Shown one piece after another: positions 1-43,336 of a stretch of 43,336 bases of DNA (position 1 is the first letter of the stretch; every line of letters begins with the position of its first letter). Position numbers and translations under genes: made by a program. Below the pieces are notes generated by a model, which worked only from the letters and a program-made list of their open reading frames with translations, did not search any database and was not told the DNA's origin. Source of the stretch: Alphaproteobacteria bacterium (GTDB taxonomy: Bacteria > Pseudomonadota > Alphaproteobacteria > SHVZ01); NCBI GenBank assembly GCA_016869375.1, contig VGEH01000021.1:1-43336 (forward strand). The letters run 5' to 3'.

Positions 1-112
1 GGCCGGCTGCGCTACGCCGATCGGCTTCGCCGGCCACGCTCCAACTAGCGCAACGGCCAACTCTGAACTAACATTCCATCTGGACCACTCGATGGGGGCC
101 GATCAGCCGGCC
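1..112. other. window-edge intergenic stretch with a hairpin
   Basis: This is the sequence downstream of the minus-strand deoA stop. GGCCGGC at 1-7 is exactly complementary to GCCGGCC at 29-35, and an inner GCCGATCGGC palindrome lies at 17-26, so it could form a terminator-like hairpin. There is no clear U-run, and the window ends before a neighbouring gene is visible. I see no coding region in it. Confidence 0.3.
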
Positions 113-1411
113 TCAGCGCCTCCCGACGATCAGCGCGCGTTGCCTAGGCGTGGTCTCGCCGACAAGCACGGCTGCCTTGAGCGCGGCCTCGGCTTGCGCG
201 GCGTCATGTTCGCTGCGCGCGTGAATCAGGCAGAAGGGGCGCTTGGGCCCGATGACGTCGCCGAGGCCGGCGACATCCGAAAGGCCGACGGCATGGTCGA
301 TGCGATCACTCGGCAGGCGCCTGCCGCCGCCGAGGGCGAGCACGACGCGGCCGACATCGGCGACGTCCATGTAGGTGACGACCCCTTTGCCGAGCTTCGC
401 CGGGCGCACCACTGGCGCCTTCGGCAGATGCTTGGCCGGCCGCTCGACGAGATCGCCGGGGCCGCCGAGCGATTTCACCATCCGGCCGAAGCGCTCTGCC
501 GCGGCGCCGGAATCGAGCGCGCGCTTCACCTTCGCGGCGGGATTGGAGATTCCGCCCAGCTTCAGCATCTCGATGGCAAGAGTCTGCGTCACCTCGTCGA
601 GGCGCGGCTCGCGGCGCTTGCCGGTGAGATAGTGGATCGCCTCCAGCACCTCGAGCGCGTTGCCGGCGGTATCGCCCAGCACCTCGTTCATGTCGGTCAT
701 CAAGGCGCGCGACTTGAGGCCGGACGCCTTGGCGACGGTGACGATGGAATCGGCGAGCGCCTTGGCCTCCGCGGTCGAGGGCAGGAAAGCACCCGATCCC
801 ACCTTCACGTCCATGACCAGCGCATCGAGGCCGGCGGCGAGCTTCTTCGACAGGATCGAGGCGGTGATCAGCGGCAGGGATTCCACCGTCGCGGTCACGT
901 CGCGGAGCGCGTAGAAGCGGCGATCGGCCGGCGCGATGTCGCTGGTCTGGCCGATGATGGCGCAGCCGACGCTCGTCACCGTCTTACGGAACAGGGCCAA
1001 GTCCGGCTGGCTCGCATAGCCCGGAATCGAATCCATCTTGTCCAGCGTGCCGCCGGTATGGCCGAGGGCGCGGCCCGAGAGCATCGGCACATAGACGCCG
1101 CAGGCCGCGACGATCGGCGCCAGCATCAGGCTCACCTTGTCGCCGACGCCGCCGGTCGAATGCTTGTCGACGACCGGACCATGCAGCTTCCACGAGAGGC
1201 GGCGGCCGGAATCCGCCATCGCCTTGGTCAGCGAGGCGATCTCGACCCGCTTCATGCCGACGAAATAGACCGCCATGGCGAAGGCGGCGACCTGGCCGTC
1301 GGAGATCGTGCCCTCGGTCAGGCCCTCGATCATGAAGCGGATGTCGTCGTCGGTGAGCGCGTGGCCGTCGCGCTTCTTGCGGACGATATCCTGGGGAAAC
1401 GGCTTCGCCAT
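113..1411 (-). CDS. deoA: thymidine phosphorylase
   Basis: A 432-residue protein of normal DeoA length. It would split thymidine and deoxyuridine with phosphate into the free base and deoxyribose-1-phosphate in the cytoplasm. The family's phosphate and substrate loop DKHSTGGVGDK lies at residues 82-92, followed by the GRALGHTGGTLDK segment. It is the last gene of the nucleoside import operon. Its ATG shares one base (TGATG) with the stop of the upstream deaminase-phosphorylase gene, which suggests translational coupling. The close relative pyrimidine-nucleoside phosphorylase (Pdp) has the same fold, so preference for thymidine over uridine is inferred. No deoC or deoB is visible in the window to use the deoxyribose-1-phosphate. 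Confidence 0.95.
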   Translation of the reverse strand: MAKPFPQDIVRKKRDGHALTDDDIRFMIEGLTEGTISDGQVAAFAMAVYFVGMKRVEIASLTKAMADSGRRLSWKLHGPVVDKHSTGGVGDKVSLMLAPIVAACGVYVPMLSGRALGHTGGTLDKMDSIPGYASQPDLALFRKTVTSVGCAIIGQTSDIAPADRRFYALRDVTATVESLPLITASILSKKLAAGLDALVMDVKVGSGAFLPSTAEAKALADSIVTVAKASGLKSRALMTDMNEVLGDTAGNALEVLEAIHYLTGKRREPRLDEVTQTLAIEMLKLGGISNPAAKVKRALDSGAAAERFGRMVKSLGGPGDLVERPAKHLPKAPVVRPAKLGKGVVTYMDVADVGRVVLALGGGRRLPSDRIDHAVGLSDVAGLGDVIGPKRPFCLIHARSEHDAAQAEAALKAAVLVGETTPRQRALIVGRR

Positions 1412-2625
1412 CAGCCGCCAGTCTCTTCGAGGAAGGCCGAGAGCAGGCGCACGAGGCGCTTCGCCCCGCCGCGCCCGGCGGCGACGACGTCCTCATGATT
1501 GAGCGGCGCGTCGGAAAGCCCGGCGGCGAGGTTGGTGATGATCGAGAGGCCGGCGCAGCGATAGCCAGCATGGCGCGCGGCGATCACCTCCAGCACCGTC
1601 GACATGCCGACGGCATCCGCACCGAGCGCACGGAAGGCGCGGATCTCGGCCGGCGTCTCGTAGGACGGACCTGGCACGCAGAGATAGACGCCTTCCTCGA
1701 CCGGGACGCGCGATTTCTTCGCCGCCGCCTTCCAGGCCTTGAGGAGCTTGCGGTCATAGGCCTCGGTCATGTCGGGGAAGCGCGGGCCGACGGCCTCGTC
1801 ATTGGGACCGGTCAGCGGGTTGCGGCCGGTCAGGTTGATCTGGTCGGCGATCGCCATCAGCGTGCTCGGCGGCCAGTCGGGGTTGAGCCCGCCGGCGGCA
1901 TTGGTGGCGATCAGCGTCTTCGCGCCCAGGCGCCGGAAGAGACGCAAAGGCCCGGTCATCGCATCCGCCGAGGCGCCTTCGTAGAGATGGACGCGGCCCT
2001 GCATCGCCGCGACGGCGACGCCGCCGAGCCTTCCGAGCAAGAGGCGGCCGGCATGGCCCTCGATCGATGGCGTGGGAAAACCTGGCAGATCCTTGTACGG
2101 AATCGCGACCGCACCCTCGATTGCGTCGGCGACAGGGCCGAGGCCGCTGCCGAGGATCAGCACGGCCTTGGGCTTCAGCTTCGGCGCGCGGGCGCGGATC
2201 ACCTTCGCTGCATCGGCTTCGGCCGGCGCCGTCTCGCCGAGATGCTCGGGCCCGAAGGAGAGCGGCAGCAAATCCTTCAGCGTCACCGTCTTCCTGATGC
2301 CTCTGTCGCCGCAGAGATGGATCTTCGCGCTCTCGGCGGCGAATTCGCGAAGACGCTGGCGGCAGCCGCCGCAAGGCGTGCACAGCGTCTTGCCGGTACC
2401 GATCACCGCGACCTCGGCGATGCGCGTCTCCCCGGCGGCGATCATCGCCGCGATAGCGGAAGTCTCGGCGCAGTTGCCTTGCGGGTAAGCCGCGTTCTCG
2501 ACATTGGCGCCGACGAAGATGCCGCCGCCGGCGCCGCGAATCGCAGCCCCGACCTTGTAGTTCGAGTAAGGCGCATAGGCGCGCTCGCGAATGGCGAGCG
2601 CCGCCCGGTAAAGATCCTGGCTCAT
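1411..2625 (-). CDS. fused cytidine deaminase-purine nucleoside phosphorylase
   Basis: A single 404-residue frame holds two salvage enzymes. Residues 1-129 are a complete cytidine deaminase: catalytic CAE at 52-54, zinc ligands PCGGC with Cys85 and Cys88, and the usual family ending LLPLSFGPEHL. A linker of about 10 residues (GETAPAEAD) follows. Residues from about 139 to 404 are a trimeric-type purine nucleoside phosphorylase: GSGLG at 159-163, His191 in the GHAGR motif, TNAAGG near 241, the YETPAEIR motif with Glu327, and Asn365 in the TNLAAG motif. The Glu/Asn pair is typical of 6-oxopurine (inosine, guanosine) enzymes. No stop separates the halves. The only start-like codon near the junction, a GTG at 2202, has no Shine-Dalgarno sequence. 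The ATG at 2625 overlaps the upstream permease stop (ATGA). Confidence 0.93.
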   Translation of the reverse strand: MSQDLYRAALAIRERAYAPYSNYKVGAAIRGAGGGIFVGANVENAAYPQGNCAETSAIAAMIAAGETRIAEVAVIGTGKTLCTPCGGCRQRLREFAAESAKIHLCGDRGIRKTVTLKDLLPLSFGPEHLGETAPAEADAAKVIRARAPKLKPKAVLILGSGLGPVADAIEGAVAIPYKDLPGFPTPSIEGHAGRLLLGRLGGVAVAAMQGRVHLYEGASADAMTGPLRLFRRLGAKTLIATNAAGGLNPDWPPSTLMAIADQINLTGRNPLTGPNDEAVGPRFPDMTEAYDRKLLKAWKAAAKKSRVPVEEGVYLCVPGPSYETPAEIRAFRALGADAVGMSTVLEVIAARHAGYRCAGLSIITNLAAGLSDAPLNHEDVVAAGRGGAKRLVRLLSAFLEETGG

Positions 2626-3596
2626 CTTTCCTTCAGGTAAGGGATGCCGCTCGCCTTGGGCGCGACCGACTTGCCGACGAAGCCCGCCAGCAGCAGCACC
2701 GTGAGCACGTATGGCAGCGCCTGGATGAGCTGGACCGGGATGATGCCGATGCCCGGAACGGGCACGCCCTGGAGGCGGATCTGCACGGCGTCGGCAAATG
2801 CGAAAAGCAGGCAGGCGAGCAAGGTAGGTACCGGTTTCCATTTGCCGAAGATCAGCGCTGCCAGCGCGAGATAGCCCTTGCCGGCGGTCATGTCGCGAAT
2901 GAAGCCGGCATTGTGAGCGGTCGAGAGATAGGCGCCGGCGACGCCGCACAATAGACCGGCGAGGATGAGCGCCTGGTAACGAAGCCGCGAGACCGAGACG
3001 CCGGCGGTGTCGACTGCTTCCGGATTCTCGCCGACGGCGCGCAGCCTGAGCCCGAACGACGTGCGATAGACGACGAAGGCGACGACCGGCACTGCCAGCG
3101 CCGCGAGATAGACGAGGATGTTGTGGCCGGAGATCACGCCCGAATAGAGCGGGCCGATCACCGGCACCTTGGCGAGGCTTTCGGCGAAGGGCAGCGCGAT
3201 CGGCCCGAAGCGCGCCTGCTGTCCCAGCATCGGCGTCTGTCCCGATTGCCGGAACCAGGCATTGGCCAGCACCGGGCAGAGGCCGGCGACCATGATGTTG
3301 AGCGCCATGCCGGAGACGACCTGGTTGCCGTGATGCGTGATCGAGGCGAAGCCGTGGATCAGCGACAGCAAGGTCGAGGCGGCGAGCGCGGCGCAGAGGC
3401 CGAGCCACGCCGAGCCGGTGACTGCGGCGGTGGCGGCGGCGGCGAAGGCGGCGCCCAGCATCTTTCCTTCGAGCCCGATATCGACGATGCCCGAGCGCTC
3501 GGCGAAGAGCCCGGCGAGTGCGGCCAAGACCAAGGGCGTCGCCACGCGCAAGGTGGCGGACGCCATGGTCGAGACGAGGAGAAGCGTGTCTTCCAT
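2622..3596 (-). CDS. nucleoside ABC transporter permease (NupQ/YufQ type)
   Basis: A 324-residue polytopic membrane protein of the BPD_transp_2 family found in BMP-type nucleoside and sugar ABC importers. Its signature is the AERSGIVDIGLEGKMLGAAFAA segment near residue 32 (only AERSGIVDIGLEGK need be read), followed by repeated hydrophobic helices and the GENPEAVDTAGV cytoplasmic loop. The start at 3596 is chosen because its ATG shares a base with the stop of the other permease (TGATG); a longer upstream reading in this frame only shadows that gene. It ends in a 4-base ATGA overlap with the deaminase-phosphorylase gene, so import and salvage are translated as one unit. Confidence 0.9.
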   Translation of the reverse strand: MEDTLLLVSTMASATLRVATPLVLAALAGLFAERSGIVDIGLEGKMLGAAFAAAATAAVTGSAWLGLCAALAASTLLSLIHGFASITHHGNQVVSGMALNIMVAGLCPVLANAWFRQSGQTPMLGQQARFGPIALPFAESLAKVPVIGPLYSGVISGHNILVYLAALAVPVVAFVVYRTSFGLRLRAVGENPEAVDTAGVSVSRLRYQALILAGLLCGVAGAYLSTAHNAGFIRDMTAGKGYLALAALIFGKWKPVPTLLACLLFAFADAVQIRLQGVPVPGIGIIPVQLIQALPYVLTVLLLAGFVGKSVAPKASGIPYLKER

Positions 3597-4708
3597 CACG
3601 CCTTCGCCGGCAGCGGCTTCGCGAACAGGCGTTCCAATCGCGGGCGGAACATGTGCTCGAGCGCGCCGCAGAAGAGGATCACCAGGCCCTGGATGACGAC
3701 GACCATCTCCTTCGAGAGCTGCGGCATGGAGAAGGCGAGCTCGGAGCCGCCCTGGTAGAGTGCGCCGAACAGCAGCGCCGCGAGGCAGATGCCGAAGGGA
3801 TGCGAGCGGCCCATCAGCGCCACGGCGATGCCGACGAAGCCGACGCCGCCGGTGAAGTTGAGCAGCAGGCGATGCTGCACGCCCATGATCTCGTTCAAGC
3901 CGACGAGGCCGGCGAGACCGCCCGAGATCGCCATGGCGAGGATGATGTGGCGGTCGGGCGAGATGCCGGAATAGACCGCGGCGCGCTCGCTCTTGCCGAC
4001 GACGCGCAGCTCGTATCCGAGATGCGTGTACCAGATGAAGACCCAGACCGCGGCGGCGGCGACGAGCGCGACGAGAAAGGAGAGGTTGAGCGGCGATGCC
4101 GCGATCTCGATGCCGATCCAGCCCAGCATCTGCTTCGCCGTCGGCAGGAAGGTCGAGGGATCGAAGCCGCGCGATTCCGGCGACTGCTGACCGGGCACGA
4201 TCAGCACATAGACCATGATGTAGGTCATCAGCGCCGCGGCGATGAAGTTGAACATGATCGTGGTGATGACCACGTGGCTGCCGCGCTTGGCCTGCAGCCA
4301 GCCGGGGATATAGGCCCAGCCGGCGCCGAAGGCGGCGCCCATCGCGATGGCGACGAGGAAGATCAGCGGAAACGGCAGGATACCGCCGAGCGCGAGGCAG
4401 GCGATGCCGACGCCGAGACCGCCGATGTAGGCCTGGCCCTCGCCCCCGATGTTGAAGAGCCCGGCATGGAAGGCGACCGCGACGGCGAGGCCCGTGAAGA
4501 TGAAGTTGGTCGTGTAGTAGAGGGTGTAGCCGATCGCCTCGCCATAGCCGAAGGAGCCGGTGACCAGGACCTCGAGCGCCTGCAGCGGGCTCTGGCCGAC
4601 GGCAGCGACAACGATGCCGGAGACGATCAGCGCCGCCACAAGATTGACCAGCGGCACGAGCGCGAGATCGACCCAGGCGGGGGCTTTGCCTACTCCACCC
4701 GAGGTCAT
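3596..4708 (-). CDS. nucleoside ABC transporter permease (NupP/YufP type)
   Basis: A 370-residue polytopic permease and partner of the gene at 2622-3596. Family features are the HAGLFNIGGEGQAYIGG motif and the RVVGKSERAAVYSGI cytoplasmic loop that contacts the ATPase. The ATG at 4708 (MTSGGVGK) is preferred. An in-frame upstream ATG at 4768 would add about 20 residues encoded entirely by the palindromic repeat at 4728-4813, which is an artefact of the repeat rather than protein. The gap to the ATPase gene upstream is occupied by that repeat, so this gene probably has its own ribosome binding site and is not directly coupled to the ATPase. Confidence 0.9.
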   Translation of the reverse strand: MTSGGVGKAPAWVDLALVPLVNLVAALIVSGIVVAAVGQSPLQALEVLVTGSFGYGEAIGYTLYYTTNFIFTGLAVAVAFHAGLFNIGGEGQAYIGGLGVGIACLALGGILPFPLIFLVAIAMGAAFGAGWAYIPGWLQAKRGSHVVITTIMFNFIAAALMTYIMVYVLIVPGQQSPESRGFDPSTFLPTAKQMLGWIGIEIAASPLNLSFLVALVAAAAVWVFIWYTHLGYELRVVGKSERAAVYSGISPDRHIILAMAISGGLAGLVGLNEIMGVQHRLLLNFTGGVGFVGIAVALMGRSHPFGICLAALLFGALYQGGSELAFSMPQLSKEMVVVIQGLVILFCGALEHMFRPRLERLFAKPLPAKA

Positions 4709-4727
4709 GCGGCGCCCCGAACGACAA

Positions 4728-4813
4728 GACCCCTCACCCCAGCCCTCTCCCGGTGGGAGAGGGAGCACGAAAGAACCCCTCTCCCACCGGGAGAGGGGTT
4801 GGGGTGAGGGGTC
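4728..4813. repeat. intra-operonic double-hairpin palindromic repeat
   Basis: The left arm at about 4728-4766 and the right arm at 4776-4813 are inverted copies of one another. Each arm is also a hairpin: CCCTCTCCC-GGT-GGGAGAGGG on the left and CCCCTCTCCC-ACC-GGGAGAGGGG on the right. It fills the gap between the ATPase stop (4824) and the permease start (4708) inside the operon. Likely roles are REP-like mRNA protection or partial attenuation. There is no U-run, so it is not an obvious full terminator. Confidence 0.8.
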
Positions 4814-4823
4814 GGAATCATGC

Positions 4824-6394
<1,571 letters not shown>

Positions 6395-6398
<4 letters not shown>

Positions 6399-7390
6399 TT
6401 CGCGGTGACGTCGGTCACCTTGATCTTGCCGGCGATGATGTCGGCCTTGGCGGCGTCCAGCTTGGCCTTCATGTCGGCGGTGATGAGCTTCTCGTTGTTC
6501 GAGTCGAGCGCGTAGCCGACGCCGTCCTCCTTGAGGCCGAGCGACTGCACGCCCGGCTTCCACGTGTTGGTCTGCGCCGACTTGAAGGCGTTGTAGACCG
6601 CGACGTCGACGCGCTTGACCATCGAGGTCAGCACCGAGCCCGGATGCAGGTGGTTCTGGTTGGAGTCGACGCCGATCGAGAGCTTGCCGGCATCCTTCGC
6701 CGCCTGGAGCACGCCGAGGCCGGTGGCGCCCGCCGCGGCGTAGATCACGTCGGCGCCGCTGGAGAACTGGCTGCGCGCCAGCTCGCCGCCCTTGGTCGGG
6801 TCGTTCCACGCGGCCGGCGTGGTGCCGGTCATGTTCATGAGGACCCGCACGTTCTTGTTCACGTGCATGGCGCCTTCCTCGTAGCCCTTGTGGAACTTGC
6901 GGATCAGCGGGATGTCCATGCCGCCGACGAAGCCGACCTTGCTGGTCTTGGAGGCCATCGCCGCCGCCATGCCGACGAGGAACGAGCCCTCGTGCTCGCG
7001 GAAGACGACCGACTGCACGTTCGGCTGGTTCACGACGGAATCGATGATGACGAACTTGGTGTTCGGGAATTCCTTGGACACGGCCTCGAGCGTGGTGCCG
7101 AAGGCGAAGCCGATGCAGACGACGATCGAGGCGCCCATGCCGCCGCCGCCCGTGCGCGCCATGCGCTGCATCGCCTGGGTGCGCTGGGCTTCGTTGGTGA
7201 CCTCGAATTCGAGGTAGGAGATGCCGGTCTCCTTCTTGAAGCGCTCGGCGCCGTTATAGGCGGCTTCGTTGAAGGACTTGTCGAACTTGCCGCCCATGTC
7301 GAAGATGACGGCGGGCTTGAAGTTCTGCGCCGCGGCCGGCAGCGCGAGGCCGGCGGCCATCAGGCTCGCCAGGACGAGTTTACGGATCAT
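6395..7390 (-). CDS. BMP-family nucleoside-binding lipoprotein/periplasmic protein
   Basis: A 331-residue solute-binding protein of the Bmp/PnrA family, which binds purine and pyrimidine nucleosides. Residues 1-22 form a Sec signal peptide ending ALPAAAQ, with no lipobox cysteine, so it is probably a free periplasmic protein. The conserved DMGGKFDKSFN motif near residue 31 is typical of PnrA-like proteins. It is the first gene of the import-salvage operon, and the two nucleoside phosphorylases and deaminase downstream support nucleosides as the ligand. A palindromic stretch just upstream (7411-7440) may be an operator. Confidence 0.9.
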
Positions 7391-7410
7391 TTGCGGATGC
7401 CTCCCAAATT

Positions 7411-7440
7411 GGACGATCAGCCAGTTAACCTGTCCGATCG
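7411..7440 (-). promoter_or_regulatory. candidate operator upstream of the nucleoside operon
   Basis: This lies in the 75-base gap between the DMT gene stop and the binding-protein start. CGATC at 7414-7418 is mirrored by GATCG at 7436-7440, GGAC at 7411-7414 by GTCC at 7432-7435, and the centre holds the palindrome GTTAAC (7424-7429). It looks like a regulator-binding site, but the arms interleave imperfectly and no cognate regulator gene is adjacent. Confidence 0.3.
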
Positions 7441-7465
7441 TTGAGGATAGCGCCCGCGCTGGAAT

Positions 7466-8356
7466 TCACAAACCCTTCAGCTTGCGCTCCCGGTAGAACA
7501 CATAGAGGCCGCTGGCGACGATCACCGTGGCGCCGATCGCGGTCGGCGGATCGGGAATCTCGCCGAAGAAGACGTAGCTCAGGATCGTGACCCAGAGGAG
7601 CTGGGTATAGGCGAAGGGAGCGAGCGTCGTCGCCGGTGCGAGGGCGAAGGCGCGCACCAGGCAGAAATGGCTGGCGGTGCCGCAGAATCCCAGCAAGGTC
7701 AGCAGGCAGGCATCGAAGAAGCTCGGCGTCACCCAGACGAAGGGCACCGGCAGGAAGCCGATCACGCAGCCGACCACCGTCGGATAGAGCAGCGAGGTGA
7801 TCGGGCGGTCCGCATCGCGGATCAGCCGCGTCACCACCTGATAGATCGCGTACATCGCTGCCATCAGGATCGGAATCAGCAGCGGCCATTGGAAATCGCC
7901 GAAGCCGGGCCTGACGACGATCAGCACGCCGATGAACCCGACGAAGATCGCCGCCCAGCGGCGCGGCCCCACCCTCTCGCCGAGAAAGGGGATCGAAAGC
8001 GCGGTCAGGAACAGCGGCGAGACGAAGCCGATCGCCGTCGCCGTCGGCAGGGGGATGTAATAGATCGCGAGCACGAACAGCACGGTCGACGAATAGAGCA
8101 TCACGCCGCGCAGGAGCTGATGCGCCGGCCGGCGGCTGACGAAGGCGGCCTTGCCGCCGAGCCAGGGCAGCAGCGCCAGCACCACCATGAAGCCCGAGAC
8201 GTAGCGGAACCACGCGACCTCGACCGCCGGGTATCCGGCGGCCAGGAACTTCGAGATCGTGTCCTGGATCGCGAACAGCGCGACCGCGCCGCACATGGTG
8301 GCAATGCCGGCGGTCGGCCGGTCGCCGGAGACGCGGGACGGGTCGGCGGAGGTCAT
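7466..8356 (-). CDS. DMT-superfamily (EamA) transporter
   Basis: A 296-residue inner-membrane protein with about ten hydrophobic helices arranged as two EamA repeats, roughly residues 17-145 and 155-290. The first repeat ends with the TATAIGFVSPLFLTALSIPFLGE pattern (helix plus GE) and the second with the analogous SYVFFGEIP, as is usual in this family. It is probably an exporter of a small metabolite; the substrate cannot be told from the sequence. It lies upstream of the nucleoside operon on the same strand, 75 bases away, so a purine- or nucleoside-related role is possible but unsupported. Confidence 0.85.
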   Translation of the reverse strand: MTSADPSRVSGDRPTAGIATMCGAVALFAIQDTISKFLAAGYPAVEVAWFRYVSGFMVVLALLPWLGGKAAFVSRRPAHQLLRGVMLYSSTVLFVLAIYYIPLPTATAIGFVSPLFLTALSIPFLGERVGPRRWAAIFVGFIGVLIVVRPGFGDFQWPLLIPILMAAMYAIYQVVTRLIRDADRPITSLLYPTVVGCVIGFLPVPFVWVTPSFFDACLLTLLGFCGTASHFCLVRAFALAPATTLAPFAYTQLLWVTILSYVFFGEIPDPPTAIGATVIVASGLYVFYRERKLKGL

Positions 8357-8375
8357 GGGGCGCGCACCATAAGGC

Positions 8376-8442
8376 CTCCGAGGCCCCCTCCCTAGCCCTC
8401 CCCCGCCTTCGGCAGGAGAGGGCTAGGGAGGGGGCCTCGGAG
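8376..8442. repeat. perfect 25-bp inverted repeat (dispersed repeat family)
   Basis: The left arm at 8376-8400 and the right arm at 8418-8442 are perfect reverse complements (CTCCGAGGCC... / ...GGCCTCGGAG) with a 17-base loop that contains GCC-TTC-GGC. The reverse complement of most of this element recurs at 29173-29216 with one mismatch, so it belongs to a dispersed intergenic repeat family. Here it lies between the divergent DMT gene and the gene at 8533. Confidence 0.85.
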
Positions 8443-8472
8443 ACCCTTTGTCTCCAGATTTTTCCTCGCCTC

Positions 8473-8515
8473 GGGGGGCGCCCCCCTATACTTCTCTATG
8501 TAACCGAGCAGGTTA
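8473..8515 (+). promoter_or_regulatory. candidate promoter/operator region before the 8533 gene
   Basis: Three compact signals lie together: a perfect palindrome GGGGGGCGCCCCCC at 8473-8486, a -10-like TATACT at 8487-8492, and an inverted repeat TAACC-GAGCA-GGTTA at 8501-8515. No good -35 sits 17 bases upstream of TATACT because the palindrome occupies that place, so an activator-dependent promoter is one reading. Confidence 0.3.
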
Positions 8516-8532
8516 GAGGTACGGCCAGGACC

Positions 8533-9261
8533 ATGGCGCTGGGACGCTTGGAGCCGGATCGTCCCCGACGGTCTATGTTCGCTCGTCTGTTCCGCCTGGT
8601 GCTGGTGCTGGCGGTGATGGGCGGGCTCGGTCTGTTCGCGTTCCAGCTCGGCACCGAGGACGAGCGCGGCCGCCAGGGCCAGCTCGCCGACGAGACCGTC
8701 AAGCTCGCGGAAGCCAACCAACAGCTCGCCGAATCCAACCAGGCGCTGCGCGGGCAGCTGCAGGCGGCGCAGGCTCGCCTAAGAGAGCTCGAAGGCATCA
8801 TCGGCGCCACGCCCCGGATCTCGGCGGCCGCGAAGGATCTGATGCCGGTGATCGAGAGGAAGTTGACCGAGGGCGCCGACCCCAAGCGCCTGGCCGAGGC
8901 GATCGCGGCGATCGACAAGCCGCGCGATTGCGAGGCACCGGAGACCAAGCGCTTCCTGGTGAAGACGGCGCTGACATCGGACGGCCCCAACACCTCGGTC
9001 GGGTTCTCGAACGGCATCGTCACCGTCTCCGGCCAGGGTGCCACCGCGAAGAACGCCGACGGACGCCCCGAAGCGTGGTTCGAGCCGAACGAGCCGGTCA
9101 CCATCCGCTTCACCCAGATCGGCGGCAAGAGCGTGGAGACCGCCGGCAAGCTTCCTCTCCATCACACGCTCAGCCTCGGCCACAGCGAGCACCGCTTCTC
9201 GGTGATGGCCTCCGCGCGCGGCTTCGTCCAGGTAACGTCCGAGCGCTGCAAGATTCCGTAG
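8533..9261 (+). CDS. membrane-anchored coiled-coil protein of unknown function
   Basis: A 242-residue protein that I do not recognise. A basic N-terminus is followed by one membrane helix at about residues 18-38. A Q/A/E-rich coiled coil follows at about 45-90 (LADETVKLAEANQQLAESN pattern), then a globular periplasmic domain with cysteines at about 134 and near the C-terminus (SERCKIP). The cysteines could form a disulfide. The topology is N-in, C-out. Its C-terminus is 7 bases from the convergent histidine kinase stop, which gives no functional hint. An internal ATG (MFARLF) at 8575 is an alternative start. Confidence 0.75.
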   Translation: MALGRLEPDRPRRSMFARLFRLVLVLAVMGGLGLFAFQLGTEDERGRQGQLADETVKLAEANQQLAESNQALRGQLQAAQARLRELEGIIGATPRISAAAKDLMPVIERKLTEGADPKRLAEAIAAIDKPRDCEAPETKRFLVKTALTSDGPNTSVGFSNGIVTVSGQGATAKNADGRPEAWFEPNEPVTIRFTQIGGKSVETAGKLPLHHTLSLGHSEHRFSVMASARGFVQVTSERCKIP

Positions 9262-9268
9262 GGTCGAA

Positions 9269-10726
9269 CTAGCTCCTCAGCCGGTCGAGCTGGATCAGGA
9301 TCTCGACGATCAGGCCTTCCGGATTCCAGACGCGCTTCATCTCGCCGCCGAGCTGTTCGGTGACGGTGACGCGCGCGAGCACGCTGCCGAAACCTTCGGC
9401 GTCGGTCTCCCTGACGGGCGGCCCGCCGCGCTCCTCCCACTTCATGCGCAGCCGGTCGACCGCGACCGACCAGGTGATGGCGAGCCGGCCGTTCGGCACG
9501 GAAAGCGCGCCGTACTTGGCGGCGTTGGTCGCAAGCTCGCTGATGAGGAGCGCAACATGGGTGACGGCGTTCGAGCCGATCCCGACCGGCGGTCCGCTCA
9601 GCGTCATGCGCTCGCGATGGCTCGTCTCGCCGTCGAGGAAGGGCGAGACGATGGTCGGGATCAGGTCCGAAAGCGTCGTCGCGCGGTCGAGCCTGGCATC
9701 GGGTTCGGAGAGATCGGTGAGCGTCAGCTCATGTGCGCGGGCGAGCGCGCCGAGGCGCTTCCTGACCGACGACGCGAGCTCCTGCGGCGTCGCCGCCGAG
9801 CGCGCGCTCAGGGTGACGAGCCCGCTCGCCAGCGCGAACAGGTTCTTGATGCGGTGGTTCATCTCGCGCAGCAGCAGGTTCTGCTGCTGCTGGACGCGTC
9901 GGCGCTCGGTGATGTCGCGCGCGATCTTGGCGGCGCCGATGACGCGGCCGCTGGCATCGCGGACCGGCGAGACCGAGAGCGAGATGTCGATCAGCGTGCC
10001 GTCCTTGCGCCGCCGCACGGTCTCGTAGTGCTCGATACGCTCGCCCCTGGCGAGGCGCGCCAGGATGCCGGGCTCCTCGTCGTGGCGGTCCTCGGGAATC
10101 AGTATGTAGACCGGCTGGCCGACGACCTCGTCGGCCTTGTAGCCGAACAGGCGCTCGGCGCCGCTGTTCCAGCTTCGGATTATGCCGTTCAGGTCCTTGC
10201 TGAGGATCGCGTCCTCCGAGGATTCGACGATCGCCGCCAGCCTCTGGTCGGTCTGAACGAGGAGATCCCGCTGCTGGCGGTTGTGCCGGCGCTCGGTGAT
10301 GTCGCGGGCGACCTTGGTCGCTCCGACGACGCGGCCGCGCTCGTCGCGAATGGGCGTCACCGAGAGCGAAATATCGACCAGCGTGCCGTCCTTGCGGCAG
10401 CGCACGGTCTCGAGATGATCCACCTTCTCGCCGCTGCCGATCAGCCTGAGGATGCGGGGCTCCTCGGCCTCGCGGTCGGGCGGGATCAGCACGGTGACCG
10501 GCTTTCCGATCACCTCCTCCGCCTTGTAGCCGAACAGACGTTCGGCACCGCGATTCCAGCTCAGGATGACGCCGCGCAGATCCTTGGTGAGGATCGCGTC
10601 GTCGGACGACTCGACGATGGCCGCCAGCTGCTGGGCGGGCTTCTCGAGAAGCTTTTCGTAAGCTGGATTGCCCAAGGGCCCCCTCCCGGGCGATGGCTCT
10701 GACTCTGTGCCGTTCCTTGCGTTCAT
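9269..10726 (-). CDS. PAS-PAS HWE-family sensor histidine kinase
   Basis: A 485-residue kinase without membrane helices. Two PAS-PAC units span about residues 33-150 and 160-277 and are near copies of one another (both contain AIVESS-DAIL, AERLFGYKA-EV, KDGTL-DISLSV and ARDITERR). The phospho-acceptor His291 lies in LREMNHRIKNLFALA, the N-box is SELATNAAKYGAL with Asn401, and Trp430-Glu431 give the WxE-type motif of the HWE/HisKA_2 group, common in alphaproteobacteria. It diverges from a single-domain response regulator at 10877, its probable partner. Signals might be light or redox through a PAS cofactor, but no LOV Cys motif is visible, so the ligand is unknown. Confidence 0.9.
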   Translation of the reverse strand: MNARNGTESEPSPGRGPLGNPAYEKLLEKPAQQLAAIVESSDDAILTKDLRGVILSWNRGAERLFGYKAEEVIGKPVTVLIPPDREAEEPRILRLIGSGEKVDHLETVRCRKDGTLVDISLSVTPIRDERGRVVGATKVARDITERRHNRQQRDLLVQTDQRLAAIVESSEDAILSKDLNGIIRSWNSGAERLFGYKADEVVGQPVYILIPEDRHDEEPGILARLARGERIEHYETVRRRKDGTLIDISLSVSPVRDASGRVIGAAKIARDITERRRVQQQQNLLLREMNHRIKNLFALASGLVTLSARSAATPQELASSVRKRLGALARAHELTLTDLSEPDARLDRATTLSDLIPTIVSPFLDGETSHRERMTLSGPPVGIGSNAVTHVALLISELATNAAKYGALSVPNGRLAITWSVAVDRLRMKWEERGGPPVRETDAEGFGSVLARVTVTEQLGGEMKRVWNPEGLIVEILIQLDRLRS

Positions 10727-10876
10727 CCCCGACGCCTGTCAACCCGCTAGCGCCCCGAAGCGACGTCTCCGCCAGCGTTCAACTTTCGAACCGGAATTTC
10801 AAACATTTTACAGAACATTACTCGACCCCCGGGCCGGGATTGACGACCCTGAGGCCAAACCTTTCGGGGGAATACC
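10727..10876. other. divergent promoter region between kinase and response regulator
   Basis: This 150-base gap has a locally A+T-rich core (about 10796-10827) and probably carries promoters for both genes. I looked for the EcfG-type pair (GGAAC and CGTT at the right spacing) and found no convincing match. The GGGGGAA at 10866-10872 is a plausible ribosome binding site for the GTG start at 10877. Confidence 0.4.
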
Positions 10877-11320
10877 GTGAGCATCGAGCGTCATCACGAA
10901 ACCGAACCGCAACCGACTCGCAGGCCGATCTGGGTGCTGTTGGTCGAGGACGAGACCCTGATCCGCCTGTTCGCCTCCGACCTGCTGCGCGATGCCGGCT
11001 TCGAGGTCGTCGCCGCCGCGCATGCCGGCGAGGCCGTCACCATCCTGAAGAGCACCGACCAGATCGACTTCGTCCTGACCGACATCATGATGCCGGGCGT
11101 GATGAACGGCATCGCTCTCGGCAACTGGATCCGCAGCAACCGGCCCGGCACCCCGGTCGCCTTCACCTCCGGCGTGCTGCGCTCGAAGCTGGCCGAGCTC
11201 GGCCTCAGGGAAGAGGACGCCTATTTCGCCAAGCCGGTCGCCTTCGATCGCCTGATCGAGCACATCAACACCGTCGTCGCCTCCAACCGCGAGACCCTGC
11301 AGGCCGCCGCCTGCGGCTGA
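10877..11320 (+). CDS. single-domain response regulator
   Basis: A 147-residue CheY-like receiver with no output domain. Acidic residues Glu24 and Asp25, phosphorylated Asp69 in FVLTDIMMPG, Thr97 and Lys119 (FAKP) form the expected active site. The start is GTG at 10877 with a GGGGGAA ribosome binding site. It is divergent from the HWE kinase, and such stand-alone receivers are frequent partners of HWE kinases in alphaproteobacteria, acting by protein-protein contact or phosphorelay. The target is not evident. Confidence 0.9.
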   Translation: MSIERHHETEPQPTRRPIWVLLVEDETLIRLFASDLLRDAGFEVVAAAHAGEAVTILKSTDQIDFVLTDIMMPGVMNGIALGNWIRSNRPGTPVAFTSGVLRSKLAELGLREEDAYFAKPVAFDRLIEHINTVVASNRETLQAAACG

Positions 11321-11324
11321 TCGG

Positions 11325-11747
11325 CTAGTCGCCGGCGCGAGCGAGATCGCCGAGCGGCGCACAGCTCGGCCCCGGCCCGCCGAGACAGGCGGTCTCGCAG
11401 CTCTCGACGAACTGCTTCAGGTCGCGCTCGAGCGCGCGCAGCTCGAACAGCCTGGCGCGCACGACCGCGAGCCGCGCGGTCGCCAGATCGCGCGCCTCCG
11501 TGCAGGAGCGGTCGCCGCTCTCCATCACCGCGACCAGGGCCTTGATCTCGTCGATCGAGAAATCGAAATCGCGGCAGCGGCGGACGAACTTGAGTCGTCG
11601 AAGATCCGCTTCGCCATACACGCGATGCCCGCCCGCCCTGCGATCGGCCGGCGGCAGGAGCCCGACCTCCTCGTAATAGCGGATGGTCGAGACCGAGCAG
11701 CCGCCGCGCTCCGCCAGGGTTCCGATCGTCAATCCCGCAGCCGGCAT
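11325..11747 (-). CDS. MerR-family metal-responsive regulator (mercury type)
   Basis: A 140-residue regulator. The N-terminal winged helix contains TIGTLAERGGCSVSTIRYYEEVGLL (residues 7-31; key part STIRYYE), followed by a coiled-coil dimerisation helix. Cysteines at 82, 117 and 129 match the spacing of the three Hg(II)-binding cysteines of Tn501 MerR (82, 117, 126) with a small insertion, and Cys121 is extra. This makes a thiophilic metal, most likely Hg(II), the probable effector. It is divergent from a MerF-like gene, and the shared gap holds a canonical MerR-type promoter. A related lead or cadmium sensor remains possible. Confidence 0.85.
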   Translation of the reverse strand: MPAAGLTIGTLAERGGCSVSTIRYYEEVGLLPPADRRAGGHRVYGEADLRRLKFVRRCRDFDFSIDEIKALVAVMESGDRSCTEARDLATARLAVVRARLFELRALERDLKQFVESCETACLGGPGPSCAPLGDLARAGD

Positions 11748-11768
11748 GATCTCTCCATAAATCGGCGC

Positions 11769-11799
11769 TTGAACCTCAAGTTACTTGAGGTCCTACCGT
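11769..11799 (+). promoter_or_regulatory. MerR-type promoter/operator
   Basis: A perfect 8-bp dyad ACCTCAAG-TTA-CTTGAGGT (11773-11791) sits inside the spacer of a promoter with -35 TTGAAC (11769-11774) and -10 TACCGT (11794-11799). The spacer is 19 bases, the over-long spacing that MerR-family activators correct by untwisting DNA. It reads toward the MerF-like gene at 11826. The site is close enough to the merR start (11747) to autoregulate it too. Confidence 0.85.
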
Positions 11800-11825
11800 C
11801 CGGCCAGTCACCTCACGGAGACCCC

Positions 11826-12029
11826 ATGGCCAAGCTCAAGCTTCTGCTCGGACTCGGCGCCGCCTGCTGCGCGATCCCTCTGGCGGTGCCGCTGCTTGCC
11901 GCCGCCGGCGTCGGCCTCGCCGGCGCCGGCGCGATTCTGTCGACGTGGTGGATCGCCATCGCAGGCGCCGCCGCAGCCACCGTTGGCGGATTCCTCCTTC
12001 ACCGCCATCGCGCGGCACGCTCCTCATGA
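11826..12029 (+). CDS. MerF-like small membrane protein
   Basis: A 67-residue protein with two hydrophobic helices (about 8-33 and 38-58) and a basic tail [11 protein letters not shown] vicinal Cys14-Cys15 pair lies in the first helix within [16 protein letters not shown]. MerF-type mercury transporters have such a pair in the first helix, but also a second pair near the C-terminus, which is missing here. It lies directly under the MerR-type promoter, with ATG at 11826 and GGAGACC as a ribosome binding site, so induction by the adjacent MerR is very likely. It could import or bind Hg(II) or another soft metal. Assignment rests on topology, the CC pair and context. Confidence 0.7.
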
Positions 12030-12034
12030 TGTGG

Positions 12035-12075
12035 GATCCCCTCTCCCGAGCAGGGGGGAAGACTAGGGTGGGGGC
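12035..12075. repeat. degenerate copy of the palindromic intergenic repeat
   Basis: CCCCTCTCCC followed by GAGCAGGGGGG and then AGGGTGGGGGC resembles one arm of the elements at 4728 and 24111. The pairing is imperfect, so I read it as a decayed copy between the MerF-like and YnfA genes. Confidence 0.45.
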
Positions 12076-12094
12076 GGTCAGGAAAGAGGCGCCC

Positions 12095-12421
12095 ATGCGA
12101 TCCATCCTCATCTACATCGCCGCCGCCATCGCCGAGATCGGCGGCTGCTTCGCCGTCTGGGCGTGGGCGCGGCTCGACAAGAGCGTGCTGTGGCTGGCGC
12201 CGGGAATCGTCTTCCTCCTCCTCTTCGCCTGGCTGCTGACCCTGGTCGACAGCCTTGCTGCCGGCCGCGCTTACGCCGCTTACGGCGGCGTCTACATCGC
12301 CGCCTCGCTGGCATGGCTCTGGGCGGTCGAGGGCATGAAGCCCGACCGCTGGGACCTGAGCGGCGGCGCGATCTGCCTCGCCGGTGCGGCGATCATCCTG
12401 CTCGGACCCAGATCAGGCTAG
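12095..12421 (+). CDS. YnfA/UPF0060 family small membrane transporter
   Basis: A 108-residue protein with four transmembrane helices, the size and layout of the YnfA/UPF0060 family related to small multidrug resistance pumps. Recognisable parts are the N-terminal [16 protein letters not shown], the central [16 protein letters not shown] and the [12 protein letters not shown] loop. It follows the MerF-like gene by 65 bases that contain part of a palindromic repeat, so it may share the MerR-controlled transcript. The chosen ATG (MRSILIY) is preceded by AAAGAGGCGCCC. The substrate is unknown; some family members have been linked to export of cationic compounds. Confidence 0.88.
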
Positions 12422-12448
12422 AGAGGCGTTGTCTGTGCCAGCGCTTTC

Positions 12449-14446
12449 TTACGAGAACCAGCCCGCGACCGTCGACACGGCATTGGAGGCGCCATCGGAT
12501 ACGGCATCGACGACCGCATCGGCGACCTCGCCGGCCGTCTGAGCCGCCTGCTCGGCCGCCAGCCGCGCCTGATCGGCTATCTCCTCGGCTGCCTCTTCGG
12601 CATTCGCCGCCGCCTCGTCCGCGGCACGCGCCGCGCCGTCGAGGGACTGGATCATGTCGGCGGCGAGCGGGTTGCTCATGATCAGCTGCATCACCTCGGC
12701 GCCGAACTCCGTCATCGCGCCCTCCGCATCGGCGAAGAGCGCATCCGCCCAGCGCGGCACGCCGCCGGAGAGGTTCTGGCCGAACAAGTCGTTCATCAGG
12801 AGGTTCGCCCCGGCGGCAAGGCTATTGAAGAACGCTATCAGCCAGGCCGGAATCGGGAAGGTCGTCGGGTTAGGCAAGGAGGCCGCGCTCAGCAGCCCCG
12901 AAAGATCGAGGATGCCCGGTCCGTCGAGGGCGCTGTTCCATCCGGAAGGAACGCGCGCCGTCGCGACCAGATGCGCGCGGAAGAGCTCCTGCAGCGGCGC
13001 GCGTCCGCCGAGCGCCGTGATCAGCGTGGTGCGCCCGAAAGTCTGGAGCCAGAGCGCCGCCGCGCCGGCGACCAGCGCGGTGCCGAACGAGGTTCCGTCG
13101 TTCGCCTGCGTCGTCGACGTGGTTCCGGCCCAGGTCGCGTTGACGACGAATTCCGACGGCGCCGAGATGTCGATATCCGGCCCCAGGAAGTTGCGCGCGG
13201 AATACGCCCAGCTCAGATCGTCGGCGGTCGAGCCGCCGACCGCGATGCACTCGGGATAGGCCGCCGGATAGACCACCAGCGGCCAGTAGTTCCCCGCCGC
13301 GGCGACGACGATGACGTTGGCAAACACCGCTACCTGAATCGCCCAGCGCAGAATCTCGGTCGTATAGCCGCCGAGGCTGATGGAAATGACCTGGGCGCCG
13401 CGGGCGACCGCGACAAGGATGGCCTCAGCGAGGACGACGTCGTCCAGGCCCGGCGGCAGCAGCACGACGTCGGGCGTACAGCGGACCGGGAAGATGGTCG
13501 CGCCCGGCGCGAGTCCCGCCACTGTGCCTTCGTTGACACTGACGATCATGCTGGCGGTGCGCGTGCCGTGAAAACGGTTCGTAAGCCCGGGAATGCCGAT
13601 CCCCGGAACCGGCTCCAGCGCGCTCGGCCCAGGCACGGGCCAGACGCATGCTTCGAATCCGGCGGTGTAGTTGGGGCTCGCCCCGCCGGCGAAGTTCAGC
13701 TCGGGATGCGCCGTCCACCCGGTGTCGGTATGGCCGACCACGACGCCGGCGCCGGTGGTGCCGGCCGGAACCGTGTTGGCGCGGATGTTCGCCAGGTGCC
13801 ACGTCGCCGCGCTCGGCACGCTGGCCTGCGGCGGAGCGGCGCGCGAGGGAAACAGCGCCGAGAAGGCCGCGACCTGCAGCGTGACCGGATGCTCGAGCGC
13901 CGGCGTGACGCTGGCGACGTCGCAGGCCTTCTTCAGCGCGTGGGAGAAGTCGTAGAGCTTGCCGGCCGCGCAGCAGTTCTTCTGGCGGAATTCGCGCCTC
14001 TGGATCGGCAGGGTCAGGATGACGAATTTCTGATCGAGGAGTTCGCCGGTGATCGGCAGCCTGATCTTGCCGATGGCCGGGCTCGGCTCCTCGAGGCGGA
14101 ACGGCAGGCCGACCAGCTTGCCCGCCGCCAAGTCACGCTTTCGCTTGTCGAAGGTCGCGTCGTCGACCAGATGCTCCCTGAGCCGGTTGCGACCACGGCG
14201 CGGATCGTACTTCCAGATGCTGTCCTTGTAGCGGAGGAGATCGGGGAAGAAGTCGGCGAGCTTGGTGCCGAGATGGATCTCGATGCACTTCCTGACATCG
14301 GCCAGCTTCTGCTTGGGCTTCAGGCGGATGGAAAAGCGGACGTTCGGCAGCGGGTTCCTGCCGCGCGGGAGCATGCGCTTGGGCGGCTCGCCCTTGGACG
14401 GATCGGCCTTGCGCGAGGCGCGCCGCGAACTCGGTTGCGCGTTCAT
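12449..14446 (-). CDS. subtilisin-like (S8) serine protease without signal peptide
   Basis: A 665-residue protein. The basic N-terminus (residues 1-30) is not a signal peptide, and residues 30-210 form a domain that I do not recognise. The peptidase S8 domain spans about 225-520. Its catalytic triad is Asp241 (GHTDTGW), His293 (FHGTRTASM) and Ser453 (GTSFGTALVAG), with oxyanion Asn386 (AAAGN). A hydrophobic stretch at about 540-560 is followed by an Ala/Glu/Asp-rich amphipathic helical tail at about 595-660. With no Sec or Tat leader, it is either cytoplasmic or exported by a non-Sec route such as type I secretion. The gene is preceded by a strongly A+T-rich stretch. It is flanked by unrelated genes, so the substrate is unknown. 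Confidence 0.85.
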   Translation of the reverse strand: MNAQPSSRRASRKADPSKGEPPKRMLPRGRNPLPNVRFSIRLKPKQKLADVRKCIEIHLGTKLADFFPDLLRYKDSIWKYDPRRGRNRLREHLVDDATFDKRKRDLAAGKLVGLPFRLEEPSPAIGKIRLPITGELLDQKFVILTLPIQRREFRQKNCCAAGKLYDFSHALKKACDVASVTPALEHPVTLQVAAFSALFPSRAAPPQASVPSAATWHLANIRANTVPAGTTGAGVVVGHTDTGWTAHPELNFAGGASPNYTAGFEACVWPVPGPSALEPVPGIGIPGLTNRFHGTRTASMIVSVNEGTVAGLAPGATIFPVRCTPDVVLLPPGLDDVVLAEAILVAVARGAQVISISLGGYTTEILRWAIQVAVFANVIVVAAAGNYWPLVVYPAAYPECIAVGGSTADDLSWAYSARNFLGPDIDISAPSEFVVNATWAGTTSTTQANDGTSFGTALVAGAAALWLQTFGRTTLITALGGRAPLQELFRAHLVATARVPSGWNSALDGPGILDLSGLLSAASLPNPTTFPIPAWLIAFFNSLAAGANLLMNDLFGQNLSGGVPRWADALFADAEGAMTEFGAEVMQLIMSNPLAADMIQSLDGAARAADEAAANAEEAAEEIADQARLAAEQAAQTAGEVADAVVDAVSDGASNAVSTVAGWFS

Positions 14447-14648
14447 TGCTTTCCCCCCTTGGTTGCAGGCTAGATCAGTGCGGATTTCCTGGGTTCGGTA
14501 TGATCTTGTTATCTTAGCTCAATCCAATTCGTCGATATTAACTAAAATAATTTAATATATTCAATATATTGTGGCGCGGTATCGGCGAGCGGAAAGCGGT
14601 GGGCGCCTCGGCGGGCGCTTCGTCCAGAGGTAGATTGCCGCCGAGCGC
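14447..14648. other. A+T-rich island upstream of the protease gene
   Basis: This 202-base gap contains about 80 bases (14497-14575) of strongly A+T-rich sequence, unlike everything else in the window. Two self-complementary AATATATT blocks are spaced by one base near 14552-14568. On the minus strand, TTGAAT and TTAATA separated by 17 bases make a plausible promoter for the protease gene. The composition would suit binding by a xenogeneic silencer of the MucR/Ros or H-NS type. No gene is visible. Confidence 0.55.
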
Positions 14649-16373
14649 TCAGCTTGGCGGAGCGGGCAGCTTGAGGCGCTCGGCCAGCGCCTCGAAGCGC
14701 GGCACGCGGTACAGCGGCAGGAAGGGCGGGTGCTGCCGGAGGAACGGTGCCATCGCGCAGCGCGCCTCGACGCAGCGTTCGAGCGCCTCGAGCGCGCGGC
14801 CGCGCTCGCCTATGGCCATCCATTGCAGCGCCGTCTCGTAGGGCGCATCGAGGAAGCGAAGCCATTCGGCCATCGCCGCCGGATAGCCCTCGCTCTCCTG
14901 CATCCGCGCAAGCTTCTCGCCGAGCGCCGCCTGATCGGCGAGCACGAGCCAGCGCCGCCGCGCCGCCATCGCCTCGTCGAAGCGCCCGAGCTGGTCGAGC
15001 AGCAGCACGCGCAGGAGATGCGGCTCGGGTGCCGATGGTTCGAGCGCCACGGCTTCGTCGAGCGCCGCCAGCGCCGGCTCGGGCTGCCCCGCCATCCAGC
15101 GGACCGATCCGAGCAGTTCGAGCGACCGGCGCCGCGCCGGATCGATGCGACGCGCGCGACCGATCTGGGCGAGCGCCTCGACGTGCCGGCCCATCGCCGC
15201 CAGGAACCAGCCATGCGCTTCCATCGCCTCGACCGAATTCAGGCTCACGGCGACCGCACGGTGATAGGCGGCCTCGGCGGCTCTCCAGTTCCAGTCATGG
15301 AAGAGGGCGAGATCGCCGAGCACGGCCAGCGCTTCGCCGTTGCGCGCATCGAGCGCCAGCGCGCGCTCGGCGGCGTCCTTGGCGCGGCGTCGATCGTCCA
15401 TCGTCATGTATGCCGACGCGAGCCCGGCATGGGCCGCCGCGTAAGCCGGGTCGCGCGCGATCGCCTGGCGGAACGGCGCGATCGCCTCGGGTGCGAGCTC
15501 GGCCTCGCCGAGATGCCCGCGCCCCTCGATCTGCAGCAGCCACGCTTCGGCGCTGTTCAGCGACGGGATCCGGAGCGCCGCCTCGTCCTCGGCGCCGAAG
15601 CGCGGCACGAGGCTGCGCGCGATGCGCGATGCCAGTCTCTCCTGCAGCCGGAACGGGCCGGCATCCGTCTCCTCGAAGCGCTCGGTCCAGCGACGCGCGC
15701 CGGTGGCGACATGGACAAGGCTGGCGACAACGTGAAGCCGCCCGGCCTCGCGCCGGACCGATCCGTCGAGCAGGTAGTCGGCGCCATCGACCGGCTCGCT
15801 CGTCCGTCGCACCGCAAGACGCGGCTGGGCGGAGAGCTGGCGGATCAGCGCCTCGGCGAGGCCGTGGCCGAGGCGACCCTCGGGGCCGGTCGGATCGGCA
15901 CCGAAAGGCAGCATAGCCAGCCTGACCGGCGGCAGCCGTCGCGCCTCCGCGTCCCAGCGCTGATCGAGATAGAGCGCAGCGAAGACCAGCAGGATCAGCA
16001 GCGGGATCGACGCGGCCACCCACCTGACGAAGCGGCGCGTCTTCGGCGGCGGCCGGCGCTCCGCGACCCACCAGGCCGGCGGCAGCAGGCTCACCGGCGC
16101 GGCGAAACGGTAGCCATCAGGCAGAGTTTCGACAGGCGCACCCAGCAGATCGTTGAGCGCGGCGATCGCGGCCGCGAGATCGCCATCGTCGGCGCCGGCA
16201 TCGCCCCAGATCTGAGCGAGGAAGACCTGGCGCTCGACGATCCCTCCCCTCGCCTCGAGCAGCCGCCGCAGCACCTCGGCCGCGTCGACGCCGAGCGGCA
16301 GAACCTCGCCGTTCCGCGCCAGGCTCCGGCGGGCTGAGTCGAAGACATAAGGGCCAAAGGCACAGAGCGACAT
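14649..16373 (-). CDS. CadC-like membrane regulator with TPR domain
   Basis: A 574-residue protein. Residues 1-95 form an OmpR/PhoB-type winged helix (LPLGVDAAEVLRRLLEARGG... and the LPDGYRF wing). One transmembrane helix follows at about 117-137. A TolB/FlgO-like segment comes next (RLAMLPFGAD, GLAEALIRQLSAQPRLAVRRTSE; about 150-240), then several tetratricopeptide repeats to the C-terminus. This is the architecture of one-component regulators anchored in the membrane that bind DNA on the inner side. Target genes are not evident; the protease gene lies 202 bases downstream on the same strand and is a candidate. The winged helix is somewhat divergent, so DNA binding is inferred. Confidence 0.78.
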   Translation of the reverse strand: MSLCAFGPYVFDSARRSLARNGEVLPLGVDAAEVLRRLLEARGGIVERQVFLAQIWGDAGADDGDLAAAIAALNDLLGAPVETLPDGYRFAAPVSLLPPAWWVAERRPPPKTRRFVRWVAASIPLLILLVFAALYLDQRWDAEARRLPPVRLAMLPFGADPTGPEGRLGHGLAEALIRQLSAQPRLAVRRTSEPVDGADYLLDGSVRREAGRLHVVASLVHVATGARRWTERFEETDAGPFRLQERLASRIARSLVPRFGAEDEAALRIPSLNSAEAWLLQIEGRGHLGEAELAPEAIAPFRQAIARDPAYAAAHAGLASAYMTMDDRRRAKDAAERALALDARNGEALAVLGDLALFHDWNWRAAEAAYHRAVAVSLNSVEAMEAHGWFLAAMGRHVEALAQIGRARRIDPARRRSLELLGSVRWMAGQPEPALAALDEAVALEPSAPEPHLLRVLLLDQLGRFDEAMAARRRWLVLADQAALGEKLARMQESEGYPAAMAEWLRFLDAPYETALQWMAIGERGRALEALERCVEARCAMAPFLRQHPPFLPLYRVPRFEALAERLKLPAPPS

Positions 16374-16470
16374 GCGCTCAATTCTCGCCTTCTCGCTCCC
16401 GCCCGCAAGCGATCAGGCGTCGATCGCGTCGAAGACGAGCAGCAGCGCTTCGCCCTCGCCTGACCATCGC

Positions 16471-16980
16471 CTACGCGGCCCGCTCGGAGCGGCCCGTCGC
16501 CGGACGGACGGTGCCGCGAGCGAGCGCGAGCCAGCCGGGCATCAGCTCCTTCACCTGGAAATGCCCGGGCGTCACCGGGCCGGGCAGTGCGAGGCCGAGC
16601 GGATCGGCGGCGACGAAGCCGAAGGGCCTGTAGTAGGCGGGGTCGCCGGAGACAAGGCAGAGGCCGTAGCCGCTCCGCGCCGCCTCGGTCAGGCCCTTGG
16701 CGACCAGCGCCTTGCCGATGCCCTGGCCGCGCAGCGAAGGATCGACCGCGAGCGGCCCGAGCAGCACCGCGTCCGCGCCGCGGTCGAGCTCGACCGGCCA
16801 AAAGCGAAGGCTGCCGACCAAGGATCCGCGCTTGCGCGCGACCAGCGAGAGGCCGGCGAGTGGCGTGCCGAGCCGGAGCTTGTAGACGGTGCGTTCGTGC
16901 CGGTTGGCGCCGAAGGCGTGATCGAGAAGGATGTCGATGGCGGTGCCGTCTTCAGCCCGCTCGGGCTTGAGCGCGTACAT
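16471..16980 (-). CDS. GNAT-family N-acetyltransferase (YhbS-like)
   Basis: A 169-residue acetyltransferase. The acetyl-CoA pyrophosphate loop is VDPSLRGQGIGKALV at about residues 80-94, followed by the GDPAYYRPFGF motif typical of the YhbS subgroup. The ATG at 16980 (MYALKPE) is preferred to an upstream in-frame TTG at 17010. The acceptor is unknown. It lies between the CadC-like gene and the dioxygenase gene on the same strand; the 97 bases to the former hold nothing that I recognise. Confidence 0.85.
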   Translation of the reverse strand: MYALKPERAEDGTAIDILLDHAFGANRHERTVYKLRLGTPLAGLSLVARKRGSLVGSLRFWPVELDRGADAVLLGPLAVDPSLRGQGIGKALVAKGLTEAARSGYGLCLVSGDPAYYRPFGFVAADPLGLALPGPVTPGHFQVKELMPGWLALARGTVRPATGRSERAA

Positions 16981-17215
16981 GGTCCAGGTCCGTTCCAAAA
17001 CGAGAGACAAGGGAAGCCGACTAGACGCGGCATCCGCCTCGCGTTCGGGACCTCGGACGACAACGGATAGAGAGAGGCCGTGAGCGGAGACGACAGACGC
17101 CGCGCGCTAAAGCGCGTGGCCTTGTCGTCGTCGTGAAACGTTCCTGAGCGGGCTCATGGCGGCGGCAATGTGCTGAAATCCGCGTGGAATTGCAAGAGGG
17201 AAGCGATCCCGCCGC
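16981..17215. other. intergenic region with a long hairpin
   Basis: This 235-base gap lies between the GNAT start and the dioxygenase stop. A two-part hairpin occupies 17089-17129: GACGACA (17089-17095) pairs with TGTCGTC (17123-17129), and the inner GCCGCGCGCT (17099-17108) pairs with AGCGCGTGGC (17111-17120) with one G-T. It lies about 85 bases beyond the minus-strand dioxygenase stop and may end that transcript, although no U-run follows. No small gene is evident. Confidence 0.45.
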
Positions 17216-18262
17216 TCAAGCCGGCGGGAATCGGACATGAACGCGATTGAGGTAGCGCGTCATCGGATCGTCAGCCAGCGCGCAGGCGAGCTCATGCGAC
17301 GGCACGGGCTCGAACCAGTCCTCGTCGGCGTTCGCGTTCCGCAGGAGACCGTATCGCGCCCAGAACATCATGCGGTTTCCCCGCGTCGGCGGCAGGCCGC
17401 GATGAAGGCCGGTGGTGTCGGCCATGAAGCCTTCGCCGGCCGCGCCGGTGATGGTGACGATCTGGGACCCGAAAAGATGCTCGTAGAGATCGTCCAGACC
17501 GTAGCCGGCGTCCATCAGAGACTCCGCCTGGCCAGCGTCGATCCCCGGTTCGGTCGCCGCCGCCCGCCGCAGCGCCTCCCTGACGCCCTCGAGACTGTGG
17601 CTCGCGCGAATGAACTGATGCGGGCCGTCCTCGGCGCCGACATCGGTCAGATAGACGAAGAGGGTGCAGAACCGGTAGTCGTCGGCATCGCGATGGAAAG
17701 TCTGCGCGTACCGCGCCGGCTGCGGGCGGCCGCCGAAGGACCACCATCCATGCAGCGAGTAGAGCGTCGGCCAGCATCCGAGCCTGGCAGCGGCCAGCTC
17801 GACGATGTCGCGACGATTGGCCAGCGCCAGGAGATGGGGCGCACCCACGATGACTGCGCGCTGATACGCGGCGTAATGCGCCGAAGCCGCGAGATCGTCC
17901 CAGGACCTTGGCTTGCGATCGCTTTGCATCAAGGTGTGACCGTCGAATGCCGGAAACTCGCGAAGGTAGGCGAGGATGTCGGCGATCTGCGGTGTCGTCA
18001 GCAAGGGTCCGAGCTGCAGGAAACCGTCGCGATCCAGGACATCGCAAGCCGCGGGACGGGCAGGTGCCGGTCCGAGAAGCTTCGCAAGCTGGTCGACGAT
18101 GAAGCCGCCGATGTCCTGCCGGGCGGCGAAAGGCAGGAACGGGAGGGTCCGCTCGTGAACGTGACGCAGCAGCTTGAACTCGATGGTCTCTTCCACGGCT
18201 GGCGGATCCTCATGCCGCCGCCAATCCTGGAGGTCGGCCGGAACAGTGATGCGGGACGGCAA
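17216..18262 (-). CDS. PhyH-family Fe(II)/2-oxoglutarate dioxygenase
   Basis: A 348-residue protein of the phytanoyl-CoA dioxygenase family, with an N-terminal extension of about 70 residues before the DRDGFLQLGPLLT segment that starts the fold. Metal ligands are His190 and Asp192 (TFHRDADDYRF) and His287 (TTGLHRG), and Arg294 or Arg297 in PPTRGNRMMFWARYG would bind 2-oxoglutarate. It likely hydroxylates a small molecule. It is divergent from a carbamoyltransferase gene with a 134-base shared promoter region, suggesting that the two tailor the same product (hydroxylation followed by O-carbamoylation). The substrate is unknown. Confidence 0.82.
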   Translation of the reverse strand: MPSRITVPADLQDWRRHEDPPAVEETIEFKLLRHVHERTLPFLPFAARQDIGGFIVDQLAKLLGPAPARPAACDVLDRDGFLQLGPLLTTPQIADILAYLREFPAFDGHTLMQSDRKPRSWDDLAASAHYAAYQRAVIVGAPHLLALANRRDIVELAAARLGCWPTLYSLHGWWSFGGRPQPARYAQTFHRDADDYRFCTLFVYLTDVGAEDGPHQFIRASHSLEGVREALRRAAATEPGIDAGQAESLMDAGYGLDDLYEHLFGSQIVTITGAAGEGFMADTTGLHRGLPPTRGNRMMFWARYGLLRNANADEDWFEPVPSHELACALADDPMTRYLNRVHVRFPPA

Positions 18263-18286
18263 GCATACCGCAGCGGAATTCGGAGG

Positions 18287-18315
18287 TTCAGGGCCAATCG
18301 CACGACCCGTATACT
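18287..18315 (+). promoter_or_regulatory. candidate promoter for the carbamoyltransferase gene
   Basis: A -10-like TATACT at 18310-18315 is 17 bases from a weak -35 TTCAGG at 18287-18292, in the gap shared with the divergent dioxygenase. GAGGAGCTGGCGAGGC before the ATG at 18397 gives the ribosome binding site. Confidence 0.4.
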
Positions 18316-18396
18316 GCGGCGATGCCGTGCTGGCAAAGGCCCTGCGGCAGGCGCAGGCGCAGGGTTGACGACGGTACTACGAGGAGCTGGCGAGGC

Positions 18397-20586
18397 ATGG
18401 CAGAGGACGAAGCTGGGACAGCCCGGGCGGCCGACGATCCGCTGGCGGCGATCCGGGCAGCCTTCAATGTCCGACACTTCGCCGAGGCGAGCCGATTGCT
18501 GAGCGTAACGGCGGAGATGCAGCGCCGCGATCCGTCGGCGCTGCTCCTCGCGGCACGCATCGCCGTCGAGCGGTTCGACTACGACTCCGCGATCGCGCTC
18601 GCCGACGAGGCCGCGCAGCGCGGTGCGTCGCCCGCGTCCTCCTCGACCGTGCGCGCTCATGCGCTCATCGGCGCCGGCCGGCCCCTCGACGCGATGGACA
18701 GCTTCCGTGCCGTGGGCGCCGGCGGCCCCGATGCGCGCGAGGCGCGCGCCTATCTCGAGGTCGACCGGCACCGGGTCGCCTATCGAGCCTGGCTCCAGGG
18801 GCTGAACAGCACCTACAGGCCCGGAGAGGTGCAGAGCGTTCTGCCGCGCCCGACCGATGTCGAGGGACTGCGGCAATGCGTTGCTTCGCGCACGCCGCTG
18901 GACAGAGCACGGATCCTGTCGATCCACACCTGGCACGACGCGACCGTGACCATCAGCGTCGGCAGCGAGATCCGCGTCAACCTTGAGCTGGAGCGCTTCA
19001 CGCGGACCAAACGCGACTATGGCTACCGCGAGGACTTCGTTCGTTTCTGCCTGGATCGCGCCGGACTCTCGATCGATGACATCGATCTGGTCTGCCTCGA
19101 TCGACTGGGCAATGAAGTCGAAGGGGTGCCAGTCCAGCCGAATGCCGCGCATACACCCTGCGACAGACCTTCTACCCAGTGGCGCCTCCACGCCCCTTTC
19201 GAGGCCTACGTTCTCGGTCGCTGGATCCCCGCCTTGGCGGTCAACCATCACACCGCGCATGTCGCCGGCGCCTTCTTCACCTCCCCTTTCGAAGAGGCGC
19301 CGGTTCTCGTGATCGACGGCGGCGGCGACAGCCCGGGCACGGTGACCTGGGGCTACGGCAAGGGATCGGCCATCGTCATCTTCGGCCTCGAGCAGCCGAG
19401 TTCCGCCCTGGCGAAGTGGTGGCAGCACCTCACCATCGCCAATTGGCGCATGGCCCCGTTCCATCACCTCGACCCCGGCCCCGGTCCCGGCAAGGTCATG
19501 GCGCTTGCCGCTTACGGTCGCGTCGATGCGTCGAGAAACGACAGGCTGCTCGCCGCCATGCGCTTCGGCGGCCAGCGGGTCCGGATCGCCGGCGAAGGAA
19601 ACCACCTGTCGGTGAGCGCCTGGGACGGACTCCTTCTCGACGACACCGACCTCTCGGACACGCACTCGAGCGAGTCCCAGGACTGGGCACGGGCGCTGCA
19701 GGAAGTCACCAACGACGAGATCCACGAGTGCATGGTGTTTCTGCACGACCAGGTGCCTTCCGAGGTTCTCTGCTATTCGGGCGGCGTGGCGCTCAACTGC
19801 ATCGCCACGTCGGAGGCCATGCGGCGCGGACCGTTCAAGCGCATCCATGTCCCGCCGATCCCCAACGACTGCGGCACGGCCCTCGGCATGGCTCTCTACG
19901 CCTACCATGTCGGACTCGGCCAGCCGCGAACGCCGTCGCTGTTTTCGCCCTATACGGGGCCGGCCTACAGCACGAACGAGATCGATGCGGCGGTGGCGGC
20001 CTTCGCCGCCCGGGGCGGCTTCGCGGTCGAGACCTTCAGCGAAGAGGAAGCGCTGAAATCCCGTGTCGTCGAGATCCTCGCGGCCAAGGACATCCTGCTG
20101 ATGTGGCGCGGACGCAGCGAATGCGGCCCACGCGCGCTCGGCCATCGCAGCATCCTCGCCCGGCCGGACATCCCCGACATCCGCGCCAGGCTCAACAAGC
20201 ACAAGGCGCGCGAATGGTACCGGCCGTTCGCGCCGATCGTGCTTGCGGAGAAGGCGGAGCAGATCCTGAGCGACGAGCCGGCGCATGCGCACTACATGAC
20301 GACCAGCACGCTGATCCGCGAGGAGTGGCGGAGCCGGCTTCCCGGCATCCTGCACGTCGACAACAGCGCTCGTCCTCAGGTTCTCACGCGCGAGCTCGAG
20401 CCGTTCCTGCACGACGTGCTCAGCCGCCTCGACCGGCTGACCGGGATCCCGGTCATCCTGAACACCAGCTTCAACCTGAGCGAACCCATCGTCGAGACCG
20501 CGGAGCACGCGCTCGACACCTGGTGGCGGCTCGGCATCCGCCATCTCGTTCTGCACGATCGCATCCTGGTCCGGCGCGCCGCCTAG
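18397..20586 (+). CDS. NodU/CmcH-family carbamoyltransferase with N-terminal helical extension
   Basis: A 729-residue protein. Residues from about 172 are a carbamoyltransferase of the NodU/CmcH/TobZ type. They contain the opening ILSIHTWHDA, the LELERFTRTK motif, the metal and phosphate-binding NHHTAH at 283-288, and DGGGDSPGTVTWGYG near 307. The C-terminal domain has the family signature CGPRALGHRSILA and a WYRPFAPIVL segment. Such enzymes use carbamoyl phosphate and ATP to carbamoylate a hydroxyl group. Residues 1-165 are an extra helical region with TPR-like pairs (AFNVRHFAEASRLL, LLLAARIAVERFDYDSAIALADEA), not part of the usual family. The ATG at 18397 is chosen for its GAGGAG ribosome binding site over an in-frame ATG at 18322. 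It is paired with the divergent dioxygenase. Confidence 0.87.
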   Translation: MAEDEAGTARAADDPLAAIRAAFNVRHFAEASRLLSVTAEMQRRDPSALLLAARIAVERFDYDSAIALADEAAQRGASPASSSTVRAHALIGAGRPLDAMDSFRAVGAGGPDAREARAYLEVDRHRVAYRAWLQGLNSTYRPGEVQSVLPRPTDVEGLRQCVASRTPLDRARILSIHTWHDATVTISVGSEIRVNLELERFTRTKRDYGYREDFVRFCLDRAGLSIDDIDLVCLDRLGNEVEGVPVQPNAAHTPCDRPSTQWRLHAPFEAYVLGRWIPALAVNHHTAHVAGAFFTSPFEEAPVLVIDGGGDSPGTVTWGYGKGSAIVIFGLEQPSSALAKWWQHLTIANWRMAPFHHLDPGPGPGKVMALAAYGRVDASRNDRLLAAMRFGGQRVRIAGEGNHLSVSAWDGLLLDDTDLSDTHSSESQDWARALQEVTNDEIHECMVFLHDQVPSEVLCYSGGVALNCIATSEAMRRGPFKRIHVPPIPNDCGTALGMALYAYHVGLGQPRTPSLFSPYTGPAYSTNEIDAAVAAFAARGGFAVETFSEEEALKSRVVEILAAKDILLMWRGRSECGPRALGHRSILARPDIPDIRARLNKHKAREWYRPFAPIVLAEKAEQILSDEPAHAHYMTTSTLIREEWRSRLPGILHVDNSARPQVLTRELEPFLHDVLSRLDRLTGIPVILNTSFNLSEPIVETAEHALDTWWRLGIRHLVLHDRILVRRAA

Positions 20587-20605
20587 AACGCCGCCGCGCC
20601 GCGCG

Positions 20606-22018
20606 CTAGTTCGTCAGCGGACCCGAGAAGCTCTCCGGCGCGGGGTCGACGACCCGGCGCTGGCGGTCGCCGATCTCGATCACGGCGTAGCCGCGCTCGC
20701 TGCGCCCGTCGGGGAGGAAGCGGAAGAGACCGTCGACGCCGGCGAAGCCGGTCGCCTGGGTCAGCGCCTGCCGGCTGAAATCCGGGCGGGCGTCGAGCTT
20801 CGCGAGGATCGCGGCGAGCGCGACGAGATCGTAGGCCAGCGTGGCCAGCCGCGGCGGCCGGCGCTGATAGGTCTTCTCGTAGGCGGCCTCGAAATCGGCG
20901 CGCGCCTCGGGCGGCGGCGCAACGAACCAGGCGCCGCGCAAGGCCGGCTCGTTGGCGAGCGTCGGGTCGTCCCAGAGTACGGTGCCGAGGATGCGCACAT
21001 TCTTCGGATCGACGTCGTAGCTGGTGAGCAGCGGCGCCACGGTGCGCAGGCGGTCGCCGCCTTCGGGCAGCAGCAGCGCATCGAAGCCGAGATCGCCCTG
21101 GCCTTGCAGCCCTTCGAGCCGGCGCAGCGCCTGGCGCGAGACCTCGTCGGTCTTGCCTTCGTACTGCTTCTTCTCGTTAGCGAGCGCGAGCGAGCGGCGC
21201 TCGAAGTCGGCGAGCCGGCGCAACGTCGGCGCGATGTCGGTCGTGCCGGGATCGTAGGTCTCGCTCCGCGTCACCTGGGCGCGGTTGGCGCGCGCCGCCT
21301 TCTGCAGCTCGTCGGTGACGGTGTCGCCGAAGCCGCCCCGGGGCGCCAGCACGGCGAAGCGCCGCGAGCCTCCTTTGGATGCCGCATAGGCGATGACGCG
21401 CTCGACCTGAGGGCGCGGCAGGAAGCCGAAGACGAAGACATTGTCGCCGGCGACCGACTGGTCGTTGGAGAAGGTGATGACATTGACGCCGGCGGCGCGC
21501 GCGATCGGACCGACCGCCGCGGCCTCGGCGCCGAAGAGGGGTCCCAGGATCAGGCGTGCGCCCTGGCCGATCGCCTTCTCCGCCGCCGAGACCGCGCCAC
21601 CCGGCGTGCCGCCGGTATCGACGGGAAGCAGCGTGAAGCGTTCGTCGGCGGCATCGAAGAGCGCGAGCTCGGCCGCTTCCAGCATCTGCTGGCCGAGCGC
21701 CGCGTCGCGCCCGGAGAGCGGCAGCAGGATCGCGACCACCGGCAGGTCCATGCCCGGCGGCGGTGTCAACGTGACCTGCGGCGGTGGCGCCGGCGGCGTC
21801 TGGACCGGCGGCGGCAGCGCCGGCGCGGGCGCCAGCAGGGGCTGCACCGGCTGCGGACCGCTGGCGATCGGCGGGCGCGCTTGCGGGCCGCCGAACGGGT
21901 TCGCTAGGTTGCCGCCATCGGCGCATCCGGAGATGAGCAGCGCGAGTCCGGCCATCGCCCCGGCCATTGCCAGGAGCCTCCGTCCCGACCATGACCTCGT
22001 CCCGGGCTGATGCCGCAT
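20606..22018 (-). CDS. LpoA-like penicillin-binding protein activator lipoprotein
   Basis: A 470-residue lipoprotein. The basic N-terminus and hydrophobic helix end in the lipobox LLISGC. A Pro-rich linker follows at about 40-85, then a periplasmic-binding type I fold starting PVVAILLPLSGRDAALGQQMLEAAELALFD (key: ILLPLSGRDAALGQ). E. coli LpoA, which stimulates PBP1A, has this C-terminal fold and the same neighbours (divergent rsmI, yraN nearby). The start at 22018 has a perfect GGAGGT four bases upstream. The 5' end overlaps the divergent rsmI start by 28 bases, so each promoter lies in the other gene's coding region. It could instead be a Leu/Ile/Val-binding-type receptor, but the lipobox and context favour LpoA. 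Confidence 0.83.
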   Translation of the reverse strand: MRHQPGTRSWSGRRLLAMAGAMAGLALLISGCADGGNLANPFGGPQARPPIASGPQPVQPLLAPAPALPPPVQTPPAPPPQVTLTPPPGMDLPVVAILLPLSGRDAALGQQMLEAAELALFDAADERFTLLPVDTGGTPGGAVSAAEKAIGQGARLILGPLFGAEAAAVGPIARAAGVNVITFSNDQSVAGDNVFVFGFLPRPQVERVIAYAASKGGSRRFAVLAPRGGFGDTVTDELQKAARANRAQVTRSETYDPGTTDIAPTLRRLADFERRSLALANEKKQYEGKTDEVSRQALRRLEGLQGQGDLGFDALLLPEGGDRLRTVAPLLTSYDVDPKNVRILGTVLWDDPTLANEPALRGAWFVAPPPEARADFEAAYEKTYQRRPPRLATLAYDLVALAAILAKLDARPDFSRQALTQATGFAGVDGLFRFLPDGRSERGYAVIEIGDRQRRVVDPAPESFSGPLTN

Positions 22019-22914
22019 CGTCACCTCCATCTGACGCCGAGGGTAGCGAAGCCTCGCCACCCGGTAAACTCGCACGCCCGCTCGACGCCGGCCTCTATCT
22101 TGTCGCGACGCCGATCGGCAACGCCCGCGACATCACCCTGCGCGCGCTTGATGTCCTGAAGATGGCGAATGTCGTCGCCTGCGAGGATACGCGGACGACC
22201 GGAAAGCTGATGACCATCCACGGGATCAAGGCCTCGCTCCTGCCCTATCACGACCACAACGCCGAAAGGCAGCGGCCGTTGCTGCTGGCGAGGCTGGCCA
22301 AAGGCGAGGCGATCACTCTGGTCTCCGATGCCGGGACGCCGCTGGTTTCCGATCCCGGCTACAAGCTGGTGCAGGAGGCGCTCGCCGCCGGACACCGGGT
22401 CTTCCCGATCCCCGGCGCCTCGGCGACGCTGGCGGCGCTGACCGTCGCCGGCCTGCCGACCGACCGCTTCGCGTTCCTGGGCTTCGCCCCGCCGAAATCG
22501 GTGGCGCGGCGGCGCTGGCTCGGCGAGGCCAAGACGTTTCCGGGCACGCTCATCTTCTATGAATCGCCGCAGCGCCTGGCGGAGTCGCTCGCCGACGCAG
22601 GAGCCGTTCTCGGCGACCGGCCCGCCGCGGTGGCGCGCGAACTGACAAAACTGTTCGAGGAGACGCGGCGCGAGCGGCTCTCCGTGCTGGCCGCCCATTA
22701 TGGCGAGGCCGGCCCGCCCAAGGGCGAGGTGGTCATCGTGGTCGGGCCACCCGAGGAGGCGCCAGCCTCCGAAGCGGATCTCGACGCGGCGCTGAAAGAA
22801 GCGCTCGGCCGGGGCCTGAGCGTCAAGGACGCGGCGAGCGAGGTGGCGCTCCGCCTCGGCGTGCCGCGCAAAGAGGCCTACAGCCATGCGCTGGCCCTCG
22901 CCAAGGAAGAGTGA
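21991..22914 (+). CDS. rsmI: 16S rRNA (cytidine-1402 2'-O)-methyltransferase
   Basis: A 307-residue SAM-dependent methyltransferase of the tetrapyrrole-methylase fold. Signature segments are GLYLVATPIGNARDITLRAL (key: ATPIGN), ACEDTRTTGKL, VSDAGTPLVSDPGY and IPGASA. It 2'-O-methylates C1402 in the decoding centre together with RsmH. The ATG at 21991 is preferred; an in-frame TTG lies at 21967. It overlaps the divergent LpoA-like gene at its 5' end by 28 bases and the downstream yraN by 29 bases. The rsmI-lpoA-yraN cluster is widely conserved. Confidence 0.95.
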   Translation: MTSSRADAASSPPSDAEGSEASPPGKLARPLDAGLYLVATPIGNARDITLRALDVLKMANVVACEDTRTTGKLMTIHGIKASLLPYHDHNAERQRPLLLARLAKGEAITLVSDAGTPLVSDPGYKLVQEALAAGHRVFPIPGASATLAALTVAGLPTDRFAFLGFAPPKSVARRRWLGEAKTFPGTLIFYESPQRLAESLADAGAVLGDRPAAVARELTKLFEETRRERLSVLAAHYGEAGPPKGEVVIVVGPPEEAPASEADLDAALKEALGRGLSVKDAASEVALRLGVPRKEAYSHALALAKEE

Positions 22915-23269
22915 GGACGGCAAGGCGCGACGGAGCCGCGGCCGCCGCGCCGAGCTCGTCGCGCTGCTCGCGCTGATGATGCGCGGCTGGCGCCCGGTCG
23001 CCCGCAACCTGAAGACGCCAGTCGGCGAGATCGACCTGGTGATGCGACGCGGGAGCGTGCTCGCGGTGATCGAGGTGAAGACCCGCGCGCAGTATGCCGA
23101 GGCGGCTGAGTCGATCCTCCCGCAGCAGCAGGCGCGGATCGCGCGAGCGACCGAATGGCTGCTCTCCCAGCGCCCGGACCTCGCGGCGCTCACCATCCGC
23201 TTCGATGCGGTGCTGGTGACGCCTGGACGCTGGCCGAAGCATCTGGTGGATGCGTATTCTCGGCCTTAG
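22886..23269 (+). CDS. YraN/UPF0102 family putative nuclease
   Basis: A 127-residue protein with the endonuclease-like core of the family: GRRAELVAL, then VARNLKTPVGEIDLV and LAVIEVKTR, giving the E-x-D...E-x-K metal-binding pattern. Its start overlaps rsmI by 29 bases in another frame, so it is probably translated by coupling. Family function is not firmly known; Holliday-junction-resolvase-like folds have been proposed. The neighbouring rsmI and LpoA-like genes match the E. coli yraL-yraM-yraN order. Confidence 0.9.
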   Translation: MRWPSPRKSEDGKARRSRGRRAELVALLALMMRGWRPVARNLKTPVGEIDLVMRRGSVLAVIEVKTRAQYAEAAESILPQQQARIARATEWLLSQRPDLAALTIRFDAVLVTPGRWPKHLVDAYSRP

Positions 23270-23282
23270 ACGGAGAAGCCCC

Positions 23283-24074
23283 ATGCGCAAGCCGCACCTG
23301 AAAAGTCTCGGGCCGCATATCCCGCCGCTGGAGCATGTCGTGCAGTACCGCGACGCGCCCGGCTATGTCGTCTTCACCATGCCGGTCGAGAAGCGCATCC
23401 GCGTCGAGCTCGGCGGCACGGCGATCGCGGATTCCAGGCGCGCGCTGATCCTGTGGGAGAGCGAGCACCTGCCCGTCTACTACGTCCCGCTCCGCGACAT
23501 CCGCATGGACCTGATGACGCGGACGGATCATTCGACCAAGTGCCCCTACAAGGGTACGGCCGAGTATTACAGCGCCGTCGCCGGCGGCCGCACGGTCGAG
23601 AACATGATGTGGCGCTACGCGAACCCGATCCCGGAATGCCCGCCGATCGCCGACTACGCCGCCTTCACCTGGAACAAGGCGGATCGCTGGCTCGAGGAGG
23701 ACGAGGAAGTCTTCGTCCATGCGCGCGATCCCTACAAGCGCATCGACTGCATCCCCAGCAGCGCGCATGTCGTGGTCTCGCTCGACGGCGTGACGCTCGC
23801 CGAGTCGCGCCGCGCCGTGATGCTGTTCGAGACGGGGCTGCCGACGCGCTACTACCTTCCGATCGAGGACGTGACGCCGGGCGTGCTCTCGCCCAGCGAT
23901 CATGCGACGCGCTGCCCGTACAAGGGCAAGGCCGGCTATCACCACATCACCGTCAACGGCACGCGGCGCGACAATCTGGTCTGGTTCTATGCCGATCCGG
24001 TACCGGAGGCGGTGAAGATCAAGGGCCGTGTCTGCTTCTACAACGAGTTCGTCGACATCGCCCTCGACGGCTAG
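23283..24074 (+). CDS. protein with two DUF427 domains
   Basis: A 263-residue protein made of two DUF427 units, about residues 22-110 and 142-245. The units align with each other: ELGGTAIADSRRALILWE with SLDGVTLAESRRAVMLFE, YYVPLRDI with YYLPIEDV, and DHSTKCPYKG with DHATRCPYKG. The function of DUF427 is not established. The start is ATG at 23283, 13 bases after yraN, so it may be co-transcribed with it. There is no signal peptide or membrane helix, so it is cytoplasmic. Confidence 0.85.
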   Translation: MRKPHLKSLGPHIPPLEHVVQYRDAPGYVVFTMPVEKRIRVELGGTAIADSRRALILWESEHLPVYYVPLRDIRMDLMTRTDHSTKCPYKGTAEYYSAVAGGRTVENMMWRYANPIPECPPIADYAAFTWNKADRWLEEDEEVFVHARDPYKRIDCIPSSAHVVVSLDGVTLAESRRAVMLFETGLPTRYYLPIEDVTPGVLSPSDHATRCPYKGKAGYHHITVNGTRRDNLVWFYADPVPEAVKIKGRVCFYNEFVDIALDG

Positions 24075-24108
24075 CAGCTCGAACGTCCGAAGACGGCGTT
24101 CTCTTGAA

Positions 24109-24243
24109 CCCCTTCCCCCGGCTCTGCCGGGGGAAGGATGGGATGGGGGCGTAGCCGAACGACCTCGCTACCGCTCGGCCCCCACCCATCGCGACGACGA
24201 AGACGTCGCGCGTACCTCCCCCGCGCTTCGCACGAGGGAGGGT
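24109..24243. repeat. cluster of palindromic repeats in a convergent gap
   Basis: CCTTCCCCCGGC-TCT-GCCGGGGGAAGG at 24111-24137 is a perfect 12-bp stem. ATGGGATGGGGGC (24138-24150) pairs with GCCCCCACCCAT around 24178-24189. CCTCCC-CGCGCTTCG-GAGGGAGG follows at about 24216-24242. The 175-base gap separates the convergent DUF427 gene and GFA gene, so the hairpins probably end both transcripts. The first hairpin resembles the repeats at 4728 and 29231. Confidence 0.7.
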
Positions 24244-24249
24244 CTCGAT

Positions 24250-24645
24250 TCAATCCTTGTGCTGCACCGACGCGCCCGCAACCGCGACCCACTCATGCTT
24301 GCGGCGCTCGCTGACGGAATGCTTCGGTGCCGGGAAGTCGCGGTCGGCGAAGGCGCCGACGGCGACGGCGGTGACGTCGGGGAACTGGTCGAGGCGCCAA
24401 TGCACCGTGGTCCCGCAGTTCGGGCAGAAGTCGAAGGTGACCTTGAAGCCCGAGTCGGCGATGCGCGTGTATTGGCGCGACGGGCCTTCGGCCCTTACCT
24501 TCTCCTTCGGATATCGTGCGGAGACGCCGAAGACGCTGCCGGTGCGCTTCTGGCACTCCAGGCAATGGCAGACGGAGACGCGCACCGGCTCGCCTTCGCA
24601 AGAAACGCGAAGCTTGCCGCAGTCGCAGGCAGCGATGCGCGTCAT
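24250..24645 (-). CDS. GFA/CENP-V family zinc protein (copy 1)
   Basis: A 131-residue member of the glutathione-dependent formaldehyde-activating enzyme (GFA) family. Zinc-binding cysteines appear as ACDCGKLRVSC near the N-terminus, VCHCLECQKRTGS at about 25-37 and FCPNCGTTVHW at about 73-83. Its start overlaps the stop of copy 2 by four bases (ATGA), so the two are one operon. The family name is historic; formaldehyde activation is not proven for most members. The two copies are clearly paralogous and most likely came from a tandem duplication. Confidence 0.88.
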   Translation of the reverse strand: MTRIAACDCGKLRVSCEGEPVRVSVCHCLECQKRTGSVFGVSARYPKEKVRAEGPSRQYTRIADSGFKVTFDFCPNCGTTVHWRLDQFPDVTAVAVGAFADRDFPAPKHSVSERRKHEWVAVAGASVQHKD

Positions 24646-25043
24646 CCGCGGCGCTCCACCGGGACGGTGATCTCGACCCAGGCGTGGCGGCGGCTGGCAT
24701 CGTAGATCGAGCGCGACGGAACCGGCGTATAGCCGGGATCGGCGAAGGCGCCTATGGCGACGGCGATGCCGTCATTGAAGGCCGGCATCTCCCAGCACAC
24801 CGTCGAGCCGCAATGCGGGCAGAAGCGGAAGCGGATCTCGTTGCCTTCGTCGCCGATGCGGACGTACTCGCTCGCCTCGCCCTCGATGGTCACCTTCTCG
24901 CGCAGATAGCGCGCGGCGACGCCGAAGACGCTGCCGGTGCGGCGCTGGCAGGCCTGGCAGTGGCAGATCGAGACGCGCATCGGCTCGCCCTCGCAGGCGA
25001 GGCGAAGCTTGCCGCAGGCGCAGGTGGCGGCACGGATAGTCAT
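24642..25043 (-). CDS. GFA/CENP-V family zinc protein (copy 2)
   Basis: A 133-residue paralogue of the downstream gene. It has the same layout: ATCACGKLRLAC, ICHCQACQRRTGSVFGVAARYL and FCPHCGSTVCW. It also keeps the Arg-Tyr-Leu/Pro-Lys-Glu-Lys stretch of its partner (ARYLREKV versus ARYPKEKV). It is the first gene of a two-gene operon and diverges from the BON lipoprotein gene with an 86-base gap. glutathione synthetase lies 1.6 kb away, which fits a thiol-related role but does not prove one. Confidence 0.88.
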   Translation of the reverse strand: MTIRAATCACGKLRLACEGEPMRVSICHCQACQRRTGSVFGVAARYLREKVTIEGEASEYVRIGDEGNEIRFRFCPHCGSTVCWEMPAFNDGIAVAIGAFADPGYTPVPSRSIYDASRRHAWVEITVPVERRG

Positions 25044-25129
25044 GGTCTTGCAGATTCTACTCGCAAAAGCGCCCCTGCCGCTAAAATGCCGTGATTCGCA
25101 TCGATGATCCGCGGATGGAGATCTTACGA

Positions 25130-25711
25130 ATGGCAGCCCCCAGCCTTCGCCCCCTTCTGATCCTGGTCGTATCCCTGCTCGTCGCCTGCTCGCCGCTCGA
25201 GATCGGCGTCGGCGCAGGCGCGGCGACCGGCGTCGCCGCGGCGCAGGAGCGCGGGCTCGTCACCACGGCGAAGGACACCGCGATCTCGATCCAGATCCAG
25301 GAGCTCTGGTTCCGCACAGACCACGAGATGTTCGGCAAGCTCTCGACCTCGGTCTCCGAGGGTCGCGCGCTGATCACCGGCAAGGTGCAGGATCCGGAGA
25401 TGCGTGTCGAGGCGATCAAGCTCGCCTGGCAGGTCGACGGCATCAAGGAGGTCATCAACGAGATCGAGATCGTCAACGCCGGCTCGATGATCGACTCGGC
25501 GCGCGACTTCTGGATCACCACCCAGCTGCGCGGCCTGATCACGTTCGACAAGGACGTGCACTCGATCAACTACTCGATCGATACGGTCAACGGCACGGTC
25601 TACCTGATGGGGATCGCGCGCAGCCAGGCCGAGCTCGACCGCGTGACCAACCACGCGCGGAACCTCGCCTATGTCAAACGGGTCGTCTCCTATGTCCGCG
25701 TCATCACGTAA
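25130..25711 (+). CDS. double-BON-domain lipoprotein (DolP/OsmY-like)
   Basis: A 193-residue outer-envelope lipoprotein. The signal peptide ends in lipobox LLVAC (mature Cys at about residue 20), followed by GVGAGAATGVAAAQERG, as in DolP/YraP proteins. Two BON domains follow, about residues 50-120 (VSEGRALITGKV) and 125-193 (DTVNGTVYLMGIARSQAEL). The start at 25130 has GGAG nine bases upstream; the upstream ATG at 25115 and GTG at 25091 are weaker. E. coli dolP lies in the lpoA-yraN cluster, so this is a plausible DolP ortholog supporting outer-membrane integrity. The 3' end overlaps the next gene by 20 bases. Confidence 0.85.
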   Translation: MAAPSLRPLLILVVSLLVACSPLEIGVGAGAATGVAAAQERGLVTTAKDTAISIQIQELWFRTDHEMFGKLSTSVSEGRALITGKVQDPEMRVEAIKLAWQVDGIKEVINEIEIVNAGSMIDSARDFWITTQLRGLITFDKDVHSINYSIDTVNGTVYLMGIARSQAELDRVTNHARNLAYVKRVVSYVRVIT

Positions 25712-26525
25712 GCCCGAGACCGTCAGCGAAGACGGCATCTGGTTCGCCGCCGCCGGCTCCGAGCCAGACCTCATCGAGGCGGCGCTGCGGCTCGGCCGCT
25801 GCGACCATCCGGAGACCGACCTCGCCCCCTACCGCGCGCATCTCGACCAGCTCGCCCGCGAGGTCCGCGCCAGCGGTGCCGCCGGCGCCGTCGAGCGGCT
25901 GGAGGTCCTGGTCGAGACGCTCGCCGGCCGGCACGGTTATGCCGGCGATGCCGAAAGCTATGACGACCTCGCCAATGCCAACCTGCTCGACGTGGTCGAC
26001 CGCCGCCGCGGCCTGCCGGTCGCGCTCGGCATCCTCTATATCGGCACGGCACGCGCCGCCGGCTGGCGCATGGAGGGCCTCGCCTTCCCGCATCACTTCC
26101 TGGCGCGCATCGAGGGCGGGCACGACCGCGCCATCCTCGATCCCTTCGCCGGGCAGGTGATCGCCGACGCCGCTGGCCTCCGCTCGATCCTCCGCCGGCT
26201 CGGCGGCGGGAAGGCCGAGCTCAAGCCCGCGCATACCCAGGCCGCCTCGGACCGCTCGATCCTGCTGCGCCTGATCAACAACCAGCGCACCCGCCTGCTT
26301 TCCGCCGGCAAGAACGAGGCGGCGCTGGCCGTGGTCGAGCGCATGCTGTGGCTGTCGCCGTCCGATCCCGGTCTGGTCGCCGAGGCGGCCGAGATCGAGG
26401 TGGCCCTGGGCCGCATCGGCGGCGCGATCCGGCGGCTAGAGCGGCTGTCGGAGAAGGTCGTCGACCCGACCCTGCGGCAGCGCATCGCCGCCGATATCAA
26501 AAGATTGCGGACGCGCCTGAACTAG
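25692..26525 (+). CDS. SirB1-family transglutaminase-like/TPR protein
   Basis: A 277-residue cytoplasmic protein. Its central region, about residues 85-165, has the SirB1 pattern: YDDLANANLLDVVDRRRGLPVALGILYIG (key: NLLDVVDRRRGLPVAL), FPHHFLARI and ILDPFAGQVI. A TPR-like C-terminal part follows, about 195-270. The start ATG at 25692 overlaps the BON gene by 20 bases. SirB1-family members occur widely next to housekeeping genes, and their activity is unclear. Confidence 0.82.
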   Translation: MSASSRKPETVSEDGIWFAAAGSEPDLIEAALRLGRCDHPETDLAPYRAHLDQLAREVRASGAAGAVERLEVLVETLAGRHGYAGDAESYDDLANANLLDVVDRRRGLPVALGILYIGTARAAGWRMEGLAFPHHFLARIEGGHDRAILDPFAGQVIADAAGLRSILRRLGGGKAELKPAHTQAASDRSILLRLINNQRTRLLSAGKNEAALAVVERMLWLSPSDPGLVAEAAEIEVALGRIGGAIRRLERLSEKVVDPTLRQRIAADIKRLRTRLN

Positions 26526-26534
26526 ACTTTCGGC

Positions 26535-26573
26535 TAACCCAGGTTAACCAACCGGCCGCCGAGCCTGTATAGT
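26535..26573 (+). promoter_or_regulatory. candidate gshB promoter with TAACC/GGTTA dyad
   Basis: In the 154-base gap before gshB, a -10-like TATAGT (26568-26573) is 18 bases from TTAACC (26544-26549), which could act as a -35. TAACC-CA-GGTTA at 26535-26546 is an inverted repeat overlapping that -35. A similar dyad precedes the gene at 8533. The rest of the gap shows nothing clear apart from the GAAGAAGAGGG ribosome binding site near 26665-26675. Confidence 0.35.
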
Positions 26574-26679
26574 GGCTGCAGCGGACGGCCGCGCATGCGT
26601 TTCCGGGGAGGGGCAGCACGCATGCGGCGGGGCCGGTGCGCGCTATTGCCATCCAGCATCCCATGAAGAAGAGGGCCCG

Positions 26680-27645
26680 ATGAGCCTGGCCGTCGCCATC
26701 CAGATGGACCCGATCGAGCCGATCGACATCGACGCGGATTCGAGCTTCGTGCTCGCGCTCGAAGCGCAGCGCCGGGGCCATGGTCTCTTCCACTACCTGC
26801 CGAAGAACCTGTTCCTGAAGAACGGGCGCGTCTACGCCAAGGCCCGCCCGCTCAAGGTCCGCCGCGAGAAGGGCAACCACTTCACGATGGGCGCGCCCGA
26901 GACGCTCGACCTCGCCACCATGGACGTGGTGCTGCTGCGCCAGGATCCGCCCTTCGACATGGCCTACATCACCACCACGCATCTGCTGGAGCACGTGCAT
27001 CCGAGGACGCTGGTGGTGAACGATCCCGTCCATGTGCGGAACGCGCCGGAGAAGCTGTTCATCACGCATTTCGAGGGCGTGCTGCCGCCGACGCTGATCA
27101 CCTCCGACAAGGTCGAGATCGAGGCGTTCCGCGCCGAGCACAAGGACATCATCCTGAAGCCGCTGTTCGGCAATGGCGGCGCCGGCGTCTTCCGCATCAC
27201 GCCCGAGGACGAGAACCTCTCCTCGCTGCTCGAGATGTTCACGCTGATGTATCGCGAGCCGATCATCGTGCAGCGCTACCTGCCGGAGGTTCGCGCCGGC
27301 GACAAGCGCATCATCCTGGTCGATGGCGTCGCCAAGGGCGCGGTGCTGCGCGTGCCGCAGAAGGGCGAGGCGCGCGCCAACCTGCATGCCGGCGCCGCAG
27401 CGGTGAAGACGACGCTGACCAAGCGCGAGCGCGAGCTCTGCGAGAAGATCGGCCCGGCGCTCAAGTCGCGCGGCCTTATCTTCGTCGGCATCGACGTGAT
27501 CGGCGATTACCTGACCGAGATCAACGTGACCTCGCCGACGGGGCTGCAGCAGATCGGCCGCTTCGACGGCGTGAGCCTCGAAGCCGACATCTGGGACGCG
27601 ATCGAAGCCAAGCGCAGCGCAGGCGGAGCGGCACGCCCGACGTGA
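26680..27645 (+). CDS. gshB: glutathione synthetase
   Basis: A 321-residue ATP-grasp ligase that joins gamma-glutamylcysteine and glycine. Family segments are [19 protein letters not shown] at the N-terminus, [20 protein letters not shown], the ATP-binding [37 protein letters not shown] and the C-terminal [13 protein letters not shown]. The start is ATG at 26680 with a GAAGAAGAGGG ribosome binding site. The stop overlaps the GTG start of a PAS histidine kinase (GTGA), so the kinase is translationally coupled to it. No gshA is in the window. Confidence 0.96.
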
Positions 27646-29165
27646 GCATGGGGGATTCCGCGCTGCAGGAGGCGGAAGCGCGGTTCGAGGCGCTGACCCG
27701 CGCCATGGACGCTTATGTCTGGGAAACCGGGCCGGATCTCCGCTTCACCTACTTCTCCCGGCGCGTCGCCGAGGTGCTGCCGGTCAGGATAGAGGACCTG
27801 ATTGGCACCAGTCGCAGCGGCCAGGGCCAGACCGAGGATGTCGACGGCATCTGGCGCCAGCACTACGACGACCTCGCGGCGCGGCGGCCGTTCCGCAACT
27901 TTCCGCTTCGTCTTCATTACGCGAACGACGCGATCCGGCATGTCCGCCTCAACGGCGAGCCGCGCTTCGCCGTCGACGGATCCTTCCTCGGCTATATCGG
28001 CACCGGCCAGGACGTTACGGAGGAGATCGAGGCGACGGTGCAGGCCCGCTCCTCCGAGTCGAAGCTCAAGGACGCGATCGAGGCCTCCTCCTCGGCCTTC
28101 GTCGTCTTCGATTCCGACGATCGCCTGACGATGTTCAATGCCAGGTTCCGCCGTTTCTATACCGAGCTCACCGGCGTCGAGCCCGAGCTCGGCACCACCT
28201 TCGCCGTGCTGTGCAGGCGCGCATCCGATCATTTTCCGATGGAGCCGGAGGAGCGCGGGCGCTGGCATGCCGAGCGGCTCGCCAATCACCGCCGGAGTGC
28301 TTCCTCGATCGAGGTCCGGATGCCGCACAATCGCTGGGCGATGATCGACGACCGGCAGACCGCCGATGGCGGCGCCATCGTGCTGATCACCGACATCACC
28401 GATCTCAAGACGCGCGAGGCGCAGCTGCTGGCGATGCGCGACGCGGCGATGCGTGCGGACCAGGCGAAGACGCGCTTCCTCGCCACCATGAGCCATGAGC
28501 TGCGCACGCCGCTGAATGCGATCCTGGGTTTCGCCGACGTCATGCGCCTGGAGATGTTCGGACAGGTGGGATCGCCCCGATATCGGCAGTATCTGGACGA
28601 CATCCACTCCGCCGGAAAATACCTCCTCGGCGTCATCTCCGACGTGCTCGACACCGCGCGCATCCAGTCCGGCGACATGCGGCTCGGCGACGAGCCGGTC
28701 GAGATCGGCCCGGTCATCCGCGACTGCGTCGGCATGATCGCCGATCGCGCCAAGCTCGGCGGCGTCGCGGTCGCCGCCGAATATGCCGCCGACCTGCCGC
28801 GCTTCCGCGCCGATCCGGTTCGCTTGAAGCAGATCCTGACCAACCTGCTGACCAACGCGGTCAAGTTCACGCCCTCGGGCGGGCGCGTCGCGGTGCGCGC
28901 CGATCTAGACGGCGACGGGCGCCTGCTGATCTCGGTCATGGATACCGGCATCGGCATGAGCCGCGACGAGATCCAGATCGCGCTCACGCCCTTCGGCCAG
29001 ATCGCCAACCCGATGACCAGAGCCCATGACGGCACCGGCTTAGGATTGCCGCTGGCGAAGACGTTGGCCGAGCTGCATGGCGGCGACCTCGACATCGTCA
29101 GCACGCCCGGCCACGGCACCGCGGTGACGGTGACCTTACCGGCGAGAAGAAGAGTGACGGCGTAA
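27642..29165 (+). CDS. PAS-domain soluble histidine kinase
   Basis: A 507-residue protein without membrane helices. PAS 1 spans about residues 12-130 and contains [14 protein letters not shown] diverged PAS 2 spans about 140-255 and contains [21 protein letters not shown]. The HisKA domain follows with His285 ([17 protein letters not shown]), and then the HATPase domain with N-box Asn405 ([14 protein letters not shown]), G1 DTGIGM at 434-439 and G2 GTGLGLP at 464-470. The start is GTG at 27642 in a four-base overlap with gshB. No response regulator is adjacent. The coupling to gshB suggests, but does not show, a redox or thiol signal. A single cysteine near residue 190 and one near 362 are visible. 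Confidence 0.9.
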
Positions 29166-29172
29166 TCCTGTT

Positions 29173-29216
29173 CCCTCTCCTGCCGAAGGCGGGGGAGGGT
29201 TAGGGAGGGGGCCTCG
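29173..29216. repeat. second copy of the 8376-8442 palindromic repeat
   Basis: These 44 bases match the reverse complement of the element at 8376-8442 with one C-to-T difference (GGGTTAGGGAGG versus GGGCTAGGGAGG). It keeps the CCTGCCGAAGGCGGG loop and one full arm, and lacks the outer part of the other arm. It lies between the plus-strand kinase stop and the convergent regulator stop. Confidence 0.8.
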
Positions 29217-29228
29217 TAAGGATGAAGA

Positions 29229-29272
29229 AGCCCCCTCCCCATCCCTCCCCCTGCTACGCAGGGAGAGGGGGT
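29229..29272. repeat. hairpin between convergent kinase and regulator genes
   Basis: CCCCCTCCCC and CCCTCCCCCTG on the left are complementary to CAGGGAGAGGGGG on the right around a CTACG loop. With the adjacent repeat it fills the 115-base convergent gap, and it may serve as a bidirectional terminator. Confidence 0.55.
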
Positions 29273-29280
29273 ACGAAGCG

Positions 29281-30396
29281 TTAGCGGCTCTTCCCGACTG
29301 CCTTGGCGCTGCTCGCCATCACATTGAGCTCGGGCGAATCGTAGTAGGTCTGGAACGGTGCGGTGCTGCTGGCCCAACGCCAGTGCAGGCGCTTCAGCAC
29401 CGTCTCGGCGGCGCGCGTGCTCGGGCGACCGGCGGTGGTGATGAGGCTGACGTGATCCGAGTCGAGGTCGGGCGTGCCGAGACGGACCACGGCGACATCA
29501 TCGGGCGTCGAGAGACCGCAGCTTTTCAGCGCATCGACGATGGTGCGCCCGTCGACGAAGCTGGCGACGACCAGCGCGGTGAAAGGCAGCCGCTTCCCCT
29601 TGCCCTTGAGCTGACCGACGACGCCGGCGAGATCGCGGAGGCCCAGCTTGTCCGGATCGGTCTCGGCGACGATCACCGGGCACTCCTCCTCGCTCAGGCC
29701 GGCGCCGCGGCAGGAGGCGCGGAAGAAGCTGGCCGTCCTCAGGAAGAAGTAGTTGCTGCTGGCCTCGGTGATCCAGGCGATGCGGCGATGGCCCCGGGCG
29801 AAGAGGTGGTCCGTGATCAGCTCGACCGTCTTCGCCGGGTCGTTGGAGACCGCGTCGACGTCGAGATGCTCGAAGGCAAGGCCCTCGATCAGCACATGCT
29901 CGGCGCGTTGCTTGAGCAGCGCCAGAAGGGAGACCGAGACCACGGAGGAGCGCGGCTGCACGATCGCCGCATCGTAGCGCGCCCCGGACTTCAGAATCTC
30001 CATCACATGCGCGGCGTTGCTGTATGTCAGCATCAGCGATTCATGCCCATCGATCGACAGGCGCTGATGGATGATGCGCGCGATCACGTCGCCGCGCTGG
30101 TAGGGGTGCTGGTAGAGGAGCGTCAGCACGCTGCGCGCCTGCGGTGCTACGACGGGCCCGCCTGAGACGAAAGTGCCGCGCCCGACATGGCTCGAGATGA
30201 TGCCTTCCTGGCGCAGCGCGTCCATCGCGCCCTGGATCAGGTGCTGGCTGACGCCAAGCTCCGCCATGAGCTGGCGGACCGTCGGATAGCGGGCGCCGGG
30301 AGCGGAGCCGGCAGCGAGCGCGCGCAGGCGCTCAACGACCTCTTCGCGGTTGCGCGGCGGTGATCGGCCCTGGGCCGTGCCGGGGACCGCGGTCAC
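29281..30396 (-). CDS. GntR/LacI-type hybrid transcriptional regulator
   Basis: A 371-residue regulator with a GntR-type winged helix at residues 17-78 (PTVRQLMAELGVSQHLIQGAMDALRQEGII, key: LGVSQHLIQGAM; then GRGTFVSGG). A LacI/periplasmic-binding-type sensor domain follows, about 90-350 (SVLTLLYQHPYQRGD, AETDPDKLGL, DDVAVVRLG). Such AraR-like hybrids sense sugars or sugar acids. It is the last gene of the TRAP operon, 7 bases after dctM, and starts with GTG at 30396. It probably controls the divergent TRAP and DHDPS-family promoters through the inverted repeats at 33291-33420. Confidence 0.85.
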   Translation of the reverse strand: MTAVPGTAQGRSPPRNREEVVERLRALAAGSAPGARYPTVRQLMAELGVSQHLIQGAMDALRQEGIISSHVGRGTFVSGGPVVAPQARSVLTLLYQHPYQRGDVIARIIHQRLSIDGHESLMLTYSNAAHVMEILKSGARYDAAIVQPRSSVVSVSLLALLKQRAEHVLIEGLAFEHLDVDAVSNDPAKTVELITDHLFARGHRRIAWITEASSNYFFLRTASFFRASCRGAGLSEEECPVIVAETDPDKLGLRDLAGVVGQLKGKGKRLPFTALVVASFVDGRTIVDALKSCGLSTPDDVAVVRLGTPDLDSDHVSLITTAGRPSTRAAETVLKRLHWRWASSTAPFQTYYDSPELNVMASSAKAVGKSR

Positions 30397-30403
30397 CGGC
30401 CGC

Positions 30404-31696
30404 TCACTTCATCAGGCCGAGATACTTCGGCAGCCAGAGCGTGATCTCCGGGATGAACATGAGGAGCGCCAGGGCGAATAGCAGGACTCCGCAGAAAAGC
30501 CAGACTTCGCGAATGATCTCGCCGACCGGGATGCCCGTCACCGCCGAGGTCACGAAGTGCAGCACGCCGTAAGGCGGCGTGAGCATGCCTATCATCATGT
30601 TCACGGTGACGACCAGACCAAAATGAACGAGGTCGATGCCGAGCGCGCGCGCCGTCGGCAGAAGCACCGGCACCAGCACGAGCAGCATCACGGTGGTGTC
30701 GATGAAGCATCCGAGAACGATGAACAGCACCATGATGCCGCTGAGGAATCCTGTCGCCGACAGGTTCATCGACAGGAACCAGGCAGCGACCATATTGGGC
30801 AGCTGCTCGGCGGCGACGGCGTAGTTCACCAGGAAGGCGCCGATGATGATCGTCATCACCGAGGCGCTCTGCACCAGCGAGGCACGGAACGATTCGTAGA
30901 GCGCGGCCGGCGCCACGTCGCGGTAGATGGTGGCGACGAGGACGAGCGCGTAGAGCGCGGCGACGGCCGCACCCTCGGTCGGGGTGAAGGCGCCGATGCG
31001 GATGCCGCCGAGGACGAGCACCGGCAATCCCAGCGGCGGCAGCGCGCGGAGGAGGATGCGGGGCAGCGCCGCCAGCGTGATGCCTTCGCCGCGCGGAAAG
31101 TTGCGGCGGGTCGCCTGCCAGGCGACCGAGGCCATGAGCAGGCCCGCGATCAGGATGCCCGGCACGACGCCGGCGGCGAACAGCGCGCCGACCGAGACAT
31201 TGGCGATCACGGCGTAGAGGATGAAGGGAATCGACGGTGGGATGATCGGTGCCAGGGTCGCGGCGGCGGCGGTGAGCGCCCCAGCATAGCCGCCGCTGTA
31301 TCCGGCCTTCCGCATCATCCGGACCAGCACCGCGCCGGGGCCGGCGGCATCGGCGACGGCACTGCCGCTCATGCTGGCGAAGACGACGTTGACCAGGATG
31401 TTGACGTGGCCGAGTCCGCCCGGGATGCGCCCGACCATCGCCTGTGCCAGCTCCATCAGGCGCGTGCCGATGGAGCCGACGCTGATCAGCTGGGCGCAGA
31501 GGATGAACATCGGGATCGCCAGCAGCACGTCGGACTGCAGCATGGCGTTCATCACCTGCTCGGCCGCCAGCCCGACATCCGCGCCCTTGACGATGAGGTA
31601 GAGCAGGCCCCCGACCAGCATGGAGATGCCGACCGGCACGCGCACCAGGCTGAGCCCGACGAAGGCGACGATGAGGACGATCAGCTGCGTCGACAT
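30404..31696 (-). CDS. TRAP transporter large permease (DctM family)
   Basis: A 430-residue membrane protein of the DctM/SiaM large-subunit family, with about 12 helices and the typical segments MSGSAVADAAGPGAVLVRMM, TLAPIIPPSIPFILYAV and GMLTPPYGVLHFV. It is the sodium-coupled transport subunit. The ATG at 31696 shares one base with the DctQ stop (TGATG). The ligand class is set by the DctP partner and is not clear from this subunit. The order dctP-dctQ-dctM-regulator is a single transcript on the minus strand. Confidence 0.93.
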   Translation of the reverse strand: MSTQLIVLIVAFVGLSLVRVPVGISMLVGGLLYLIVKGADVGLAAEQVMNAMLQSDVLLAIPMFILCAQLISVGSIGTRLMELAQAMVGRIPGGLGHVNILVNVVFASMSGSAVADAAGPGAVLVRMMRKAGYSGGYAGALTAAAATLAPIIPPSIPFILYAVIANVSVGALFAAGVVPGILIAGLLMASVAWQATRRNFPRGEGITLAALPRILLRALPPLGLPVLVLGGIRIGAFTPTEGAAVAALYALVLVATIYRDVAPAALYESFRASLVQSASVMTIIIGAFLVNYAVAAEQLPNMVAAWFLSMNLSATGFLSGIMVLFIVLGCFIDTTVMLLVLVPVLLPTARALGIDLVHFGLVVTVNMMIGMLTPPYGVLHFVTSAVTGIPVGEIIREVWLFCGVLLFALALLMFIPEITLWLPKYLGLMK

Positions 31697-32160
31697 CAGG
31701 CGTCCGGGTTTCCTCCGACCGCGCGGACGATGTCCCAGAGCGCGCGTACGCCGAGCGCGGCGATGAACAGCGCGAAGAAGCCGAAGACGAAGTCGAGACG
31801 CACGCGCAGGATCGGCGTGCTCAGCACCTTCATGTAGAGAGCGAAATCGACGATCGGCGGCAGCGACCAGAGCGTGGCGCCGGCGACGGCGATGCCGGCC
31901 GCTAGGGTCATCAGCCGGCGCACCGCGAGCGGCGCGGCCTCGTAGACGAGGTCGAAATAGATGTGATCCTTCGCCTTCAGGCAGAAGGACGCGGCCCAGA
32001 GCGCGGCGATCGAAAAGGCCAGGGTCGGGAATTCCTCGCTCCAGCTCACCGGCCGGTTGGCGATGTAGCGCATGAACACCTGGATGTTGATCGCGACGAA
32101 AACCGCGGCGAAGCACAGGACGCCGACGGCGTCGAGTGCTCCGCGCAGCTTTCGAATCAT
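31696..32160 (-). CDS. TRAP transporter small permease (DctQ family)
   Basis: A 154-residue membrane protein with four transmembrane helices, matching DctQ length. It shows the family segments QVFMRYIANRPVSWSEEFPTLAF (key: RYIANRPVSWSEE) and FCLKAKDHIYFDLVYE. It pairs with DctM in the membrane. It lies 21 bases after the DctP stop and overlaps dctM by one base. Confidence 0.92.
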   Translation of the reverse strand: MIRKLRGALDAVGVLCFAAVFVAINIQVFMRYIANRPVSWSEEFPTLAFSIAALWAASFCLKAKDHIYFDLVYEAAPLAVRRLMTLAAGIAVAGATLWSLPPIVDFALYMKVLSTPILRVRLDFVFGFFALFIAALGVRALWDIVRAVGGNPDA

Positions 32161-32181
32161 CGGTGCTCTAAGCGTCCGCTG

Positions 32182-33207
32182 TCAGCGGGCCAGACGCTCG
32201 ATGCGATCGACCCAGCCCGGCGGGGCCTTCGTCACGTACTCGGAGTCGGCGAAGACCTTGAGGACCTGGGTGCGGAAGGCATCGACGTTCGGCTTGGTGA
32301 TGGTGAGGCCGGCGGCGCGCATCTTCTCCAGCGTGTCGTCGTCGTCGCGGAACTTGTTGGTGTCGTTGAACACCATCGCCGCCCGCGCCGCATCCCTGAA
32401 GATCGCTTTCTGGCGCTCGGAGAGCTTGTTCCAGGCGGTGTCACTGATCGCCAGCATGTTGGCCGGGATCGAGTGATAAGTCAGCACGATCTGCTTCGTC
32501 GCCTCGTAGAACTTGGCGCGATAGGTGGTCGAGATCGGGTTGTCCTGGCCGTCGATGGTGCCGGTCTTCAGCGCCAGATAGACCTCGGGCAGCGGCAGCG
32601 GCACCGCGTTGGCGCCGAGCGCCTTGCCCATCAGCAGGAAGGCGGGCGATCCGGGCATGCGGAGCTTGACGCCGGCGAGATCGGCCGGGGTCTCGACCTT
32701 GCGCGCCTCGCGCAGGTTCACGATGCGCGGGCCGGCATAATAGTAGTCGAGGATCTGGACCTGCAGGTCCTTGGCGATGCGCGCCTTGTATTCCTTGCCG
32801 ATGTCGCCATCCATCGTCGCCTTGACGTGGTTCCAGTCCTTGAACAGGTAGCCGACGGTCATGACGTTGTATTCGGGGATGCGGTCGGCGATGTCCCACC
32901 AGGAGAGGATCGACATCTCCACCGAGTTGCGCTGAAGCGCGACGATCTCGGTGCCGGCGCGGACCAGCGTGCCGGTGTGATGGATCTGCACGTCGAACTC
33001 GCCCGGCGCCGAGCGGTCGACCCACTCCTTGAACACGTACATCATCTCGACCGGCAGATCGCCGCCGATGCCGGCGGTGCCGAAGCGGATGGTCTGTTTT
33101 TGCGGCGCCTGCGCGGCGGCGTCCGCGACGCTGCCGGCGAAAGCGGCCCCGGCGACGAGCGCGGCTGAGATGATGGCCGCGGAGCGGCCCTTCAATGCAT
33201 CGATCAT
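32182..33207 (-). CDS. TRAP transporter substrate-binding protein (DctP family)
   Basis: A 341-residue periplasmic receptor. The signal peptide spans about residues 1-33 and ends ADAAAQA. Mature family features include FGTAGIGGDLPVEMMYVFKEWVDRSAPGEF and the carboxylate-binding region KLRMPGSPAFLLMGKALGANAVPLPLPEVYLALKTGTIDGQDNP (keys: KLRMPGS with its Arg, and GTIDGQDNP). The conserved Arg indicates an organic-acid ligand. The ATG at 33207 has a strong AGGAGG eight bases upstream. It is the first gene of the TRAP operon and divergent from the DHDPS-family gene. The Udh-like gene nearby makes a uronate or related sugar acid a reasonable guess. Confidence 0.92.
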   Translation of the reverse strand: MIDALKGRSAAIISAALVAGAAFAGSVADAAAQAPQKQTIRFGTAGIGGDLPVEMMYVFKEWVDRSAPGEFDVQIHHTGTLVRAGTEIVALQRNSVEMSILSWWDIADRIPEYNVMTVGYLFKDWNHVKATMDGDIGKEYKARIAKDLQVQILDYYYAGPRIVNLREARKVETPADLAGVKLRMPGSPAFLLMGKALGANAVPLPLPEVYLALKTGTIDGQDNPISTTYRAKFYEATKQIVLTYHSIPANMLAISDTAWNKLSERQKAIFRDAARAAMVFNDTNKFRDDDDTLEKMRAAGLTITKPNVDAFRTQVLKVFADSEYVTKAPPGWVDRIERLAR

Positions 33208-33290
33208 GGGCGTTCCCCTCCTCAAGGGCCGGTCGTGACGACCGCGTCGAGGCGGCCGGTGCCAGCTGGACGGCCATCCTATGCCGCAGG

Positions 33291-33420
33291 CTCATTACAA
33301 TCAATACATTCTACTGCAAGATTGTACGAGGCGCCTGCTGCGTCGCAGCACAATAGGCGCGTGAATGTCTCCTTATCTGACGCTATGAGTGTAAACAGGC
33401 CGGACAAATTGTATTGATTG
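33291..33420. promoter_or_regulatory. divergent control region with paired inverted half-sites
   Basis: CAATCAATACA at 33298-33308 and TGTATTGATTG at 33410-33420 are perfect 11-bp inverted copies about 100 bases apart. They lie in the 270-base gap between the TRAP operon and the DHDPS-family gene. A related GATTGTA element occurs at 33330-33336 on the plus strand, and on the minus strand at 33296-33302. The region is A+T-richer than its surroundings. The placement, one site near each divergent promoter, fits operators for the operon's GntR/LacI-type regulator, possibly with DNA looping. Confidence 0.55.
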
Positions 33421-33477
33421 CATCAACGAGTTGAGGCCTATTTGGCGCCGAACCGTCCGAGGAAGCGAGACTCAAAG

Positions 33478-34443
33478 ATGCCCAAAGCCGCCCGCGATCT
33501 GCCGCACGGAATCGTCGCGTCGTCGGTGACGCCGTTCAAGCCGGACGGGTCGATCGACTTCGCCAAGCTGAAGCCGCATATCGACTGGCTGATCGAGGAG
33601 CGCGTCAACGGCATCTCGCCGCTCGGAAGCTCCGGCGAGTTCTTCGCCATGGAGTCCGACGCGCGAAAGCGCCTGGTCGAGGCGGCGATCGAGGCGATCG
33701 ACGGCCGCGTGCCCAGCATGGTCGGCACGCATCACTATTCGACGGCGATCACCGTCGATCTCTCGAAGCACGCGGAGAAGGCTGGCGCGGATTCGCTGCT
33801 GATCGTGCCGCCCTATTACGGGCTGCCGACGGCGCAGGGCGTGATGGATCACTATCGGCGCATCGCCGACGCCGTCTCGATCCCGATCGTCATGTATCAC
33901 AACTCGGCCGGCACCAATGTCGACCTCGGCACCGAGCACATGATCAAGCTGTTCGAAGAAGGCGCGCTGGCCGGCGTGAAGATGTCCCACCTGATGCCCG
34001 ACCGCATGGTCGAGCTACTGCAGGCGGGGCTCAAGCGCGCCACCATCTATGCCGGCATCGACTACGTCGCCTTCGAGGGCCTGTCGCACGGCGCGCATGG
34101 CTGGATCTCGGCGATCCCGAGCATGACGCCGCGCATGGCGGCCGAGATGTACGAGACGCTGACGATCAAGGGCGACCTGGTCACCGCGCGCAAGCAGTGG
34201 AAGCGGCTTGCGCCGCTGATGCGCTTTGTCTTCCAGGGCTCGCACATCTCGCGCAACGCGCCGGCGCCGCACTGGGCCGCGATCATGAAGACGGGCCTGA
34301 GCCTGATCGGCCCGGATGTCGGCCAGCCGCTGCTGCCGAGCGCGCCGCTCGATCCCGAGAACACCGCGATCCTCGCCGATCTCCTGAAGAGCCTCGGCTA
34401 CAGGGTGCGCCAGCCGAAGGCGGCGAAAGCCAAGGCGGCTTAG
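33478..34443 (+). CDS. DHDPS/N-acetylneuraminate lyase family aldolase or dehydratase
   Basis: A 321-residue (beta/alpha)8 class I aldolase-type enzyme. It begins GIVASSVTPFKPDGSIDF, as the family does, and has GSSGEFFAM for the substrate carboxylate loop. The catalytic Tyr lies in IPIVMYHNSAG and the Schiff-base Lys in LAGVKMSHL. The start at 33478 is preferred to an in-frame TTG at 33418. It is the first gene of a two-gene unit with a dioxygenase. Members act in lysine synthesis or as keto-acid aldolases and dehydratases in sugar-acid catabolism (for example KdgD). The TRAP and Udh-like neighbours favour the latter, but it is not an obvious KdgD. Confidence 0.87.
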   Translation: MPKAARDLPHGIVASSVTPFKPDGSIDFAKLKPHIDWLIEERVNGISPLGSSGEFFAMESDARKRLVEAAIEAIDGRVPSMVGTHHYSTAITVDLSKHAEKAGADSLLIVPPYYGLPTAQGVMDHYRRIADAVSIPIVMYHNSAGTNVDLGTEHMIKLFEEGALAGVKMSHLMPDRMVELLQAGLKRATIYAGIDYVAFEGLSHGAHGWISAIPSMTPRMAAEMYETLTIKGDLVTARKQWKRLAPLMRFVFQGSHISRNAPAPHWAAIMKTGLSLIGPDVGQPLLPSAPLDPENTAILADLLKSLGYRVRQPKAAKAKAA

Positions 34444-34449
34444 GGCGCC

Positions 34450-35391
34450 ATGACCGGGACGTTCGTCTCCAAGGACCTCGCCGTCGATCCGGCGCTGGTC
34501 CGGACGTACAGGGACTCGACCGACCTGCTCGCGCGGCCGGCGGAGCTGCGGCAACGCCTCGTGGATGACGGCTACCTGTTCCTGCGCGGCGTCCTCGATC
34601 CGAAGATGATCGCCGCGGCACGGCAGGAGGTGTTCGGCCGGCTCGCCGAGGTCGGCGAGATCAAGGCGCCGGTCACCGACGGCATCGCCACCGGCACCAG
34701 CCGGCGACGCGAGATCTTTCCCGATCCGGGCGTGTTCTGGAAATCGGTCTGCGAAGGCCCGGCGCTGCGTGCGGTTACGCATGGCGCGCGCTTGCGCGAG
34801 ATCCAGAGCCTGCTGTTCGACGAGCCCGCGGTGCCGCTCGACTACATCGCGCTCCGTGCCGCGGCGCGCGGGAAGTCGACGGGCCTGCATTTCGACGGCC
34901 CCTACTTCACCCGCTATCACGACCGCATCCACACCTCGTGGATTCCGCTCGGCGAGGTACCGACCGGCGAAGGGCCGCTGGTCGTGGTCGAGGGCTCGAA
35001 TCGCTTCGACGACCTGATCGCGGAATTCGCCGACCTCGATTTCGCCAAGGACCCGAACCGCCGCGCCGACATCCAGGAAGATTTCGCGACCTTCGCCAAG
35101 GCGCGGAACGCCCGCCTGCTGACCACGCATTTCCGGCCGGGCGACATCCTGGTGTTCGGCATGACGACGCTGCACGGGACGCTCGACAACGTCTCGCCGG
35201 TCGACCGCGTGCGGCTGTCGGTCGATGTACGCTACCAGCCGGACGCGGCACCCAAGGACGAGCGCTATTTCGGCCCCGACCCGAAGGGCCGTGCGGGCGG
35301 CGGCTATGGCGAGCTGAATGGCGCCAGGCCGCTGGTCGAGAAATGGCACGCGCTCACCGGCGGCAGCCACGCCGACCAGAAGGTCGAGTAG
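34450..35391 (+). CDS. PhyH-family Fe(II)/2-oxoglutarate dioxygenase
   Basis: A 313-residue phytanoyl-CoA-dioxygenase-family protein. Ligands are His147 and Asp149 (GLHFDGPYF) and His242 (TTLHGTLDN), with Arg253 or Arg255 in DRVRLSVDVRYQP as the likely 2-oxoglutarate contact. It starts 6 bases after the DHDPS-family gene, so the two are co-expressed. Its stop is 4 bases from the convergent Udh-like gene's stop. It is not a close copy of the PhyH protein at 17216. Likely it hydroxylates or demethylates the substrate of the catabolic island before or after the aldolase step. Confidence 0.85.
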   Translation: MTGTFVSKDLAVDPALVRTYRDSTDLLARPAELRQRLVDDGYLFLRGVLDPKMIAAARQEVFGRLAEVGEIKAPVTDGIATGTSRRREIFPDPGVFWKSVCEGPALRAVTHGARLREIQSLLFDEPAVPLDYIALRAAARGKSTGLHFDGPYFTRYHDRIHTSWIPLGEVPTGEGPLVVVEGSNRFDDLIAEFADLDFAKDPNRRADIQEDFATFAKARNARLLTTHFRPGDILVFGMTTLHGTLDNVSPVDRVRLSVDVRYQPDAAPKDERYFGPDPKGRAGGGYGELNGARPLVEKWHALTGGSHADQKVE

Positions 35392-35395
35392 CCGC

Positions 35396-36196
35396 TCACC
35401 ACTTCACGTAGTCGGGGGCGCAGAAGAAGCCGCCCTGGAACTTCGTCTCCGGGCTCGTAGGATCGCGGGTGTCGCCGTTCTTCAGGACCTCGGCGGCGTA
35501 GTCCTCGGCGTTGTCCTCGGGCTTGAAGGCCACGTGCGGCGCGCCGGAGTTGTCCCACCAGGAGCGCGTGTTGGCCGAGCAGCCATACATGATGGTGTAG
35601 CCGAGACGCGGCGCATCGAGGCAGGCCTGCACGAGGCGCCAGGTGTCGGCATAGCTGAGCCAGGTCGAGAGATGGCGCGGCTCGGTCGGCTTCGGCAGCA
35701 CCGAGCCGATGCGCAGGCACGCGATATCCATGCCGGCTTTCTCGGCGTAGAGACACGCCATGCCCTCGGCGAAAACCTTTGAAATGCCATAGAAGGAGTC
35801 GGGCAGCGCGGCGGCGCCGGCATCGAGCATCGTCGTGACCGGGTGATAGCCCACGGCATGGACCGAGCTCGCCAGCACGACGCGCTTGATGCCGAGCTGG
35901 CGCGCAGCTTCGAGCACGTTACGGGCACCCAGGATGTTGGAGTCGTGGATGATCTCCCACGACTCTTCCACGATGCAGGCGCCCATATGGACGACGGCGC
36001 CGCAGCCGGTCGCCGCCTTCTTGATCGCCTCGAAATCGGCGAGTTCGCCGAGCGCGACTTCCTCACGCGGATCGAGCGGCGCCGGGTCGACGCGATCGGA
36101 AACGCGCAGAGCCCCGTAACGGTCGAGGAGCCGGGGACGGAGATAGCGGGCGATCTTGCCGGCCGCGCCGGTCAGCAGGATCGGCTGGCCCGGCAT
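35396..36196 (-). CDS. uronate-dehydrogenase-like NAD-dependent SDR
   Basis: A 266-residue extended SDR. The Rossmann loop is TGAAGKIA at 9-16, with Ala in place of the usual last Gly. Ser110 or Ser111, Tyr136 and Lys140 (FYGISK) form the catalytic set. The segments RIGSVLPKPTEPRHLSTWLS, MYGCSANTRSWWDNS and KFQGGFF closely resemble Agrobacterium uronate dehydrogenase as I recall its sequence. That enzyme oxidises galacturonate and glucuronate to aldarolactones. The start shares one base with the ABC ATPase stop (TGATG), making it the last gene of the ABC operon. An aldose- or other sugar-specific relative remains possible. Confidence 0.82.
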   Translation of the reverse strand: MPGQPILLTGAAGKIARYLRPRLLDRYGALRVSDRVDPAPLDPREEVALGELADFEAIKKAATGCGAVVHMGACIVEESWEIIHDSNILGARNVLEAARQLGIKRVVLASSVHAVGYHPVTTMLDAGAAALPDSFYGISKVFAEGMACLYAEKAGMDIACLRIGSVLPKPTEPRHLSTWLSYADTWRLVQACLDAPRLGYTIMYGCSANTRSWWDNSGAPHVAFKPEDNAEDYAAEVLKNGDTRDPTSPETKFQGGFFCAPDYVKW

Positions 36197-37050
36197 CAGC
36201 GACGCGGGATCGTGCCGGCGAGCGCCGAGCGGCCGCGGCGGAGCACGCCGCGCGAAAGGAAAATGCCGGTGATCTCCTCGACGATCTGGGTGAAGCGCGG
36301 CGAACGCCGGGCTTCGAGGCCGCGCGGCCTGGCCAAGTCGATGTCGATCACGCGCTCGACCTTGCCCGGACGCGGCGACATGACGACGACGCGGTCGGAG
36401 AGCAGCACGGCCTCGTCGATCGAATGGGTGATGAAGATCACCGTCTTTCGCGTACTCAGCCAGAGCTCCTCGAGGTCGACGCGCATCTGCTCGCGCGTCA
36501 GCGCATCGAGCGCGCCGAAGGGCTCGTCCATCAGCAGGATCGGCGGGTCGTGGATCAGCGCGCGGCAGATCGCGGCGCGCTGCTGCATGCCGCCGGAAAG
36601 CTCGTAGGGGTAGCGGTCGTGGAAATCGCCGAGGCCGACGGCTTCCAACAGCGCCTTGCCGCGCTCGGCGTACTCGGCCGGGTTCTGGCTGCGAAGCTCG
36701 ACCTGCAGGAGAACGTTGTCGAGGATGCTGCGCCAGTCGAGCAGCACCGGCTGCTGGAAGACGATGCCGAGATCGGTGTAGGGGCCTTTGACCGGCCGGC
36801 CGTTGATCAGCACCTGGCCCTGGCTCGGCATCAGCAAGCCCGAGATGATGCGCATCAGGGTCGACTTGCCGCAGCCAGACGGGCCGACGACCGAGATGAA
36901 TTCGCCGGCGGCGATCGAGAGGTCGATCCTCTCGATCGCGCGCGTCTCGGCGTCGCCGCGGCGGAACACCTGCGCCACGCCATCGACATGGATGGCGGAG
37001 GTGCCCGACGCGACGGCGGCGTCAGCTTCCTTGCGGAGAGCTGCCGTCAT
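36196..37050 (-). CDS. ABC transporter ATP-binding protein (SsuB/TauB type)
   Basis: A 284-residue nucleotide-binding subunit of a nitrate/sulfonate/taurine-type importer. It has Walker A GPSGCGKST at about residues 56-64, the Q-loop in VFQQPVLLDWRS, the signature LSGGMQQRAAICRAL, Walker B ILLMDEPFGALD and the switch His in FITHSIDEA. The ATG at 37050 overlaps the stop of the binding-protein reading frame by four bases (ATGA). That overlap shows the original 3' end of the binding-protein gene was there and not at the amber codon at 37221. Confidence 0.93.
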   Translation of the reverse strand: MTAALRKEADAAVASGTSAIHVDGVAQVFRRGDAETRAIERIDLSIAAGEFISVVGPSGCGKSTLMRIISGLLMPSQGQVLINGRPVKGPYTDLGIVFQQPVLLDWRSILDNVLLQVELRSQNPAEYAERGKALLEAVGLGDFHDRYPYELSGGMQQRAAICRALIHDPPILLMDEPFGALDALTREQMRVDLEELWLSTRKTVIFITHSIDEAVLLSDRVVVMSPRPGKVERVIDIDLARPRGLEARRSPRFTQIVEEITGIFLSRGVLRRGRSALAGTIPRR

Positions 37051-38021
37051 TGGGGGACGAAGTCGTTGGTGAAGAATGCGGTCGCCGCCAGGTTGGTCTG
37101 CAGGTCGCGATACTCCTTGAGGAGCTTGAGATTCGCATCCCAGTCCTGGACCGCATGATAGCCCGCGGGCTTGCCCTTGGTATTGGGCGTGTCCATCAGG
37201 GCGATCATGACCTTGAGCTGCTAGAGGCCGATATCGGTGTCGAAGTCGGCCTTCACCTTCTTCAGCGACGGCATGACCTTCTCGGGATTCGCCCGCGCAT
37301 ATTCCCACGACTTGGAGGTGGCGCGGACGAAGCGCCTCACCAGGTCGGGCTTCTCCTTGATCGTGTCGTTGTGGGCGAGCAGCGTGAAGCCGAGCAGGCT
37401 GACGCCGAGCTGGGCGAAGGTCGTGTGCTCGGTCTTGAAGCCCTTCGACTGCATGACGAAAGGCTGGTCGGAGACGCCGCCGAGCAGCGCGTCGGCGCGG
37501 CCTTCCATGACCGCCAGCGGCTTCGCCGTCGGGTCGAGCTGGATCAGCTGGACCTTGCTGCGGTCGAGCTTGTTGACCGCGAGCAGCGCCGGGAAGGTGG
37601 CGGTGGTCGAGTCGCCGGGCGTCGTCGCGATCTTGATGGTCTCGAGATCCTTGGCCGACTTGATCCCCTTGCCGGCGAGCGAGATGACACCGGCATCGTT
37701 GATGTTGAGGATCGAGGCGACCGACTTGACCGGCACGTCCTTGGTGATGGCGACCATCGTCGTCGAGGAATCGGCGAAGCCGAACATGTCGGTCTTGGCG
37801 CCGATGAGCTGGATGGTCACGCCCGAGCCGCGGCCCTCATGCAGGGTCACGTCGATGCCCTCGGCCTTGTAGAAGCCTTCCTGCGCCCCGTGATAGAAGG
37901 GCGCCATCCAGCCGCTCAGGTACCAGTTGAGACGGAAGCCGACCGCTTCCTGGGCGGATACCGGCGATGCGAAGATGCTTCCCGCCGTGAGAAGTGCCGC
38001 AAGCAGAGTTGTGCGCTTCAT
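37047..38021 (-). pseudogene. ABC substrate-binding protein (NMT1/SsuA-like) interrupted by an in-frame amber codon
   Basis: The gene encodes a periplasmic receptor with signal peptide at residues 1-23 (ending SPVSAQ) and the NMT1-like start VGFRLNWYLSGWMAPFYHGAQEGFYKAEG (key: RLNWYLSGWMAPFYHGA). The frame meets TAG at 37221-37223 after DTDIGL (residue 266), then stays open in the same frame for 57 more codons (QLKVMIALMDT... to TNDFVPQ). It ends at a TGA that overlaps the ATPase start. The uninterrupted length, 324 residues, is normal for the family. The likely ancestral codon is GAG or CAG. It could be a nonsense mutation, a sequencing error or an amber readthrough site. A 266-residue product would lack the last helices of lobe I. 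Confidence 0.85.
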
Positions 38022-38045
38022 GAGCCTCTCCTCCTGTTATAAGCG

Positions 38046-38858
38046 TTACGAACCGAGCAATTGCTGCTTTTCCGGCGCGTCCCGTTGCGAGACGTGCCAC
38101 GACACGACGTTGCGTTCGACGAACTCGACCATGGCGTAGAGAACGATGCCGATCAGGCTGAGCCCGATCACGGTCGCGAAGACCATGCCGGTCTCGAGGT
38201 TGCCGTTGAACTCGAGCAGCATGTAGCCGAGCCCCTTATCGGAGGCGACGAACTCGGCGACGATCGCCGCCGTCGTCGCCAGCGTCGCCGCGACCTTCAA
38301 GCCCGTGAAGATCGCGGGCAGCGAGTGCGGCAGGCGGATCTTGCGGAACACCATGAGCTCCGACGATCCGGTCGAGCGCGCCAGATCGAGAATGTCGGTC
38401 GGCACCGACTTCAAGCCCGTGATCGAGCTGACCAGGATCGGGAAGAAGGACAGCAGGAACACGAGCAGGAGCTTCGGCATCATGCCGAAGCCGAACCAGA
38501 CGATGAACAAGGGCGCGATCGCGATCTTCGGGATGATCTGCAGCGCGATCAGGATCGGGAAGATCATGCGCTCGATCCGCCGCGAATAGCTGACGATGAT
38601 GGCGAGCGGGATCGAGACGACGATGGCGATCAGGAAGCCCAGCACGATCTCGCTCGTCGTCGCCATCGCGGCGTCGATCATGCGCGGATAGCGCTTCATG
38701 AAGTCGGCCCAGATCGCGGTCGGCGGCGGCAGGATGTATTTCGGGATCTTGAAGAGATGCGACGATATCTCCCAGACCACGAAGAGAATGGTGAAGCCGA
38801 TGATGCCGTCGCGCCAGCCGCGCGTGATCGCCATCAGGCGCTGCATGCGGCGGGTCAT
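38046..38858 (-). CDS. ABC transporter permease (SsuC/TauC type)
   Basis: A 270-residue inner-membrane permease of the nitrate/sulfonate/taurine family with about six helices. The EAA loop for the ATPase is DLARSTGSSELMVFRKIRLPHSLPAIFTGLK (key: LARSTGSSELMVFRKIRLP). It opens with a basic N-terminus followed by IIGFTILFVVWEISSH. Its ATG overlaps the MmgE/PrpD gene stop by four bases (38855-38858), and 24 bases separate its stop from the binding-protein start. It is part of the long catabolic operon, and its ligand is unknown. Confidence 0.92.
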   Translation of the reverse strand: MTRRMQRLMAITRGWRDGIIGFTILFVVWEISSHLFKIPKYILPPPTAIWADFMKRYPRMIDAAMATTSEIVLGFLIAIVVSIPLAIIVSYSRRIERMIFPILIALQIIPKIAIAPLFIVWFGFGMMPKLLLVFLLSFFPILVSSITGLKSVPTDILDLARSTGSSELMVFRKIRLPHSLPAIFTGLKVAATLATTAAIVAEFVASDKGLGYMLLEFNGNLETGMVFATVIGLSLIGIVLYAMVEFVERNVVSWHVSQRDAPEKQQLLGS

Positions 38859-40267
38859 GCGAGCCTCCTCACGACTTCAGTCGCATCCGAAAGCTCGCCG
38901 AGATTGGCGAGCAGCGTGATCAGCGCTTCGACGTCTTCCTGCGGCAGAGGTCGCGCACGGAGCGCGACGCAGGAGCGGAACTTGGCGACGATGTCGTCCC
39001 AGCCCATCGGGTCCTGCGCGTCGCCGTAGCAATATTGCAGCGCCTGCTCATGCACGCTGCCATCCTCGAGCGTCACCGCGACCTTGGCGGGACCGAGACG
39101 GTTGTCGCCGCCAAACGCCGGATCGTCGACCTGCACGACGCGCTGGGCGAGCGCCAGCACCTCGGGATCGTCGAGCCGGTCGGAGAGATCCTGGATGGTG
39201 AGCTGCCGGCGCACCGCCATCGCCGCAATCAGATAGGGCGTGGCATGGCCGGCATTGTTGTAGTTGGTCGGTTGCCGCTGACGGTCGGCCGGCTCGAATC
39301 GCGTCGCCGCATATCCGGCGACATGGGCGCGGATCTCGGCGATCTGGTCTGGCTTCACGTCGTGATCCGTGACGATGCGGCGGATCGCGTCGACATAGGA
39401 GCTGGCATAGCGCACGGTCGGCCAGGCCTTGAGGCCGATATCGCAGAGCGCCCAGTCTTTGGCGAGCCCGTCGAGCAGCGCGCCGCGGTCGTAGCTGCCG
39501 TTGAAATAGGCCTTGAACAGGCCGAAGCGGCCATCAAGTGAGTCGGGCACCCCGGTGATCCCGGCTTCCGCCATCGAGGCCGCCATCACCGCGGATCGCG
39601 CCGAGAACCCGGCGATCATGCCGCGGATCATCGAGGCCTGGCCGGTGGGCGAGAAGGCTTCCAGCGTGCCGGCGGATTCGAACAGTACGATGCCGAAGGC
39701 ATCGCGCGTCCGCGCCGCGTCGAGCCCGAGTATCCGGCAGCACGCCGCCGTGGCGCCGAAGACGCCGAGCACGGATGTCAGGAACCAGCGATCCATCGGC
39801 AGCGACTGCGGCCGTCGCGCCAGCGCGCGGCCCAACCGGCAGATGATCTCGTTGCCGACGGCGACCGCGGTCATCAGTCTCTTGCCGTCGACCTTTCCCG
39901 CCTGCTCCGCCATGGCGAAGACGGCCGGAACGACGACGCCGCTCGGATGGGTTGAGCCTTCGTCATGGCCGTCGTCGAAATTGATACCCCTGGCGCTGGC
40001 GCCGTTGGCCATCGCCGCCATCCAGGCCGGCGCCTTCGTATAGTGGCCGATGATCGTCGCCTGCGCGGTGCCGCCGGTGCTCATCAGCAGGCGGGCGAGC
40101 TTGTCCTGGCCGGTGCCGCGCGCCGCGCCGGCCGAGGCGACGCCGAGCGTGTCCATGACGACGGCACGCACCATGCGGAGAGCACCGGGGCTGAGATCCT
40201 CGTATCGAACTTCGGCGGCGAAGCGCGCGAGCTCGATGGACGCATCGGCGGGAGTGGCGGCGGCCAT
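38855..40267 (-). CDS. MmgE/PrpD family protein
   Basis: A 470-residue protein of the 2-methylcitrate dehydratase-like MmgE/PrpD superfamily. It shows VMDTLGVASAGA near the N-terminus, NFDDGHDEGSTHPSGVVVPAVFA, and the KAWPTVRYASSYVDAI region. Relatives include PrpD and iminodisuccinate epimerase, which remove or add water or epimerise at a carboxylate-bearing carbon. The ATG at 40267 is chosen for its GAAGGAC ribosome binding site; a GTG at 40300 would overlap the upstream gene. It lies between the beta-propeller and the ABC permease genes in the operon. The substrate is unknown, probably an acid imported by this system. Confidence 0.88.
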   Translation of the reverse strand: MAAATPADASIELARFAAEVRYEDLSPGALRMVRAVVMDTLGVASAGAARGTGQDKLARLLMSTGGTAQATIIGHYTKAPAWMAAMANGASARGINFDDGHDEGSTHPSGVVVPAVFAMAEQAGKVDGKRLMTAVAVGNEIICRLGRALARRPQSLPMDRWFLTSVLGVFGATAACCRILGLDAARTRDAFGIVLFESAGTLEAFSPTGQASMIRGMIAGFSARSAVMAASMAEAGITGVPDSLDGRFGLFKAYFNGSYDRGALLDGLAKDWALCDIGLKAWPTVRYASSYVDAIRRIVTDHDVKPDQIAEIRAHVAGYAATRFEPADRQRQPTNYNNAGHATPYLIAAMAVRRQLTIQDLSDRLDDPEVLALAQRVVQVDDPAFGGDNRLGPAKVAVTLEDGSVHEQALQYCYGDAQDPMGWDDIVAKFRSCVALRARPLPQEDVEALITLLANLGELSDATEVVRRLA

Positions 40268-40284
40268 GCGGGCGTCCTTCGTGC

Positions 40285-41247
40285 TCAAACCGGCCGCCAC
40301 AGGCTGGAGCGTATCTCGCCCATCTCGCGCTTGAGCTTGACGAAGCTCCTGGCACCGTCGGTCGAGCGATAGATCTCGCCGAGGTTGGAGCAGACGAAGA
40401 CGAGCTTCGGATCGAAGGGGTGTGCCGCGATGGTCCAGAGCGTGCTGTTCGGCTCGTTGGGCAGCGCCACGTTGGTCCAGGTCTCGCCGAAATCATCCGA
40501 GCGATAGATGCGGCCCCAGGAGCCCGGCGGCCCATCGCCATTGGTCACCAGCATGGTGCCGTCCGTGCCGGCATAGACGGCGCGGAAGTACTGGCGCGGC
40601 GTGTCGACGCTCACCTGAGAGAAGCTGTCGCCGTCATCCTCGCTCGCATGCAGGCCGCGGTTGGTCGCGGCGAAGAGCCGGCGCGCATTGTTGCGATGGA
40701 CCACGGTGATGCCGTGGATGTCGTCGCTGGGCAGACCCTTGTTGATTCGCGTCCAGGTCCGGCCGCGGTCGGTCGAGCGCCAGATCGCGTCGATCTCGAC
40801 GCTGGCCCAGACCGTGTTGGAGTCCTTGGGATCGAAGACGATCTGGGTGATGCGCGAGATGACGTTGAACTCGCAGGTCACCGGGATGTCGAGCTTCAGC
40901 TTCTCCCAGCTGCCGCCGCCATTCTCCGAGCGATAGAGCCCGCCGGGGCTGACGCCGGCGATGATCAGGTCCGGGTCGTCGGGGGCATGCGCCACCTGCC
41001 AGATGTGCTGGCCGTCCATCGGCGTCGCCAGATGCTGCCAGCGCTTCTCCTTCTCGCTCCAGCGATTGAGGCCGCGATCCGTTGCGGCGAGCACGCTGTC
41101 GGGACGGTCCGGATGCGCGGCCAAGCCCCAGATGCGGGACTCGTTGTGCATGCCGTGCTCGCTGTTCGGCCTTACCCAAGTCTCGCCGAGATCCTCGGTG
41201 AACCAGACCGACATGCCGATGGTGCCGACGTAGAATTTTGGCTTCAT
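40285..41247 (-). CDS. cytoplasmic Asp-box (BNR) beta-propeller protein
   Basis: A 320-residue protein with six S/T-x-D-x-G-x-x-W/F Asp-box repeats: FTEDLGETW, YRSENGGGSW, WRSTDRGRTW, HASEDDGDSF, YRSDDFGETW and YRSTDGARSF. This indicates a six- or seven-bladed propeller of the sialidase/VPS10-like class. There is no signal peptide (it begins MKPKFYVGT), so unlike most sialidases it appears cytoplasmic. No sialidase arginine triad or FRIP motif is evident. The ATG at 41247 has GGGGGA upstream. It sits between the oxidoreductase and MmgE/PrpD genes in the catabolic operon. Roles might be a lactonase, lyase or scaffold; I cannot tell. Confidence 0.85.
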   Translation of the reverse strand: MKPKFYVGTIGMSVWFTEDLGETWVRPNSEHGMHNESRIWGLAAHPDRPDSVLAATDRGLNRWSEKEKRWQHLATPMDGQHIWQVAHAPDDPDLIIAGVSPGGLYRSENGGGSWEKLKLDIPVTCEFNVISRITQIVFDPKDSNTVWASVEIDAIWRSTDRGRTWTRINKGLPSDDIHGITVVHRNNARRLFAATNRGLHASEDDGDSFSQVSVDTPRQYFRAVYAGTDGTMLVTNGDGPPGSWGRIYRSDDFGETWTNVALPNEPNSTLWTIAAHPFDPKLVFVCSNLGEIYRSTDGARSFVKLKREMGEIRSSLWRPV

Positions 41248-41266
41248 GGCGTTCCCCCGATCCGGA

Positions 41267-42271
41267 TCATGGGGATGGACGCGGCCCGGCGACCCGGACC
41301 AGCATCTTGCCGAGATTCTCACCATGGAACAGGCCGATAAAGGCTTTCGGCGTGTTCTCGATGCCGTCGATCACGGTTTCGTGCCAGTGCAGCGCGCCAT
41401 CGGCGAGCCAGCTCTTCACCTCGGCGAGGAAGGCGCTCATCCGCGCCATGTGATCGCCGACGACGAAGCCCCGGATGCCGATGCGCTTGGAGATGACCTG
41501 GTCGAGATTGGACGGTCCGGCCGGCTGGCCGTTCATGCCGGCCATGACGCCGCAGAGCACGACGCGGCGGTGCGGCTTCAAGACCGCGAGCGCGGCTTCC
41601 AGATGCTTGCCGCCGACGCATTCGAAGACGAGATCGGCGCCATCTGGGCAGGCGCGCTTGAGCGCGGCCGTCAGGTCCGGCTCGGCCGAGTAGTCTATGG
41701 CGGCATCGATGCCGACCTCGTCGATGAGCCAGCGCGCCTTCTGCGCCGAGCCGACGGTACCTATGACACGGCAGCCCGCGAGCTTGGCGATCTGGCAGGC
41801 CATGGAACCGACGGCGCCGGCCGCGGCCGAGACGAGCACGGTCTCGCCCGGCTTCATCTCGCCGATGTCGTGCAGCCCGACGAAGGCGGTGAGGCCCGGC
41901 ACGCCGGCGGCGCCGAGATGGAGCTGCGGCGGCGTCACGTCGGGGTCGAGATGCTGCACCGCCTTGCCATCGGAGAGGGACGCCTCGGCCCAGGGCGCGG
42001 TGGTGAAGACGAGCTCGCCCGAGGCGAAATCCGGATGGCGGGAGTCGGTGACCTCCGCGACGCAGCGGCCCTCGATCACCTGGCCCGGCGTCAGGCCGGC
42101 GGCGGGGCCGCGCATACGGTTCCTCTGGTAGGGATCGATCGAGAGGAAGAGCGGGCGGAGGCAGAGCTGGCCAACGCCAGGATCCGGCACCTCGCGCTCG
42201 GCGAGCTCGAAGTCGGATTCCTTCGGCACGCCGTCCGGGTATCGCTTGAGCCTGATTTCGCGGACCAGCAT
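41267..42271 (-). CDS. MDR-superfamily NADPH-dependent oxidoreductase (CurA/LTB4DH-like)
   Basis: A 334-residue zinc-free medium-chain dehydrogenase/reductase of the CurA/prostaglandin-reductase group. The N-terminus has LSIDPYQRNRMRG, the nucleotide loop is SAAAGAVGSMACQIAKLAG at about residues 148-166, and GSAQKARWLIDEVGIDAAIDY follows. It ends with WHETVIDGIENTPKAFIGLFHGENLGKMLVRV (key: GENLGKMLV). These enzymes reduce the C=C bond of enones. The ATG is at 42271, and its stop lies 19 bases before the beta-propeller gene, consistent with being in the same operon. The LysR gene is 56 bases upstream on the same strand. Confidence 0.92.
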   Translation of the reverse strand: MLVREIRLKRYPDGVPKESDFELAEREVPDPGVGQLCLRPLFLSIDPYQRNRMRGPAAGLTPGQVIEGRCVAEVTDSRHPDFASGELVFTTAPWAEASLSDGKAVQHLDPDVTPPQLHLGAAGVPGLTAFVGLHDIGEMKPGETVLVSAAAGAVGSMACQIAKLAGCRVIGTVGSAQKARWLIDEVGIDAAIDYSAEPDLTAALKRACPDGADLVFECVGGKHLEAALAVLKPHRRVVLCGVMAGMNGQPAGPSNLDQVISKRIGIRGFVVGDHMARMSAFLAEVKSWLADGALHWHETVIDGIENTPKAFIGLFHGENLGKMLVRVAGPRPSP

Positions 42272-42327
42272 CCCGTGACGCTAGCGCACAAATCGGCCAG
42301 CGATTACGCGGATGGGACGAAAAAGTC

Positions 42328-43287
42328 CTATTCGGCCTGCCGGCGCGCCTTCCGCGGGCTCAACCCTAGGTCGACGCCTTTCTCCCAATAGGGCGGCGAA
42401 CGAAAAGCATCGGCGAGATAGTCGATGAAGGCCTTGGTCTTCGGCGCCAGGTGGCGGCGATGCACGTAGTAGGCATGGATCGCCGAGGCGCCGCCGATCG
42501 AGGACGCCCAGAAGCCGGGGAACAGCGCCCTGAGGCGCCCGGCCTTGAGATCCTCGCCGATGCGCCAGATCGGCTGCAGCGAGATGCCGATGCCGGCCAG
42601 CGTCGCGACATAGATGCTGTCGCCGTCGCGGGCATGGACGTTGCCGCCGACCTCGACCTGTGCCACCTCGGCCATGCCGTCGTAGAAGCGCCAGGTCGAC
42701 GCGCCCGTAGCGCCGTATGTGAGGCAGTTGTGGCGCGCGAGATCCTCGAAGCTTTTCGGCGTGCCGCGCTTCTCGGCATAGGAAGGCGCAATGCAGACGA
42801 CGCTGTGCTGCCGCGCCAGCATGCGGCTGATCAGGCTCGCATCCGGTGTCGCGGTGATGCGGATGGCGACGTCGATCTTCTCGTCCAGCATGTGCACGAG
42901 GCGGTCGGTGAAGACGAGGTCGAGCCGGATCTGCGGATAGGTATCGAGAAAGCCGCCGAGCGCCGGCGCGATATGCAATCGCCCGAAGCTCGCCGGCGCG
43001 GTGACGCGGAGCAGCCCGCTCGGGCCTCCACGAAGGCTCTTCACGATCTCGTCGGCTTCGGCGAGGTCGGCGACGACATGGGAGACGCGCTCGTAGAAAA
43101 GCTCGCCCGCCTCGGTCAGCGAGAGCTGGCGCGTGGTGCGGTTCAAGAGCCGCAGGCCCAGCGAATCCTCGAGCTGGCTCACCTGGCGCGAGATCGAGGC
43201 AGGCGTAAGCCCGCATTTCCCAGATGAACCATTGAACTGGGCGGCGTCGAATCCATTTGAGCCATAGGACGCAACGTCTTGTCTCAT
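42328..43287 (-). CDS. LysR-type regulator with abnormal N-terminus
   Basis: A 319-residue reading with a normal LysR substrate domain (from about residue 95: SGLLRVTAPASFGRLHIAPAL). The second half of the winged helix is also normal (LTPASISRQVSQLEDSLGLRLLNRTTRQLSLTEAGELF, key: ASISRQVSQLED). The first 25 residues (MRQDVASYGSNGFDAAQFNGSSGKCG) lack the usual helix-turn-helix lead-in of the family, and the DNA for them (about 43211-43290) is only about 52% G+C by count. The frame stays open to the window edge, so the true start could lie outside. The 5' end seems replaced by foreign or rearranged DNA. It is likely non-functional or fused. Confidence 0.7.
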   Translation of the reverse strand: MRQDVASYGSNGFDAAQFNGSSGKCGLTPASISRQVSQLEDSLGLRLLNRTTRQLSLTEAGELFYERVSHVVADLAEADEIVKSLRGGPSGLLRVTAPASFGRLHIAPALGGFLDTYPQIRLDLVFTDRLVHMLDEKIDVAIRITATPDASLISRMLARQHSVVCIAPSYAEKRGTPKSFEDLARHNCLTYGATGASTWRFYDGMAEVAQVEVGGNVHARDGDSIYVATLAGIGISLQPIWRIGEDLKAGRLRALFPGFWASSIGGASAIHAYYVHRRHLAPKTKAFIDYLADAFRSPPYWEKGVDLGLSPRKARRQAE

Positions 43288-43336
43288 TGGACCGGGGTCG
43301 CAGATGGAGCATCTGGCGGGTGAAGCCCAATCCGAT
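43288..43336. other. window edge upstream of the LysR gene
   Basis: These 49 bases continue the unusual stretch that begins near 43211. No complete gene can be called. Both the LysR frame and one plus-strand frame (from an ATG at 43304) remain open to the end, too short to judge. Confidence 0.3.

Follow-up and report, generated by a model that had tools for sequence, protein, structure and literature searches.

Carbamoyltransferases of the NodU/CmcH type are known mainly from the tailoring of antibiotics and Nod factors and from Pseudomonas LPS, and the substrates of AviO1 and EvdMO1, two orthosomycin 2-oxoglutarate (2OG) oxygenases, are oligosaccharide antibiotics. WapO (PA5005) of the Pseudomonas LPS core is a putative LPS heptose carbamoyltransferase (PMC8005017), and FlmG, the flagellin glycosyltransferase of Caulobacter, which combines an N-terminal TPR with a sugar-related transferase, binds flagellin through this TPR (PMC7591256). 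In the locus presented here, an O-carbamoyltransferase with a TPR-like N-terminal extension is encoded divergently from a PhyH-family oxygenase, and the two genes quite possibly, though still tentatively, make up a tailoring islet that was acquired horizontally and whose products modify a sugar of the cell surface. Like WapO, the enzyme would be a stand-alone carbamoyltransferase with a surface sugar as its assigned target; WapO differs from the present pair in being encoded within the LPS core gene cluster and without a PhyH partner. FlmG may serve by analogy as a model for the role of the TPR; only the TPR-plus-transferase design is alike, as FlmG has a GT-B domain and domain searches found none in the present carbamoyltransferase.

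The following DNA has been used for the present analysis: a stretch of 43,336 nt, called the window below, from contig VGEH01000021.1 (GCA_016869375.1) of a freshwater-type alphaproteobacterium (Alphaproteobacteria bacterium, SHVZ01). The divergent arrangement described in an earlier reading of the sequence alone has been confirmed, with both open reading frames (ORFs) at the positions given there, i.e., the PhyH-family 2-oxoglutarate/Fe(II) oxygenase at 17,216-18,262 on the minus strand (348 aa from TTG 18262) and the carbamoyltransferase at 18,397-20,586 on the plus strand (729 aa from ATG 18397). The shared gap of 134 bases (18,263-18,396) holds for these two starts and becomes about 200 bases if the oxygenase starts at GTG 18196, which gives a protein of 326 aa. 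This GTG may be the true start, since relatives start near there and pLDDT of the AF2 model is below 50 for residues 1-21. Neither a sigma-70-like promoter site nor an RNA element was found in the 18,263-18,396 gap.

The plus-strand product had been assigned to the NodU/CmcH-type O-carbamoyltransferase family, and this is borne out by the two Pfam domains, by the fold, which is that of TobZ, and by four conserved TobZ residues. PF02543 (Carbam_trans_N; E 4e-33, 115.6 bits) and PF16861 (Carbam_trans_C; E 1e-50, 171.9 bits) were both matched above their curated cut-offs, and TobZ was matched both in sequence (E 4e-55) and in fold (E 5e-35). The Kae1-like domain (18,910-20,070, plus strand) carries H180, the HHxxH/Asp metal-site residues H284, H288 and D307, and D491, and the YrdC-like domain (20,071-20,568, plus strand) carries K603, M634 and S691. 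H180, K603, M634 and S691 correspond to H14, K443, M473 and S530 of TobZ, the four positions named in the titles of solved TobZ mutants (the chain index is the TobZ numbering plus 6). On the basis of this homology, the enzyme is predicted to transfer a carbamoyl group from carbamoyl phosphate and ATP to an O acceptor. The two-domain Kae1/YrdC fold is common to TobZ, GdmN, VtdB and NovN (Foldseek TM 0.8 on TobZ); the present protein differs from them in its added TPR-like module, in the absence of an antibiotic cluster, and in having only 28% identity to TobZ.

In front of the catalytic domains, there is a coding extension of about 170 residues, in accordance with the roughly 165 extra residues with helical repeats noted previously. 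Structure prediction gave three TPR-like helical hairpins at residues 15-104 of 729 (18,439-18,708, plus strand), with helices at 15-24/28-37, 46-58/62-74 and 79-92/96-104 and moderate confidence (AF2 pLDDT about 50-89), and these are followed by a partly disordered linker (18,709-18,909; pLDDT below 50 at residues 121-150). The NCBIfam PrsT TPR model matched the extension with E 7e-5 and Pfam TPR_16 matched the isolated piece with E 0.004, both below cut-off, and thus the TPR assignment is weak by sequence but repeatable across models. Part of the linker is similar to the short N-terminal segment of L126, an alphaproteobacterial homologue, and this is suggestive only, with an alignment score of 42 against 500 shuffles (mean 25.8, sd 4.4, maximum 47). 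Homologue sequences with a complete N-terminal side came from class genomes, named genomes, plasmids and virus contigs and numbered 214, with overlap between some loci; no TPR was found in the other long N-terminal extensions scanned among them, and the TPR-like extension is unique in this sample. The fusions seen elsewhere are in phages, where GT9 and FkbM methyltransferase domains are attached to the carbamoyltransferase. In two virus contigs (L234 3-3275 and L256 5733-9728), the protein combines an FkbM methyltransferase with the carbamoyltransferase and is headed by a GT9-like domain, which is clear in L256 and weak in L234.

Because the close relatives, i.e., the protein of genome G001, L124 and the phage proteins, start straight at the catalytic domain and all relatives lack a TPR, the extension might be attributed to a misread start, the protein really beginning near GTG 18829; the sequence-only reading had itself named this as an observation that would overturn its view. 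GC by codon position is about 0.77/0.57/0.83 in 18,397-18,912, matching the rest of the gene, and 0.48/0.80/0.80 in 18,322-18,396, so that the composition is coding from 18397 onward and the upstream ATG 18322 falls in non-coding-like DNA. In addition, a GAGGAG-like stretch precedes ATG 18397, and the TPR signal is in frame with the carbamoyltransferase. A misread start is therefore very improbable and was rejected on codon-position composition and the in-frame hairpins of the AF2 model.

The minus-strand product matches PF05721 (PhyH) above the gathering cut-off (E 7e-6). The residues His190, Asp192 and His287 pointed out earlier are present, as is Arg297, and all four are invariant in an eight-row alignment of relatives; the protein thus has the HxD...H iron triad, the 2OG-binding Arg and the double-stranded beta-helix of the family (AF2 model, pLDDT 81). 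The top Foldseek matches, and the best solved folds for this protein, are AviO1 (E 3e-12) and EvdMO1 (E 4e-10), which belong to another pathway and have only about 18% identity and TM of 0.3-0.6.

The two genes exactly fill an islet of 3.4 kb (17,200-20,605), which is bounded by a GNAT acetyltransferase gene on the left (16,471-17,010, minus strand) and an lppC gene for an LppC/LpoA-like lipoprotein with a periplasmic-binding fold on the right (20,606-22,075, minus strand), the latter followed by RsmI-like and UPF0102 genes. Both flanks are syntenic in genomes G001, G002 and G005. The flanks of G001 align base by base up to position 17199 of the window and resume at 20606, the islet being replaced there by an unrelated intergenic sequence of about 147 bp, and in G005 the GNAT gene adjoins lppC without the DNA of the pair. 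In G002 (L118 5002-7034, G002:C100), the slot is occupied by genes for a DAO-type FAD oxidoreductase and a TauE/SafE exporter. Since the slot is empty in G001 and G005 and holds other genes in G002, the pair is regarded as variable cargo, and the GNAT-lppC slot, with its different contents here and in G002 and with nothing in two genus-mates, as a small insertion hot spot. Gain of the islet is the simpler reading of this sequence comparison than loss in the others. Neither a mobile element nor convincing flanking repeats were found at the islet ends, and codon usage of the two genes is unremarkable (z -1.2 and -0.9). A prophage origin was rejected because no phage genes were found among the window genes tested and the PhyH gene is absent from the phage collection. 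Elsewhere in the window (24,250-25,043, minus strand), two diverged GFA (formaldehyde-activating) genes of about 130 aa each adjoin with a 4-base overlap.

Relatives of the carbamoyltransferase were found in collection scans with an alignment, while scans with the single protein gave no match. In a tree of 44 proteins, the enzyme belongs to a clade of 12 (support 100/99), which includes proteins of two alphaproteobacterial genomes (a MAG at 49% and G001), one Phycisphaerales MAG and marine phages. Three further carbamoyltransferases are encoded in the genome of the window, and all of them fall outside this clade. The 'Nol-like' phage proteins, such as that of Pelagibacter phage HTVC008M, are about 36-40% identical in the catalytic part but lack the extension. 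The HTVC008M copy is located in a glycan cassette, among genes for a glycosyltransferase, a methyltransferase, UDP-glucose dehydrogenase and a 2OG oxygenase, whereas the window genes tested show no phage genes. The G001 gene is flanked by a gamma-glutamyltransferase-like gene on one side and a PfkB kinase gene on the other, and by eye L124 is near antiporter-like genes and L126 follows an apparent GlgB gene. Bacterial members of the clade are thus alone in varied places, as is expected of islets.

Close relatives of the PhyH subfamily were detected in 14 of the 385 class genomes at E 1e-12. The nearest one (G003, 49%) is beside NeuA-like cytidylyltransferase, MptE/Maf-like, radical SAM-B12 and TPR genes, with a distance of 135 bp between the PhyH and TPR genes, and this same cluster, lacking PhyH, recurs at C25 of the genome studied here. 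The PhyH paralogue of the latter genome (C198) overlaps with a GT2 gene. A paralogue in G005 (L053 3-1145, G005:C391) is a TPR-PhyH fusion beside a second PhyH, an apparent CysC (adenylylsulfate kinase) and a methyltransferase, and the PhyH operon of G127 contains a TPR protein. A Sphingobium relative is within a pse (pseudaminate) operon, Azospirillum relatives adjoin glycosyltransferases, and a conserved paralogue at C38 is near carboxylase/epimerase-like genes with no obvious glycan cluster. The subfamily is found again and again near nonulosonate/Maf, pseudaminate and glycosyltransferase genes, and is repeatedly beside or fused with TPR modules.

One subfamily of this PhyH, whose members are 63-67% or more identical to each other and mostly annotated as 'hypothetical protein', was found at L289 7533-8498, L290 7545-8519 and L301 5968-6933 and on about 30 rhizobial and Agrobacterium plasmids. 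On symbiosis plasmids it is near nodD2, a nodM-like glmS, or nifHDK with a LysR gene, and it also occurs on Agrobacterium plasmids, apart from genes of these kinds. It is a possible uncharacterised symbiosis-linked glycan oxygenase.

The proposal in the earlier reading had been made dependent on the two genes co-occurring in relatives, and this they do not do. In addition to the empty site in G001 and G005, no second case of neighbouring close carbamoyltransferase and close PhyH genes was found in the 385 class genomes (E 1e-50 and 1e-12, respectively), and a conserved functional pair was rejected as tested. The two genes may therefore be unrelated neighbours in a common insertion slot, with different target molecules and an accidental adjacency. 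This is consistent with the variable slot, occupied by DAO and TauE genes in G002, and with the nearest relatives of the two proteins being in different genomes (G001 for the carbamoyltransferase and G003 for PhyH). Furthermore, in 32 bacterial genomes that encode related carbamoyltransferases, no PhyH gene was found on the same short stretch in a family search by contig numbers, which were matched to names by order as an assumption; this search is preferred to testing adjacency by tblastn from three PhyH seeds, which gave no match and has little sensitivity for distant PhyH. Because the genus is rich in PhyH, a neighbour by chance would not be very rare, and a rough estimate is about 3% (4 carbamoyltransferases x 2 sides x 19/4700 genes); G001 (VGEN01) has 19 PhyH-family genes in 4.9 Mb, the most among 42 genomes or records searched. 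Against an accidental adjacency, the two genes fill one islet exactly and diverge from a short common gap, and both families separately point to glycan contexts and TPR partners, so we judge it unlikely, while giving it real weight. A surface-sugar cluster of Azospirillum lipoferum contains an adjacent carbamoyltransferase and PhyH, both from other subfamilies (E 0.065 for the PhyH), showing that the functional combination recurs, though not this pair.

Another explanation is that of the sequence-only reading, in which the pair tailors a small molecule, a diffusible natural product being hydroxylated and then carbamoylated. The best solved relatives of both enzymes come from antibiotic pathways (TobZ, GdmN, VtdB and NovN; AviO1, EvdMO1, SnoN and GriE), but solved structures are biased to antibiotic enzymes, and relatives of the pair are found in glycan clusters and phage sugar cassettes. 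No scaffold-making genes are nearby: among 25 window genes scanned with Pfam, no NRPS/PKS gene was found, as noted earlier, and no glycan cluster. We consider this explanation improbable. The pair thus stands alone, as had been stated; for its product, described then as unknown, the contexts of the relatives narrow the choice to a surface glycan.

For the surface-glycan islet, the following mechanism may be considered. By homology with TobZ, the YrdC-like domain would make carbamoyl-adenylate from carbamoyl phosphate and ATP, and the Kae1-like domain would pass the carbamoyl group to a sugar hydroxyl. The PhyH enzyme would hydroxylate the same glycan class, most likely a nonulosonate or O-antigen-type sugar. 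It is possible that the hydroxyl made by PhyH is the one carbamoylated; conservation gives no support to this, and such a hydroxyl is not required because sugars already have hydroxyls. The TPR would dock a protein partner, either a glycosyltransferase or a glycan-carrying protein such as flagellin, and its putative binding of an acceptor protein is proposed by analogy with Caulobacter FlmG. Several observations speak against the surface-glycan reading: no glycan gene was found beside the pair among the window genes tested, the carbamoyltransferase genes of the closest bacterial relatives have unrelated neighbours, the TPR match is weak by sequence, the C38 paralogue of PhyH has no obvious glycan cluster around it, and the PhyH next to a carbamoyltransferase in Azospirillum belongs to a different subfamily. 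Candidate substrates exist in the organism, since the genome encodes flagellins, two NeuB, and one further carbamoyltransferase within a NeuB cluster, and the target could possibly be a flagellin glycan.

A bolder proposal is that this is a first substrate-docking carbamoyltransferase, whose TPR brings a (glyco)protein such as flagellin so that a PhyH-hydroxylated glycan is O-carbamoylated in place, and that PhyH, TPR and carbamoyltransferase are swappable modules of a mobile flagellin-/surface-glycan kit in this bacterial family. We regard this proposal as a long shot, distinctly improbable as it stands. The link between marine phages and bacteria in the carbamoyltransferase clade suggests that sugar-decorating genes move between phages and hosts. 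If the protein-docking carbamoyltransferase is true, carbamoylation would be extended to (glyco)protein targets, and a new modification of the cell surface could be approached in a way that is open to testing.
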